Source of the DNA: Massilia sp. MS-15
Lineage (GTDB): Bacteria; Pseudomonadota; Gammaproteobacteria; Burkholderiales; Burkholderiaceae_D
Length of the DNA: 64,000 nt
Assembly: GCF_020176695.1 (NCBI RefSeq)
Contig: NZ_JAIWIA010000009.1
Location: 1 to 64,000 of the forward strand
Direction: 5' to 3'
Position 1 is the first letter of the stretch. Each line of letters begins with the position of its first letter. The position numbers were made by a program, and so were the translations under genes. The notes under the pieces were generated by a model, which saw only the letters and a list, made by a program, of their open reading frames with translations, ran no database searches and was not told where the DNA came from. Below are positions 1 to 64,000 of the stretch, one piece after another.

Positions 1-116
1 CCGCCATGCGCTCAGTTCGAGCACATCAAGGCGCCTTTAGCCTTGGCTCCTGCTTCATGACCCCAGGGGACATTTCTACTTTGCAGAACAGGGGACATTT
101 CTATTTAGCGTTGACA
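1..116. mobile_element. Terminal end of an IS21-like insertion sequence (partial)
   Basis: Two near-identical 17-base repeats, AGGGGACATTTCTACTT at 65-81 and AGGGGACATTTCTATTT at 90-106, lie 25 bases apart. The segment ends in TTGACA at 116, which reads TGTCAA from the other strand. Multiple internally repeated ends with a terminal TG/CA are typical of IS21-family elements. The transposase genes, if present, lie left of the window. The neighbouring regulator gene stops only 17 bases from this end. The family is assigned from memory of IS21 ends, not from a search. Confidence 0.6.
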
Positions 117-132
117 GACTGTTGGACTGCCC

Positions 133-459
133 TCATGCACTTGTCCCGGCCGCCCAGCGCCGCCGCCACGGCCGCAGCACCCGACGAACCGGATTGAGCT
201 GCGTGCCGGCATCGCTATCCTCCACCAGCCCGCGCCGCTTCAGGTGGCGCAGCGCCACCTGCACCGCCGACTTCGACAGCCCGGTCCGGACCGCGATCGC
301 CTGCAGGCTCGCCGGCACCAGGTCGCGCCCCAGCGCCTGCGCACTGGTGAGCAGACAAAGATAGACGACAAAAGCAGCCGGCCGGCGGTCGTGACCGACA
401 AGATCCGGCATCAATACATCGAACACATAGGCGTCGACCGAGTACTGGCGGGTAGTCAT
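133..459 (-). CDS. Small helix-turn-helix transcriptional regulator
   Basis: A 108-residue protein. Its central part, about residues 50-78 (LQAIAVRTGLSKSAVQVALR), is a clear helix-turn-helix, followed by an HLKRRGLVE-type wing as in GntR/MarR winged helices. The C-terminus is very arginine-rich. The start at 459 is chosen because upstream codons run into the divergent VOC gene's promoter region. It is divergent from the glyoxalase-fold gene at 542 with an 82-base gap, so control of that gene is a reasonable guess. Its stop is 17 bases from the IS end, so the native C-terminus may have been changed by the insertion. The exact family and ligand are unknown. Confidence 0.7.
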   Translation of the reverse strand: MTTRQYSVDAYVFDVLMPDLVGHDRRPAAFVVYLCLLTSAQALGRDLVPASLQAIAVRTGLSKSAVQVALRHLKRRGLVEDSDAGTQLNPVRRVLRPWRRRWAAGTSA

Positions 460-541
460 GAATACTATAGTAGTAAAAAATACGTCCGGCAGCGAGTCTG
501 CCACGATAATGCCACTCACCACAACAACATGCCCCCTCACC

Positions 542-907
542 ATGATCACCCAACTGAAGTTCGTCAGCATCCCGGTTTCCGACCAGGACCGCGCCCTCGC
601 CTTCTACACCGAACGGCTCGGCTTCGACATCGCGACCGACCAGCCGATGGGTCCGGGCAAGCGCTGGATCGAGCTGCGCATCGCCCACTCCGCCACGCGC
701 GTGGTGCTGTTTACGCCGGACGGCCAGGAAGATCGTATCGGCAGCTTCTTCAACGGCTCCTTCGCCTGCGACAACGTGGAAGCCACCTATCGCCAGCTGA
801 GCCAGCGTGGCGTCGAATTCATCGAGCCGCCCACCGTGCAGCCCTGGGGCGCCTATGCGAAATTTCGCGACCCGGATGGCAATACCTTCGTGCTGTCGTC
901 TTCCTGA
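542..907 (+). CDS. VOC (glyoxalase/bleomycin resistance fold) family protein
   Basis: A 121-residue protein with the usual VOC layout. It opens with the beta strand MITQLKFVSIPVSDQDRALA and a YTERLGF helix. A second module ends in KFRDPDGNTFVL, the characteristic C-terminal metal-site strand. Length fits a single VOC monomer that dimerises to form the metal site. The start is the ATG at 542; a longer frame to 458 would overlap the divergent regulator. VOC proteins include lyases, dioxygenases and antibiotic-binding proteins, and the substrate cannot be read here. The adjacent divergent HTH gene may regulate it. Confidence 0.8.
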   Translation: MITQLKFVSIPVSDQDRALAFYTERLGFDIATDQPMGPGKRWIELRIAHSATRVVLFTPDGQEDRIGSFFNGSFACDNVEATYRQLSQRGVEFIEPPTVQPWGAYAKFRDPDGNTFVLSSS

Positions 908-1052
908 TACAGCTTCCACGCCTGGTGCATGGAAATGCAGGCGCCAGGGCGGCATCGCCGTTGTTTGGCAGTGAACGCAAGGGTTTCCTCAACAGGCCAC
1001 GGCCGCGGGATGATATTGTTGCCCCAAATTAACTCTCGCACGCCACCAAGCC

Positions 1053-3731
1053 GTGAAACGCAAAGTCCTGTATTACGTCGTGTTCGCCGTCGCGGCGGCC
1101 GGTGCCGCGGCCGGCAGCTGGATCGCCAGCCTGGGATCCCCGTCCGCGCCCGCCAGCGCTCCCCTTCCCACCCAGTCCCCCGATGTCAGCGCCATCGGCG
1201 CCGACCTGCGGACGGTACTGGCCGCGCACCGCAAGATCATCGTGCTGACCCAAGACGAAGCCGCCCTGTCCGCCGAGGGACGCGAGCAGGCCAGGCGCGT
1301 GGGCCAGCAGCTGTTCCACGAGAACCAGGAACGTATCGGCAAGCTCGAGGCGGCCCTGGCCACCCTGCTCGCTTCCGGCACGCCGGCCCGCTTCGACGCC
1401 GTCGGCAGCCTGCTCGACTATGTGGAGTCCGGCGAAGGCCTGTATGACGCCGACCGCCTGGCTTTCCGCGAAACCATGCAGTCGCTGCTGGCGCTGGTGG
1501 CGAAGGATTCCTCTCTGCCCGCGATCAAGCTGCACAAGCGGATCTCGGAAGACCTGGACGCGCTCGCTGAAATCGAGCGCAACTATGAGAAGGAAATCCG
1601 CGCCGTGTTCGGCCGCTTCGAATCGCGCGCGATCGCGCTCAAGCGCGAGAAATGGGACAGCTACGTCGCCCACCTGAACACCCTGTACCGGCGCGACGAC
1701 ATCCTCAAGGAATACGGCGTCATCCTCGCCTACCCGGCCAGGCCGGAGCCGCCGGCGCCGGCCGCCGCGGCGCAAGCCGCCGTGGAAAAAGGCGAAATCT
1801 TCGGCAAGACGCTGCCGAAGAAAACCGTGGTGCTGACCTTCGACGACGGCCCGCATCGCCGCTACACCGAAGAGATCGCCGCCATCCTCAAGCAGTACAA
1901 CGCGCCGGCGATCTTTTTTAGCGTGGGACGCAACATCGGCTCGCTCGACGCCCAGGGCAAGGCCAGGCTCAATGGCGGCGCGGACGTGATGCGGCGCCTG
2001 AAGCAGTCGGGCTATGTGCTGGCCAACCACAGCTTCTCGCACGCCCAGCTGTCCAAGCAGTCGGGCGAAGGCCTGCGCGCGGAAATCCTGAATACGGATA
2101 CCCTGCTCAAAGCCGTCGATCCGCAGCGCTCGGCCCTGTTCCGCTTTCCCTACGGCGCGCGCAACCGCGAAGCCATGCAGGCGCTGGAGAGCGCCCAGCT
2201 GACCTCGGTGATGTGGAACATCGATTCGCTCGACTGGGCCGACCCGGTGCCCTCCTCCATCGCCGACCGCGTACTGCGCAGCGTCGACAAGGAGGGCCGC
2301 GGCATCATCCTGTTCCATGACATCCACGAGCGCACCGTCAAGGCGCTCCCTGCCATCCTCGACCGCCTGGTGGCCGATGGCTACCAGTTCGCCGGCTGGG
2401 ATGGCGAGCGCTTCACGGTGTCCGGCGAGGCGGCCCCGGCGCCGGTGGCACGCGCGGCGGCCACCGGCTATGCCAATTCGTGGGCGCTCGTGGTCGGCAT
2501 CGACAAGTACCAGAAGTGGCCGCAGCTGCAGTACGCGGTGCGCGATGCCGAGGGCGTGGGGCAGCTGCTGGTGCAGAAGTTCGGGTTCGCGCCGGAGCAC
2601 GTGATCACGCTGAAGAACGAGCAGGCGACCCGCAGCGGCATCCTGGCCGCCTTCCATGAGCGGCTGGCGCATGGCAACCTGCAGCCGAACGACCGCATCT
2701 TCGTGTTCTTCGCCGGACACGGCGCCACCCGCAGATTGAGTTCCGGACGCGACCTCGGCTACATCGTGCCGGTCGATGCCGATCCGGACCGGCTGGCCAC
2801 GGACGCGATTCCCATGACCGAGATCCAGAATATCGCCGAGAGCCTGCCGGCCAAGCACGCGCTGTTCGTAATGGACGCCTGCTACAGCGGCCTGGGCCTG
2901 ACGCGCGGCGCGGCGAACGCATCCTTCCTGCGCGATAACGCGAAGCGCCTGGGCCGCCAGATGCTCACCGCCGGCGGTACCGACCAGCTGGTGTCGGACG
3001 GCGGCCCGAACGGACACTCGGTGTTTACCTGGACCCTGCTGCAGGGCCTGAGCGGCAAGGCCGACCTGAACGGCGACAGCCTGATCACCGGCACCGAGCT
3101 GGCGGCTTACGTGGCGCCGGCGGTGTCGAGCGTGTCGCAGCAGACGCCGGCCTTCGGCAGCCTGCCGGGCTCGGAAGGCGGCGAGTTCGTGTTCGAGTTG
3201 CCCGAGGAAAGCGAGTTCCTGAATACCGCTACCGCACAGCTGTCGAACGATGCGATCGCAATGAACACGAAGCTCGATGCGCAGGCGTCGGCGCCGGCCG
3301 CCTCGGTGGTGGTCAAGGATCTACAAGGCGGCGAAACGCGCATCAGCGCGCCGGCCGCGGTGCCGGTATCGAGCCGGCAGAAGGCGCAGCGCGCCAACGA
3401 CCAGGGCCTGCTGCTGTACAAGGAAAAACAGTATGCGCAGGCGGAAGCGCAGTTCACCGAGGCGCTCAGGCTGCGGCCGAACTTCGCGCTGGCGGCGAAC
3501 AATCTCGGCTTCGTGTTCTACAAGCAGGAGCGGTATGCGGAAGCGGCGCGCTGGTTCGAGAATGCGGTGAAGATGGACCCGTCGAGGGCGATCGCCTACA
3601 TGAACCTGGGCGATGCCTATGCGCGTGGCGGGGACAGGGACAAGGCGAAGGGCGCGTACCAGACCTACCTGGAGCTGGCGCCGTCCGGATCGGGCGCTTC
3701 CTACGCAAAGCAGCAACTAGGGAAAATGTAG
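1053..3731 (+). CDS. Polysaccharide deacetylase - caspase-like peptidase - TPR fusion protein
   Basis: An 892-residue three-part protein. Residues 5-25 form a membrane anchor or uncleaved signal, and 50-240 are a helical region. A NodB-type deacetylase follows at about 255-450, with TFDDGP at 262-267 (catalytic and metal Asp 264-265), the metal-binding His pair in NHSFSH at 325-330, RFPYG at 364-368 and the late HD at 422-423. A C14 caspase-like domain follows at about 475-690, with catalytic His556 in FFAGHG and Cys610 in DACYS. TPR repeats occupy about 785-890. All catalytic residues of both enzymes are present. The start is GTG with a poor ribosome site, but no closer ATG would keep the anchor. 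Expected location is the inner membrane with domains in the periplasm. It stands alone between the VOC gene and a terminator. The substrate of neither enzyme is known. Confidence 0.85.
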   Translation: MKRKVLYYVVFAVAAAGAAAGSWIASLGSPSAPASAPLPTQSPDVSAIGADLRTVLAAHRKIIVLTQDEAALSAEGREQARRVGQQLFHENQERIGKLEAALATLLASGTPARFDAVGSLLDYVESGEGLYDADRLAFRETMQSLLALVAKDSSLPAIKLHKRISEDLDALAEIERNYEKEIRAVFGRFESRAIALKREKWDSYVAHLNTLYRRDDILKEYGVILAYPARPEPPAPAAAAQAAVEKGEIFGKTLPKKTVVLTFDDGPHRRYTEEIAAILKQYNAPAIFFSVGRNIGSLDAQGKARLNGGADVMRRLKQSGYVLANHSFSHAQLSKQSGEGLRAEILNTDTLLKAVDPQRSALFRFPYGARNREAMQALESAQLTSVMWNIDSLDWADPVPSSIADRVLRSVDKEGRGIILFHDIHERTVKALPAILDRLVADGYQFAGWDGERFTVSGEAAPAPVARAAATGYANSWALVVGIDKYQKWPQLQYAVRDAEGVGQLLVQKFGFAPEHVITLKNEQATRSGILAAFHERLAHGNLQPNDRIFVFFAGHGATRRLSSGRDLGYIVPVDADPDRLATDAIPMTEIQNIAESLPAKHALFVMDACYSGLGLTRGAANASFLRDNAKRLGRQMLTAGGTDQLVSDGGPNGHSVFTWTLLQGLSGKADLNGDSLITGTELAAYVAPAVSSVSQQTPAFGSLPGSEGGEFVFELPEESEFLNTATAQLSNDAIAMNTKLDAQASAPAASVVVKDLQGGETRISAPAAVPVSSRQKAQRANDQGLLLYKEKQYAQAEAQFTEALRLRPNFALAANNLGFVFYKQERYAEAARWFENAVKMDPSRAIAYMNLGDAYARGGDRDKAKGAYQTYLELAPSGSGASYAKQQLGKM

Positions 3732-3762
3732 CGTGGGCGGGTCTTCCCGCCCACGCGGTCAA
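3725..3762. repeat. REP-like palindromic repeat, copy 1
   Basis: An 11-base perfect inverted repeat (GCGTGGGCGGG at 3731-3741 and its complement at 3746-3756) sits directly after the stop codon of the deacetylase-caspase gene. It is followed by GGTCAACG. The same unit recurs at 8267-8302, and a degenerate inverted copy lies at 3801-3835. Confidence 0.7.
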
Positions 3763-3800
3763 CGATCGCCGGCACTACCACGGCAGCATCGGCACCACCG

Positions 3801-3835
3801 ATCACCGCGTGGGCGCAAAAATCCGCGCACCCTAC
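3801..3835. repeat. REP-like palindromic repeat, degenerate inverted copy
   Basis: Read from the minus strand, this stretch begins GTAGGGTG and ends GCCCACGCGGT. It matches the ends of the units at 3725 and 8267 but has a diverged centre. It is in opposite orientation to copy 1, so the two may once have formed a larger cruciform unit. Confidence 0.5.
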
Positions 3836-3841
3836 AATAAC

Positions 3842-3871
3842 GCCCGCTTCTATACGAGAAGCGGGCTTTCT
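3842..3871. terminator. Intrinsic terminator between convergent genes
   Basis: A perfect 10-base stem (GCCCGCTTCT with its complement, loop ATACG) is followed on the plus strand by TTTCT. It lies between the end of the deacetylase-caspase gene and the end of acs, which converge. It is best for the plus strand; the minus side has only a weak T tract. Confidence 0.75.
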
Positions 3872-3888
3872 ACCAGGATGGCGCGGGC

Positions 3889-5883
3889 TTAGGCGGTTTC
3901 TTTCAGCTGCTCCAGGATCGCCGGGTTTTCCAGCGTCGACACGTCCTGGGTAATCGCTTCGCCCTTGGCCAGCACACGCAGCAGGCGGCGCATGATCTTG
4001 CCGGAGCGGGTCTTGGGCAGGTTGTCGCCGAAGCGGATTTCCTTCGGCTTGGCGATCGGACCGATTTCCTTCGCCACCCAGTTGCGCAGCTCGGCCGCCA
4101 GCTTCTTCGCCTCCTCGCCACTCGGACGGGCCTGCTTGAGGACGACGAAGGCGCAGATCGCCTCGCCGGTGGTGTCGTCTGGTTTACCGACCACCGCCGC
4201 TTCCGCCACCATCGGGTGGGCCACCAGGGCCGATTCGATTTCCATCGTGCCCATCCGGTGGCCCGACACGTTCAGCACGTCGTCGATCCGGCCCGTGATC
4301 GTGAAGTAGGCCGTGTCCTTGTTGCGCACCGCGCCGTCGCCGGCCAGGTAGTACTTGCCGCCCAGTTCGTCCGGGAAGTAGCTGCTGCGGAAGCGGTCCG
4401 GGTTGTTCCAGATGGTGCGGATCATCGACGGCCACGGACGCTTTACGACTAGGATGCCACCCTGCCCGTTCGGCACGTCGGCGCCGGATTCGTCCACGAT
4501 CGCGGTCATGATGCCCGGCAGCGGCAGCGTGCAGGAGCCCGGCACCAGCGGGGTCGCGCCCGGCAGCGGGGTGATCATGTGGCCGCCGGTCTCGGTCTGC
4601 CAGAAGGTGTCGACGATCGGGCAGCGTTCCTGGCCGACGTTGCGGTAGTACCACATCCACGCTTCCGGGTTGATCGGCTCGCCGACCGATCCCAGCAGGC
4701 GCAGGCTGGACAGGTCGAAGTTCTTCGGGTGCACCTTCGGGTCCACGTCCGAGGCCTTGATCAGGGAACGGATCGCGGTCGGCGCGGTGTAGAAGATCGA
4801 GACCTTGTGCTTGGCGATGGTTTCCCAGAAGCGGCCCGCATGCGGGAAGGTCGGGACGCCCTCGAACACCACCTGGGTCGCGCCCACGGCCAGCGGACCG
4901 TAAGCGATGTAGGTGTGGCCGGTCACCCAGCCGATGTCGGCGGTGCACCAGAACACGTCGTTCGGCTTGATGTCGAAGGTCCATTTCATCGTCAGCGCGG
5001 CCCACAGCAGGTAGCCGCCGGTCGAGTGCTGGACGCCTTTCGGCGTGCCGGTCGAACCCGACGTGTAGAGGATGAACAGCGGGTGTTCGGCATCGACCCA
5101 TTCCGGCTCGCATTCCGTGCCCTGGCCGTCGACCAGGTCGTGCAGCCAGGTGTCGCGCCCTTCCTTGAAGGCGACCTCGCCGCCGGTACGCCGATAGACG
5201 ATGACGTCGCGGATGCTGTCGCAGCCGCCCAGCGCCAGCGCCTCGTCGACGATGGCTTTCAGCGGCAGCGACTTGCCGCCGCGGCGCTGCTCGTCGGCCG
5301 TGATGATGGCCACGGCGCCGGCGTCGATGATGCGTTCCTGCAGCGACTTCGCCGAGAAGCCGCCGAACACCACCGAGTGGGTGGCGCCAATGCGGGCGCA
5401 GGCCTGCATCGCGGCCACGCCTTCGATCGACATCGACATGTAGATGATGACCCGGTCGCCCTTCTTGATGCCGCGCGATTTCAGGCCGTTGGCGAACTGG
5501 CAGACGCGGGCGTGCAGCTCGCGGTAGGTGGCGCGGGTGACGCTGCCATCGTCGGCCTCGAAGATGATCGCGGTCTTGTCGGCGTTGCCATTGGCAAGGT
5601 TGCGGTCGAGGCAGTTGTAGGATGCGTTCAGCTGGCCGTCGGCGAACCACTTGTAGAAAGGCACGTTCGATTCGTCCAGGGTGCTGGTGAATGGTTTGTG
5701 CCAGTCGATGTGTTCTCGCGCCAGGCGGGCCCAGAAGCCTTCGTAGTCGCTGGCCGCCTCGGCGCACAGCTTTTCGTAGGCTTCCATGCCGGAGATCGCG
5801 GCCTGGCCGGCGAAGCCGGCAGGTGGCGGGAACACGCGGTTTTCCTGCAGCGTGAATTCTTGATTGCTTTCGTTCTCGGCCAT
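3889..5883 (-). CDS. acs: Acetyl-CoA synthetase (AMP-forming)
   Basis: A 664-residue member of the ANL adenylating family that makes acetyl-CoA from acetate, ATP and CoA through acetyl-AMP. The sequence shows the N-terminal ACAS region, the P-loop-like [12 protein letters not shown], the substrate-site segment [17 protein letters not shown], and near the C-terminus the [10 protein letters not shown] motif. The lysine in that last motif is the one acetylated to inactivate the enzyme in other bacteria. Length matches the family. The start at 5883 is preceded by GGAGGAGAC at good spacing, and is preferred over the ATG at 5925. It is monocistronic and divergent from the UPF0114 gene. Confidence 0.97.
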
Positions 5884-6094
5884 TCTTGTCTCCTCCATCG
5901 TAGTGTAGTCAGTTTTACCAGACACCTTAGGGGTGCTCGCTTACTGAGCCCTTACACTGGGTCCCGGCAGGGCGCCCTGTTTTGCATGGCATTCTACCAA
6001 GCTGGCTGCAAAGCGGAGAAGGAACCCGCAAGGACGCGCCGGCAGGTGTAGAATGCTCGGCTGTAATTTACCCGCATCCAGGAGCCGGCCCCCG

Positions 6095-6697
6095 ATGGCG
6101 CAGTTGATTCCCCCGTCCGAAGCAAAGAAACTCAGCCCCCTCAACAGCCTGATCTTTGCCAGCCGCTGGCTGCAGCTGCCGCTGTACCTCGGCCTGATCC
6201 TGGCGCAGTGCGTCTATGTCTTCCATTTCTGGGTCGAGCTGAAGGACCTGATCGGCGCCGCGATGGGCAACGCCGCGTCGCTGCAGCACATCCTCGACGT
6301 CGTCACCGTGCCGGGCGCGACCCGCCCGACCAAGCTGACCGAAACCACCATCATGCTGGTGGTACTGGGGCTGATCGACGTGGTCATGATCTCGAACCTA
6401 CTCATCATGGTCATCGTCGGCGGCTACGAAACCTTCGTCTCGCGCATGCACCTCGAAGGCCACCCGGACCAGCCCGAATGGCTGTCCCACGTGAACGCCT
6501 CGGTACTCAAGACGAAACTGGCGATGGCGATCATCGGCATCTCGTCGATCCACCTGCTGAAGACCTTCATCAACGCGGCGAACTACAAGACCGAAACGAT
6601 GATGTGGCAGACCGTCATCCACATCGCCTTCCTGCTGTCGGCCATGGCCATCGCCTATACCGACCGCATCGTCATGACCACCCATTCGAAGCACTGA
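6095..6697 (+). CDS. UPF0114 (YqhA-like) inner-membrane protein
   Basis: A 200-residue protein with four hydrophobic segments at roughly 23-45, 80-105, 140-160 and 173-190. Sequence features such as [15 protein letters not shown] near the start and [20 protein letters not shown] in the middle are typical of UPF0114. It is expected in the cytoplasmic membrane; the function is unknown. The start at 6095 has AGGAG just upstream. It sits 33 bases before the fumarase gene on the same strand, so the two are probably cotranscribed. Confidence 0.85.
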
Positions 6698-6730
6698 ATC
6701 GCACATTCATTCCCCCTGATCGAGAAATCC

Positions 6731-8266
6731 ATGGCAACCGTTATCACCCAGAGCGACCTCATCGAATCGGTCGCGGCAGCCCTGCAGTACATCAGCTACT
6801 ACCATCCGGCCGACTATATCCAGCACCTGGCGCGCGCGTATGAGACCGAGCAAAGCCCGGCCGCGAAGGACGCCATCGCCCAGATCCTGACCAACTCGCG
6901 CATGTGCGCGGAAGGCAAGCGCCCGATCTGCCAGGACACCGGCATCGTCAACGTGTTCCTGAAGATCGGCATGGGCGTGCGCTTCGAAGGCTTCACCGGC
7001 ACCGTCACCGACGCCGTCAACGAAGGCGTGCGCCGCGCCTACGCGTTCGAAGACAACAAGCTGCGCGCCTCGATCGTGGCCGACCCGCATTTCGAGCGCA
7101 AGAACACCAAGGACAACACCCCGGCCGTGGTCCACATGGAACTGGTGGAAGGCGACACCGTCGACGTCAAGCTCGCTGCCAAGGGCGGCGGCTCGGAGAA
7201 CAAGACGAAGTTCGTGATGCTCAACCCGTCCGACTCGCTGGTCGACTGGGTCATCAAGACCGTGCCGCTGATGGGCGCCGGCTGGTGCCCTCCGGGCATG
7301 CTGGGCATCGGCATCGGCGGCACCGCCGAGAAGGCGATGCTGATGGCGAAAGAGTCGCTGATGGAAGACATCGACATGTACGAGCTGAAGCAGCGCGGCC
7401 CGCAAAACAAGCTCGAAGAGTTGCGCATCGAGCTGTGCGACAAGATCAACGCGCTGGGCATCGGCGCCCAGGGCCTGGGTGGCCTGACCACCGTGCTGGA
7501 CGTGAAGATCAACATGTACCCGACCCACGCGGCCTCGAAGCCGGTGGCGATGATCCCGAACTGCGCCGCCACCCGCCACGCCCACTTCGTGCTGGACGGC
7601 TCGGGCCCGGCCTACATCGAACCGCCGGCGCTGTCCACCTGGCCGGAAGTGCACTGGCTGCCTGACACCGAGAAGTCCAAGCGCGTCGACTTGAACACCC
7701 TCACCAAGGAAGAAGTCGCCGCGTGGAAGCCGGGCCAGACCCTGCTCCTGAATGGCAAGATGCTGACCGGCCGCGACGCCGCGCACAAGCGCATCCAGGA
7801 CATGCTCGCCAAAGGTGAACCACTGCCGGTGGACTTCACCAACCGCGTGATCTATTACGTGGGCCCGGTCGACCCGGTGGGCGATGAAGTCGTCGGCCCG
7901 GCAGGCCCGACCACTGCGACCCGCATGGACAAGTTCACCGACATGATGCTGGAGAAGACCGGCCTGATCTCGATGATCGGCAAGGCCGAGCGCGGCCCGG
8001 CAGCGATCGAGTCGATCCAGAAGCACAAGTCGGCCTACCTGATGGCGGTCGGCGGCTCGGCCTACCTGGTCTCGAAGGCGATCAAGTCGGCCAAGGTGGT
8101 CGGCTTCGAGGACCTGGGCATGGAAGCGATCTACGAGTTCGATGTGACCGACATGCCGGTCACCGTGGCCGTCGATTCGACCGGCACCTCGGTGCACACC
8201 ACCGGTCCGAAGGAATGGTCGGCCAGGATCGAGTCGCTGAAGGGCATTCCGGTCGCAACGGCTTAA
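6731..8266 (+). CDS. fumA: Fumarate hydratase, class I (iron-sulfur)
   Basis: A 511-residue class I fumarase that interconverts fumarate and L-malate in the TCA cycle. N- and C-terminal class I domains are fused in one chain, as in E. coli FumA/FumB, though slightly shorter. Three cysteines expected to hold the [4Fe-4S] cluster are visible: Cys67 in PICQDTG, Cys186 in AGWCPPG and Cys278 in NCAATRH. The C-terminal half carries GPVDPVGDEVVGPAGPTT, a family signature. It follows the UPF0114 gene closely and ends just before a REP-like repeat and murI. Confidence 0.95.
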   Translation: MATVITQSDLIESVAAALQYISYYHPADYIQHLARAYETEQSPAAKDAIAQILTNSRMCAEGKRPICQDTGIVNVFLKIGMGVRFEGFTGTVTDAVNEGVRRAYAFEDNKLRASIVADPHFERKNTKDNTPAVVHMELVEGDTVDVKLAAKGGGSENKTKFVMLNPSDSLVDWVIKTVPLMGAGWCPPGMLGIGIGGTAEKAMLMAKESLMEDIDMYELKQRGPQNKLEELRIELCDKINALGIGAQGLGGLTTVLDVKINMYPTHAASKPVAMIPNCAATRHAHFVLDGSGPAYIEPPALSTWPEVHWLPDTEKSKRVDLNTLTKEEVAAWKPGQTLLLNGKMLTGRDAAHKRIQDMLAKGEPLPVDFTNRVIYYVGPVDPVGDEVVGPAGPTTATRMDKFTDMMLEKTGLISMIGKAERGPAAIESIQKHKSAYLMAVGGSAYLVSKAIKSAKVVGFEDLGMEAIYEFDVTDMPVTVAVDSTGTSVHTTGPKEWSARIESLKGIPVATA

Positions 8267-8302
8267 CGTAGGGTGGGCGGGTCTCCCGCCCACGCGTTCA
8301 AC
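8267..8302. repeat. REP-like palindromic repeat, copy 2
   Basis: GTAGGGTGGGCGGG followed by TCT and CCCGCCCACGCG. The central 9-base arms at 8273-8281 and 8285-8293 are perfect complements, and the unit is followed by TTCAAC. It lies between the fumarase stop and the murI start, like copy 1 immediately after a stop codon. Confidence 0.7.
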
Positions 8303-8320
8303 TTCCCTTCGCGCCGCTAC

Positions 8321-9190
8321 ATGATCTTATCCAACGATCACCACGACGCCCCGGTCGGCATCTTCGACTCGGGCGTCGGCGGCCTGTCGGTGCTGCGTCA
8401 CATCCAGGCGCAGCTGCCGAACGAACATCTCCTCTATTTCGCCGACTCCGCCTTCGCCCCCTACGGCGACAAGCCGGAACACGTCGTCGTCCAGCGCGTC
8501 CTCGACATCGCCGCCTTCCTGGCAAGCCGCGGCGCCAAAGCCCTGGTCGTGGCCTGCAATACCGCCACCGTCGCCGCCGTGCGCGTCCTGCGCGAGCGCT
8601 ATCCCGCGATGCCGATCGTCGGTGTCGAACCGGGCCTGAAGCCCGCCGCGGCAAGCACCCGCAATGGCACGGTTGGCGTGCTGGCCACCGAGCGCACCCT
8701 CCGCGGAGAGAAATTCCTGCTGCTGCGCGACCAGGTCGCCGCAGCCACCGGCGCGCGCTTCCTGCTGCAAGCCTGCGTCGGCCTGGCCGACCAGATCGAA
8801 TTCGGCGAACCCGGCGCGCCTGCGCTCGACGCGATGCTGGAACGCTATATCGCCCCGCTGCTGGCGGAAGGCGCCGACACGCTGGTGCTTGGCTGCACCC
8901 ACTATCCGCTGGTGCAGGCCTCGATCGAACGGGTGCTCCGTCAACATGCCGCCAGGGAGGTGGTGCTGATCGATACCGGCGAGGCCGTGGCGCGCCAGCT
9001 GGCGCGGCTGCTCGAGGCCGCGAACCTGCTGCGTGGCACGGGCCATGAACCCGCGCACCTGGAGGGCTTCACCAGCGCCAGCGGCACGGCACTGACCGCC
9101 GCCTTTGCCAGCCTGCTGGGCCAGCAGGTGCCGGTACGCGAGGTCGCGGTCGGGGCCACGCTGTCGAATCCGCTGGGCACGCACATTTAA
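8321..9190 (+). CDS. murI: Glutamate racemase
   Basis: A 289-residue cofactor-independent racemase that makes D-glutamate for peptidoglycan. The N-terminal FDSGVGGLSVLR motif and the FADSAFAPYGDK segment form the substrate pocket. The two catalytic cysteines lie in ACNTATVAA and LGCTHYPL. Length fits the family. The start at 8321 begins 18 bases after the REP-like repeat; an upstream ATG at 8273 would place the repeat inside the coding region. It may be expressed with fumarase, but the intervening palindrome could separate them. It is followed by tRNA-His with its own promoter. Confidence 0.95.
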   Translation: MILSNDHHDAPVGIFDSGVGGLSVLRHIQAQLPNEHLLYFADSAFAPYGDKPEHVVVQRVLDIAAFLASRGAKALVVACNTATVAAVRVLRERYPAMPIVGVEPGLKPAAASTRNGTVGVLATERTLRGEKFLLLRDQVAAATGARFLLQACVGLADQIEFGEPGAPALDAMLERYIAPLLAEGADTLVLGCTHYPLVQASIERVLRQHAAREVVLIDTGEAVARQLARLLEAANLLRGTGHEPAHLEGFTSASGTALTAAFASLLGQQVPVREVAVGATLSNPLGTHI

Positions 9191-9192
9191 AT

Positions 9193-9221
9193 TTGCCAGT
9201 TCCTGAAGACCTTTGTATAAT
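9193..9221 (+). promoter_or_regulatory. Sigma70 promoter of the tRNA-His gene
   Basis: -35 TTGCCA at 9193-9198 and -10 TATAAT at 9216-9221, with a 17-base spacer. It overlaps the end of murI by no bases and lies 50 bases before the tRNA. Confidence 0.8.
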
Positions 9222-9270
9222 CTTGTTCTGTCTCGGAAACAGCGAGACAAAGTAGATGTAGCAAGACAAT

Positions 9271-9347
9271 GGTGGCTGTAGCTCAGTTGGTAGAGTCCAG
9301 GATTGTGATTCCTGTTGTCGTGGGTTCGAGTCCCATCAGCCACCCCA
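9271..9347 (+). tRNA. hisT: tRNA-His (GTG anticodon)
   Basis: A 77-base cloverleaf with an encoded CCA end. The acceptor stem GGTGGCTG pairs perfectly with CAGCCACC, giving the extra G(-1):C73 pair that identifies tRNA-His. The anticodon GTG is at 9305-9307, in the loop of a CAGGA/TCCTG stem. The T arm contains GGTTCGAGTCC. It has its own promoter upstream and a terminator 14 bases downstream. Confidence 0.97.
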
Positions 9348-9361
9348 AGAATTCAAGCAAA

Positions 9362-9387
9362 AGCCCAGTCTTCGGACTGGGCTTTTT
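9362..9387 (+). terminator. Intrinsic terminator of tRNA-His
   Basis: A perfect AGCCCAGTC / GACTGGGCT stem with a TTCG tetraloop, followed by five T residues. Confidence 0.9.
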
Positions 9388-9445
9388 GCTGTTTGCTCTG
9401 CCTGGCTCCTCCGTCTTGTAGCGCGACGCGGCCAGCGCCAGGCGC

Positions 9446-10060
9446 TCAGCGAACCGCTTTCCTGGTATTACGGCGACGCGTGAGCGCTGCCCCAAGCACG
9501 CCGAGGCCGATAAGTGCGACCGACGCCGGCTCGGGAATCTGCCGGATCTGCCCGGTCGCGCCGAAGCAGGGCCTGCCCTCCTCGCTCACCCACCCGCAGC
9601 CTTTCATGCCGGCATCGCTTTCAGCCTCATAGATGGTGAAATTCGGCCCACCCATGAAGCCCGTCGACATGCCGAACTGGCTATTGTAGTTGTGGGCATA
9701 GATGCCACCTGTCAGGTGCCGGCCCGGGCCGAAGCGGATGTCCATGTCCAGGATGACCGGACCGGGGTCGGTAATGCCCTTGCGTGGCTTCCATGTGATT
9801 TCGCCTTCCGTGCCGGTGCCGTAATAGAAACTGAGCAGGCCGGATTGCGGAAACAAGGTGTCCTGAAAAGCGTTTTCGTCCACATCGATGCGCATCTGGA
9901 AGATACCGGATCGCACGACTGCCTTGTTGAACTCAAGCAACAGTGAAATGCCATGCGGCGCAATGTCGTTTGTCGCGTGCCACTTGTACCAGATGCCGGC
10001 GGTGGCGAGCGGCGAAGCGCTCAACAAGATAGCGCAGGCCAAGGCCGATAAGCATTTCAT
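9446..10060 (-). CDS. PEP-CTERM sorting-domain exported protein
   Basis: A 204-residue protein. The start at 10060 gives a clean signal peptide (MKCLSALACAILLSASPLATA) and is preceded by GGGGA. The last 28 residues form a PEP-CTERM tag: PEPASVALIGLGVLGAALT, then an arginine-rich tail. That tag directs processing by an exosortase/archaeosortase-type enzyme and export to the outer surface, usually with exopolysaccharide. The central 150 residues have no domain I recognise. No exosortase gene lies in the window, so the sorting enzyme must be elsewhere. It is monocistronic between tRNA-His and the persulfide dioxygenase. Confidence 0.85.
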   Translation of the reverse strand: MKCLSALACAILLSASPLATAGIWYKWHATNDIAPHGISLLLEFNKAVVRSGIFQMRIDVDENAFQDTLFPQSGLLSFYYGTGTEGEITWKPRKGITDPGPVILDMDIRFGPGRHLTGGIYAHNYNSQFGMSTGFMGGPNFTIYEAESDAGMKGCGWVSEEGRPCFGATGQIRQIPEPASVALIGLGVLGAALTRRRNTRKAVR

Positions 10061-10204
10061 GGTTTCCCCGTATCGTTGTGCTGCGCATGCCTGATGCAAG
10101 ACTGATGCCAAGGAAGTTTTCTTTTCGTAAGGCCTTGAATCCATGGCGACTATTCGTGTCGCATAAACTCGTCGTGGCCTGCGTGTAAATATTGCCGACG
10201 ATTC

Positions 10205-10954
10205 TTATCCTTGCGGACTCTCCGTCATTTGGCGGCAGTAATTGCTCAGGTTCTCAGGTAAATCAGCTGGGCAGACGCCGCACTGCTGGTTACCGGGCAC
10301 CGCATAATCAATGAACTTCGGATATGGCAAATTCAGGCCCGCCATGATTTCCCGGAACTCTTCGATGCTGCGCTCGCCACCCAGGCGGGGATTGCGCTGT
10401 TTCTCCTGAATTACAGACGATACCCAACGCTTCTGATAGTCATGGGCCGGATACACCAGCGTTTCATCGGGCAGCGCAAACAGCTTGCCGCGCACGCTGT
10501 GATACAGCGCGTCGGCATCGCCCTGCTGGAAGTCGGTCCGCCCGCATCCTTCGATCAGCAGCGCGTCGCCCGTGAACACGCGCTCGCCCAGCACGTAGGC
10601 GAAATGTCCCGCCGTGTGGCCTGGCGTATGCAGCGGCTGGAACACCATCGTGCCGACCTCGAATGGCCTGCCCTCCTCCAGCTGCACATCGGCGCATGCC
10701 ACGCGCTCGGCGGCGGGCGCGGCAATCGCGCTCCCGACCCTGTTCTTGAGCTCCAGGGCGGCCGTGATGTGGTCGGCATGCACGTGCGTGTCGACGCTGT
10801 AGGCAAGCTTCAGGCCCAGGCGCTGGACTTCGGCCAGGTCACGCTCGAGCGTCACGACCACCGGGTCGATCAGGACGGCCTGTCCGGTTTCCGGGCAACC
10901 GATCAGGTAGGTGTAGGTGCTGGACAAGGGTTCGAACAGCTGGCGGAAGATCAT
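10205..10954 (-). CDS. ETHE1-like persulfide dioxygenase (MBL fold)
   Basis: A 249-residue metallo-beta-lactamase-fold protein of the ETHE1/Blh group, which oxidises glutathione persulfide to sulfite and glutathione with a mononuclear iron. The metal motif THVHADH is near residue 56. LHTPGHTAGH, FTGDALLIEGCGRTDFQ and YPAHDY supply the remaining ligands and the ETHE1 signature. About 25 residues at the C-terminus beyond the usual end include a CGVC pair, which is unusual and could be a redox site. It stands apart from the main sulfur locus 14 kb away, which carries two more homologues. Confidence 0.85.
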   Translation of the reverse strand: MIFRQLFEPLSSTYTYLIGCPETGQAVLIDPVVVTLERDLAEVQRLGLKLAYSVDTHVHADHITAALELKNRVGSAIAAPAAERVACADVQLEEGRPFEVGTMVFQPLHTPGHTAGHFAYVLGERVFTGDALLIEGCGRTDFQQGDADALYHSVRGKLFALPDETLVYPAHDYQKRWVSSVIQEKQRNPRLGGERSIEEFREIMAGLNLPYPKFIDYAVPGNQQCGVCPADLPENLSNYCRQMTESPQG

Positions 10955-11156
10955 GCGCTATCTCCTTCTGGGCGCAGGCTTGCGCCCCCTTCGCACCAGT
11001 ATAGGGGGGCGCCGCGAAGCCGGGCGCGCGCCATCGCCCTTCGTCCCGGGCGCTAACGCGCCGTTCATCCTGTACCCGTATGATGCTTTCCGGAGGCCCT
11101 GCGGACGCCGCGGCCATGGACGACTGCGATGCAGCTTAACGGTAAGGAGCGCCCTG

Positions 11157-11963
11157 GTGGATGGGATGGACTGGAATGGATGGATGGCACCGGCGCTCGG
11201 CTTGTGCGCCCTTGCCATGGTCAGCTGGTGGTACCAGCACAGCCGCGGCTGGCGCAGCTGGCCGGTGATCTGGAAAACTGTCCTCGGCAGCCTGGCAGCG
11301 GCGCGCATTACCTTCGTGCTGCAGAACGCAGCGGACTACCTGGCCGACCCGCTGTCGATCGCGAACCTCGGCGACGGCGGATTCTCGGATGCCGCCGGCA
11401 TCCTGACCGCGCTGGTGCTGGGCTTGCACCTGACGGCGCGCAGCGGCACGCCGCGCCGCCCGCTCCTGGCCGCCTTCGTGGCCGGCGCCGTGGCCTGGAC
11501 AGGCGGCGCCATCGCCACCGCCGGCCTCGGCCCACGCAGTACGCCGCTACCGCTGGTGGCGCTGAAACGCCTGGATGGCACACCGGTGCAGTTGCATGCG
11601 CTGGCCGGCAAGCCGATGGTGGTGAACCTGTGGGCGACGTGGTGCCCGCCCTGCCGGCGCGAGATGCCCGCGCTGGAAGAGGCCCAGCGGCGTTACCCCG
11701 GCATCCGCTTCGTGTTCATCAACCAGGGGGAGGACGCGGCAACGATCCAGGCCTTCATGGCGCAGCAAGAACTGGGGCTCGGGAACGTGTTCACCGATCG
11801 GGCGCGGCAGGCGGGGCGCCGCACCGGCTCGTTTGCCATGCCGACCACGCTGTTCTACGACAAGGACGGGCGCCTGGTCCTGCGTCACATGGGGGAACTC
11901 GACCGCGACGGCCTCGACCGCCGCCTGGAGAAGTTCATGACGGGAAGCGCGGGCCAGCGCTGA
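11157..11963 (+). CDS. Membrane-anchored TlpA-like thiol:disulfide protein
   Basis: A 268-residue protein in two parts. Three or four hydrophobic segments occupy residues 1-110, with an NLGDGGFSDAAG loop reminiscent of prolipoprotein diacylglyceryl transferase membrane regions. A C-terminal TlpA/ResA thioredoxin domain occupies about 120-262, with the active site WATWCPPCRREMP. The thioredoxin part should face the periplasm and reduce or scramble disulfides. The GTG at 11157 is chosen because AAGGAG ends 7 bases before it; the ATG at 11166 would be 16 bases away. It has the same two-part plan, and nearly the same length, as the gene at 16609-17415, so the two are paralogues. Confidence 0.8.
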   Translation: MDGMDWNGWMAPALGLCALAMVSWWYQHSRGWRSWPVIWKTVLGSLAAARITFVLQNAADYLADPLSIANLGDGGFSDAAGILTALVLGLHLTARSGTPRRPLLAAFVAGAVAWTGGAIATAGLGPRSTPLPLVALKRLDGTPVQLHALAGKPMVVNLWATWCPPCRREMPALEEAQRRYPGIRFVFINQGEDAATIQAFMAQQELGLGNVFTDRARQAGRRTGSFAMPTTLFYDKDGRLVLRHMGELDRDGLDRRLEKFMTGSAGQR

Positions 11964-12001
11964 CCAGGGCCCGCAGGCCCTTCATCCCCCGTCCGCCGCG
12001 C

Positions 12002-13612
12002 TCAGGCTGCCGCCGTCAGCGCCAGGCGGGACGCCTGCGCAGCACCGCGCGCCAGGCGCTGCGCGGGCACGGACGGTTCCACGGCGAGCTTGAAGGTGCT
12101 GACGACCGCCAGCAGCTCCTGTGCCTGCACCTGCATGGAGTCCGCCGCCGCTGCCGCCTCTTCCACCAGTGCCGCATTCTGCTGCGTGACCTGGTCCATC
12201 TGGGCAATGGCCTGGTTGACCTGGGCAATCCCGGCACTCTGCTCCTGGCCGGCCAGCGTGATTTCAGCCATGATGTCGGTGACGCGCTTCACGCTGACCA
12301 CCACCTCGCTCATGGTGTCGCCAGCGGCATTGACGAGCTTGCTACCAGCATCGACCTTGCCCACCGAGTCTTCGATCAGCGTCTTGATCTCTTTCGCCGC
12401 CGCCGCGCTACGCTGGGCCAGGTTGCGCACTTCCGAGGCCACGACCGCGAAACCACGGCCCTGCTCGCCCGCTCGCGCCGCCTCCACCGCAGCGTTCAGC
12501 GCCAGGATGTTGGTCTGGAAGGCGATGCCGTCGATCACGCCGATGATGTCGGCAATGCGCCTGGAGGCGTCGTTGATCGCCCCCATCGTGCCCACCACTT
12601 CTTCCACCACCTGGCCGCCGCGCAATGCGACCTGGGAAGCTGTCGTGGCCAGCTCGTTGGCATGGCGCACGCTGTCGGTGTTCTGCTGCACGGTACTGGT
12701 GAGTTCCTCCATCGAGGCCGCGGTTTCTTCGAGCGAACTGGCCTGCTCTTCGGTGCGTGCGGACAGGTCGAGGTTGCCGGCGGCGATTTCGCCCGACGCG
12801 GCCGTGATCGCATCCGTGCCGTTGCGCACCTTCTGCACCAGGGTGGCAAGACTCTGCTGCATCTGGCGCATGGCGAACATCAAGCTGGCCTGGTTGCGTT
12901 CGTCATCGAGGGCGATCTGCACGGTCAGGTCGCCGGCCGCGATCGCACCGGCGATGCGCGCGGCATAGTCCGGCTCGCCGCCAAGCTGGCGGGTGATGCT
13001 GCGGGTGAGCCAGAACGCGACGGCGCCGCCGGCGATGATGGCGAAGGCCGCAAGGACCAGGCTTAGCGAGAACATGGCCTGCGTCTGTGCGGCCAGTTCG
13101 GTCTTGACCTGGTCTGCAGCGGCATTTTTATCCTTTAGGATCTTCAGCATTTCCGCGCGCATTTCGCGCCATACCGGGGTTTCCTCTGCGTTCAGCGTGC
13201 TGACGCTTGCGGCTTCATCAGTCTTTACCAGCATGACGATACGATCCTGAATCGCGGCGCGTTGCTGCTGCATGTTTTCCAGCCTCGCCAGCACGGCATC
13301 CAATGCAGCATCGTTTTTTGCGAGTGCGCGCGCTCCCTTCATGGCGGCTTCAAAATCCTTGCGCGCAGTCGCCAGGTTCTTGTAGCCACCCTCATTGTTT
13401 GGGGACAAGACAATATTTCGAAGCGCCTGCCCCATCTGCAGGCCCTGCGCATACATCGTGTTAGCTTCGCCCAGGAATGCCTGGTCCTGGTCCACGAAGC
13501 TGCCAAAGCGCGAGCTTGCATCACGCATTCCCGAAATCGCGACAGCCAACGCGACCGCGAACAACACAAAGACAATGGCCATGCACAGCGCCATCTTGTT
13601 CCGTAGCTTCAT
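12002..13612 (-). CDS. Methyl-accepting chemotaxis protein
   Basis: A 536-residue class I chemoreceptor. A first membrane segment lies at about 8-27 and a periplasmic four-helix-bundle ligand region at about 30-190. A second membrane segment at about 193-215 is followed by HAMP and a long cytoplasmic signalling domain. The hairpin tip has the invariant [37 protein letters not shown] sequence. Unlike the chemoreceptor at 33057, it ends without a CheR-tethering pentapeptide. The start at 13612 (MKLRNKM) is preceded by GAGGAA. The ligand is unknown. Confidence 0.93.
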
Positions 13613-13772
13613 TCTTTCCTCACATAATTCCATTACGCCGCGTGCACAGCAATTAGGGAAATTATGAGAGGAAAGATGTAATTCCTCACAGAAATAAATA
13701 GGCAGGAGTGCGTGTTTTCTGCCGGGATGACGCGGCCGAACAACATACATTCCTGGGATAAGCAAATGTGAC

Positions 13773-13802
13773 CAGCCTGCTCGTTGCAAAATAAGCAGGC
13801 TG
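13773..13802. repeat. Perfect stem-loop between dsbG and a chemoreceptor gene
   Basis: CAGCCTGCT at 13773-13781 is exactly complementary to AGCAGGCTG at 13794-13802, around a 12-base loop. There is no T tract on either strand, so it is not a standard terminator. It lies 105 bases beyond the end of the dsb operon and could stabilise that transcript's 3' end. The surrounding 13613-13906 shows nothing else I recognise. Confidence 0.4.
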
Positions 13803-13906
13803 AATTGGCAAGCTTGTCGTCATGTCATTTGCAACACGGGCGGCAGATCAGCTCACGTCGCCCCTGAACGCGCTTTGATGATTACCTATCCAACCCTCTC
13901 GGCGCA

Positions 13907-14734
13907 TCACTTGAACTTTGCCAGCGATGGATCGGTAACACGCTGCTCAGGCAGTCCAGTGATCGACGGTAGTTCGGACAAGCGCGGCATTCCACTCTTC
14001 ACCTGAACCTTGCCCTCCTTGTCCCGCCACACCACACCGGGAGTGCCTGCGATGCCGAAGCTCTCCATCAATTCGCCGTTCCTGCGAATCGACGCCGCAA
14101 CCGACGGATGTCCTTGTTCGGTCATGCCCGCCGCCGGCTTCCATGGCTTGCCGTGGTTCTGTTCCATGCGCCTGAACGCTGCAGTCTTGTCGGCCGCAGC
14201 AAGAACCTCGAGCGCTTTCGGCATGCTGGTCGGACCGAGCGTCGCCACCGGGATCCAGCGCACCTGGAGTCCTGCCGCCTGGTACGGCTGCACGGCGCGC
14301 CACATGAAGTGGCAGTAAGGGCAGTTCGCGTCGACGAAGGCATAGATGATGCTCTTCGGGTGCTTGACGGTACCCTCGGCGATGAAGGCCGATTTCTCCA
14401 GCTGCGCGAACGCCGCCGCGAAATCCGGCTTGGGGACATACATGTCTTCGTGCTGGGCCGACAGGTTCTGCCCGCGCTCGTCGATCAGCATGCCCGCCAG
14501 CAGCGTCTTGCCGTCTGCGGTCGTATAGGCGATCGAGTGGCGGCCGCCCTGGGACAAGACCCAGCCGGTCAACCCGGACGTCGCCGGGAACTGCTTGACC
14601 ACCTTGACGCCGGCGCCCACGGCGCGCTCGAGCACCGGCGGGGTCTGCTGGGCGGCGAAGACCGCACTGTGGATGGATGCTGCCGCGAGTGCGGCAACGA
14701 GTGCGACTGGTCGCGCGTGGTGGAAAACCTGCAT
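13907..14734 (-). CDS. dsbG: Thiol:disulfide interchange protein DsbG-like
   Basis: A 275-residue periplasmic protein of the DsbC/DsbG family. A signal peptide lies at about 1-29 (ending SAVFAAQ), a small N-terminal dimerisation domain at about 30-105, and a thioredoxin domain with the active site NCPYC and the typical WIPVA strand. The cis-proline loop is seen as IAGTPGVVW. The CPYC dipeptide is that of DsbG-type isomerases or sulfenic-acid reductases. DsbD, encoded 35 bases upstream, is the usual source of electrons for such proteins, so the operon makes functional sense. The start at 14734 has CGGAG upstream. Confidence 0.88.
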   Translation of the reverse strand: MQVFHHARPVALVAALAAASIHSAVFAAQQTPPVLERAVGAGVKVVKQFPATSGLTGWVLSQGGRHSIAYTTADGKTLLAGMLIDERGQNLSAQHEDMYVPKPDFAAAFAQLEKSAFIAEGTVKHPKSIIYAFVDANCPYCHFMWRAVQPYQAAGLQVRWIPVATLGPTSMPKALEVLAAADKTAAFRRMEQNHGKPWKPAAGMTEQGHPSVAASIRRNGELMESFGIAGTPGVVWRDKEGKVQVKSGMPRLSELPSITGLPEQRVTDPSLAKFK

Positions 14735-14769
14735 GTCAACTCCGATAAACAAGGTAGTGAAGGTGGTGG

Positions 14770-16563
14770 TCACGGTTGGCGGCCCGTTTGCGCGGCCTCG
14801 GCCTTGCGCAACGAAGCGAGGAAGGCATCGGCATCCTCGTAGCCGATGACCCTGGTGCCGCCGAGCTCGCGGCCGTCGGCGCCGAAGAAGATGATCCCCG
14901 GCGGCCCGAACAGGCCGAAGCGCTTGAGCAGGGCCTGGTCCGCCGCATTGTTGGCGGAGACGTCGGCCTGGAGCAGCAGCATCTGTCCGAAGCGCTCCTG
15001 GACACGGGGATCGGAGAAGGTGAATCGTTCCATCTCCTTGCACGACACGCACCAGTCCGCGTAAAAGTCGAGCATGACGGTCTTGCCGGGGCTGCTTGCA
15101 AGGATGGCATCGAGCTCGTCGACCGAGCGGACACGCTGGAACGGTGTCTCTCCATGCGCCTCGGCTGTTGCAAACGGCGCCAGGGGATCGCTGCCGCCGG
15201 CGGCCAGCCCTGCCAGCTGCGTCAGGCCAAGCACCCCGGCGACCAGGCCGGCCGCCACCGCGGCCAGACGGCGAGGACGCGGCAGCAGCAGCGACACGGC
15301 AGAACCCAGGCCCAGCAAGCCCCAGCCCAGCATCAAAGCGCGAGACGGCAGGACTGGCGCAGCGATCCACAGCGCGGTGCCAAGCATCAGCACGCCAAAG
15401 AAGCGCTTGACGCCGACCATCCAGGCCCCGGCTCGCGGCAGGAATGCGCCCGCCGAGGCGCCGACCAGCAGCAGCGGCAAGCTCATGCCGGCGGCCATGG
15501 CGAACAGCGCACTGCCGCCGATGAAGGCATCCCTGGTCTGGCTGAGGTACACCAGCGCGCCCGCGAGCGGCGCGGCGACGCAGGGCCCGACGATCAATGC
15601 CGAGATCGCTCCCATCGCAAACACGCCGGCGTGGGTGCCTGCCCCTTGGCGCTTGGACGCTCCCGTCAGGCGCGACTGGATCACCGCTGGCATCTGCAGC
15701 TCGAACACGCCGAACATCGGCAGCGCCAGCACGACCATCAGGAAGGCGAACGCGCCCAGCACCCAGGCGTTCTGCAGTGCCGCCGCCAGTCCTTCGCCCG
15801 CCAGGCCTGCCGCCACGCCCATCGCGGTGTACACGATCGCCATGCCGAACGAATACGATACCGACAGGCCCAGCCCCCGCAGGCGCGACGCGGAACCCTT
15901 GGCGCCGACGATGATCGACGAAAGGATCGGCAACATCGGCAGCACGCAGGGCGTGAACGACAGGCCAAGGCCGAGCAGAAGGAACATCGGGACGATCACC
16001 GCCAGCTCGCGGCTGATCAATGCCCGTTCGATGCGTCCGCTATCGCTGTCGTTCGCGGGCACACTCTCCGGCACGGCGGGGGCCGGGGACGAACCCGTGG
16101 GCCCGCCGGCGGCCAGGACTGCGCTCGATACCATCGGCGGGTAGCACAAGCCCTTGTCCGAGCAACCCTGCGACGTGGTCTTCAACGTAAAATTTCCGTT
16201 CCGGTCTACGGGAATACGCAGCTTGACGACGCCCCGGTAGGTTTCCATCTCCTTCTGGAAGGTTTCGTCGAAGTGCTTTTCGCCAGCCGGGAAGGCAGGC
16301 TGTCCGAGCCGGGCCTGTGCGGCTTCGAATGCGAAGCGCTCGCGGTACATGTAATACCCTGGCGCGATGTCGAAGCGCACTTCGGCCGTCCGTCCGTCGA
16401 CCATGGTGGCGGCGAAGCGGAATGCCTGCTCGGGAGGCAGGAAATCGTCGTCGGCTGCTGTCGCGATGCCGGAGGCTGCAAGCAGCAGAGCGGCTAGCTG
16501 CGCCAGCAGAAGCGCACGCAGGCATTGATAAAATTTGGGTACCGTCCGGGATATGAAAACCAT
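14770..16563 (-). CDS. dsbD: Protein-disulfide reductase DsbD
   Basis: A 597-residue inner-membrane electron carrier with all three DsbD modules. After a signal peptide, an immunoglobulin-like alpha domain contains the CSDKGLCYPP cysteine pair. An eight-helix beta domain follows, with cysteines in FTPCVLPM and VGPCVAAPL. The C-terminal gamma thioredoxin domain has the active site ADWCVSCKEME. It passes electrons from cytoplasmic thioredoxin to periplasmic partners, here most likely the TlpA-like protein encoded 45 bases upstream and the DsbG encoded downstream. Length is typical. Confidence 0.93.
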   Translation of the reverse strand: MVFISRTVPKFYQCLRALLLAQLAALLLAASGIATAADDDFLPPEQAFRFAATMVDGRTAEVRFDIAPGYYMYRERFAFEAAQARLGQPAFPAGEKHFDETFQKEMETYRGVVKLRIPVDRNGNFTLKTTSQGCSDKGLCYPPMVSSAVLAAGGPTGSSPAPAVPESVPANDSDSGRIERALISRELAVIVPMFLLLGLGLSFTPCVLPMLPILSSIIVGAKGSASRLRGLGLSVSYSFGMAIVYTAMGVAAGLAGEGLAAALQNAWVLGAFAFLMVVLALPMFGVFELQMPAVIQSRLTGASKRQGAGTHAGVFAMGAISALIVGPCVAAPLAGALVYLSQTRDAFIGGSALFAMAAGMSLPLLLVGASAGAFLPRAGAWMVGVKRFFGVLMLGTALWIAAPVLPSRALMLGWGLLGLGSAVSLLLPRPRRLAAVAAGLVAGVLGLTQLAGLAAGGSDPLAPFATAEAHGETPFQRVRSVDELDAILASSPGKTVMLDFYADWCVSCKEMERFTFSDPRVQERFGQMLLLQADVSANNAADQALLKRFGLFGPPGIIFFGADGRELGGTRVIGYEDADAFLASLRKAEAAQTGRQP

Positions 16564-16608
16564 GCGCTGTCTCCTGTTTGTTGATGTGGCTATCGCAGGC
16601 TTTTTGGT

Positions 16609-17415
16609 TCAGCGCCTGCCGCGCAGGACGGCGAGGTGCTCGGCCAGCGTGGCGCTCGATACCTCGCCCATCCGCTTGTCGACCAGTATTCCCTTCGCGT
16701 CGAAGAACAGCGTGGTTGGCAAGCCCGGGGCGCCGGCTGCCTTGGCAAGTTCGCCGCCGGGGTCGAGCACCACATTGCGCAGCGGCAGCCCCTCGCCCTT
16801 CATGTAGGCACGTACGGTGGCGCTGTCTTCGCCCTGGTTGACGAACACGAAATTGAGGTCGCTCGCTTCCCGCTGTGCCTTGCCCAGCGCAGGCATTTCC
16901 CGCCTGCAGGGCGGGCACCAGCTGGCCCAGAGGTTGACCACCATCGGCTTGCCCGCAAACGCGGACAAGGGAACGGCACGCCCGTCGAGATCCTTCAGCG
17001 TCACCTCTGGCAAGGTTTGGGTGTCGGTAGCCAGGCGAAGCAGCCCGTTCCCGCCGATCCAGATGAAGAGGCCGGCCCATACGGCGCTGACGATCGCTGC
17101 GCGCTGGTCGGTCCTGCGCCATGCCAGGATGGCGCCAATGACGACGGCCGCCGTGAAGCCCGCGATTGGCGCCAATCCACCGTCGCGCAGGTCCGCCAGC
17201 CGCCAGGGCTCCTGCGCGTAGAGAGACCAGTAACGGGCAACGAAGGCAATGCGTGCAACGATTACCCCCCCGGCGATGATCAGCCACAGCGATCCCTCGG
17301 CCTTCACGCCGCGTGCGGTTGCAACCCGGTTGCCAATGGCGGAGCCGAGAATGATGGTGGCAAAGATGACCAGCAATTGCCCGGGCAAGGCGAGTGGTCC
17401 GAGTGTGACAGTCAT
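16609..17415 (-). CDS. Membrane-anchored TlpA-like thiol:disulfide protein, first gene of the dsb operon
   Basis: A 268-residue paralogue of the protein at 11157-11963. Several hydrophobic helices lie at about 8-110 with an LADLRDGGLAPIAG loop. A TlpA/ResA thioredoxin domain lies at about 120-262, with WASWCPPCRREMP and a cis-proline loop LPTTLFF. It is expected in the inner membrane with the thioredoxin domain in the periplasm. It heads a three-gene operon with dsbD and dsbG, and is divergent from the response-regulator gene at 17597. The arrangement recalls the Scs (suppressor of copper sensitivity) loci, in which membrane and periplasmic thioredoxins are paired with a DsbD homologue. Confidence 0.82.
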   Translation of the reverse strand: MTVTLGPLALPGQLLVIFATIILGSAIGNRVATARGVKAEGSLWLIIAGGVIVARIAFVARYWSLYAQEPWRLADLRDGGLAPIAGFTAAVVIGAILAWRRTDQRAAIVSAVWAGLFIWIGGNGLLRLATDTQTLPEVTLKDLDGRAVPLSAFAGKPMVVNLWASWCPPCRREMPALGKAQREASDLNFVFVNQGEDSATVRAYMKGEGLPLRNVVLDPGGELAKAAGAPGLPTTLFFDAKGILVDKRMGEVSSATLAEHLAVLRGRR

Positions 17416-17469
17416 GATGTTGTGCTTTCCTGCGCATGGCGCCTGGCGAATGGAGGCATCCTATGCCTT

Positions 17470-17498
17470 GCCGATTAGCACGGCATTAACGAATCGGC
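17470..17498. promoter_or_regulatory. Inverted repeat in the divergent dsb/two-component promoter region
   Basis: GCCGATT at 17470-17476 and its complement AATCGGC at 17492-17498 flank a 15-base centre. Nearby, GGCATTAACG at 17482-17491 and CGTTAATCGC at 17531-17540 are also inverted copies of each other. These lie between the divergent start codons at 17415 and 17597, so they are candidate response-regulator sites. No exact consensus is known to me. Confidence 0.35.
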
Positions 17499-17596
17499 CG
17501 AATCCCCAGGCTGCCTGCTCCGGCAATTCCCGTTAATCGCGGCATAACCGTAAAGCGGTAAGATCGCGGTTCCTGTTCTTACTACCCGGGTTATTC

Positions 17597-18262
17597 ATGC
17601 GTGTACTCGTCATTGAAGACGACGAACTGGTTGCCAGCGGCATCCTGGCCGGCTTGCGCCTGTCCGGAATCGGGGCCGACCATGTCGCCAATGCCTCGCA
17701 AGCGGACATGGCTGTGCAGACCGGCTGCTTTGATGTCCTCATCCTCGATCTCGGCCTTCCGGATACGGACGGGCTCAAGCTGCTCAAGCGCTGGCGCAGC
17801 GCGGGCAAGGACTGGCCCGTGCTGATCCTGACCGCACGCGACGACGTGCAGGACAAGGTGGCCGGCCTGCGCAGCGGCGCCGACGACTACCTCGTGAAAC
17901 CGTTCGAGCTCGACGAACTGGTCGCACGATTGCATGCCCTGCAGCGGCGCAGTGCCGGCCGCAGCGTCGACCGCATCGAGCATGGTCCGCTTGCCTTCGA
18001 TCCCGCCACCCAGGTGGTGACGCTGAATGGGGCTCCGGTCGAACTGTCGCGGCGCGAACTGGCCCTGCTCCAGGCCCTCCTCAACAGCGGCCAACGCATC
18101 CTCAGTACCGAGCAGGTCAAGGACAGCCTGTACGGACTGACCGACGGTGTCGAAAGCAACGCTCTCAACGTTCACATCTACCACCTGCGCCGCAAACTCG
18201 GCCCGAATATCGTGGAAACGGTGCGCGGCCTTGGGTACCGGCTCGGCAAGGCGGGAGCATGA
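17597..18262 (+). CDS. OmpR/PhoB-family response regulator
   Basis: A 221-residue two-component regulator. The receiver domain at about 1-115 has the acidic pair EDD near residue 8, the phospho-acceptor Asp in LILDLGLPD at about 51 and the conserved Lys in LVKPF at about 100. A C-terminal winged helix at about 125-218 ends VRGLGYRL, as in OmpR/QseB/PmrA regulators. It overlaps the kinase gene by four bases (ATGA) and is divergent from the dsb operon. The likely role is control of that periplasmic thiol system in response to an envelope or metal signal; this is inferred from position only. Confidence 0.93.
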   Translation: MRVLVIEDDELVASGILAGLRLSGIGADHVANASQADMAVQTGCFDVLILDLGLPDTDGLKLLKRWRSAGKDWPVLILTARDDVQDKVAGLRSGADDYLVKPFELDELVARLHALQRRSAGRSVDRIEHGPLAFDPATQVVTLNGAPVELSRRELALLQALLNSGQRILSTEQVKDSLYGLTDGVESNALNVHIYHLRRKLGPNIVETVRGLGYRLGKAGA

Positions 18263-19581
18263 AGACGCTGCGCCTGCGCCTCCTGGTCATGATCGGCGCC
18301 TCGTTCGCGCTGTTCTGGACCCTGTCGTCGGTCTGGACGCTGGTCGACCTGCGCCACGAGTTCCGCGACGCACTCGACGAGCGGCTTGCTGCATCGGCGC
18401 GCATGGTCGCCGCGCTGATCGTCGATTCGCCCCATCTTTCGGTGCAGCCGGGTTCGCGCGGAGCCAGCCCGATTCCCTACCTCGTCCGTACCGACAACGT
18501 GGCCTGCGAGATCCGGCTGCTGCGGGGCGGCATCGTGGGCCGCACCGAGAACAGCCCGGCACACCTCGGTCTGGTATCACCCGGTTATCGCACCCGCGTG
18601 ATCGATGGGGTTACCTGGCGCAGCTACACCATCGAGCACAACGGGATGCGCATCACCACCGCCGACAAGGTGGAGCGCCGCCAGCAGCTGTTCCGGAATA
18701 TCGCGTTCGCCACCTTCGTGCCCTTCCTGGTCGCCATGGGAGCGACTTTGATCGCGCTATGGTTCGCCGTACGCCACGGGCTGCGGCCGCTCGAACGGAT
18801 ACGCGTCGCCCTTGAAGCGCGCAAGCCAGGTGCGCTCCACCCGCTGCCCGAGCAGGATCTGCCGCGCGAGCTCGCCCCGCTGGTCACGACCGTCAACGGC
18901 CTGCTCGCCAGGATCGAATGCACCATGGAGCGCGAACGACGCTTCACCGGCGATGCCGCGCACGAATTACGCACGCCGCTGACCGCCGTGAAAACCCATC
19001 TCCAGGTCGCCAAGTTGAGCGGCGACGGACCGGACACGGCGGTTGCACTCCAGCAGGCCGAGCGTGGGGTGGGCCGCCTGCAGGGCATCATCAACCAGCT
19101 CCTCATGCTGGCGCGGGTCGAGGGTTCCCTGGCTTTCGACGACGACGAGCGCCTGCCGGCCGGCCTGGTCGCAGAGCAGGTCGTGATGCAGCTTCCGGCG
19201 CAGCAGCTTGCCAGGGTGTCCGTCCGCGACGAAGGCGGCGCGGCGTGCGCCCTTCGCATACCTGCCTCCCTGGCCGTGACGGCGCTGCGAAACATCGTCG
19301 ACAACGCGCTGCGCTACGGCGATGCCGAGGCCGCGGTCGTACTGCGCGTCGTGCGCCATGACGGATTGGCGGGGTTCACAGTGGAGGACCAGGGCAGCGG
19401 CATGAGCGACGAGGAGCTCGCCAAGGCCGGCCAGCGCTTCTGGCGCAAAGGCAGCGGCCAGGGCAGCGGCCTTGGCCTATCGATCGTCAGGGCGATCGTC
19501 GCGCGCTACGACGGCAGCTGGAAGCTCGAGCGCCGCGAAGGCGGCGGACTGGCCGCACACCTTGCCTTCCCTGTGGCATAA
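18259..19581 (+). CDS. Sensor histidine kinase (QseC-like)
   Basis: A 440-residue membrane kinase paired with the preceding regulator. Membrane segments lie at about 8-28 and 155-178, bracketing a periplasmic sensor of roughly 125 residues. The phospho-acceptor His is in the H box GDAAHELRTPLTAVK. An N box (NIVDNALRYG) and G boxes (DQGSGMS and GSGLGLSIVRAI) complete the ATPase. The sensory region has a single Cys (VACEI), and its signal is unknown. Translational coupling to the regulator is clear from the ATGA overlap. Confidence 0.92.
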   Translation: MKTLRLRLLVMIGASFALFWTLSSVWTLVDLRHEFRDALDERLAASARMVAALIVDSPHLSVQPGSRGASPIPYLVRTDNVACEIRLLRGGIVGRTENSPAHLGLVSPGYRTRVIDGVTWRSYTIEHNGMRITTADKVERRQQLFRNIAFATFVPFLVAMGATLIALWFAVRHGLRPLERIRVALEARKPGALHPLPEQDLPRELAPLVTTVNGLLARIECTMERERRFTGDAAHELRTPLTAVKTHLQVAKLSGDGPDTAVALQQAERGVGRLQGIINQLLMLARVEGSLAFDDDERLPAGLVAEQVVMQLPAQQLARVSVRDEGGAACALRIPASLAVTALRNIVDNALRYGDAEAAVVLRVVRHDGLAGFTVEDQGSGMSDEELAKAGQRFWRKGSGQGSGLGLSIVRAIVARYDGSWKLERREGGGLAAHLAFPVA

Positions 19582-19602
19582 GCGCCCAAGCCGGACGTGG
19601 GT

Positions 19603-20499
19603 TCATGCGCGCGGCAGCGCACTCCTGGCGGATAGCAGCCGCCCCGAATTCAGCATGACGCTCAGACTGCTGGCCAGCATGGCACAAGCGGCGGCAACCG
19701 GCGTCACCATGCCGCCCGCGGCCAGCGCCAGCACTCCAACGTTATATACCATCGAGAACGCCAGGTTCTGGCGCACGACCCTGATGGTTCGCCGGGCATG
19801 CCGCCAGGCCACCGCCACCTGCTCCACTCCGCCGCTTGCAATGACCACCCCTGCAGTCGCTACAGCCGGCGGCGTGGCGCCCTGCACCGCGACGCCGCAA
19901 TCGGCAGCAGCCAGGGCAAGTGCGTCATTGACACCGTCGCCGACGAACACGGAGGGATTGCCTGCCTGTTCGAGAACCTTTACTTTGTCCTCGGGCAGAC
20001 AGTGCGCGTGGACGTCAGACGCCTTGAGGCCGACGGCTTGTGCAACCGGAGCCGCCGCCGCGGCACTGTCTCCGGTCACCAGGCGCGTCCTAATCGCTGC
20101 CTGCGCAAACGCACGCAGGGCGCTGGCGGCATCTTCGCGTACCCGATCCTGCAACAGGACGGCCCCGATCCACGTGCCGTTGCGCGCTACTTCAACCCTG
20201 GTGCAGTTCTCCGGCCTGCCTGCAAGCAAGGTCACGCCCTGCTCTGCGACGAAGCCCGCGCTACCTACCAGTACCATGTCCTGCCCATCCCCGCTGCACC
20301 ACGTGCTGCCCCGCGCATGACGCTGCACCTGTCCATCGCCGCGGCTGTCGGCGCCGAGTGTTCCGGCCGCCGCGAGGATCGCGCGCGCCACCGGATGCGC
20401 GACGTCCGCTTCCGCCCGCGCCGCGAGGGCGAGTACTTCGGTTGCAACAGCGTGCTGGGAACCCAGCACCTCCCAATATTCGCCGGAGCCGCATATTTA
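19603..20499 (-). pseudogene. C-terminal remnant of a heavy-metal (copper-type) P1B ATPase
   Basis: About 290 codons match only the last part of a P1B ATPase. Visible are the nucleotide-binding segment with HPVAR (the HP motif of P1B ATPases), the hinge FVGDGVNDALALAAADCGVAV and two C-terminal membrane helices. The metal-binding domain, the first six helices, the CPx site and the DKTGT phosphorylation site are all absent. The open frame begins right after an in-frame TAA at about 20500 with no ATG; only a GTG at 20469 could start it. It is therefore a truncated gene. Its place next to the redox and two-component genes fits an older metal-tolerance cluster. Confidence 0.8.
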
Positions 20500-20857
20500 G
20501 GAAGAGCAATTTCTGTTGCGGTCAGCAATGCTATGCAATACGGATTAAATCAGGATTAAGGAAGTTTCCCAAATGAAAACTTTGCTTACAATCCGCGATG
20601 CGCTGCGACCGATGCATACCGTGCCCGTGGAATACGCCAAGTTCCGGCGCGTTTCGCTTTGGCGTCATGCCGGGTGGGACATGCACAGGCCTGAGCAGGC
20701 GCCGGCGCGCGGCTATTCCCTTTACTTCCAGCCCAGCCCAACTTTTGAAGCGCGGCATTCCGGGCAAGAAGGGTAAAATGTAACTATCGGTCAGCCGTCG
20801 CGCAAACGTACGAGAAGGCCGGTAGTAACTGCCCATCTCGCGAAAGGCTCGACCACC
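20500..20857. other. Intergenic stretch after the ATPase remnant
   Basis: Short open frames exist on both strands (for example 20573-20776 plus), but none has a recognisable domain or a good ribosome site. The left edge marks the break point of the ATPase gene. No terminal repeat or transposase was seen that would explain the break. Confidence 0.4.
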
Positions 20858-23815
20858 TTGCTGCGTCAGACTCTTCTCCTGTTACTGCTCGGCTTGCCCT
20901 TGCTTGCCCAGGCAGTGGCTCCTCCGCGCGTAGTTCGTGTCGGCGTGTATGCCAATCCTCCAAAGCTTTATTCCAATGAAGAGGGACAGGCTGACGGCAT
21001 CCTTATCGATCTGCTCCGCGAGGTCGCCAAGGCCGAGGGATGGGAGCTTCGCTTCATCCGGTGCCAATGGGCGCAGTGCCTTGCCGCACTCAACCAGGGC
21101 AGCATCGACGTGCTGCCCGACGTCGCCTGGTCAGAAGAGCGCAGCCGGCAACTCGACTTTCATCGGGTTCCCGCCCTGTACAGCTGGTCGCAGGTATTCC
21201 GGCGGGCGGGCGTGGCCCTGAGCTCCATGACCGACGTTGGCGGAAAGCGCGTCGCGGTCCTGTCCGACTCGATCCAGCAACGCTACTTTACCGATTTCGC
21301 ACGAGAATTCGGGGTCGCGCCGCGGGTCGTGCCGGTCGCATCGATCGCCGAAGGCTTCGACCTCGTGGCAACGGGAAAAGCCGATGCTGTCGTCGCAAGC
21401 CACTTCGTGGGTGGCTATCACGCGAGCGGCCGCGGTATCGTGGCGACACCGATCATGTTCCAGCCAACGCGCCTCTATTACGCGGTGGGAAAGAACCGCA
21501 ATGGCGAGCTGCTGGCGGCGTTCGACCGGCGGCTCCGCGCCTGGCAGGGAGATCCGGACTCGGCATACTTCGCCATCCTCGAACGCTGGCAGTCGCGCGG
21601 CGTGCTGGCGCAGATTCCTGCGTACTTGCGGTGGACGGCGGGCCTGGTGCTTGTCCTGCTGGTCCTTGCACTGGCTACGGCCGCATGGCTGCGGCACCAG
21701 AACCTGCGCAAGTCCGGTGCACTCCGGGAAACTGAACAACGCTTGGGCACCATCCTGGACAGCGTTGACAGCCTCATCTACATCAAGGATGCGGCCTACC
21801 GCTACACCTATGCCAACCAGGCGCTGCGCACCTTCCTTGGCCGGGACGACAAGGATATCGTCGGACACAGCGACATCGACCTGTTTGCGCCCGAGGTTGC
21901 CGCGGAAATCGGTCGCAACGACCAGCGAACGATCATGGAACGGCAACGGGTGGTATCAGAAGAGACCGTGCCCGATGCCCATGGCCGGCAGGTAACCGTG
22001 TTCACGACGAAGATACCGCTGTTCCACGAGGACGGCCGTGTCCATGGCTTGTGCGGGATTTCCTTCGACATCTCCGAGCGCAGGGCGGCCGAGGAATCGA
22101 ACAGGGTGGCGGCGACCGTATTCCAGTCCGCCGAAGGCATGTTCATTGCCGGCCGTGATCGCCGTATCCTGCGCGTGAACGAAGCGTATTGCGCGATGAC
22201 CGGCTATAGCGCGGACGAACTGGCCGGCGACTTGCTGCCGCCGTTCTCGCTGTCACGCGAAGGCAGCAATGCCGGCGCCGCCATGTGGAAGCTTGCGGAG
22301 GCCGATGGAAAATGGCAGGGCGAGATCTGGACGTCGCGCAAGGACGGCAGCACCTATCCGGCCCGCCTCACGGTCACGGCGGTTCGCGACAGCTCTGGAA
22401 GTATTACCCATTATGTCGGCACACAGGGCGATATCACCGCGCAAAAAACGGCGCAGGACGAAATCGTCCGGCTGGCCTACTCCGACCCGCTGACCGGCCT
22501 GGCGAACCGCCGCATGCTGCTGGAGCGGCTACACCATGCCCTGCCGCTGCACCAGAGGACTGGACACATAGCGGCATTGCTCTTCCTCGATCTCGACAAT
22601 TTCAAGGACCTGAACGACCTGCGCGGACATGGCGTCGGGGACCTGCTGCTGCAGCAGGTGGCGGCGCGCATCAGCGCCTGCACCAGGGACTGCGACACGG
22701 TTGCCCGCCTTGGAGGGGACGAGTTCGTCATCCTCCTCGAGAACGTCGGGCAGGGCGAAAAGGAAGCTGCCCGCCACGCCGCCACGACCGGCAAAAAGAT
22801 CCTCGACGCGGTGCGCGAACCTTTCGACATCGACGGCATGACGCATCACGCCACGTGCAGTCTGGGTGCCGCCCTCAGCACCGACGGAACGACCGATACC
22901 TTGATGAAGCGCGGCGACATGGCCATGTACCGTGCCAAACGCGAAGGAAAGAACACGCTCTGCTTCTTCCATGCGGACATGGAATCGGAAGTCAACCACC
23001 GCCTCGCCCTGGAAAGGGAACTGCGGGAATCGCTCGGCAATACCAGGTTCGCACTCCATTACCAGCCCCAGGTCGACAGCGCAGGCCGCATCAGCGGCGT
23101 CGAGGCGCTGCTACGCTGGATCAATACTGCTGGCACCGCAGTAAGCCCAGTGGAATTCATACCGGTTGCGGAGGCGTCGGGATTGATCCTGCCGCTCGGC
23201 CGCTGGGTCTTGCGCGCCGCATGCGCGCAACTGGCCCAATGGCACCGCAGCCCCGCGATGGACCACCTGAGCGTGGCAGTCAACGTCAGCGCACACCAGT
23301 TCCGCCAGCCCGGCTTCGTGAGCGACGTACTGGAGATTGTGGACGAAAGCGGCATCGACCCGCGGCTGCTGAAGCTGGAACTGACGGAGACTCTCCTGAT
23401 CGACGACGTCGATGATACGGTCGACAAGATGCTGCAACTGAAGGCGCTCGGCATTGGTTTCGCACTCGACGATTTCGGTACCGGCTACTCGTCGCTCAGC
23501 TACCTGAAGCGGCTGCCGCTCGACCAGCTCAAGATCGACCGTTCGTTCGTACGCGACATCCTGGAAGACCCGAACGATGCGTCGATCGCGCGCAGTATCG
23601 TGGCGCTAAGCCAGTCGCTGGGGCTCGGGATCATTGCCGAAGGTGTGGAAACAGAGGCCCAGCGCGCCTTCCTGGCGAAGATCGGTTGCGGCTGTTGCCA
23701 GGGCTACCTTTTCGGACGGCCCATGGAGGCCGTGGCACTGGAAGCGCTGGTCACCGCACAGTCGGGCGAAGCAGCAGATGTACTCGGGGCTGGCGGGGCC
23801 GCGTCCGGCGTCTGA
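20858..23815 (+). CDS. Periplasmic-sensor PAS-GGDEF-EAL cyclic-di-GMP protein
   Basis: A 985-residue protein. A signal peptide lies at 1-19 and an SBP_bac_3 (amino-acid-binding-like) domain at about 25-250. A membrane helix follows at about 258-280, then two PAS domains at about 290-410 and 415-535. The GGDEF domain has the intact motif GGDEF at 619-623 and an RDCD inhibitory site five residues before it. The EAL domain begins EALLRW at 749 and has DDFGTGYSS. Both synthase and phosphodiesterase motifs look intact, so the direction of activity cannot be read. A periplasmic solute probably sets the output. The start is TTG, since no upstream ATG or GTG retains the signal peptide. Confidence 0.9.
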   Translation: MLRQTLLLLLLGLPLLAQAVAPPRVVRVGVYANPPKLYSNEEGQADGILIDLLREVAKAEGWELRFIRCQWAQCLAALNQGSIDVLPDVAWSEERSRQLDFHRVPALYSWSQVFRRAGVALSSMTDVGGKRVAVLSDSIQQRYFTDFAREFGVAPRVVPVASIAEGFDLVATGKADAVVASHFVGGYHASGRGIVATPIMFQPTRLYYAVGKNRNGELLAAFDRRLRAWQGDPDSAYFAILERWQSRGVLAQIPAYLRWTAGLVLVLLVLALATAAWLRHQNLRKSGALRETEQRLGTILDSVDSLIYIKDAAYRYTYANQALRTFLGRDDKDIVGHSDIDLFAPEVAAEIGRNDQRTIMERQRVVSEETVPDAHGRQVTVFTTKIPLFHEDGRVHGLCGISFDISERRAAEESNRVAATVFQSAEGMFIAGRDRRILRVNEAYCAMTGYSADELAGDLLPPFSLSREGSNAGAAMWKLAEADGKWQGEIWTSRKDGSTYPARLTVTAVRDSSGSITHYVGTQGDITAQKTAQDEIVRLAYSDPLTGLANRRMLLERLHHALPLHQRTGHIAALLFLDLDNFKDLNDLRGHGVGDLLLQQVAARISACTRDCDTVARLGGDEFVILLENVGQGEKEAARHAATTGKKILDAVREPFDIDGMTHHATCSLGAALSTDGTTDTLMKRGDMAMYRAKREGKNTLCFFHADMESEVNHRLALERELRESLGNTRFALHYQPQVDSAGRISGVEALLRWINTAGTAVSPVEFIPVAEASGLILPLGRWVLRAACAQLAQWHRSPAMDHLSVAVNVSAHQFRQPGFVSDVLEIVDESGIDPRLLKLELTETLLIDDVDDTVDKMLQLKALGIGFALDDFGTGYSSLSYLKRLPLDQLKIDRSFVRDILEDPNDASIARSIVALSQSLGLGIIAEGVETEAQRAFLAKIGCGCCQGYLFGRPMEAVALEALVTAQSGEAADVLGAGGAASGV

Positions 23816-23849
23816 GGTGCACCGGCGAGCCCGGCGCACGCTTGTCGAA

Positions 23850-24428
23850 CTACGGAAAATACAGGTGCAGCAGCCAAAGCGCCACACCCAGAAAAGGCGC
23901 GAACACGATCAGAAAGGGCATGGTGCGCACGCCAATCAGATCAGGAAGCTGGATGCAGCCGCGGTCCCCCCAGGCCAGCACATTCTTGCTGAGGTTTCCG
24001 GACAGTTCGGCATAGAGATAACTGCCGGCCAGCAGCCCGGCAATTCCGGCAACGGCATCCAGATTGCCCTGCCCCAGGGCTGCCGCTCCGGTGCCCGGGC
24101 AATACCCGATCAAGGCAAAGCCGGCGCCGAATATCAGCCCCCCAATGACATTGGCCGCATATTTCGTGGGTTTCAGCTGTAGCTTGACCAGTCCGAGCGC
24201 ATGCATGCCGAAGATGCCGATCATCCCGACCAGAATTGCGCTCAGCATGATTTTCATGACCGTGAAATCGGTCAGCAGAAGCGCGCCCAGCAGGACGTCG
24301 TACTTGGCAACACCGCCTTTCTGCAGCAGGAATCCGAACACAATCCCGAACAGAAGGCCCAATACGAGCTGCTTTGGCGCGTCACTCTTCTCGGCCGCGG
24401 CGCCGGATTGCTGGGGTTCCTTATCCAT
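23850..24428 (-). CDS. YeeE/YedE-type transporter, C-terminal half protein
   Basis: A 192-residue membrane protein with about four or five hydrophobic segments and the IGYCPGTGAAALGQG motif that marks the second half of YeeE/YedE (thiosulfate or sulfur-compound) transporters. It overlaps the preceding gene by eight bases, so the two halves are translationally coupled. Together they correspond to one full YeeE-like transporter split in two, as in PmpA/PmpB-type pairs. It has extended, polar N- and C-termini compared with the second pair at 27773-28665. The likely cargo is thiosulfate or another sulfur species. Confidence 0.8.
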   Translation of the reverse strand: MDKEPQQSGAAAEKSDAPKQLVLGLLFGIVFGFLLQKGGVAKYDVLLGALLLTDFTVMKIMLSAILVGMIGIFGMHALGLVKLQLKPTKYAANVIGGLIFGAGFALIGYCPGTGAAALGQGNLDAVAGIAGLLAGSYLYAELSGNLSKNVLAWGDRGCIQLPDLIGVRTMPFLIVFAPFLGVALWLLHLYFP

Positions 24429-24927
24429 ACATCACCTGTGCGACTACAGCCCCCCCCACGAAGAAGCATGCCAGCGCAATCCACGATCCGACCGACAATT
24501 GCAGTGCGCCGCTGATGCCATGACCACTGGTACAACCGCCTGCGACCCGGGCGCCGAATGCCATGATCGCGCCGCCAATGAAAGCGACCGACAGGCGCAG
24601 CGCTACCGAGTCGCCGAAATGGGCCTCCCACAGCGGCGGAATCACGCTGGCATGGAACTCACCGCCCGACCAGGCGGCCAAGAATGCGCCTGCGATGATG
24701 CCGAAAGCGAGCATGACTTCCCACTCGATCTTGGGAGTTTTGTCCTGATAGAAGCACAAGGAATCCGTGTGCTTCTTCGAGACCAGGTAGCCCAGCAGGC
24801 CCGCCATGCGTGCGAAAGCGGTCGACACCCCCAAGGGTTTGCTGGAGAAGTAGAACGTCGCCATCGACAGGACGCCGATCAGGGCGCCGACGAGATAGGG
24901 ATTCCATGCGCCGCCAGCCGTGTTCAT
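24421..24927 (-). CDS. YeeE/YedE-type transporter, N-terminal half protein
   Basis: A 168-residue membrane protein containing the other YeeE/YedE signature, GGCTSGHGISG, at about residue 129. In YeeE the conserved cysteines of the two halves form a relay for thiosulfate. The start at 24927 has GGAG at good spacing. It follows the dioxygenase-rhodanese gene by 18 bases, so a three-gene sulfur operon is likely (24946-26325, this gene, then 23850-24428). Confidence 0.82.
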   Translation of the reverse strand: MNTAGGAWNPYLVGALIGVLSMATFYFSSKPLGVSTAFARMAGLLGYLVSKKHTDSLCFYQDKTPKIEWEVMLAFGIIAGAFLAAWSGGEFHASVIPPLWEAHFGDSVALRLSVAFIGGAIMAFGARVAGGCTSGHGISGALQLSVGSWIALACFFVGGAVVAQVMYG

Positions 24928-24945
24928 ATCGGTCTCCTTCGCGCC

Positions 24946-26325
24946 TTATTCGGCCTGGTTCCTGTCCAATGGCAGCCCGAGCTTGTCCCACGCCGTCATA
25001 CCACCAAGCATATTGAAGACGTTTGTGTACCCATTGCGTCGAAGAATACTGACTGCAAGTCCCGAGCGATGTCCCACGCTGCAGTGGGCGACGATCCGCT
25101 GGTCCTTGGGAATCGCGGGCAGGTTTTCTTCGAGATGGCCTACGAAAGTATGATGCGCGCCCGGTATGTGTTTCTCCTTCCATTCCATGTCATCGCGCAC
25201 GTCCAGGATGGTCAGATTCCCGTTCTCTTTCCAGCGCGCGGCTTCGCTGGCGCTTGTCGTGCCCAGCGCTTCGATGGGCAAGCCCGCTTCGCGCCATGCC
25301 TCGACCCCGTCCGCGAGCACCCCTTCGACGCGGTCGATGCCGATGCGGGCAAGCTGTGCGATCGCCACAGGCGCCTTGGCCGGCTGCTCGACGACCAGGA
25401 AAACGGGCGTTTGTTCGTCCGCGAGCCATCCGCCGAACGTGGACAGGCCCTCCAGCCAGACGTTGTACGAACCCGGGATGTGCGCGCCCGCGAAGGCATC
25501 GGGCGACCGGGTATCGATCACGATCCCGCCCCTGGCGCGATCGCGGAAGGCCTCGGGCTGCAGCACGCGGTCGTCCGGGGACGGGGGCACGGGCCGTCCG
25601 GCCTCCAGGTTGACCACTTCCATGTGCGAGAAATACGGCGGCCGCGGCAGGTTCTCACCAGCCTTCTGCGCCATGAACTCGGCGCGGGTTTTCGTGAAGA
25701 CGGGATTGGTCGCGCGTTCAATGCCGAGCGTCGACTGGTCGCGCTCGGAAATATTGCCCCCACACGCCGATCCCGCTCCGTGCGCCGGCAACAGGATGGC
25801 CTGGTCGCCGAGCGGCGCCAGCTTCTGGTGCACCGAATCGTAGAGCACGCCCGCATTTTCCGCGGTCTTTTCCGGGTCCGACAGGTCGGTCCGTCCGGTA
25901 TCGCCCACGAACAGGGCGTCTCCGGTAAACACGCCCCAGCACTGATCGCCAGCGTCAGCGGGATACACCGCGTAGGACATGCTTTCAGGCGTGTGTCCCG
26001 GGGTGGCGAGCGCGACGAAGCGGGTCCTACCCACCCTGAATTCCTCGCCATCCCCGACCTGTACATCGACGCGGCCGAACAGGGGATGTTTTCCCGCCAG
26101 TATTTTGGCGCCCGTGACTTCCGCCAGGCTGGCGGAGCCGAACTCGAAATCCTCCTGGCGGTGCGTTTCGATGCAATACGCAATGCTCAAGTCATTGTCG
26201 CGCGCCAGCTTCAGGTACTCCGTCACGTCGCGCCGCGGATCAACGACCACCGCAAGCCTGTCGCCGCATCCGAGCACATAGGCGTTGTGGCCCAATCCCT
26301 GCGTTTTTACCCGTTGAAAAAACAT
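24946..26325 (-). CDS. MBL-fold persulfide dioxygenase fused to two rhodanese domains
   Basis: A 459-residue CstB-like protein. An MBL domain at about 1-245 shows LATPGHTPESM, FTGDALFVGDTGRTDL and LLPAHGAGSACG. Two rhodanese domains follow, at about 255-350 and 360-455. Only the second has an active-site cysteine (AHCSVGHRSG); the first has lost it. The usual HxHxDH metal motif reads THRQEDF, so two of the normal ligand positions are replaced, although this variant recurs in related proteins as far as I recall. Proteins of this type convert persulfides to sulfite and thiosulfate. It heads the leftward sulfur operon. Confidence 0.82.
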   Translation of the reverse strand: MFFQRVKTQGLGHNAYVLGCGDRLAVVVDPRRDVTEYLKLARDNDLSIAYCIETHRQEDFEFGSASLAEVTGAKILAGKHPLFGRVDVQVGDGEEFRVGRTRFVALATPGHTPESMSYAVYPADAGDQCWGVFTGDALFVGDTGRTDLSDPEKTAENAGVLYDSVHQKLAPLGDQAILLPAHGAGSACGGNISERDQSTLGIERATNPVFTKTRAEFMAQKAGENLPRPPYFSHMEVVNLEAGRPVPPSPDDRVLQPEAFRDRARGGIVIDTRSPDAFAGAHIPGSYNVWLEGLSTFGGWLADEQTPVFLVVEQPAKAPVAIAQLARIGIDRVEGVLADGVEAWREAGLPIEALGTTSASEAARWKENGNLTILDVRDDMEWKEKHIPGAHHTFVGHLEENLPAIPKDQRIVAHCSVGHRSGLAVSILRRNGYTNVFNMLGGMTAWDKLGLPLDRNQAE

Positions 26326-26637
26326 GGTTCCGTTCCTTTCGTCGAGAGTCAGTCATGCTTGCGGGACGACTGCGTTCGCTGTCCCAGCATCGCACGGTAC
26401 GCCGCCGGGCGGCGCACAGCTTGGCTTCCTTGTCATTCCTGTACTCTCGCCCGCAGTTCCTGCTGCCATGGCCGGACTGAAGTCGACGATCGCGCGCGGT
26501 ATCGGGATCGCAGTACGAATAGATTTTCAGGAAGCGTTGCGCCTGTCCGGAGCGCAGCGCCAGTTCATTCGAGAGAAACCACTCGCCGACCGGACGCAGC
26601 TTGTCTTCTGCGGCGACATTCGTGAAAGCTTCTTCGA

Positions 26638-26850
26638 CTTCCAGTACCAGCCGAGCGCTGCCATCGCAGGCGCGCTCAGCAGCAGGATGGCGCGCTCCTA
26701 GCCATCCATGAACGCGGCGTAACGGTTCAGCGCGAACAGCGCGGCGGCCAGCAGGCCGGCGCCGAAGATCCAGTCGATACCCGTCAGGCGACCAAAATAG
26801 CCTGGCGCTTCCTTGTAGACGTCGTCCGGGTGCGAATGGGATGCCTGCAT
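26638..26850 (-). pseudogene. Remnant resembling the N-terminus of a cytochrome c biogenesis protein (CcsB type)
   Basis: An ATG at 26850 with GGGGAC upstream opens 50 codons that include RLTGIDWIFGAGLLAAALFA and end FMDG, then an in-frame TAG at 26698-26700. Past the stop, the same frame continues with ERAILLLSAPAMAALGWYWK before losing any resemblance. Read through the stop, this resembles, from memory, the first 70 residues of betaproteobacterial CcsB. The stop and the loss of the remaining roughly 300 residues argue for a decayed fragment. A real 50-residue membrane peptide cannot be excluded. The span 26326-26637 shows no gene I can support. Confidence 0.45.
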
Positions 26851-26978
26851 CGTTGTCCCCACATTGAAATAACTTGTTGCCGGGAGCAATGCTAGGTAGC
26901 CGGGATGAAGGTGGAATGAACAACACCCGCAGCGAGGCCACTGCTGCGCCGGCTCGACGCCGCAGTGGCGCCGTCAAG

Positions 26979-27350
26979 TCATCGGCGGCCGGCGGCGTCA
27001 GCCGGGGAGTCGCCCTGCGTGCGGTCCCGCGTGTCCGCCCAGAGCGTCTCGGCGCGAAGGCCGGTGCGGCAGAATCCGAATACCGGCTTGGGCGCCGCTG
27101 CGTACAGCGCCGCAAAGGCATCGCGGTCGGCTGGCGTGATCTTGCCCGGGACAACCGGGAGATGCAGCGCTTCCAGGCCGTGCTTCCGGGCTTCGGCGGC
27201 GATCTCGGCGAACGGGGGCTGGTCGCCGCTCTCCCCGTCCGGGCGGTTGCAGACCAGCGTGGCGAAGCCTTGGGCCTTCAATTGTGCAATGTCTGCCGGG
27301 GTGATTTGCGGCCCTACTGCATAGTCCTTGCTGAGGTAGCGGATGGTCAT
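26979..27350 (-). CDS. DUF442 / Blh-N phosphatase-like (TIGR01244) sulfur-locus protein
   Basis: A 123-residue protein of the TIGR01244 family, with the dual-specificity-phosphatase-like loop FGFCRTGLRAETLW (Cys about residue 93 and Arg after it). This domain is often encoded beside, or fused to, ETHE1-like dioxygenases in sulfide-inducible bigR/blh loci, and is annotated as a sulfur transferase or phosphatase. It is divergent from the ArsR-type regulator and shares its promoter region. The acceptor substrate is not known. Confidence 0.85.
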   Translation of the reverse strand: MTIRYLSKDYAVGPQITPADIAQLKAQGFATLVCNRPDGESGDQPPFAEIAAEARKHGLEALHLPVVPGKITPADRDAFAALYAAAPKPVFGFCRTGLRAETLWADTRDRTQGDSPADAAGRR

Positions 27351-27379
27351 GGTGCACTCCTGTTTCGATGGAAAACAAC

Positions 27380-27414
27380 AGTATATTGAAATATAGATTG
27401 TATGTCGATATAAT
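27380..27414. promoter_or_regulatory. Face-to-face divergent promoters and ArsR-type operator
   Basis: Plus strand: -35 TTGAAA at 27386-27391, 17-base spacer, -10 TATAAT at 27409-27414. Minus strand: -35 TCGACA at 27403-27408, 17-base spacer, -10 TATACT at 27380-27385. An imperfect palindrome with ATTGTAT and ATATAAT arms at 27397-27414 covers the plus -10 and the minus -35. A regulator bound here would shut both directions, as for BigR/SqrR-type sulfide sensors. Confidence 0.7.
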
Positions 27415-27443
27415 GTGTCTCAATAGACTAACAGAGGTAGATT

Positions 27444-27776
27444 ATGCCGGACACACAAACACTCAATTTGCATGACATGCAGGCCGCAGCGGCGCAGGCT
27501 TGCGCTCTCCTGAAAGTTCTGAGCAACCCCGACCGGCTCATGCTCCTGTGCCAGCTGACTCAGGGCGAATCCTGCGTCAGCGACCTGGAGTCCCTGCTGG
27601 GCATTGCGCAGCCGACGCTGTCCCAGCAACTCGGCGTACTGCGCGAGGAAAAGCTGGTCAGCACGCGCCGCGAAGGAAAACAGATTTTCTACAGTATCGA
27701 CAGCAAGGAGGCACTGGCGATCATGCAGGTCCTGTACCAGCAATTCTGCCTCCCTATCCAAGGAGTAAAAGCATGA
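27444..27776 (+). CDS. bigR: ArsR-family persulfide-sensing repressor (BigR/SqrR-like)
   Basis: A 110-residue winged-helix regulator of the ArsR family. The recognition helix region [19 protein letters not shown] is about residues 54-72. Cys44 in GESCVSDLE and Cys102 in YQQFC match in position the two cysteines that form a di- or tetrasulfide in BigR and SqrR when reactive sulfur rises, so loss of DNA binding under sulfide is predicted. It overlaps the YeeE-type gene at 27773 by ATGA, and shares its promoter region with the divergent DUF442 gene. It is the probable regulator of both arms of the sulfur locus. Confidence 0.87.
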
Positions 27777-28204
27777 GTATCGACTGGATCCATTTCACCC
27801 CCTGGACCTCGCTCGCGGGTGGGCTGATCATCGGCGCCGCGGCGGCCGCGTTCGTGCTGTTCAACGGCCGGATCGCCGGCATCAGCGGCATTCTCGGTGG
27901 CCTGCTGCGGCCTGCGCGCGGCGACATCGGCTGGCGCCTCGCCTTTTTGCTTGGCCTGGTTGGCGCTCCCCTCGCCTACGCGATGTTCGCGGCGCTTCCT
28001 GCCGTCACGGTCGTCGCCGACACCCCGACCTTGGTCATCGCCGGATTGCTGGTCGGTCTGGGAACCCGTTACGGTGCGGGCTGCACTAGCGGGCATGGCG
28101 TCTGCGGCCTGTCGCGGCAATCGCCGCGTTCGCTGGCCGCCACCGCCGCCTTCATGCTGGCCGGCTTCGCCACCGTCTTCGCGATGCGCCACCTCTTCAC
28201 TTGA
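27773..28204 (+). CDS. YeeE/YedE-type transporter, N-terminal half protein (second pair)
   Basis: A 143-residue membrane protein with four hydrophobic segments and the [16 protein letters not shown] motif of the first YeeE/YedE half. Its ATG overlaps the regulator's stop (ATGA), so it is translated with it. With the next gene, 17 bases downstream, it forms a second split transporter. It is clearly related to the pair at 23850-24927 but more compact. The expected cargo is thiosulfate or a similar sulfur anion. Confidence 0.85.
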
Positions 28205-28221
28205 TACACAAGGACATCGAA

Positions 28222-28665
28222 ATGAACATCCTGATGGCATTGATTGTTGGACTGGTATTCGGCATCGGCCTGATCGTGTCAGGCATGACCGATCCCGCGA
28301 AGGTGACTGGCTTCCTCGACCTGGCCGGCAACTGGGACCCGTCGCTCGCCTTCGTCATGGGTGGTGCGATCCTGGTCGGCCTGGTCGGATTCCGCATCGC
28401 ACGCAAGCGCGAGCGCTCGCTGCTTGGGGAGCCAATGCGCCTGCCGACCGCGACCCGGATCGACCGTCGCCTCGTACTCGGTTCGCTGGCCTTCGGTGCC
28501 GGCTGGGGCCTGGCGGGCTACTGCCCTGGCCCGGCACTCGCGTCGCTGGCGACCGGCGGTTCCCAGCCGTGGATCTTCGCGCTGGCCATGGTGGCAGGCA
28601 TGAGCATGTTCGAGCTGATCGAGTGGTTCAAGCGCAGCAGCGCCCCTGCTGCCGGGAAGGCCTGA
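28222..28665 (+). CDS. YeeE/YedE-type transporter, C-terminal half protein (second pair)
   Basis: A 147-residue membrane protein with the second YeeE half signature, [16 protein letters not shown]. It starts with [28 protein letters not shown] sequence common to the DUF6691/YeeE group. It follows its partner gene by 17 bases and precedes the TauE-like gene by 3 bases, which places it within the rightward sulfur operon (27444 to 30207). Confidence 0.83.
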
Positions 28666-28668
28666 GCC

Positions 28669-29472
28669 ATGGACCCGCTGCCGCTGGCCGCCGTGCTCGG
28701 CCTCGTCGTCGGGCTGATACTGGCGCTGACCGGTGCTGGCGGCGGCATCCTGGCCGTCCCCCTGCTGGTATTCGGCGCCGGAATGAGCGTCGCCGAGGCC
28801 GGGCCGATCGGCCTGCTGGCGGTCGGAATGGCGGCAGCCCTCGGCGCCATGCTGGGGCTTCGCGATGGGCTGGTGCGCTACCGCGCGGCCTTGCTCATCG
28901 CCGCGGCCGGCATGTTGCTGTCGCCGGCCGGACTGTGGGCGGCGCGCCAGGTCGATGGACAGTGGCTGGGCGTGATGTTCGCCCTGACCCTGCTATACGT
29001 GGCGTTCCGGACCTGGCGCCAGGCTGCCGGGCGCGGGGCGGCACTGGGGACGGACAAGCCCGTATGTGTGCGTGGGGAACACACCGGCCGCTTCGTCTGG
29101 ACCCGCCCGTGCATGCGCGTACTCGGCCTGTCAGGCGCGCTTGCTGGCTTCCTCTCCGGTTTGCTCGGGGTTGGCGGCGGCTTCGTGATGGTACCGGCCC
29201 TGCAACGCTACACCGACCTGACCATGAAATCGGCGGTCGCCACGTCTCTGGCCGTCATCGCCATCATTTCAGTCGCGGGAGTCGCCACCTCGGCGGCCCA
29301 GGGAGGCATCGATTGGTTGACTGCAGCCCCGTTCGCAGGCGGTGCCCTCGCTGGAATGCTTGGCGGCCGCTCGCTTGCGGCCAGGGTCGCCGGCCCGGCT
29401 CTGCAAAAAGCATTCGCCGTGGTCTCGGCCCTGGTGGCGCTCGGCATGGTCGCGAAGGCCCTGCTCTCTTGA
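28669..29472 (+). CDS. TSUP/TauE-SafE family sulfite exporter
   Basis: A 267-residue membrane protein with about eight hydrophobic segments. The two GVGGG-like turns (LTGAGGGILAVP at about 20-31 and LLGVGGGFVMVP at about 165-176) are the repeated signature of the TauE/SafE family. Family members export sulfite, sulfoacetate or related organosulfur anions. Here it sits between the YeeE-type pair and a persulfide dioxygenase whose product is sulfite, so removal of sulfite made in sulfide detoxification is the natural role. Confidence 0.87.
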   Translation: MDPLPLAAVLGLVVGLILALTGAGGGILAVPLLVFGAGMSVAEAGPIGLLAVGMAAALGAMLGLRDGLVRYRAALLIAAAGMLLSPAGLWAARQVDGQWLGVMFALTLLYVAFRTWRQAAGRGAALGTDKPVCVRGEHTGRFVWTRPCMRVLGLSGALAGFLSGLLGVGGGFVMVPALQRYTDLTMKSAVATSLAVIAIISVAGVATSAAQGGIDWLTAAPFAGGALAGMLGGRSLAARVAGPALQKAFAVVSALVALGMVAKALLS

Positions 29473-29502
29473 TTGCATTACCTGGTTTTTTTGGAGAACG
29501 AC

Positions 29503-30207
29503 ATGAACATGAACCCGATCCAGCTGTTCGATACGGAATCTTCCACCTTCACCTACATCCTGGCGGCGCCGGGCGACAATGACGCGGTCATCATCGACCC
29601 GGTGGAACGCCACCGGGAACGCGACCTCCAGCATCTCCAGCGCCTGGGCCTGAAACTGCGCTACGTGCTCGAGACGCACGCCCACGCGGACCATGTCACC
29701 TCGGCCGGCAGCTTGTGCGAGCTCACCGGCGCCGTCGCCGCGGTGCCGGGCGGCTGCGGTATCGCCGGCGCCGGCATGCAGCTCGGGGATGGTGATGTGA
29801 TCCGCTTCGGCAAGGGCGAGGAAATCCGCGTCCTGCATACACCCGGCCATACCGCCGGCAGCATGAGCTATGTGTGGCGTGGCAATGTCTTCACGGGGGA
29901 CACCCTGCTGATCGATGGCTGCGGGCGTACCGACTTCCAGAGCGGCAGTGCGGATGCCCTGTATGACAGCGTCAACGACAAGCTGTTCACGCTGCCCGAC
30001 GACACCCTGATGTGGCCGGGCCACGACTACAAGGGCCAGGCGGTGTCGACGATCGGCTGGGAGAAGCGCAACAATGCGCGCCTGGCCAACCGCAGCCGCG
30101 CCGACTTCGTCCAGCTCATGGCCGGGCTCAATCTCCCCAAGCCGAAGCTGATCGACGTGGCGGTGCCGGCCAACCAGAACCTGGGCCTGCCCCGGCATGG
30201 CGCATGA
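29503..30207 (+). CDS. ETHE1-like persulfide dioxygenase (MBL fold)
   Basis: A 234-residue MBL-fold protein with intact metal motifs: THAHADH near residue 61, HTPGHTAGS, FTGDTLLIDGCGRTDFQSG and WPGHDYKG. These define ETHE1-type glutathione-persulfide dioxygenases. It is the last gene of the rightward sulfur operon and shares most of its length with the gene at 10205-10954. The start at 29503 has GGAG upstream; a longer frame to 29473 adds no conserved sequence. The product, sulfite, could leave by the TauE-like exporter just upstream. Confidence 0.9.
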   Translation: MNMNPIQLFDTESSTFTYILAAPGDNDAVIIDPVERHRERDLQHLQRLGLKLRYVLETHAHADHVTSAGSLCELTGAVAAVPGGCGIAGAGMQLGDGDVIRFGKGEEIRVLHTPGHTAGSMSYVWRGNVFTGDTLLIDGCGRTDFQSGSADALYDSVNDKLFTLPDDTLMWPGHDYKGQAVSTIGWEKRNNARLANRSRADFVQLMAGLNLPKPKLIDVAVPANQNLGLPRHGA

Positions 30208-30216
30208 ACCGGCGCC

Positions 30217-30245
30217 GCGTCCGTGTAGCTCCCGGCATCGGACGC
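30217..30245 (+). terminator. Weak stem-loop at the end of the sulfur operon
   Basis: GCGTCCG at 30217-30223 and CGGACGC at 30239-30245 form a 7-base stem with a 15-base loop, followed by CCTTCCTGTGTT. The T content after it is low, so termination here is uncertain. Confidence 0.3.
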
Positions 30246-30360
30246 CCTTCCTGTGTTCCGGCACCTTTTCGAGCCGTCCAGGCCCGGCGCTCGACTTTTA
30301 CAGGCGGGATCGCTATGCTCGAGGCACCTGCATACCTGCCGCTTCCCTGCGGCCCCCCTG

Positions 30361-31956
30361 ATGCCGAATAGCCAGTCTCCCCTGACCCCGATCCTGCGCT
30401 TGACGGCCGAGAAGCGTCCAGCGGTAACCTACGCGATCTGGCTCCTGGTGCTGTTCGGTGTCCTGCTGGTCGGCGCCCAGGCCTGGAGCGCATGGAGCGC
30501 GCGCCAGAGCAGGCTGGCCGAGCACGCGGCCGCCACCTCGAACATGGCCGGCGCCCTCGCCTCCCAGGCGGAAAGCACGGTGCGCATCGTGGACACCGTG
30601 CTGGCGGGCGTAGTCGAGCGCGTCGAACATGACGGCATGACGCCGGCCGCCGCCGACCGGCTGCACAGCCATGTGCGCAACATGGTCGGCGAGGTCAGGC
30701 AGTTGCACGGCCTGTTCGTGTATGGCGCCGATGGCAGCTGGCTGGTCACCTCGCTCGAGCGCCCGGTCGCCGGCAACAACGCCGACCGTGAATATTTCCA
30801 GTATCACCGGAACAATCCGGGACGCGGGGTCCATATCGGCAAGCCGGTGCGCAGCCGCTCCAGCGGGGTCTGGGTACTGCCCGTATCGCGCCGGGTGGAC
30901 CGGCCCGATGGCAGCTTCGGCGGCGTGGCCCTTGGCACCATCCGGATCGCTTTCTTCGCCGACCTGTACGGCAGCTTCGATGTGGGCAAGGATGGCGTGA
31001 TCTTCCTGGCGCGCGACGACGGCACCCTGCTCTACCGCCGCCCCTTCACGGACAGCCTGGTCGGCACCGACGTGCGCGACGGCCCCGTATTCCAGATGGT
31101 CCGCAGGTCCGGCCCGGTGGGCACCGCGATGCTGCGTTCGAAGATCGATGGCGTCGTGCGCCTGTACAGCTATCGCCATCTGGACAAGCTGCCCCTGATC
31201 GTGGCCACCGCCCAGTCCAAGCAGGACATCCTGGAGGAATGGCAGCAGTCCTCGCTCCTGATGTCGGGCGTGACGCTGCTGGTGGTGCTGCTGCTGGTTG
31301 GCGTGGGCACGCGCCTGGTGCGCCAGATCATGATTCGCGACGAGCTCGATGCCGAGCTGCGCATCGCCAAGGCCGACCTGCAGGAGCGCAATCGCGAGTT
31401 GACGGTGCTGGCGACCAATGACGGTCTCACCGGCATCGCCAACCGCCGCCATTTCGAGGACACGCTGCGGCTCGAGCTCAAGCGGGCACGGCGTACCGGG
31501 GTAGCGCTGTCGCTGCTCCTGTTCGATGTGGATTTCTTCAAGAAATACAACGACCGCTACGGCCACGTCGCCGGCGACGATTGCCTGCGCCAGGTCGCCG
31601 CCACCCTGCAGGCCAAGCTGGCCCGCCCGACCGACCTGGCGGCCCGCTACGGCGGCGAGGAATTCGCCGTGATCCTGCCCGCCACGGGGCAGGTCGGGGC
31701 GCGCTACGTGGCCGAGCGCCTGCGCCTGGCGCTGATGGATCTGGGCATCGTCCACGCCGACAATCCGTACGGGGTGGCCACCCTCAGCGGTGGCGCCTGC
31801 ACCTATCATGGCACCCATGGCGAAGAGGTCGATCCCGACACCTTCGTGCGGCGCGCCGACGCCCTGCTCTACCGCGCCAAGGCGAATGGCCGCAACCGCA
31901 TTTGTAGCGACCTCGACAGTTCCAGCCTGCCCGCCCAGCCGTCCCTCGCGATATAA
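30361..31956 (+). CDS. Membrane diguanylate cyclase with a periplasmic dCache-type sensor
   Basis: A 531-residue protein. The first membrane helix lies at about 22-42. A large periplasmic double-Cache/PDC-like sensor at about 50-295 has the typical REYFQYH and AYLxxLYGSFDVGKDGVIFL-like strands. The second helix is at about 300-322, and a GGDEF domain at about 360-515 has the active motif GGEEF at 431-435 and the RPTD inhibitory site five residues before it. It should make cyclic-di-GMP in response to a small periplasmic ligand. The start at 30361 lacks a strong ribosome site; an upstream ATG-less extension to 30253 adds only basic sequence. Confidence 0.9.
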   Translation: MPNSQSPLTPILRLTAEKRPAVTYAIWLLVLFGVLLVGAQAWSAWSARQSRLAEHAAATSNMAGALASQAESTVRIVDTVLAGVVERVEHDGMTPAAADRLHSHVRNMVGEVRQLHGLFVYGADGSWLVTSLERPVAGNNADREYFQYHRNNPGRGVHIGKPVRSRSSGVWVLPVSRRVDRPDGSFGGVALGTIRIAFFADLYGSFDVGKDGVIFLARDDGTLLYRRPFTDSLVGTDVRDGPVFQMVRRSGPVGTAMLRSKIDGVVRLYSYRHLDKLPLIVATAQSKQDILEEWQQSSLLMSGVTLLVVLLLVGVGTRLVRQIMIRDELDAELRIAKADLQERNRELTVLATNDGLTGIANRRHFEDTLRLELKRARRTGVALSLLLFDVDFFKKYNDRYGHVAGDDCLRQVAATLQAKLARPTDLAARYGGEEFAVILPATGQVGARYVAERLRLALMDLGIVHADNPYGVATLSGGACTYHGTHGEEVDPDTFVRRADALLYRAKANGRNRICSDLDSSSLPAQPSLAI

Positions 31957-31983
31957 AAAAAACCGCCTGCGATGCAGGCGGTT
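31955..31983 (-). terminator. Intrinsic terminator of the YXWGXW gene
   Basis: A 10-base perfect stem (AACCGCCTGC and its complement, loop of three) is followed on the minus strand by eight T residues. It lies between the converging diguanylate cyclase and YXWGXW genes. Confidence 0.85.
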
Positions 31984-32003
31984 CAGTGTCGCAACCCGGC
32001 AGT

Positions 32004-32444
32004 TTAGTAGCGGGTCGGGTTGTTCGGGCGGTTGTCGTGACGGTTCGGGACGCCGTCGCCGTCACGGTCGCGGTCCATGCGGTTGGGGACGCCGTCGCCG
32101 TCGCGGTCGCGGCGCGCCATGCGATGGTCGTCACGCACCCAGCCGCCGCGGTCGAGATACCAGCCCCTGCGGTCCTGGCGCCACACCGGCTGCTGGTAGA
32201 CATAGCCGCTGCGGACCCGCTCGTAATGGCCACGCTCCCATTCATAACGGCGGCCGTTCCAGTTCCAGTAGCCTGGCACCCATTCGTAGCCACGACGGGC
32301 CATGGGGATTGCCTCGTGGCGCGGCGGCGGCGGAGCCTTGTGGACCACGATCACTTCGGTGCGGCCCTGGGCCTGTGCCTGGGCCGGCGCGAAGGCTGCG
32401 GCACTGATCAGGACAGCTGCGGTAGCGGCAAGAATGCTTTTCAT
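32004..32444 (-). CDS. YXWGXW-repeat exported protein with C-terminal Asp-rich repeats
   Basis: A 146-residue protein. A signal peptide ends near residue 25 ([11 protein letters not shown]). YVWGYW-type repeats follow ([20 protein letters not shown]), as in the BcpO-related YXWGXW family. The C-terminus has two copies of [10 protein letters not shown], which resemble thrombospondin type 3 calcium-binding loops. It is probably periplasmic or surface-exposed. The gene is single, with its own terminator. The role is unknown. Confidence 0.8.
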
Positions 32445-32580
32445 GGTACTTCTCCTTTCGGTTGTGTTGGAACCACTATAGCCAGGCCCAGGTGCACACG
32501 GGAGAAATGAAAAAAGTTCTTACAATCGAAACATGCTGCGATGAAAATGTAACGGCGCAGGGCAATCACGGCAGCGCTGA

Positions 32581-32608
32581 AAACAAAACAGCCGGCAATG
32601 CCGGCTGT
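32581..32608 (-). terminator. Intrinsic terminator of the TonB-domain gene
   Basis: ACAGCCGGC and its complement GCCGGCTGT, with a loop of three, are followed on the minus strand by TTTTGTTT. Confidence 0.85.
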
Positions 32609-32633
32609 CTTCGCTCTTGCTGCTGAAACCGGA

Positions 32634-32978
32634 TCAGTCCAGTTTCCAGGCGTAGTCGATCTTGGTCCAGGTCGCCGCCGGTGCGCCATCCTTGGTGCCC
32701 GGCTTGAACTTGCACGAGGACAGGCCTTTCAGTGCTGCCTTGTCCAGGTTCTTGAAGCCGCTCGACTTTTCCAGCTTCGATTCGGTTACGGTGCCGTCGG
32801 CGCTGACCAGGAACGAGGCCGAGGTGGTGCCCTGCTCTTCGTTCATCAGCGACGCCTTCGGGTACTCGACCGCGCATTTCTTCGGATCGAACGATGCCGG
32901 CACTTCGGCGGCGAAGCTGGCGCCGGCGGCGCTGGCGAGGAGGGTTGCTGCGATCAGTTTGGTGCTCAGGTTTTTCAT
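32634..32978 (-). CDS. Exported stand-alone TonB C-terminal-domain protein
   Basis: A 114-residue protein with a signal peptide (MKNLSTKLIAATLLASAAGASFA) followed directly by a TonB-C-like domain. Visible are YPKASLMNEEQGTTSASFLV, then the DGTVTESKLEKSSGFKNLDKAA helix-strand pair and a C-terminal FKPGTKDGAP strand. The proline-rich spacer and inner-membrane anchor of true TonB proteins are absent, so it cannot transduce energy itself. Two cysteines (KKCAVEY and SSCKF) could form a disulfide. It is a monocistronic gene of unknown role. Confidence 0.78.
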   Translation of the reverse strand: MKNLSTKLIAATLLASAAGASFAAEVPASFDPKKCAVEYPKASLMNEEQGTTSASFLVSADGTVTESKLEKSSGFKNLDKAALKGLSSCKFKPGTKDGAPAATWTKIDYAWKLD

Positions 32979-33056
32979 GATTTCCCCAATAAGTCGTTGT
33001 TCAGGTTTGGCAGTCTTGATTGCTGCTTGCCGGCCCGCAGGCCGGCGCCTTCTCTC

Positions 33057-34847
33057 TTAAAATTCTTCCCACTCGTCGCTGGCGACGGTGGCGGCCTTCT
33101 TGGCCTTGGCGGCAGGCGCGGCCGGTGCATCGGCCGGGTCGGCCGCGGCCGCGGCGGGCTTCCTGGCCGCCGGCTTCTTCAATGCCGGTGCCGGACGCTT
33201 GGCGGCTGCCGGACGCACCGCCACGGCGGTGCTGGCGACCGGCGCCGCGGCAACCGGCGCCTCGGCCTGGTACTTCTCGCCCTCGGTCAGCTTGAAGATG
33301 CTGACGACGCGGGTCAGTTCGTCCGCCTGGTCCTGCAGGCTCTGCGCGGCGGCGGCGGCCTCTTCCACCAGGGCGGCGTTCTGCTGGGTCATGCTGTCCA
33401 TCTCGATGATCGACAGGTTGACCTGTTCGATGCCGGCGCTCTGCTCGGCGCTGGCATTGGCGATCTCGCTCATGATGTCGGTCACGCGCTTCACGCTCGT
33501 CACCACTTCATCCATCGTCACGCCGGCCTGGCCGACCAGCTTGCTGCCGCGCTCGACCTTCTCGACGGAGTCGCCGATCAGTGTCTTGATCTCTTTCGCA
33601 GCCGCAGCCGAACGCTGGGCCAGGTTGCGCACTTCCGAGGCCACCACGGCGAAGCCGCGGCCCTGTTCGCCGGCACGGGCGGCTTCCACCGCGGCGTTCA
33701 GCGCCAGGATGTTGGTCTGGAAGGCGATGCCATCGATGACGCCAATGATGTCCGAGATCTTGCTGGCCGAGGTGTTGATCTCGCCCATGGTGCCCACCAC
33801 CTGCGACACCACTTCGCCGCCCTTGCGCGCCACGTCCGAGGCAGTCGCGGCCAGGGCGTTCGCCTGGCGGGCGTTGTCGGCGTTCTGCTTGACGGTCGAG
33901 GTCAGCTCTTCCATGGCCGAGGCGGTCTTTTCCAGCGAGCTGGCCTGCAATTCGGTACGCGAGGACAGGTCGATGTTGCCGGCCGCGATTTCACGCGATG
34001 CGGTGCCAATGGTTTCGGTGCCGCGGCGCACCTGTTCGACGATGCCGACCAGGCTGTTGCGCATTTCCTTCATTTCCACCAGCAGGCTGCCACGGTCCGA
34101 CTCATCGGTCTCGATCGCGATCGACAGGTCGCCGTGGGCGATGCTGCCGGCGATCTGGGCGGTGTAGGCCGGTTCGCCGCCGAGCTGCTTGCGCAGGCTG
34201 CGGGCGATCATCCAGGCTGCCGCCACGCCCATGGCGACGGCGGTCAGCAGCATGCCGATCATGAAGTTACGGGCGTTCACGAACTCCGACTCGGCGTCGG
34301 CCTTGCTCTGGGCATTCTGCTTGTCTTCCAGCGCAGCGAGCTGGTCGAGCGCTTCGGTCCACTTCTTCTGCACCGGACGCACTTCGCGGATCATGACGCG
34401 GGTGGCGTCCATCGCGTTGTTCGCCAGGTAAAGATCCGAGGCCTTCTGGATGGCGGGCATGGCTTCACCCTCGAACTGCTTGATCTGGGCCAGCAGCGCC
34501 TTTTCCTTGTCGGAAGCGTGGGCGGCGAAGATGGCCGACAGCTTCTTCTGGGCGTCGTCGTACTTGCGGGTCTGCTCCTTGAACTTGACCATTTCCGGTT
34601 CCATGTCGGCCGGGTCGGTCATGAGGGTCAGCACGCGCAGCGAAGCGACACGCTCGCTCACGTTGTTACGCATGTCGATCACCAGACCGGTCGAGACATT
34701 GTTCACGCTCACAACCTGGTCCAGGCGATCCTGGATCTGGGCCATGCGCATGATACCGACCACGGTCACCACGATCAGCAGCATGACGACCAGCGCGAAG
34801 CCGAGTACCAGGCGGGTACCGACCTTCAAGTTATTCAAAAAAGCCAT
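33057..34847 (-). CDS. Methyl-accepting chemotaxis protein with C-terminal tether
   Basis: A 596-residue chemoreceptor. Membrane helices lie at about 12-33 and 190-212, with a four-helix-bundle periplasmic domain between them. HAMP follows, then the signalling hairpin with [21 protein letters not shown] long Ala/Pro/Lys-rich flexible linker from about 520 ends in DEWEEF. The terminal WEEF fits the xWxxF pentapeptide that docks CheR or CheB. The other receptor in the window, at 12002, lacks this. The start at 34847 is supported by GGGAAG-type sequence upstream. The ligand is unknown. Confidence 0.93.
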
Positions 34848-35017
34848 TCAGTTCTTCCCTGTATCTATTGATCGAATTCGCGCGGTGCGTGCGCCGTGCG
34901 ACGCGTCCGTAGGCTGTTGGATAGCTACGGTTATTTCCGACAGGATAAATCAAAAATTCTGCCCGGAAAGTCGAAATCGACTGCAGTCTCCGAACTTGTT
35001 TCAGCTCAACAACGACA

Positions 35018-35031
35018 TTGATCTAGATCAA
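35018..35031. promoter_or_regulatory. Perfect FNR/ANR-type palindrome
   Basis: TTGATCTAGATCAA matches the FNR/ANR consensus TTGATnnnnATCAA exactly. It lies 171 bases before the chemoreceptor start at 34847, in the 345-base gap 34848-35192. That gap otherwise holds only the dusA terminator. The site is therefore in position to control the chemoreceptor in response to oxygen. Confidence 0.6.
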
Positions 35032-35144
35032 TATCTTAAGAACGAGAGAAATTATGCGGGTGGACTTTCCTTACGGCAAGCTTATTGACCGTTGTCGTTA
35101 CAATTTCCGCAACGAAATGTGTCAATTTGCCGACAGGAAATGAG

Positions 35145-35170
35145 AAAAAGGCGTACGCAGGTACGCTTTT
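35145..35170 (-). terminator. Intrinsic terminator of dusA
   Basis: GCGTAC and GTACGC form a 6-base stem with a four-base loop, flanked by A and T runs; the minus strand has five T residues after the stem. It starts 22 bases after the dusA stop. Confidence 0.75.
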
Positions 35171-35192
35171 GAGGGAGCAACCGGGGGCGGAG

Positions 35193-36221
35193 TCAGGCAG
35201 CGGCAGGCATGCGGGCGGCGGCCTCCAGCAGCAGTGCCGGGTCGCCACTGGCGAGCTTTTTCGAATCGGAAAGCAGCTGGCGGAACGCGCGTGCGCCCGG
35301 CAGCCCGGTCATGATGCCGAGCATGTGGCGTGTGATGCTGTTGAGTTTTAGCCCATGCTGGCCATACAGGCGCAGCTGCTCGGCGATATAGGGCAGCATC
35401 GCTTCCAGTACCTGCAGCCGGGTCTTCACTGGCGCCTCCAGGTCGCCATGGAAGCGGCGATCCCAGTCTGCCATTACCCAGGGATTGTGATAGGCCTCGC
35501 GCCCCAGCATCACGCCATCGACATGCTGCAGGTGCAGGGCGATTTCCTCGTCCGTCCTGATGCCGCCATTGATGAGGATTTCGAGCGCCGGGAACTCGCG
35601 CTTGAGCTGGTAGGCCACCTCGTAGCGCAGCGGCGGGATCTCGCGGTTTTCCTTGGGCGACAGGCCCTTCAGCACGGCGTTGCGGGCATGCACGATGAAG
35701 GTACGGCAACCGGCATCGGCGATGGTGCCGACAAAGTCGCGCACGAAGCCGTATTCCTCGTTGTAGTCGATGCCGATGCGGTGCTTGACCGTGACGTCGA
35801 CCGACACCGCATCGCGCATCGCCTTGACGCAATCGGCCACCAGTTGCGGCTCGCCCATCAGGCAGGCGCCGAAGGCGCCCTTCTGCACCCGCTCCGACGG
35901 GCAGCCGCAGTTCAGGTTGATCTCGTCATAGCCCCACTGCTCGCCCAGCTTCGCACTCCTGGCCAGGTCGGCCGGATCGCTGCCGCCGAGCTGCAGGGCG
36001 ACCGGGTGCTCGGCGCCGTCGTAGCGCAGGTGGCGCTCGACATCGCCATAGACCAGGGCGCCGGTGGTGACCATCTCCGTATACAACCAGGTGTGGCGGG
36101 TGATCTGGCGGTGGAACATGCGGCAGTGGCGATCGGTCCAGTCCATCATCGGGGCCACCGACAGGCGGCGGCTCGGCAGCGAAGTTGCAGGAAGGACGGC
36201 GGCGGGATTCTGGGAACTCAT
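35193..36221 (-). CDS. dusA: tRNA-dihydrouridine(20/20a) synthase
   Basis: A 342-residue FMN-dependent Dus enzyme that reduces U20/U20a in the tRNA D loop. Visible are the N-terminal SVAPMMDWTDRHCRMFHRQ, the TEMVTTGAL segment characteristic of DusA, the catalytic cysteine in NLNCGCPSERVQKGAFGACLM, and the flavin phosphate site NGGIRT. The start at 36221 is uncertain: an ATG at 36266 is also open, and neither has a strong ribosome site. The conserved domain begins about 20 residues after the chosen start. It is a single gene with its own terminator. Confidence 0.92.
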   Translation of the reverse strand: MSSQNPAAVLPATSLPSRRLSVAPMMDWTDRHCRMFHRQITRHTWLYTEMVTTGALVYGDVERHLRYDGAEHPVALQLGGSDPADLARSAKLGEQWGYDEINLNCGCPSERVQKGAFGACLMGEPQLVADCVKAMRDAVSVDVTVKHRIGIDYNEEYGFVRDFVGTIADAGCRTFIVHARNAVLKGLSPKENREIPPLRYEVAYQLKREFPALEILINGGIRTDEEIALHLQHVDGVMLGREAYHNPWVMADWDRRFHGDLEAPVKTRLQVLEAMLPYIAEQLRLYGQHGLKLNSITRHMLGIMTGLPGARAFRQLLSDSKKLASGDPALLLEAAARMPAAA

Positions 36222-36322
36222 GGGTGGCGAAGAAGCACCGGCGGCTGCCGGAAAACCCGACATCATAAGCGAAACCCGCCAGCCTTGCCGCTTTCCAGCG
36301 CGCGCCGCCGTGTCCTGGCATG

Positions 36323-36359
36323 AAAAAAGCTCCCGCGCGCCGGGGCACGCAGGAGCTTT
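36323..36359 (-). terminator. Intrinsic terminator of the outer-membrane beta-barrel gene
   Basis: AAAGCTCC and GGGAGCTTT form the base of a GC-rich stem, and the minus strand continues with a run of T residues. Confidence 0.75.
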
Positions 36360-36382
36360 CTCGCCGAGCAGCGGAGTCTGGC

Positions 36383-36928
36383 TTAGAAGCCGTACTTCAG
36401 GCCCACGCTCCAGACGTCAGGCTTGGCGCCATAGGCCTTGCTCTTGCCATAACGCTCGTACTCGGCCATGAGGGCCACGTTCTGGTTCAGCTTGTACTCG
36501 ACGCCCACGCCGCCGTAGCCGCCGGTGTCATCGTCCTTGAAACGCTGTCCCAGGTTGTTGCTGAGCTTGCGCTCGCTGTGCGAAATGCCCAGCTTGCCGT
36601 AAGCCGATACCTGTTCGTTGACCGGCACCGTGTATTTGGCCGCGACGTAGGTACCGTAGCCTTCGGTGCTACCGCGCAGGCCATTGGCACCGGCGAAGTC
36701 GGTCTTGTGATGGTTGGTCCAGCCCGCTTCCACGCCAAGGCGCTCGTCGAACTGGTAGCCACCGAACAGCTTGCCGTCCGCCTTGTGCGCATCCAGGGTG
36801 GTGTTCTTGGCGCTCACCGCGGCGGCGCCGACATAGCCGCGGCCGGCGTTGGTCTGGGCCTGGGCGCTACCGGCAAAGGCGGTGGCGACCGAAGCGGTGG
36901 CGATCATGGCAATCATCAGCTTTTTCAT
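36383..36928 (-). CDS. Small OmpA/OmpX-like outer-membrane beta-barrel protein
   Basis: A 181-residue protein with a signal peptide (MKKLMIAMIATASVATAFAGSAQAQ). Alternating hydrophobic strands follow, ending in the typical outer-membrane signature WSVGLKYGF with C-terminal Phe. The pattern fits the eight-stranded OmpA-N/OmpX-type barrel (YVAAKYTVP, YGKLGIS, YGGVGVEYKLN). The start at 36928 has AAGGGAG upstream. It is a monocistronic gene with a terminator. A 12-base palindrome lies 53 bases upstream. The role is unknown. Confidence 0.82.
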   Translation of the reverse strand: MKKLMIAMIATASVATAFAGSAQAQTNAGRGYVGAAAVSAKNTTLDAHKADGKLFGGYQFDERLGVEAGWTNHHKTDFAGANGLRGSTEGYGTYVAAKYTVPVNEQVSAYGKLGISHSERKLSNNLGQRFKDDDTGGYGGVGVEYKLNQNVALMAEYERYGKSKAYGAKPDVWSVGLKYGF

Positions 36929-36980
36929 ACTAACTCCCTTCAATCATCTCGAACTGTGTCGCAATTCCCAGTGAATCGCG

Positions 36981-36992
36981 TTGTGATCACAA
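36981..36992. promoter_or_regulatory. Perfect 12-base palindrome upstream of the beta-barrel gene
   Basis: TTGTGATCACAA lies 53 bases before the start codon. The half-sites look like CRP half-sites (TGTGA/TCACA) but without the six-base spacer CRP needs. Its first six bases could also serve as a -35 element on the minus strand. The regulator is unknown. Confidence 0.35.
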
Positions 36993-37151
36993 TAACAAGG
37001 ATTGCGCCTACGCCCAAGGGAACAAGTGGTAAGAACTGTAACAAGATGCAAAATGAAGACCATATCCGCACTTATGTTCGCCAGTTCACCGACGATAGAT
37101 GAAAATGCATGACGCATAAGGCTCGCGACACCGTGCGATAGGGTCGATAAT

Positions 37152-37181
37152 AAAAAACCCGCTGCAAGCAGCGGGTTTTTT
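37152..37181. terminator. Bidirectional terminator next to typA
   Basis: AAAAAACCCGCTGC and its complement flank a two-base loop, giving a strong stem with T runs on both strands. It ends typA on the minus strand. Confidence 0.9.
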
Positions 37182-37199
37182 GCGGAACCTGAGATCCGA

Positions 37200-39038
37200 T
37201 CATGCGCCTTCGCGGCTGGCTTTCTTGCGCTCGTGTTCCTTCAGGAAACGCTTGCGCAGGCGGATCGACTTCGGCGTGATCTCGACCAGTTCGTCGTCTT
37301 CGATGAACTCGACGGCATATTCAAGCGACATCTGGATCGGCGGCACCAGGCGCACCGCCTCGTCGGTACCCGACGAACGCACGTTGGTCAGCTGCTTGCC
37401 CTTGATCGGGTTGACGACCAGGTCGTTGTCGCGCGAGTGGATGCCGATGATCATGCCTTCGTACACCGGGGTATTGTGCTCGACGAACATGCGGCCGCGA
37501 TCCTGCAGTTTCCAGATCGCGTAGGCGACGGCGGCGCCATCGTCCTGCGAGATCAGCACGCCGTTGCGGCGGCCGGCCAGGTCGCCCTTGGTGTTGTCGA
37601 CCGGTGCGTACTCGTGGAACACGTGGCTCATCAGGCCGGTGCCGCGGGTCAGGGTCATGAATTCGCCCTGGAAGCCGATCAGGCCACGCGCCGGGATCAG
37701 GTATTCGAGACGGACACGGCCCTTGCCGTCCGATTCCATGTTCTGCAGGTCGCCACGGCGGCGGCCCAGCTCTTCCATCACGCCGCCCTGGTTCACTTCT
37801 TCCACGTCGACGGTCAGGTTCTCGTACGGCTCGCACTTGACGCCATCGATTTCCTTGAAGACAACTCGTGGACGCGACACGGCCAGCTCGAAGCCTTCAC
37901 GACGCATGTTTTCCAGCAGAATGGTCAGGTGCAGTTCGCCGCGGCCCGACACTTCGAAGATGGTATCGTCGTCGGTCGGCAGCACGCGCAGCGCCACGTT
38001 GGCCTTCAGTTCGCGCTCCAGGCGCTCGCGCAGCTGGCGGCTGGTGACGAACTTGCCTTCGCGGCCGGCCAGCGGCGAGGTGTTGACCATGAAGTTCATG
38101 GTCAGGGTCGGCTCGTCGACGGTCAGCATCGGCAGCGCTTCCGGCACGTCCGGCGCGGTCACGGTCACGCCGATGCCGATGTCTTCGATACCGTTGATCA
38201 GGACGATGTCGCCGGCGACCGCTTCTTCCACCTGCACGCGCTCCAGGCCCTTGAAGTTCAGCACCTGGTTGATGCGGCCCTTGATCGGGTTCTTGTCGTC
38301 CTGGCCGTTCACGACCAGCACGTCCATGCCAGGACGCACGCGGCCGCGGTTGATGCGGCCGATGCCGATCTTGCCGACGTACGAGGAATAGTCCAGCGAG
38401 GTGATCTGCATCTGCAGCGGGCCGTCCGGGTTGTCGTCACGCACCGGCACATATTTCAGGATGGCGTCGAACAGCGGCTTCATGTCGCCGCCGCGCACGC
38501 TTTCGTCCATGCCGGCGTAGCCGTTCAGGCCCGAGGCGTAGACGATCGGGAAGTCCAGCTGCTCGTCGGTGGCGCCGAGCTTGTCGAACAGCTCGAAGGT
38601 CTGGTTGATCGCCCAGTCGGCGCGCGCGCCCGGACGGTCGATCTTGTTGACGACGACGATCGGCTTGAGGCCCAGGGCCAGCGCCTTGCGGGTCACGAAG
38701 CGGGTCTGCGGCATCGGGCCTTCCTGGGCATCGACCAGCAGCAGCACCGAGTCCACCATCGACAGCACGCGCTCGACTTCGCCGCCGAAGTCGGCGTGGC
38801 CGGGGGTATCGACGATGTTAATGTGGGTGCCTTCGTACTCGACCGCGCAGTTCTTCGACAGAATCGTGATGCCACGTTCCTTTTCGAGGTCGTTCGAGTC
38901 CATCACGCGGGTGTCCACCGCCTGGTTTTCACGGAAGGTGCCCGACTGGCGCAGAAGCTGGTCGACCAGGGTGGTCTTGCCGTGGTCAACGTGGGCGATG
39001 ATTGCAATATTACGAATTGCGCGTTTGGTGTCTGACAT
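37200..39038 (-). CDS. typA: Ribosome-associated translational GTPase TypA/BipA
   Basis: A 612-residue GTPase of the EF-G/LepA superfamily. The G1 motif AHVDHGKTT, switch region [12 protein letters not shown]3 [10 protein letters not shown] and G4 NKIDRPGAR are all visible in the first 150 residues. They are followed by a beta-barrel, two EF-G-like domains and the BipA-specific C-terminal domain ([20 protein letters not shown] onward). It aids 50S assembly and growth at low temperature and under stress. The start at 39038 is chosen over an upstream ATG at 39095, because the conserved sequence begins at residue 3. Confidence 0.96.
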
Positions 39039-39116
39039 GTGTGTATTCAACAGTGAATGTTGCGTGATGGATGGAGCGGCGACGATGGAACGCATTACCG
39101 ATTTCCGTAACCCGCT

Positions 39117-39122
39117 ACTATA
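39117..39122 (-). promoter_or_regulatory. Possible -10 element for typA
   Basis: TATAGT on the minus strand, 79 bases before the typA start. No good -35 hexamer is seen at 16-18 bases, so the call is weak. The rest of the 39039-39359 gap contains GC-rich inverted repeats around 39250-39290 but no gene. Confidence 0.35.
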
Positions 39123-39359
39123 GCACGCTTATCGGGGCTTGCTGCGTTGCAGCGGAAAACAAGGCGTCTTTTTCGACGCATCCGGGTCGAATCGACGCAC
39201 GGATGGAACGGCAGGGCGCGTGGGCGGCGGGGTAGCGATACGAAAGATGGGTCCGGACGCCGCCGGGCGGCGTGCTGCCGCCCATTCCGGAACAGGACTC
39301 CAGGTGGGGATGCGGGCATGCTTTTCAAGGCGCGCCGCTCGCGGTAACCTGTATCGACT

Positions 39360-40385
39360 TCAGCTCTTGCCGAGCGCCTCGATCTGCCCGGCCAGGCTGG
39401 CGCGCTGTCCCTCGTCCCTGGCAGTCTCGCGCAAGCGCTCCAGGGCTTGCCGGTGGGCGACCTCCAGCGTCCTGCCGTCTTCCACCTCCAGGTCGGGTGT
39501 GACCCCCTTGCCTTCCCAGCCGCCGCCATCGACCGGGCTGACGGATTCGCCGATGGGCACCGACAGCAGGTAGTTGTCTCGCAAGGGCTGCAGCGTGACC
39601 GGATTGCCGCCGCCACGGGTGGTGGCGCCGACCAGGGTCGCGCGCTTCAGGCTGCGCATCGAATAGGAAAAGGCTTCGCCGGCTGAAAAGGTGCGGTTCG
39701 AGGTCAGCACATACACCGGCTTGCCGAGGTAGCGCGGGCCGGCGACGGTGGCCCGGGTCGATGCCTGCATCGGTGGCCTGCCGCGGTAGCGCAATTCCAT
39801 CAAAGCTCGCTCACGATCGAAGAAATAACTCGCCAGCAGTAGCATGGCTTCCCCGCCGCCGCGGTTGGCGCGCAAGTCGATGATCAGGGCGTCGGTATGG
39901 GCCAGGAAGGCCATCGCGGCCGCATAGCTTGCTTCCACCAGGTCGGCATCGTCATGGAAATGATGGATCTCCAGGTAGCCGACGTTCCCTGGCAGGATCT
40001 CGACCTTGCGCAAGCCGTAGTTCTCGCGACGCTCCTGCTCGCGCTTGGCGGCCGTGCTGGCGTTCGCCGTGGGGCGCAGGGCGCGCACGTTCGGCTGGTA
40101 GCGGATGCTCATGTGCTTGTCATGCGTGATCTCCTGCAGGTGGCCGGTGAGCAGTCTGGCGAACTCCTCGTCCGCCGGCGCGGCGGTATACGCGCCCTGC
40201 CGCTGGTGCCTGCGCACATTGGCTTCGATCGCCGGATAGCGGTCGGGATGGACATATTCGTCCTTGATGCGCGCCAGGACCTCGTCGACCACGCGATCAC
40301 GTTCGGCCGGGGCGGCGGCGTGCAGGATGGAGCAGCTCAGCAGGGATGCGGCCAGCAGGACCGCGCGTGGAAAATAGCGTTGCAT
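39360..40385 (-). CDS. S41-family (tail-specific/IRBP-like) peptidase
   Basis: A 341-residue secreted peptidase with a signal sequence (YFPRAVLLAASLLSCSILHA) and an N-terminal helical region at about 25-120. An S41 core follows, with GNVGYLEIHHFHD, LIIDLRANRGGG and the catalytic serine in TSNRTFSAGEAFSYSM. There is no PDZ domain, so it belongs to the IRBP-like C-terminal-processing subgroup rather than Prc/CtpA. It is periplasmic or secreted; the LLSC stretch leaves a lipoprotein form possible. It is a single gene and its substrate is unknown. Confidence 0.85.
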   Translation of the reverse strand: MQRYFPRAVLLAASLLSCSILHAAAPAERDRVVDEVLARIKDEYVHPDRYPAIEANVRRHQRQGAYTAAPADEEFARLLTGHLQEITHDKHMSIRYQPNVRALRPTANASTAAKREQERRENYGLRKVEILPGNVGYLEIHHFHDDADLVEASYAAAMAFLAHTDALIIDLRANRGGGEAMLLLASYFFDRERALMELRYRGRPPMQASTRATVAGPRYLGKPVYVLTSNRTFSAGEAFSYSMRSLKRATLVGATTRGGGNPVTLQPLRDNYLLSVPIGESVSPVDGGGWEGKGVTPDLEVEDGRTLEVAHRQALERLRETARDEGQRASLAGQIEALGKS

Positions 40386-40487
40386 GAAAGTCTCCCGTAG
40401 TTGGTCAACTTTCCACTGCAAACGCCGTGCCAGGGGGCTCCCCCAGCGAGAAGGCTGCGCCGGGCCGTCCGCGGACAAGCCCTGGAT

Positions 40488-40508
40488 GTCCGGCGCCCTG
40501 TGCCGGAC
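40488..40508. repeat. Stem-loop downstream of truB
   Basis: GTCCGGC and GCCGGAC form a 7-base stem around a 7-base loop, 31 bases after the truB stop. No T run follows, so it may only protect the 3' end of the operon transcript. Confidence 0.35.
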
Positions 40509-40538
40509 ATGCGCCGGATATGTGCCGAATATGCGCCG

Positions 40539-41465
40539 CTAAGCCGCCGGCTGTACCGCGATCAGCCGCTCCGGAGCCAGGATCCCGTATTCCTGCAGCT
40601 TGGCGGTGCCCAGCAGCTTGCTGTCCAGGTAGACCCGTACCCGGCCCAGTCCGGCCGGCAGGCTGACGTCTTCCTTGCCGAGCGCCAGGCGCTGGCCGTT
40701 CAGGAAACGCTTGGCCAGTTCGGGCGTGAGCACGACCGCCGGAAAGCTCGACAGCAGCGCGTCGACCGGGGCCAGCAGCGAGAGCGGGTCCGGATGCGCC
40801 TGCAGGTCTTCCAGGCTGATCATGCGCTCGACCGTGAGCGCCCCCACCTGCACCCGGCGCAGCGCGTTCAGGTGCGCGCCGCAGCCGAGCGCGGCGCCGA
40901 TGTCCTCGCCCAGCACGCGCACATAGGTGCCCTTGCTGCAGGTAACCAGGATCTTCAGGAAAGGGGCCTTGTACTCGACCAGCGACAGGCCGTGGATGGT
41001 CACCGGCCGCGCCTCGCGTTCCAGCGTGATGCCTTCGCGCGCATATTCGTACAGCGCCTTGCCGTCGCGCTTGAGTGCCGAATACATCGGCGGCACCTGG
41101 AAGATCGGACCGCGGAAGCGCGCCAGCGCCGCTTCGATCCCCTCGCGCGTGACATCCACCTCGCGCTGCTCGATGATCTCGCCCTCGGTGTCGCCGGTAG
41201 TGGTCATGATGCCCAGGTGGACGGTCGCCTCGTAGGTCTTGTCCGCTTCCAGCAGGTCCTCCGAGAACTTGGTCGCTTCGCCGAAGCACAGCGGCAGCAG
41301 GCCGGTGGCGAACGGGTCCAGGGTGCCGGTGTGGCCGGCCTTCTTCGCGTTGAACACGCGCTTGGCCTTGATCAGCGCGTCGTTGGAGGACAGGCCGACC
41401 GGCTTGTCCAGCAGCAGCACGCCGTCGACAGGGTCGCGTGGCTTCTTGATGGGGCGGGAATTCAC
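40539..41465 (-). CDS. truB: tRNA pseudouridine(55) synthase
   Basis: A 308-residue TruB that makes pseudouridine 55 in the T loop of tRNAs. The catalytic Asp lies in [25 protein letters not shown]. The preceding [17 protein letters not shown] and the [21 protein letters not shown] segment are family signatures, and a C-terminal PUA-like domain follows. The start is a GTG at 41463-41465 that overlaps the rbfA stop (GTGA), giving translational coupling. It is the last gene of the rimP-nusA-infB-rbfA-truB operon. Confidence 0.95.
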
Positions 41466-41869
41466 TCGCTGTCCGAATCTTCGTCCTGGCCAAAGTCGGC
41501 CGCACGGACGGCGTTCGCCTGGTCGATCAGGGCCGACATCGCCAGGCCGCGCGTGGTCGAGGTGTCGTGCACGAAATGCAGTTGCGGCAGGGTGTGGATG
41601 TGGAGCCGCTTGCCGAGCAGGTTGCGCAGGTAGCCGGAAGCCTTGGTCAAGCCTTCCAGGGTCTGCTTCACTTCCTCCGGGCTGTCCTTGAGCAGGGTGA
41701 AATAGACCTTGGCGTGGGCATAGTCCGGCGTCAGCTTGACTTCGCTGATGGTCACCATGCCGACCCGCGGATCCTTCAGTTCGAAGGCGATCAGTTCCGA
41801 CAGGTCTTTCTGGATCTGGTCGGCCACGCGCAGACCGCGCTGGGGAATGCTTTTGCTGTGTTTTGCCAT
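41462..41869 (-). CDS. rbfA: 30S ribosome-binding factor A
   Basis: A 135-residue KH-fold factor for late 30S maturation, with the conserved [23 protein letters not shown] and the [12 protein letters not shown] strand, and the [12 protein letters not shown] segment near the end. The C-terminus is acidic (DEDSDSE). The ATG at 41869 follows infB by 127 bases, a gap that contains a GC-rich inverted repeat around 41942-41962. It overlaps truB by four bases. Confidence 0.95.
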
Positions 41870-41996
41870 GATGTTGCGGATGTTGTTCTTGTGAGGGGGG
41901 GGAACGACCAAAGACAAGGGCCAAAAACAAGGGCCAGGCCCTCCGCGGCATTCGCCGCGAAGCGTCCTGGCCCTCATGCTACGCCCAAAGTCGAAA

Positions 41997-44852
41997 TTAC
42001 AGCGTACGCGCCACTTCGGTGACTTCGAACACCTCCAGGACGTCGCCGACCTGGATTTCGTTCATGTTCCTCAGCGACAGGCCGCACTCGAGGCCCGCGC
42101 GCACTTCCTTGGCATCGTCCTTGAAGCGCTTGAGCGAGTCGATCTCGCCAGTCCACACGACGATGTTGTTGCGCAGAAGGCGGACCGACGAGGACCGCTT
42201 GACCACGCCATCGGTGACCAGGCAGCCCGCGATCGCGCCGACCTTCGACACCATGATGACCTGGCGGATTTCCACCTGGCCCGTGACGGTCTCGCGCTTC
42301 TCCGGCGCCAGCATGCCCGACAGTGCCGTCTTGATCTCGTCGATCGCATCGTAAATGATGCTGTAGTAACGGATGTCGACGCCATTCGCCTCGGCCACCT
42401 TGCGCGCCGACGCGTCGGCACGGGCATTGAAGCCGATGATGACCGCTTTCGAGGCCACCGCCAGGTTGACGTCCGACTCGGTGATGCCACCGACCGCCGC
42501 GTGGACGATCTGGACCCGCACTTCCGAGGTCGACAGCTTCTGCAGCGAACCGACCAGCGCTTCCTGCGAACCCTGCACATCGGTCTTGACGATGAGCGGC
42601 AGGTTCTTGACTTCGCCTTCGGCCATCTGGTCGAACATGTTCTCCAGCTTGGCGGCCTGCTGCTTCGCCAGTTTGACGTCGCGGAACTTGCCTTGACGGA
42701 ACAGGGCGATTTCGCGCGCCTTGCGCTCGTCGGCCATCACCATCGCTTCTTCACCGGCGCTCGGCACTTCGGTCAGGCCCTGGATCTCGACCGGGATCGA
42801 CGGACCGGCTTCGCTCACCGGCTTGCCGTTCTCGTCGAGCATCGCACGGACGCGGCCGAACGAGGAACCGGCCAGCACGACGTCGCCGCGCTTCAGGGTG
42901 CCCGACTGCACCAGGATCGTCGCGACCGGGCCGCGGCCCTTGTCCAGACGGGCTTCGACCACCAGGCCGCGGGCCGGGGCGTCGCTCGGCGCGGTCAGTT
43001 CCAGCACCTCGGCCTGCAGCAGCACCTGTTCCAGCAGGTCGTCGATACCGGTACCGATCTTGGCCGACACTGGCACGAACGGCGAATCGCCACCGTATTC
43101 TTCCGGCACCACGCCTTCGGCCACCAGTTCCTGGGTGACGCGGTCGGTGTTGGCGCCCGGCTTGTCGATCTTGTTGATCGCCACCACCAGCGGCACGCCG
43201 GCGGCCTTCGCGTGGGCGATCGCCTCCTTGGTCTGCGGCATCACGCCGTCGTCCGCCGCCACCACCAGGATGACGATGTCGGTCGCTTTCGCACCGCGGG
43301 CACGCATCGCCGTGAAGGCTTCGTGACCCGGGGTATCCAGGAAGGTGACCATGCCGCGCGGGGTGTCCACGTGGTAGGCGCCGATGTGCTGGGTAATGCC
43401 GCCGGCTTCGCCCGCAGCGACCTTGGCGCGGCGGATGTAGTCCAGCAGCGAGGTCTTGCCGTGGTCGACGTGGCCCATGACGGTCACGACCGGTGCGCGC
43501 GGCTTGGCTTCGAACTCGGCGTGTTCGCCCTGGTCGGCCAGCAGTGCTTCCGGATCGTCCACGGCGGCCGGGAAGGCCTTGTGGCCCATCTCTTCCACCA
43601 GGATCATCGCGGTTTCCTGGTCCAGCACCTGGTTGATGGTGCACATCTGGCCCAGCTTCATCAGCTGCTTGATGACCTCGGATGCCTTGACCGACATCTT
43701 GTGCGCCAGTTCGGCCACGGTGATGGTTTCCGGCACGTGGACTTCACGCACGATGGCTTCGGTCGGCGCCTGGAAGTTCGATTCGCGGTCCTCGTTGTGC
43801 GAGGAACGGCGGCCACCGCTGCGGCCACCCGCACGCCAGCCGTCGCGGCCGCCGCCGGTGCCCGGGCCGCCACGGCCTTTCGGGCCGCTCGGCGCGCCGC
43901 GCTTCTTGGCGTCGTCGGACCAGGTCGAGGAAACGTTCGCCGACTTGATCGATTTCTTGTCGCCCGGCTTCTTGTCGCCCGGCTTGGCGTCGCCCGGCTT
44001 CTTGTCGGCCGATGCCGCCGGCTTGTGCAGGGTGCCCGCGGCCGCGGCCGGCGCGGCCGGCTTGGCGACCGGTTCCGGCGCCTTGATGACGCGGCGCGGC
44101 TGGCTCATCATGAGCTTGATCTGGGCCACTTCGTCGGCCACGGCCTTGCGCGCGCGCTCGGTGGCGGCTGCGCGTTCGGCGGCTTCCTTGGCAGCTTCCT
44201 CGGAGCGCTTCTTCGCTTCCGCGGCAGCGGCCTGGGCAGCTTCCTCGGCGGCCGCCGACACCGGCGCAGCCGGTGCCGAGGCGCTCGAGGCGGCCTTGGC
44301 GGCTGCGGCGGCTTCCGCGGCTTCGCGCTTGGCCTTCTCGGCCGCGTCGCGCTTGGCTTCCTCCGCGGCCGCCTTGGCGTTGGCGGCTTCTTCCGCCTCC
44401 AGCTTGGCCAGGCGTTCCTGCTTTTCACGCAGGTCCGCTTCCTGGCGGGCGATCAGCTCGGACTGGCGGCGCGCTTCTTCTTCGCGGCGCGCCTGCTCGG
44501 CGGCATCGATCACCGGGGCGGCTTCCGCCTTCGGGGTAGTGACCAGGTCGTCGCGCTGCACGAAGGTGCGCTTCTTGCGCACTTCGACCTGGATGGTGCG
44601 CGACTTGCCGCTGGCGTCAGCCTGCTTGATCTCGGTGGTTTCCTTGCGGGTCACCGTGATCTTCTTCTTTTCGCCGGTATCGGCGGCGCCGTGGGTACGG
44701 CGCAGGTGGTTCAGCAGCTTGTCCTTATCATCTTTCGACAAGGGATCTGACGTCGAACTTTTTTCGACGCCGGCCGAGCGCAGCTGTGTCAGCAGCAGGT
44801 CTGCGGGCATCTTCAGTTCGGTGGCAAATTGGGCTACGTTGTTACTCGCCAT
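41997..44852 (-). CDS. infB: Translation initiation factor IF-2
   Basis: A 951-residue IF-2. The small N-terminal IF2-N fold lies at about 1-55. A long, charged Ala/Lys/Glu linker with coiled-coil character follows at about 110-260, then a [13 protein letters not shown] repeat and a Gly/Arg-rich patch. A second IF2-N fold lies near 375-430. The GTPase domain begins [18 protein letters not shown] at about 450, with DTPGHEAF and NKIDKPGAN, and domains II, III and the fMet-tRNA-binding C-terminal domain complete it. Length is at the upper end for the family because of the linker. It follows nusA by 46 bases. Confidence 0.96.
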
Positions 44853-44898
44853 TCAGTCCTCTTTTCTATGTGTCGCTGAGATGATAAAGATTTGCAAA

Positions 44899-46949
<2,051 letters not shown>

Positions 46950-46982
46950 GGCGCTTCTCCACGACTCGTAAATCGAAATAAC

Positions 46983-47012
46983 AAAAAAAAAATGGGCATC
47001 TGCCCATCTTTT
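46983..47012 (-). terminator. Strong intrinsic terminator inside the rimP operon leader
   Basis: On the minus strand ATGGGC, loop AGAT, GCCCAT is followed by ten T residues. It lies 34 bases before the rimP start and about 70 bases after the predicted transcription start, so it sits inside the leader rather than after the previous gene. Confidence 0.85.
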
Positions 47013-47085
47013 TGTATTCACAACCCAACCAGATGAAAGCACTTGCACCAAGAAAATACTGGGAAGAACTTTGATTAGGCTGCAA

Positions 47086-47114
47086 ATTATACAGTGTTCC
47101 CGCCCTGCTCGCAA
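47086..47114 (-). promoter_or_regulatory. Sigma70 promoter of the rimP-nusA-infB-rbfA-truB operon
   Basis: -35 TTGCGA (47109-47114, minus strand), 17-base spacer, -10 TATAAT (47086-47091). The start of transcription is predicted near 47079. The rest of the 342-base gap up to rluB contains an inverted repeat at 47225-47244 and no gene. Confidence 0.8.
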
Positions 47115-47224
47115 TCGCCAGGCCAAAAATGGGACAGGCGCTGGCGAGAAAAGCAACAGTTGGCAGGATGACCATAGCGGGCATGGGCTGCATTCTACGG
47201 CATTGCAGCATTGCGTGCCCATCG

Positions 47225-47244
47225 TTACGGAAATTTCTCCGTAA
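47225..47244. repeat. Inverted repeat downstream of rluB
   Basis: TTACGGA and TCCGTAA flank a six-base centre, 47 bases past the rluB stop. No T run follows. It may be the end of the scpB-rluB transcript. Confidence 0.3.
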
Positions 47245-47291
47245 TTCAAATGTCACCGAGCGGACGAACGGCAGGCCGTCCGTCCCGGCAC

Positions 47292-49211
47292 TCAGCCGCG
47301 GCGGCCGCGGCGCGGCAGGCCGTGCTCGGAACCGCGCGGGCCCTGGCCGCCCCGGCGCCCACCGCCGGTACCGGCAAAGCCGAAGGTGGTCTGCAGCGGA
47401 TCCGGCTGCTTGGGACGGTTGCTGGTCTTGGCGCCGAACGGGCTGGCATTGCTGCCGCCGCGGCCCTTGCCCTTGCCGGCGCCCTGCCCTTGCCCCTGGC
47501 CGCGGCCCGCGCCGCTGCCAAAGCCCGGCTGGCCCAGGCCCTGCTGGCGCGGCACACCGGCGCGCACCACCGGCGGACCGAAGGGGTCCACGTTGCGGTT
47601 GGCGTCGGCGCGGTCGATGCGGTTGCCGTCCGAGCGGCGCGCGTCGTCGCGCTGGCCCTTGCCGCCCGCCTTGCCCTTGGCTTCGCCGCCCTTCTTCTCG
47701 ACGCCGAACGCGGCCATCAGGGCGCGCACGTCGTTTTCCTGCAGTTCTTCCCAGCGACCGCGCTTGAGGCCGGTCGGCAGGGTCATGGCGCCGTAGCGGG
47801 TGCGGATCAGGCGCGAGACGGTCAGGCCGACCGCCTCGAACATGCGGCGCACCTCGCGGTTGCGGCCCTCGCCGATGACCACGCGGTACCAGCGGTTGAT
47901 GCCTTCGCCGCCGCCGTCCTGGACTTTCGAGAACGAGGCCAGGCCGTCGTCGAGCTCGACGCCGGCCAGCAGTTTCTGGCGCATGCCTTCTTCCAGCACG
48001 CCCAGGGTGCGTACCGCGTATTCGCGGTCGATGTTGTAGCGCGGGTGCATCAGGCGATTGGCAAGGTCGCCCGAGGTCGTAAACAACAGCAGGCCCTCGG
48101 TATTGAAGTCGAGGCGGCCCACGGCCAGCCACTTGCCGGTCTTCATGGTCGGCAGGCGGTCGAACACGGACGGACGGCCTTCCGGATCGTCGTGGCTGAC
48201 GATCTCGCCGGCCGGCTTGTGGTACACCAGCACGCGCGGCGGCTTGCTGTTGTTCACGCGGCGCTGGATCAGCTTGCCGTTGATGCGCACCGCGTCGGTC
48301 GGCAGGATGCGCTGGCCGATGTGGGCCGGCTCGCCGTTCACCGACACGCGGCCGGCAATGATCAGTTCTTCCATGTCGCGGCGCGAGCCCAGGCCGGCCT
48401 CGGCCAGCACCTTGTGCAGCTTCGGCGCGTCGTCGTCGGCGGTCAGGTCGCGGCGCGCGGGCTTGCTCTGGCCCTGGCCACGGCCGCCCTCGTTGGCGTC
48501 GAAGGCGTCCGAGGTCACGAACGAGAACACGGCGTCGGCATCGTTGGCCTTGCCGCGCTGCTTGCCATCCTGCTTGCCGCCCAGCCTGCCCGGCTGGCCC
48601 GGCTTGCCGCCCCTGGCGTTCTGCTGCCCCGGCTGGGCCTGTTGCCCGCCCTGCTGGCCGCGCTTGCCCTGCTGGTTGCGGCCGCGTCCTTCGCGCCTGC
48701 CCTCGGGCTGTGCCGGGGCGGCTTCGCCGGAAGCGTCTGCAACCGGGACCGCGGACGGAGCCGCAGCGGCCGTCACGGGCGCGACGGCGGCCTGCTCCTG
48801 CTGGCGCGCCTCACGCTCCTGGCGCTTTTCGCGCATCTGGCGCGGACCGCGCGGCTTGCGCTGCTCGCCTTCCACTGCCGTGGCCGGCGCTTCGGCGGCA
48901 GCCAACGGCTCGGTGGCGGGCACGGTGGCGGCCTTGGCGCGGCTCTTGCGGGGCCTGGCGGCAGCCGAGTCCGTGGATTCGGCCGCGGCGCTAGCCGCGG
49001 TGGTGGCGGCAACGGCATCGGCCGGGGCCTTCACGGCGGCCTTGCGGGTGCGCTTCGGCTTGGCCGTTTCCGGCTGCGCGCTTTCCGGCGCGCTCGCGTC
49101 CTGCGGCTCGGCCGCAATGGCAGCAGACGCTGCCGGCTTGCGGCTGCGCTTGGGTTTGGCGGGAGCGCCTTCGGCGTCGACGGGCTTGTCGTTCGGTTCA
49201 GTTGGGTTCAT
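47292..49211 (-). CDS. rluB: 23S rRNA pseudouridine(2605) synthase RluB with long disordered tails
   Basis: A 640-residue RluB-type synthase. The conserved core is only about 250 residues: an S4 RNA-binding domain ([21 protein letters not shown] at about 310) and the catalytic domain with [15 protein letters not shown], where the Asp attacks uridine 2605. Some 300 residues before it are Ala/Lys/Arg/Gln-rich and probably disordered; about 110 after it are Gly/Gln/Arg-rich. The start at 49211 overlaps the scpB stop by 14 bases, so the two are coupled. RluE-like alternatives are less likely given the scpB linkage. Confidence 0.88.
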
Positions 49212-49956
49212 CGTTCGTATCTTTATTGTGCTGACCCGGCCCAGCGGCTGCCGCCGACTCATGGTCAAGATTGGGGTCAAAAGTCGGGACCTCGGGCGCC
49301 ATCGCACCAGTTTCCGTATCTGTCTCGTCGGCGTCCGCCAGCGCGGGCGCCCTGTCAAAATTCTCGTTCAATGCCGCTTCCAGCGCTTCCAGGCTGCGGC
49401 TGTCGGGGCCGTCGCCGGCCGCCTGCAGCGGCGGCAGCTGCGACAGCGAGGCCAGCCCGAGGTCGTCCAGGAAAGCCTTGGTGGTACCCAGCAGCGCCGG
49501 CCGCCCCACCACCTCGCGGTGGCCAAGCACGTCGATCCATCCGCGGTCCTCGAGCAGCTTGATGGTCTGCGAGTTCACGGCCACGCCGCGGATCTCCTCG
49601 ATATCGCCGCGCGTCACCGGCTGGCGGTAGGCGATGATCGCGAGCGTCTCCAGCGTCGCCCGCGAATACTTCGGCGGCTTCTCCGGCGCCAGGCGCTCGA
49701 GATAGGGCTTCATCTCGGGCCGGCTCTGGAAACGCCAGCCAGAAGCCAGGCTGACGATCTCGATGCCGCGCCCCTGCCAGTCCTGGCGTAATTCTTCCAG
49801 CAAGATCTTGATCGTGTCGCTACCGACGCCCGCGTTCAGCTGGCGTCCATGGGCATCGACTTCGGCAAACAATTTCTTCATGCCATGGATCGTCAAGGGC
49901 TCGCGCGCGCACAGCAGGGCGGTCTCGAGGACGCGCTTGGCCTCGTCAGTATTCAT
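49198..49956 (-). CDS. scpB: Segregation and condensation protein B
   Basis: A 252-residue ScpB, the winged-helix partner of the SMC-ScpA condensin. The two winged-helix domains cover about 1-170, with the signature [24 protein letters not shown] and a [20 protein letters not shown] segment. The C-terminal 80 residues are acidic and low-complexity. It overlaps rluB by 14 bases. scpA is not in the window. Confidence 0.93.
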
Positions 49957-50341
49957 ATCGCGGTGTCATCACGCTCGAATGCACACATCAATCTCTAACC
50001 GGTTGGCGGATGCCAGCACGCGCCGAAACCGGCCGCGGTGCGAAGGTGCTGCGCGAAAAACTCTGGAATCCGTGGCCCGGGCCGGAATGCGCCGGGCTGA
50101 CAAAGGTGACGGGACTGGCGCCCATCACGGCTGCCCGCGTGTCAGGCGGGTGCAAGCTGCTGGTCTTTCAGGCGAAACGCGGCGCCGGTGAACTGCCCGT
50201 CAGGAAGGCTGGCTTCCCGGGATGCGGCGCAGGCAGGCGAACGGACGGCGGCATTTCCGACAACTGACGGCCATTGTAACCGATAAAACACGGAAACGGA
50301 CAAGCTGACGGCGCCTGCCGCGCAGACTTTGCCCTTTCGGG
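49957..50341. other. Intergenic stretch between scpB and glk
   Basis: This 385-base gap lies between the scpB start and the glk stop, both on the minus strand. Only short GC-rich open frames without recognisable domains are present. No terminator with a T run was found after glk. Confidence 0.4.
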
Positions 50342-51355
50342 TCAAGCGGCGCCCAGTTTTTCCGACAGAATCGCCGACACACCCAGGAAAGCCGGGTACT
50401 CGGCCGTGATCACGTAGGTCGGCACCTGGGCCAGGTAGGCGCTGAAGCGCCCCTTGTGCTCGAAGCGGCGGCGGAACGACGATGCCACGAAACGCTCGCC
50501 CAGGCGCGGCACGATGCCGCCGCCGATGTAGACGCCGCCCTGGGCGCCCAGGGTGATGGCGAGGTTGCCGGCCGCGGTGCCGAGCATGCCGCAGAAGGCT
50601 TCCAGCACCGCGTCGCACACGGCGCACTCGCCGGCCAGCGCGCGGCGCGAGATTTCCGGCGCGGCCAGGCTGTCGGGCCGCCCTGCCCGCTCGCTCAGCG
50701 CGCGGTAGATCAGCTCCACGCCGGCGCCCGACAGCAGGCGCTCGCTCGAGACATGCGGGAATTCGCGCCAGGCGTACTGCAGGATCGCGACCTCGGTCTC
50801 GTCCACCGGCGAGAAGCTGATGTGGCCGCCCTCGCTGCGCAGCGCGGTCCAGCTGGCGCCGCAGGGGATCAGGCCCGACACGCCGAGGCCGGTGCCGGCG
50901 CCCAGCAGGCCGAGCGGAGCGTCCGGCACGGGTGCGCCACCGCCGACCTGGCGCCTGTGCTCGCCCAGGTGCGGCAGCGAACGCGCCAGCGCCGAGAAAT
51001 CGTTAACAACCAGCAGGGTGTCGAAACCGCACTCCTGGCGCAGCGCCTCGATCGAGAAGGCCCAGTGGTGATTGGTCATGCGGACCTGGTCCCCGGTCAC
51101 CGGATTGGCGATGGCGATCGCGGCGTGGCGGATGCCACTGCTCACACCGTCCACCGAAGGCAGCGCCAGATAAGCGCGTATCGCATCGGCCAGAGTCGGG
51201 TACTGCTGGCAGGACAGGACCTCGATGGCTTCGAAGCACCCCCGGCCGCTCTCCAGCGCAAAGCGGGCGTTGGTGCCGCCAATATCGGCAAGCAGGCGCG
51301 CGCCGCCGGCGTGGGCAATGGAGACAGGATCGGGGCTGGAAGAGAAGGCGGTCAT
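50342..51355 (-). CDS. glk: Glucokinase
   Basis: A 337-residue ROK-independent (E. coli Glk-type) glucokinase that phosphorylates glucose with ATP. The N-terminal [14 protein letters not shown] phosphate loop, [13 protein letters not shown] with the catalytic Asp, the [14 protein letters not shown] segment, the glucose-site SEGGHISF and the late [13 protein letters not shown] strand are all present. Length fits the family. The start at 51355 is chosen over an ATG at 51475, because the extension would include the candidate operators at 51396-51434. Confidence 0.95.
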
Positions 51356-51395
51356 TGCAGCTAATGAAGGAGCGATGACCAAGCTTACTAAACTT

Positions 51396-51434
51396 TGTAG
51401 TACTCTTACAAGTACATTCTGTAGTTTAGGTACA
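51396..51434. promoter_or_regulatory. Tandem HexR-like operators upstream of glk
   Basis: Two 15-base sites, TGTAGTACTCTTACA at 51396-51410 and TGTAGTTTAGGTACA at 51420-51434, share TGTAGT and TACA ends and lie 24 bases apart. They resemble the HexR consensus TGTARTwwwAYTACA described for proteobacterial sugar-metabolism genes. They begin 41 bases upstream of the glk start codon. Confidence 0.5.
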
Positions 51435-51496
51435 TCTGCAGTAAGGGCTGCTATCGCTGTATCGGTTTCATACACGATTTAAGTAGTCGAATTACC

Positions 51497-52441
51497 TCAG
51501 CAGCTCACTGGCGTCAGTTCCGGATCGACATCGCGCTGCGCGTTCCAGGCATCCAGGCCGCCGCGCAGCGGACGGGCGCGGTGGAAGCCCTTGGCCAGGA
51601 AGCGTCTGGCCAGCTCGGCCGCCGTTACGTCGTCCGGACAGCTGCAGTAAATGACGATATGGCGGTCGCGATCGATGGACGCCATCAACTGGCCTGGCTC
51701 GCAGGCGTGGAACAGCAGCGCACCGGGAATCGCCGCCTCGAGCTGGTGGGCCGTCAGGCTGCGTGCATCAACGATGAGCGGGTCATGGCCGTCTTTGAAC
51801 AGCGCCTTGAGTTCGACAATGTCGATGCGTGGCACCGCCTTGTGGGCGCGCTGGCGCCGTCGTTCCATGTACTTGGCGGCGATGAACAGGGCCAGCAGCG
51901 TGGCCACGACCGCCAGCGCGGTGCCGCCGGCGGTCTGCAGCCAGCCGAGCAGGTCTTCGACGCTGTCGTGGAACAGGATGCCGAGCAGGATGCCGGTGCC
52001 GCTCCACAGGGCCGCCCCGGCCCCCGAATAGGCCAGGAACGCACGGACCGGGGTGCCGATCGCCCCCGAGAGCGGCGCAGCGATGGTGTTAAAACCGGGA
52101 ACGAACTTCGAGACCAGCAGCGACTTCGCGCCGAAGCGCCGGAAGCGGTCCTCGGTCTGGTTGACGCAGGAATCGGGCGACAGCGAGATCGTGCAGAGCA
52201 GGCGCAGGATGCGCTTGCCGTAGATGCGTCCGGCACGGAACCAGAACATGTCGCAGATCAGGCAGGCGCCCACCGCGGCGAGCAGGCACAGTTGCCAGCT
52301 GAGTTCGCTATCGATCGACAGCGCGCCGGCCACGACCAGGATCGGGAACGCGGGAATGGGCAGGCCGAACTGCTCGACGAGGACGATGCCGAACACGATC
52401 AGCACACCATAAGTCTGGATGAGTTCGGCAAGTTGGCTCAT
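51497..52441 (-). CDS. DedA/VTT-family membrane protein fused to a rhodanese domain
   Basis: A 314-residue fusion. Residues 1-205 are a DedA (VTT/SNARE-associated) membrane domain with the amphipathic FGLPIPAFPILVVAGAL re-entrant region and the GxxxxSRFxPG-like motif KFVPGFNTIAAPLSG. Residues about 215-310 are a cytoplasmic rhodanese domain with the active-site cysteine in IYCSCPDDVTAAELA. DedA proteins are lipid or undecaprenyl-phosphate transporters; the rhodanese part suggests redox or sulfur control. The start at 52441 is set by the start of the DedA domain. It precedes the converging end of no other gene and is probably monocistronic. Confidence 0.87.
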   Translation of the reverse strand: MSQLAELIQTYGVLIVFGIVLVEQFGLPIPAFPILVVAGALSIDSELSWQLCLLAAVGACLICDMFWFRAGRIYGKRILRLLCTISLSPDSCVNQTEDRFRRFGAKSLLVSKFVPGFNTIAAPLSGAIGTPVRAFLAYSGAGAALWSGTGILLGILFHDSVEDLLGWLQTAGGTALAVVATLLALFIAAKYMERRRQRAHKAVPRIDIVELKALFKDGHDPLIVDARSLTAHQLEAAIPGALLFHACEPGQLMASIDRDRHIVIYCSCPDDVTAAELARRFLAKGFHRARPLRGGLDAWNAQRDVDPELTPVSC

Positions 52442-52490
52442 CGCGCCATGGTACTGCAAAAACGCCAGGGGTAGATGGGCCCGCCCTTCT

Positions 52491-52913
52491 TCAGGCGGCA
52501 ATCGCGGCGGCGTCGATGGCCGGATAGAATTCACGGTCTTCGCGCTTGATCCGTTCAAATAGATGACGCAACACCTGGTTGGCGTCCCGGCGAAAGCCTT
52601 CCGGTTCGCGCGCAACCTGGCGCGCCGTGTTCCACGTCGCCGCAAAGCCGAGGTAAGCCTGGGCGATGTCCTGCATTTCAGTGCGGTAGGCGCGGCTCAT
52701 GTTCACCAGGCGCGTATCCGCGGATGCTTCCAGCGCCGGGTACAGGCTGCGGTCCTCGACCGCGAGATGCAGCTTGATGATCCCGCTGACTTCCACGATC
52801 TGCGCCGCGATCGCCGCAGCGTTTTCCGCCACCCCTGCGTGCGACAACTGGCGCAGGCGCGCGATGCTGGACAGGATGTCGGTGTGCTGGTGCCTGAACT
52901 TCTCGATGTTCAC
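52491..52913 (-). CDS. Hemerythrin-like HHE domain protein
   Basis: A 140-residue four-helix-bundle protein. Likely di-iron ligands are His8/His10 (FRHQHTDI), the KLHLAVEDRSLYPAL segment with His and Glu, HLFERIKREDREFYPAI near the end, and further acidic residues. This arrangement fits HHE proteins that bind oxygen, NO or peroxide. It is monocistronic, and an NsrR-like palindrome overlaps its promoter region, which would fit a nitric-oxide role. It is shorter than RIC/YtfE proteins, which have an extra N-terminal domain. Confidence 0.85.
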   Translation of the reverse strand: MNIEKFRHQHTDILSSIARLRQLSHAGVAENAAAIAAQIVEVSGIIKLHLAVEDRSLYPALEASADTRLVNMSRAYRTEMQDIAQAYLGFAATWNTARQVAREPEGFRRDANQVLRHLFERIKREDREFYPAIDAAAIAA

Positions 52914-52956
52914 GATAAACCCTTTCTCTCAGGATAGGGCTTCATCTTAACATAAT

Positions 52957-52973
52957 ATGTAAATTAAATACTT
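52957..52973. promoter_or_regulatory. NsrR-like palindrome upstream of the hemerythrin gene
   Basis: ATGTAAATTAAATACTT agrees at 13 of 16 defined positions with the NsrR-type consensus ATGYATTTnAAATRCAT. It overlaps a minus-strand TATTAT (52952-52957) that could be the -10 element of the hemerythrin gene. Only three bases separate it from the ABC gene stop at 52976. Confidence 0.4.
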
Positions 52974-52975
52974 GT

Positions 52976-54676
52976 TTAAGCAGCCTTCCCCTGGCCTGGA
53001 ATCGCCGCCAGCAGGCTGCGCGTGTATTCGTGCCGAGGATTGCGGTACAGCTCGTCCGAATCCGCCATCTCGACCACGCGCCCATGGTGCATCACCATCA
53101 CCTGGTCGGCGATGTACTTCACCACCGACAGGTCGTGCGAGATAAAGATATAGCTCATGCCGTATTCGTCCTGCAGGTCCTGCAGCAGGTTCAGCACCTG
53201 GGCCTGCACTGACACGTCGAGCGCCGACACCGATTCGTCGCACACCAGGATTTCCGGCTTCATGGTCAGGCAACGGGCGATCGCGATGCGCTGGCGCTGG
53301 CCGCCAGAGAACTCGTGTGGGTAGCGATGAAAAGCCTGCTCCGGCAGGCCGACGCGCGCCAGCAGCGCCTGCGCCATCCGTACCCGTTCGCCGTCGCCCG
53401 CGCCGATGCGGTGGATGCGCATCGGCTCGAGCAGGATCTGGCCCACCGTGAAACGCGGATTCAGCGAAGCATACGGGTTCTGGAACACGATCTGGATGCG
53501 CCGCTTGTAGGCCTGGTAGTCGCGCTCCGGCATCGAGAGCAGGTCGCGCCCTTCGAACAGCGCGCTGCCGCCGGTGGCACGGTGCAGGCGCAGCAGGGTC
53601 AGGCCGACCGTGGTCTTGCCGGAACCGGATTCGCCCACCACGCCCAGGGTCTTGCCGCGCGCCAGCGTGAAGGACACGTCCTGCACGGCCTTGAATTCGC
53701 GCTTGCGCAACAGGCCTTCGCGCACATGAAAACTCTTGGACAGGTTGCGCACCACCAGCAGCGGCTGGTCGTCCGGCGCGCTGCCGCGGCTGCGCTGCGG
53801 CAGCCGTTCATCGGCGCGCAGCCTGCCTTCCAGGTAGTCGTCGATCACGGGCAGGCGCAGCGGGCGCTCGTCCAGCCGCGGGCGGCAATGCAGCAGCGCG
53901 CGGGTGTAGGCGTCGGCCGGGGCGCCGAACACCTGGGCTGCGGCGCCCTCCTCGCGCACCTCGCCATGGCGCATCACGATCACACGGTCCGCGATCTCGG
54001 CCACCAGACCGAGGTCGTGGGTGATGAACAGCACCGCCATGCCATGCTTCCTTTGCAGGCGCACGATCAGCTCCACGATCGCCTTCTGGATGGTGACGTC
54101 GAGCGCCGTGGTCGGTTCGTCCGCGATCAGGAGCCGCGGTTCGCAGGCGATCGCCATCGCGATCATCACGCGCTGCTGCTGGCCGCCCGACATCTGGCTC
54201 GGGTAGGCGTCGATCTTCAGCGCCGGCTCGGGAATCCCGACCTCGGCCAGCAGCTCGAGCGTGCGCGCGCGCGCCTGCTTCGCGTTCATGCCCATGTGCC
54301 GGCGCAGCACTTCACCGATCTGGTAGCCCACCGTGAACACCGGGTTGAGCGAGGACATCGGCTCCTGGAAGATCATGGCGATCTCCTTGCCGCACAGCTT
54401 GCGGCGCTCGGCCGGCGGCAGTGCGAGAAGCTCGCGGCCCGCGAAGCGCGCGCTCGAGCCAGGCTGGATCAGCGTGGTCTCGGGCGGCAGCAGGCCCATC
54501 ACGGCGAGCGAACTGACCGACTTGCCGCTGCCGGACTCGCCTACCAGCGCCACCGTGCTGTTGGCGGGCACGTCGAAGGAAATGCCCTTGACCGCCTCGA
54601 CCGTGTTCTTTTTGTCGACGCGGAAGGCGATGCGCAGGTCGCGCACCTGCAGCAGCGGAGTGTTCTGGTCCATCAT
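52976..54676 (-). CDS. yejF: Peptide ABC transporter ATP-binding protein with two fused ATPase domains
   Basis: A 566-residue protein carrying two DppD/DppF-type ATPases in one chain, as in YejF. The first has Walker A GESGSGKS, the signature SGGQQQR and Walker B LLIADEPT; the second has [16 protein letters not shown] and ILVCDES. The C-terminal part after each signature matches the oligopeptide-transporter subfamily. In the first ATPase the Walker B Glu is present; in the second it is also present (CDESVSALD). It overlaps the preceding permease by ATGA and is the last gene of a three-gene operon. Substrates are expected to be small peptides. Confidence 0.9.
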
Positions 54677-55689
54677 TTGAGTTTCGGATCGAGCGCGTCG
54701 CGCAAGGCGTCCGCGAACAGCGAAAAGGCCGTCACCAGCAGCGCCATCGCACTGGCGGCGGCCGCCAGCTGCCACCACTTGCCGAGGATGAGCTCATTTT
54801 GCGCCTCGTTCAGCATGCTGCCCCAGGACACCACGCCGACCGGCACCCCGAAACCGAGGAAGGACAGGATCACCTCGGCCTTGATGAAGCCGACCACCAG
54901 GATCGACATCTGCACCAGGGCCACGTGCGAGACGTTGGGCAGGATGTGGACGAACATGCGGCGCCAGGCGGACGCGCCGATGGCGTCGGCCGCCATCACG
55001 TATTCGCGCGCCTTGTGCTTGATGTATTCGGCGCGCATCAGGCGGTAGGGCCCGGTCCAGCCGGTGAGGCCGAGGATCAGGACGATGGTCATCACCCCTT
55101 TCTGCTGCAGCACCGCGGCCACCGTCAGGATCATCAGGATCGAGGGAATCGCCGTGAAGATGCTGTAGAACCAGTTGAACAGGTCGTCCACCAGGCCGCC
55201 GTAGAAGCCCGACAGCGCCCCGAACAGGGTGCCCAGCGCCACCGCCACGAAGGCCGCGACCAGGCCCACCACGATCGAGGTCTCGCCGCCCTTGATGGTC
55301 TTCTTGATCACGTCGTGCCCCCACTTGTCGGCGCCGAAAGGCAGCGTGCCCGATTTTGGCGGCGGCGGCGCGACGGTGGCCAGCTGCGCCCTGAGTTCGG
55401 CCAGGTCGGCGGCGAGCGGGTCGAAGGCGTTCGGCGGCCTTGCCTGCGCTTCCGGCGCCTGCGCCGCGGCCAGCGCACGCGTGCCGGCATCTTCACCGAT
55501 GAAGGTGGGCGGCGCGTAGTTGACCGCCACTTCACGCTCCCAGTCGGCGGCGACCAGGCCGGCGCTCGAGGCCAGCAGCATCAGCAGGAAACCGCACACG
55601 ACCGCCAGCGCGGCCATCGCGATGCGGTCGGCGCGCAAACGGCGCCAGGCCAGTGCCCACAGGCCCGGCGAATGCAGCTGCGCGCTCAT
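54673..55689 (-). CDS. yejE: Peptide ABC transporter permease (YejE/DppC type)
   Basis: A 338-residue inner-membrane permease. The N-terminal DppC-like segment with one helix at about 25-48 is followed by a periplasmic region with an Ala/Pro-rich stretch, then five helices. The cytoplasmic EAA loop is seen as EYVMAADAIGASAWRRMFVHILPN. It pairs with the permease encoded upstream (overlap of four bases) and with the double ATPase downstream. This is the standard half of an oligopeptide importer. Confidence 0.9.
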   Translation of the reverse strand: MSAQLHSPGLWALAWRRLRADRIAMAALAVVCGFLLMLLASSAGLVAADWEREVAVNYAPPTFIGEDAGTRALAAAQAPEAQARPPNAFDPLAADLAELRAQLATVAPPPPKSGTLPFGADKWGHDVIKKTIKGGETSIVVGLVAAFVAVALGTLFGALSGFYGGLVDDLFNWFYSIFTAIPSILMILTVAAVLQQKGVMTIVLILGLTGWTGPYRLMRAEYIKHKAREYVMAADAIGASAWRRMFVHILPNVSHVALVQMSILVVGFIKAEVILSFLGFGVPVGVVSWGSMLNEAQNELILGKWWQLAAAASAMALLVTAFSLFADALRDALDPKLK

Positions 55690-56624
55690 CCTGGCTGCAC
55701 CCTCGGATCGACCGCCCGGTACAGCAGGTCGGCCAGCAGGTTGAACAGCATGGTGGCGGCGGCGACGTAGACCGTGATCGCCTTGATCACCGGGAAGTCG
55801 CTGCGCTCCACGGCCAGGATCACTTCGCGCCCGATGCCCGGAATGCCGAAGAAGCGCTCGAGCAGGAAGGCACCGATCAGGAGGGCCGGCAGGTTGGCCA
55901 TGACATGGGTGATGATCGGGATCGCCGCGTTGCGCAGCACGTGCACCCAGACCACGCGCCGCTCCGGAAGACCCTTGGCGCGCGCCGTGCGCACGTAGTC
56001 CTGCCCTACTTCGTCCAGCACGAAACTGCGGTACAGGCGCAAGGTTGGCGCGATCGATACCGCAAGGCCGATGATGATCGGCAGCAGCGCATAGCGCAGC
56101 AGGTTCTCGCCCAGGCTGTCGCCCCAGCCCTGCACCGGGAACAGGCCCAGCTTGTAGGCGAACAGGTACTGGAACACGATGATGTAGACCAGGATCGAGA
56201 TCGACATGCCGACCGTGCAGGCCACCATCACGGCGCGGTCCGTGAGCGAGCCGCGCACGAAGGCGATCGCCAGCGCCAGCGCGATGCCGAGCACGGTTTC
56301 GAGGATGGTGAGCGGCACCAGCACGGTGAGCGACGGTCCCAGGCGGCTGGCGATGATCTGCGACACCGGCTCGCCCGTGCTCCAGGCATTGCCAAAGTCA
56401 AAGCTCAGGATCTGGCCGATGAAGATGCCCAGCTGCACGTAGTACGGCTGGTCGGTGCCGAGCTGGCGCCGGATGTTCTCGATCGCGGCCGTGTCGGCCA
56501 TCTTGCCGGCGAGCAAATAAGCAGGGTCGCCGCCGACCCAGTTAAACAGCACGAACACCAGCACGACCACGCCGAGCATGGTCGGCAACATTTGCCAGAG
56601 ACGCCGGACAATAAAGCTGAGCAT
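55686..56624 (-). CDS. yejB: Peptide ABC transporter permease (YejB/DppB type)
   Basis: A 312-residue permease with six helices, the N-terminal MLSFIVRRLWQMLPTMLGV of the DppB family and an EAA loop (DYVRTARAKGLPERRVVWVHVLRN). It is the first gene of the operon; the ATG at 56624 has AGGAGATCC upstream. No substrate-binding protein is encoded beside it, which is unusual for this family. The complex may use an orphan binding protein elsewhere. Confidence 0.92.
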   Translation of the reverse strand: MLSFIVRRLWQMLPTMLGVVVLVFVLFNWVGGDPAYLLAGKMADTAAIENIRRQLGTDQPYYVQLGIFIGQILSFDFGNAWSTGEPVSQIIASRLGPSLTVLVPLTILETVLGIALALAIAFVRGSLTDRAVMVACTVGMSISILVYIIVFQYLFAYKLGLFPVQGWGDSLGENLLRYALLPIIIGLAVSIAPTLRLYRSFVLDEVGQDYVRTARAKGLPERRVVWVHVLRNAAIPIITHVMANLPALLIGAFLLERFFGIPGIGREVILAVERSDFPVIKAITVYVAAATMLFNLLADLLYRAVDPRVQPG

Positions 56625-56804
56625 GGATCTCCTGCAAAGTGAACATCGATCAAGGGCGACAAGATAGCGCAATTGTGGCGGCTTGGCAGCCCGCCATGAG
56701 GGCAGCCTTCCATTCCATTTCGTTTCCGGCCTATAACCCTAAAGGTATTTTTTGTAAAGACATATGTGCAACAGTTGTATTTTTAACTTGTACAGACATT
56801 CCGA

Positions 56805-56833
56805 TTGACAACGTACATATAGGATTGTATTTA
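56805..56833 (+). promoter_or_regulatory. Sigma70 promoter of the TonB receptor gene
   Basis: -35 TTGACA at 56805-56810 (consensus), 17-base spacer, -10 TATTTA at 56828-56833. It lies in the AT-rich 317-base gap 56625-56941 between the divergent yejB and receptor genes. Transcription would start near 56840, giving a leader of about 100 bases. Confidence 0.65.
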
Positions 56834-56941
56834 TTGCCCTGTAGGAAAAGATGCCGCTTTTGTATGTGCATTTGGCGGTAATGTGATGAACCCTCTCCGT
56901 GGCCAGCCGCGGCGCTGCGGAGTTTACCTGGGAAGCTCGAC

Positions 56942-59866
<2,925 letters not shown>

Positions 59867-59882
59867 TCCGGCATGTCACATG

Positions 59883-59914
59883 AAAAACGGCGCACCTCGG
59901 TGCGCCGTTTTTTT
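59883..59914. terminator. Bidirectional terminator between the receptor gene and aroG
   Basis: AACGGCGCA and its complement around a six-base loop, with A and T runs on the two sides. It ends the receptor gene on the plus strand and aroG on the minus strand. Confidence 0.9.
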
Positions 59915-59928
59915 ATGGGGCAGCCCGC

Positions 59929-60987
59929 TTATTCCGGCCGCACCCGGCGCAGCCTGACCGCCTCCGCCAGGCCTTCCATCACCTCGACGCTGGTGGTCCA
60001 GTCGATGCAGCCATCGGTCACCGACTGGCCGTAGACCAGCTCGCGTCCGGGCACCAGGTCCTGGCGCCCACCCACCAGGTGCGATTCGATCATGACGCCG
60101 ACGATGCGGTCGTCGCCCGCCGCCACCTGGCGCGCGATGTCGGCGCACACCGGCACCTGGTTCTGCGGATTCTTGCTGCTGTTGGCGTGCGAGGCGTCGA
60201 TCATCAGGCGGCTGGCCAGGCCATTGGCCGCCAGCTGGCGGCAGGCCTCCTCGACACTGGCCGCGTCGTAGTTCGGGGCCTTGCCGCCGCGCAGGATGAT
60301 GTGGCAGTCCTCGTTGCCGGCGGTGGACACGATGGCCGAATGGCCGCCCTTGGTCACCGACAGGAAGTGATGCGGCTGCGAAGCCGCCTTGATGGCGTCG
60401 GCCGCGATCTTGATGTTGCCGTCGGTGCCGTTCTTGAAGCCCACCGGACAGGACAGGCCGGACGCCAGCTCGCGGTGCACCTGCGACTCGGTGGTGCGGG
60501 CGCCGATCGCGCCCCAGCTGACCAGGTCGGCGATGTACTGCGGGCTGATCACGTCGAGGAACTCGGTGCCGGCAGGCAGGCCGAGTTCGTTGATGTCGCG
60601 CAGCAGCGAGCGCGCCATGCGCAGGCCGTCGTTGATGCGGAAGCTGTTGTCCATGTAGGGGTCGTTGATCATGCCCTTCCAGCCGACCGTGGTGCGCGGC
60701 TTCTCGAAGTACACGCGCATGACGATCTCGAGTTCGCCGGCGAAGCGCACACGCTGTGCGGCCAGGCCGCGCGCATACTCGAGCGCCGCCTTCGGATCGT
60801 GGATCGAGCACGGGCCCACCACCACCATCAGGCGGTCATCCTGGCCGTGCAGGATGCGGTGCAGGGCGACGCGCGCGCCGGCCGCGGTCTGCTCGGCCGC
60901 CGGGCTTACCGGAAACTCGCGGATCAGGTGCGAGGGCGGCGTCAGTTCCTTCATTGCGCGGATGCGCAGGTCGTCGGTGCGGGGCAT
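59929..60987 (-). CDS. aroG: 3-Deoxy-7-phosphoheptulonate (DAHP) synthase, class I
   Basis: A 352-residue DAHP synthase that condenses phosphoenolpyruvate with erythrose 4-phosphate, the first step to Phe, Tyr and Trp. Visible are the metal-site cysteine in VVVGPCSIHDPKAAL, RVYFEKPRTTVGWKG, and LMIDASHANSSKN with the metal His and Asp. The type is the AroF/G/H family. The start at 60987 has CGGAGT at good spacing. It is preceded by a leader with promoter, aromatic-rich leader peptide and terminator, so control by amino-acid-dependent attenuation is predicted. Which aromatic amino acid inhibits the enzyme cannot be told here. Confidence 0.95.
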   Translation of the reverse strand: MPRTDDLRIRAMKELTPPSHLIREFPVSPAAEQTAAGARVALHRILHGQDDRLMVVVGPCSIHDPKAALEYARGLAAQRVRFAGELEIVMRVYFEKPRTTVGWKGMINDPYMDNSFRINDGLRMARSLLRDINELGLPAGTEFLDVISPQYIADLVSWGAIGARTTESQVHRELASGLSCPVGFKNGTDGNIKIAADAIKAASQPHHFLSVTKGGHSAIVSTAGNEDCHIILRGGKAPNYDAASVEEACRQLAANGLASRLMIDASHANSSKNPQNQVPVCADIARQVAAGDDRIVGVMIESHLVGGRQDLVPGRELVYGQSVTDGCIDWTTSVEVMEGLAEAVRLRRVRPE

Positions 60988-61020
60988 GCTGTACTCCGTG
61001 ATAGCTGGTTACCTGGTCTG

Positions 61021-61050
61021 AAAACGAAAAAACCGCCATCGCTGGCGGTT
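61021..61050 (-). terminator. Attenuator terminator in the aroG leader
   Basis: On the minus strand AACCGCCA, loop GCGA, TGGCGGTT is followed by TTTTCGTTTT. It ends 34 bases before the aroG start. Its 5' arm is also complementary to TTGGCGGT in the end of the leader ORF (61104-61111), which gives the alternative antiterminator pairing. Confidence 0.8.
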
Positions 61051-61096
61051 TGTCTGGGTTGCGTCGGACTGTTTCCTGATATTCGTGAACCTGCCG

Positions 61097-61165
61097 CTAC
61101 TCCACCGCCAAGGGGCTGGAATGGCTAAAGTAAAAATAGCAGGCAAAAACGGCGTATGCGCGCAT
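61097..61165 (-). CDS. Putative leader peptide of the aroG attenuator
   Basis: A 22-codon frame, too short for most gene finders, lies between a good promoter and the aroG terminator. It begins MRAYAVFACYFYFSHSS: six of the first thirteen residues are Tyr or Phe, with tandem Tyr-Phe-Tyr-Phe codons at positions 10-13 (61127-61138). It has no Trp. Its last codons contain TTGGCGGT, which can pair with the 5' arm of the terminator. The start codon has only a weak ribosome site (CGGA). This is the layout of a ribosome-mediated attenuator. It is inferred from sequence alone. Confidence 0.72.
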   Translation of the reverse strand: MRAYAVFACYFYFSHSSPLAVE

Positions 61166-61203
61166 GGAAAGTCCGAAAGGGTCCTGGGGACCGTGTTCAA
61201 TCG

Positions 61204-61232
61204 ACTATAACCCCATTGTGTAAGGCTGGCAA
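61204..61232 (-). promoter_or_regulatory. Sigma70 promoter of the aroG leader
   Basis: -35 TTGCCA (61227-61232, minus strand), 17-base spacer, -10 TATAGT (61204-61209). Transcription would start near 61197, giving a leader of about 210 bases before aroG. Confidence 0.75.
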
Positions 61233-61274
61233 GCCTTTTCCGAGCAGCTCCCCTGGTACCGGGCCGCACAGCGC

Positions 61275-62735
61275 TCAGGCGGTGCCGCCCACGGTCACGC
61301 CTTCGATGCGCAGGGTCGGCTGGCCGACGCCGACCGGCACGCTCTGGCCTTCCTTGCCGCACACGCCGACGCCCGAATCCAGGCGCATGTCCTTGCCGAT
61401 CATCGAGATATTGTTCATCACTTCCGGGCCGTTGCCGATCAGGGTCGCGCCCTTCACCGGATAGCTGATCTTGCCGTTCTCGATCATGTAGGCTTCGCTG
61501 GCCGAGAACACGAACTTGCCGTTGGTGATGTCGACCTGGCCGCCGCCGAAGTTCACCGCATACAGGCCGTTCTTCACCGAGGCCAGGATTTCTTCCGGAT
61601 CCTTGTCGCCGGCCAGCATGTAGGTATTGGTCATGCGCGGCATCGGCAGGTGGGCGAAGGATTCGCGGCGGGCGTTGCCGGTGACCGGCATCTTCATCAG
61701 GCGCGCGTTCATCGTGTCCTGGATATAGCCCTTCAGGATGCCGTCCTCGATCAGGGTGGTGCACTGGGTCGGGTTGCCCTCGTCGTCCATGTTGAGCGAG
61801 CCGCGGCGGTCCTGCAGGGTGCCGTCGTCGACCACGGTGACGCCCTTGGCCGCGACGCGTTCGCCGATGCGGCCGGCGTAGGCCGAGGAACCCTTGCGGT
61901 TGAAGTCGCCTTCCAGGCCATGGCCCACCGCCTCGTGCAGCAGCACGCCGGGCCAGCCCGGGCCGAGCACGATGGTCATTGGACCGGCCGGCGCCGGACG
62001 CGCTTCCAGGTTGACGCAGGCCGACTTCACCGCCTCGGTCGCGTACCGGTCGAGCAGTTCGTCGCTGAAGTAGCCGTAGTCGTAGCGTCCGCCGCCGCCG
62101 GAAGAACCGACTTCGCGCCGGCCGTTCTGCTCGGCGATGACGGTGACCGACACGCGTACCAGCGGGCGGATGTCGGCCGCCAGCACGCCGTCGCTGCGCA
62201 CCACCAGCACCACGTCGTATTCCCCGGCCAGGCCGGCCATCACCTGCACCACGCGCGGATCCTTGGCGCGCGCCATCTTCTCGACGCGCTCGAGCAGCTT
62301 CACCTTGGCGGTGGCGTCGAGCGAAGCCAGCGGATCATGTGGCAGGTAGAGCGAGCGGCCGCCGGTCGGGCGGGTCGCGCCCGCGATCTTGACGCGGCCA
62401 GCGCCGGCGCGGGCGATGGTGCGGGTGGCGGCGGCCGCATCCAGCAGCGCCGCTTCGGAAATATCGTCCGAATACGAGAACGCGGTGCGGTCGCCGGAGA
62501 CGGCGCGCACGCCGACGCCCTGGTCGATCGAGAAGCTGCCGGTCTTGACGATGCCTTCTTCCAGGCTCCAGCCCTCGCTTTTCGTGAACTGGAAATACAG
62601 GTCGGCGTAGTCGACCTTGTGCGTGAACATCGAGCCCAGCGCGTTCAGCAGCTTGCCTTCGTCCAGGCCGAATGGGGTCAGCAGCACGTCGCGTGCGACA
62701 GCCAGGGAGGAAAGGTTCGGTTCGAATGGTTTCAT
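61275..62735 (-). CDS. tldD: Metalloprotease TldD
   Basis: A 486-residue TldD, the zinc-dependent subunit that forms a heterodimer with TldE/PmbA and degrades unfolded peptides. It is known for processing microcin B17 and toxin antidotes. The zinc site HEAVGH is at residues 267-272, in the family segment [21 protein letters not shown], and the late GVTVGGTA end is typical. Length matches E. coli TldD. It is followed by the aroG leader promoter, so it is probably not part of the aroG transcript. tldE is not in the window. The 202-base gap on its upstream side shows nothing notable. Confidence 0.95.
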
Positions 62736-62937
62736 TTTGCGTTCGGTCCTTCGTGTGGAACGGGCATTGTGCCATATCCGGCCGCTTCGTACCGGACAGC
62801 AGATCCGCTCGAAACAATGCGAGTCTGCGCCGAATTATCGGGCATGGTCGCCACATTCATTACGCGACAGCTCGGAAACGAGGCTTACGGAAATTGACCG
62901 AAAGCCCTTGGCAAATAATTCGACTCTGACCCCATTT

Positions 62938-63735
<798 letters not shown>

Positions 63736-63740
63736 TGCTG

Positions 63741-64000
63741 TCACTCCTTCCTGGCGTTCGGGCGCCTGGCGGCCGGGGGCGGGGCCGGGGCCGGTGGCGG
63801 CGCGGGATTGTCGATCTTGACGATGGTGGGAGACTTCCAGGGTCCCGAGATCCGCATCTGGTAAGTCAGCGCCTTCATCACCGGCGCACGCAGGAACAGC
63901 TGGGCCAGGTAGCTGCCGATGCCGATGATCGGGTTCACCGCCAGCCCGTACACCAGCGGCCCGGTACCCAGGTTGAATTCCGGGATCACCACCACGCGCA
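63741..64000 (-). CDS. C-terminal end of a YhdP-family (AsmA-like) protein, partial
   Basis: The last 85 or so codons of a gene that runs off the right edge. The sequence GTGPLVYGLAVNPIIGIGSYLAQ and the following strand YQMRISGPWKSPTIVKI are typical of the C-terminus of the YhdP (TIGR02099) family of large envelope proteins that bridge phospholipid transport. It ends in a proline-rich tail. It lies five bases before the nitrilase-family gene on the same strand. Confidence 0.8.
   Translation of the reverse strand, partial: RVVVIPEFNLGTGPLVYGLAVNPIIGIGSYLAQLFLRAPVMKALTYQMRISGPWKSPTIVKIDNPAPPPAPAPPPAARRPNARKE

Follow-up and report, generated by a model that had tools for sequence, protein, structure and literature searches.

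Ribosome-mediated transcription attenuation is a textbook mechanism, and two of its E. coli examples, the pheL-pheA and pheM-pheST leaders, each combine a short Phe-rich frame with an overlapping antiterminator and terminator; the pheST leader peptide contains a run like F-R-F-F-F-Y-F-S. The product of aroG is the committed enzyme of the shikimate pathway, and the textbook account of aroG control in E. coli consists of TyrR and TrpR together with feedback inhibition. An upstream element of a DAHP synthase gene has also been described: uORFC-13-1, with 24 representatives that, according to its published description, come only from Acholeplasma and environmental sequences; its authors also mention that attenuation has been hypothesised for E. 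coli aroF (PMC8632094). In Ralstonia solanacearum, which belongs to the same order as the strain studied here, one paper reports the response of aroG1-lacZ and aroG2-lacZ fusions to 1 mM Phe: in rich medium and with the other paralogue absent, activities fell from 702 to 316 (2.2-fold) and from 1072 to 353 (3.0-fold) Miller units, and in the wild type the Phe effect was small (from 47 to 40 Miller units and from 49 to 41; PMC6379268). The mechanism of the Phe effect is not addressed in that paper, and the strings ‘leader’ and ‘attenuat’ are absent from its main text.

We analysed the region upstream of aroG in a window of 64,000 nt from Massilia sp. MS-15, the coordinates of which are collected in Table 1. 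An earlier note on this DNA had described, ahead of aroG, a promoter, a 22-codon frame with three Tyr and three Phe that includes a Tyr-Phe-Tyr-Phe run, and a terminator 34 bases before the gene, with a segment at the end of the frame complementary to the terminator's 5' arm. Each of these parts was recovered. The promoter is the only promoter-like site in 60900-61400 (shuffle mean 0.0, sd 0.2), and the frame can be read directly, its Tyr codons being TAC, TAT and TAC and its three Phe codons all TTT. Segments 2 and 3 form a duplex of seven Watson-Crick pairs and one G-U pair, and the core of segment 3 is the 5' arm of the terminator, which was found by a terminator scan; from position 61021 to the aroG ATG (60987) there are 34 nt. 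The scan also returned a weaker terminator-like site on the opposite strand, at 61052-61069. The fold stability of the leader as a whole is not unusual (z -1.49). Just 3' of aroG, at 59884-59915, there is a hairpin with a T run whose Rfam matches all stay below threshold (STnc320, Leu_leader and others); it is an ordinary terminator.

Table 1. Features of the aroG leader and its surroundings in the Massilia sp. MS-15 window.
Feature	Positions	Strand	Basis
Promoter: -35 TTGCCA (61232-61227), 17 nt spacer, -10 TATAGT (61209-61204)	61204-61232	minus	sequence and promoter scan
Leader peptide frame MRAYAVFACYFYFSHSSPLAVE, 22 codons and TAG (ATG at 61165, TAG ends at 61097)	61097-61165	minus	
Control codons TAT TTT TAC TTT (Tyr-Phe-Tyr-Phe)	61127-61138	minus	sequence; Phe near-invariant, Tyr replaceable
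Segment 1 GCCATTCCA, potentially pairing with TGGAGTAGC at the frame end (61104-61096) as the 1:2 hairpin	61117-61125	minus	
Segment 2 TTGGCGGT, 5' strand of the antiterminator	61104-61111	minus	family conservation, between-family covariation
Segment 3 ACCGCCAG, common to antiterminator and terminator	61042-61049	minus	
Intrinsic terminator AAACCGCCA-GCGA-TGGCGGTTT (segments 3 and 4), then T run to 61027	61030-61051	minus	terminator scan
aroG, class I DAHP synthase, 352 aa, proposed regulated gene	59929-60987	minus	
tldD, directly upstream of the leader	61275-62735	minus	

The locus thus combines a promoter and a short predicted frame, Phe codons that appear to be under selection, an intrinsic terminator, and a mutually exclusive antiterminator built on the terminator's 5' arm. 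We propose that this element controls aroG by ribosome-mediated transcription attenuation and senses charged tRNA-Phe, possibly with a smaller contribution from Tyr or Trp, and we put the probability of this reading at roughly nine in ten. RNA polymerase would start roughly 7 nt downstream of TATAGT, with a ribosome following it through the 22-codon frame. With ample Phe, the ribosome would reach the stop codon, leaving segment 2 masked or in the 1:2 hairpin; segments 3 and 4 would then pair as the terminator, releasing a transcript of about 175 nt. When Phe-tRNA is short, the ribosome would stall on the TTT codons, covering segment 1 and freeing segment 2, which would pair with segment 3 before segment 4 is made, pre-empting the terminator and allowing aroG to be transcribed. 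We infer from the sequence that readthrough would depend on Phe supply. Among proteins of solved structure, AroG is closest to E. coli DAHP synthase entries: it scores about 501 bits against those named Phe-regulated or Phe-sensitive and at most 377 bits against those named Tyr-regulated or Tyr-sensitive.

Chance co-occurrence of these parts was evaluated with a detector that requires a frame of 8-45 codons with at least three aromatic residues in six, a G+C-rich hairpin accompanied by a T run, and, beyond the aromatic codons, a stretch able to pair with the 5' arm of that hairpin. The comparison set comprised the window and the best 80 AroG relatives in GTDB genomes (identity up to 93%); these relatives are from Massilia, other Oxalobacteraceae and Burkholderiaceae MAGs, in agreement with the group to which the earlier note had pointed. 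The detector fires at 78 of the 81 upstream regions (the window and 77 of the 80 relatives' loci), compared with 5 of 8400 dinucleotide shuffles, and when run over 542 overlapping tiles of the window, on both strands, it gives only two matches, both of them tiles of the aroG site. On the strength of the shuffles and the tiles, coincidence is rejected. One of the three misses, L074, is a MAG in which the aromatic frame and the terminator are present and segment 2 has decayed; inspection upstream of aroG in the other two, L044 and L069, found neither leader nor terminator, with tldD lying 36 and 79 nt from aroG. These two may represent a loss event in which aroG was brought under the tldD promoter.

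The same two loci could be cited for a simpler explanation, namely that the terminator merely ends the gene upstream, here tldD, and that the aromatic frame is incidental; tldD does lie directly upstream on the same strand in the window. However, no more than 40 of the 80 loci have tldD upstream of aroG. In the other 40 the flank examined shows no tldD and the element still accompanies aroG; two of these loci (L003 and L015) have as upstream neighbour a TonB-receptor-like gene, so named from its sequence, that points away. A conserved promoter, moreover, separates tldD from the leader frame: the best promoter site of each leader-bearing Oxalobacteraceae locus has TTGCCA at -35 in 68 of 77 cases and TATAGT at -10 in 51 of 77. 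Simple termination of tldD would also leave the aromatic codons and segment 2 unexplained, and we regard it as very improbable. The element travels with aroG and not with the upstream gene.

In two alignments of these leaders (A1, 76 sequences; A2, 48 sequences), conservation covers the stretch from the last control codons through the stop codon, the terminator and the T run, and the spacer drifts. Within that spacer (61096-61060), the short motifs AGCGG and GTTCACG are conserved in most Oxalobacteraceae (A1). The Shine-Dalgarno signal of the leader frame is weak, with a GGA-type match in 37 of 78 loci and none in 41. The distance between terminator and aroG, the median of which is 40.5 nt, exceeds 100 nt in four Undibacterium loci. 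The earlier note had named in advance an unconserved short frame with freely drifting aromatic codons as the result that would tell against attenuation; the comparison was run, and both the frame and its Phe codons are conserved.

The codon pattern hints at which amino acid matters most. We aligned 71 distinct leaders on their last Phe-Ser or Phe-Cys pair, which is present in 71 of 71, position 0 being Phe by construction. Position -2 is Phe in 69 of the 71, position -1 is Tyr in 59, Trp in 10, His in 1 and Ser in 1, and position -3 is Tyr in 40, Phe in 15, His in 13 and Trp in 3. The main signal is more likely to be Phe, which is near-invariant, than Tyr, whose positions accept Trp, His or Phe instead, with selection apparently holding the Phe codons and tolerating change at the Tyr codons. 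Where the earlier note had proposed Phe and Tyr together as the sensed amino acids, the Phe part is borne out by this near-invariance, and the Tyr part is weakened by the replaceability of its positions. At position -1, 10 of the 71 leaders have Trp in place of Tyr, and other families show F-Y-W mixes such as YFFWFWF; these observations lead us to entertain tentatively an alternative in which the leader senses the whole aromatic pool at the entry to the common pathway and not Phe alone, as an old aroG element shared by betaproteobacterial families and by two or more families outside the order. We consider it possible, if rather doubtful, and retain attenuation in response to charged tRNA-Phe as the preferred reading.

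Codon choice shows a further bias. Leader Phe codons are TTT in 256 cases and TTC in 85, whereas aroG itself, counted over the same 80 loci, has 92 TTT to 431 TTC; four genes of the window together have 2 TTT and 69 TTC. The preference for TTT in the leader (61147-61127 and its homologues) could reflect slow decoding or a constraint on the RNA. Downstream of the control codons, the residues S-x-S-x-P-x-A-V-E are kept in most leader peptides, and with the frame conserved to its C-terminus in this way one might suppose that it encodes a functional small protein and that the RNA arrangement is secondary. This C-terminal conservation is, however, at the nucleotide level and extends to synonymous sites: the Ser codons that follow are invariant by letter (AGC in 70 of 70, TCC in 65 of 65), which points to an RNA constraint. 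Moreover, four lineages (L005, L009, L033 and L065) carry a frameshift after the Phe codons that alters the peptide end while GGCGGTGG, and with it the RNA, is kept, and the N-terminal third of the peptide drifts in A1. A small protein as the main function has, in our judgement, very little chance of being correct.

The spacing of the parts agrees with a translational signal. In 62 of 78 loci, 20 nt separate the last aromatic codon from GGCGG; given the usual size of a ribosome footprint, a ribosome stalled at that codon would therefore occupy segment 1 while segment 2 stayed free. We modelled folding of only the RNA ahead of the ribosome, at the stage before segment 4 exists, ignoring the RNA behind it. 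Under this model, stalling a ribosome on the last aromatic codon gives a mean antiterminator probability of 0.88 across the 78 Oxalobacteraceae loci, with 73 of the 78 exceeding 0.5; the mean is 0.06 when the ribosome is absent and 0.00 when it has reached the stop codon. For 34 loci from a sample of the order the contrast is weak (0.57 stalled versus 0.41 without a ribosome), and the near equality of these two values suggests that the 1:2 hairpin is not general. Once segment 4 is present, the terminator beats the antiterminator at equilibrium in all three ribosome states and in 78 of 78 loci, which requires a kinetic switch. The stop codon lies at least 25 nt past the start of GGCGG in 16 of the 78 loci, and there a ribosome at the stop may fail to cover segment 2.

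Covariation was assessed both within Oxalobacteraceae and between families. On A2, the terminator helix is paired in 97.4% of cells, with covariation above that of 500 of 500 shuffles. The 1:2 helix is paired in 85.5% of A2 cells (slid controls reach at most 57.7%) and shows no covariation beyond shuffles on this alignment (58 of 500). The core of the antiterminator, GGCGGT against ACCGCC, is near-invariant within Oxalobacteraceae, and its seventh pair is not maintained there, with A-A-T in 36 of 78 loci. The TGGCGGT, ACCGCCA and TGGCGGT segments singled out in the earlier note are conserved in the family and covary between families, but the compensatory changes it asked for are not found inside Oxalobacteraceae, in which the six core pairs show hardly any variation.

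The between-family covariation comes from alignment A3 (40 sequences), in which three positions covary: those immediately 5' of GGCGG in segments 2 and 4, and the one immediately 3' of CCGCC in segment 3. Pair 38-124 is UA in 19 sequences, CG in 9, AU in 1, UG in 1 and unpaired in 10, and pair 124-138 is AU in 25, GC in 11, UA in 1 and unpaired in 3; among 30 triples across segments 2, 3 and 4, 17 are T-A-T and 9 are C-G-C. Cognate duplexes of segments 2 and 3 are more stable than non-cognate ones (mean -17.2 versus -15.6 kcal/mol), with 0 of 20000 permutations as good, a result for which the loci were picked partly for having a complementary segment, which biases toward pairing and not toward cognate over non-cognate partners. 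With one genome per family (12 families), 730 of 20000 permutations are as good. Pair 44-118 is unpaired in 26 of the 40 sequences, so across the order the antiterminator is shorter at that end. Taken together, the conservation of the parts, the codon pattern, the spacing and the between-family covariation support the ribosome-mediated attenuation that the earlier note had read into this leader.

In the wider order, we sampled 200 genomes, found an AroG match in 159 and examined 129 upstream regions. The strict detector fires at 34 of these, in 12 of 32 families. A covariance model, R2, was built from 40 sequences, 29 of them among those 129, and applied with a cut-off of 45 bits; it gives full-length matches of at least 45 bits at 49 of the 129 regions, in 14 of 32 families, with 20 of the 49 outside the training set and the next best match at 30.9 bits. 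The other 80 of the 129 aroG upstream regions are without the element at 45 bits (R2). The element is therefore widespread but patchy in the order. Over 370 genomes of the class, R2 finds seven places with at least 45 bits, namely the window, two in the order and four outside it, and all six besides the window have AroG downstream. The four outside the order, where the element again lies before aroG, are L249, L251 and L253 from one family (f61) and L254 from another (f66); their leaders have mixed blocks such as SFYFWYYF and RYWFYFFY, and their AroG proteins are 71-74% identical to that of the window.

Another model, R1, returned 29 further loci, of which 28 are followed by AroG and one is a bare terminator. 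Weak covariance matches (E 1e-6 to 0.01) were rejected as leaders: many are terminators only, as is L242, a bare terminator at 42 bits, and two tallies (95 of 370 genomes matched at E<=0.01, and 102 of 399) are unfit as measures of prevalence, since many of their matches are likewise only terminators. In the genome of MS-15 itself, no such leader was found at pheA, pheS, trpE or a second DAHP synthase gene (51% identity) within the stretches examined, and no other gene of the genome shows the element; the best other covariance match there, at C1:148972-149095, was rejected as a leader, being a terminator ahead of a gene in the opposite orientation. Nor was a leader detected at three aroG paralogues, on secondary replicons of Cupriavidus and Burkholderia and on a mislabelled Neisseria chromosome. 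PLSDB entries NZ_CP119142.1, NZ_OL790696.1 and similar ones are chromosome-sized ‘plasmids’ (2.2 Mb from Neisseria gonorrhoeae and 4.8 Mb from Escherichia coli) that are probably mislabelled.

Regulators other than a translating ribosome deserve consideration. A TyrR- or TrpR-type repressor might govern aroG and leave the leader a minor role, and a published study predicts that TyrR or TrpR acts on aroG in certain gammaproteobacterial lineages (PMC5343134). We find, however, no TyrR box (TGTAAA-N6-TTTACA with up to three mismatches) near the promoter; the window has five such matches, a chance-level number, the nearest beginning at 62925, and primary control by a repressor of either type seems to us very unlikely. 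The terminator switch might also respond to something other than a stalled ribosome, as in a T-box, a ligand riboswitch or a protein-bound leader, and additional letters are conserved between the control codons and the terminator (AGCGG, GTTCACG). But no Rfam family reaches its gathering score here: Phe_leader (RF01859) reaches 14.9 bits where 55 are required (E 5.4) and Trp_leader (RF00513) 17.1 bits where 41 are required, and no Rfam T-box family appears among the matches of 60988-61250, even at E values up to 10. The Phe codon bias, the TTT preference and the spacing from codons to segments, in turn, are explained only by translation, and another type of sensor is thus highly unlikely.

If attenuation by charged tRNA-Phe is correct, Phe-codon attenuation at aroG would be in use in many Oxalobacteraceae, in parts of 13 further families of the order and in the four sampled genomes that lie outside the order. 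This would offer a testable explanation for the published repression of aroG by Phe in the order, the mechanism of which was left unstated, and would bear on the engineering of aromatic compounds in these hosts; the covariance model is ready for annotating aroG leaders. A search of the open-access literature, with subscription papers and supplements outside its scope, returned no report of an aroG leader in betaproteobacteria, and the available part of PMC2965389 makes no mention of aroG or DAHP.

Compared with described systems, the element most resembles several attenuators at once. It shares with pheL-pheA and pheM-pheST a short Phe-rich frame, an overlapping antiterminator and terminator and the same logic, but its gene encodes the first common step and is not pheA or pheST, and its match to Phe_leader is not significant. 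Architecture and logic are likewise those of the trp operon attenuator (RF00513), which differs in having Trp codons and trp genes. Predicted attenuators before Vibrio DAHP synthase-tyrA and Bacillus aroG-containing operons would likewise act on operons whose first gene is a DAHP synthase gene or aroG, although, in the available part of that study, they are listed for their association with tyrA, lie outside the betaproteobacteria and come with no described leader peptide (PMC1173090). Finally, uORFC-13-1 before Acholeplasma aroF also has a predicted Phe-coding upstream frame and a terminator ahead of a DAHP synthase gene, but, to judge from its published description, differs from the present element in both sequence and structure (PMC8632094). 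The kind of element is therefore known, and DAHP synthase has precedents as its target; what appears to be new, relative to the literature searched, is this lineage of elements.
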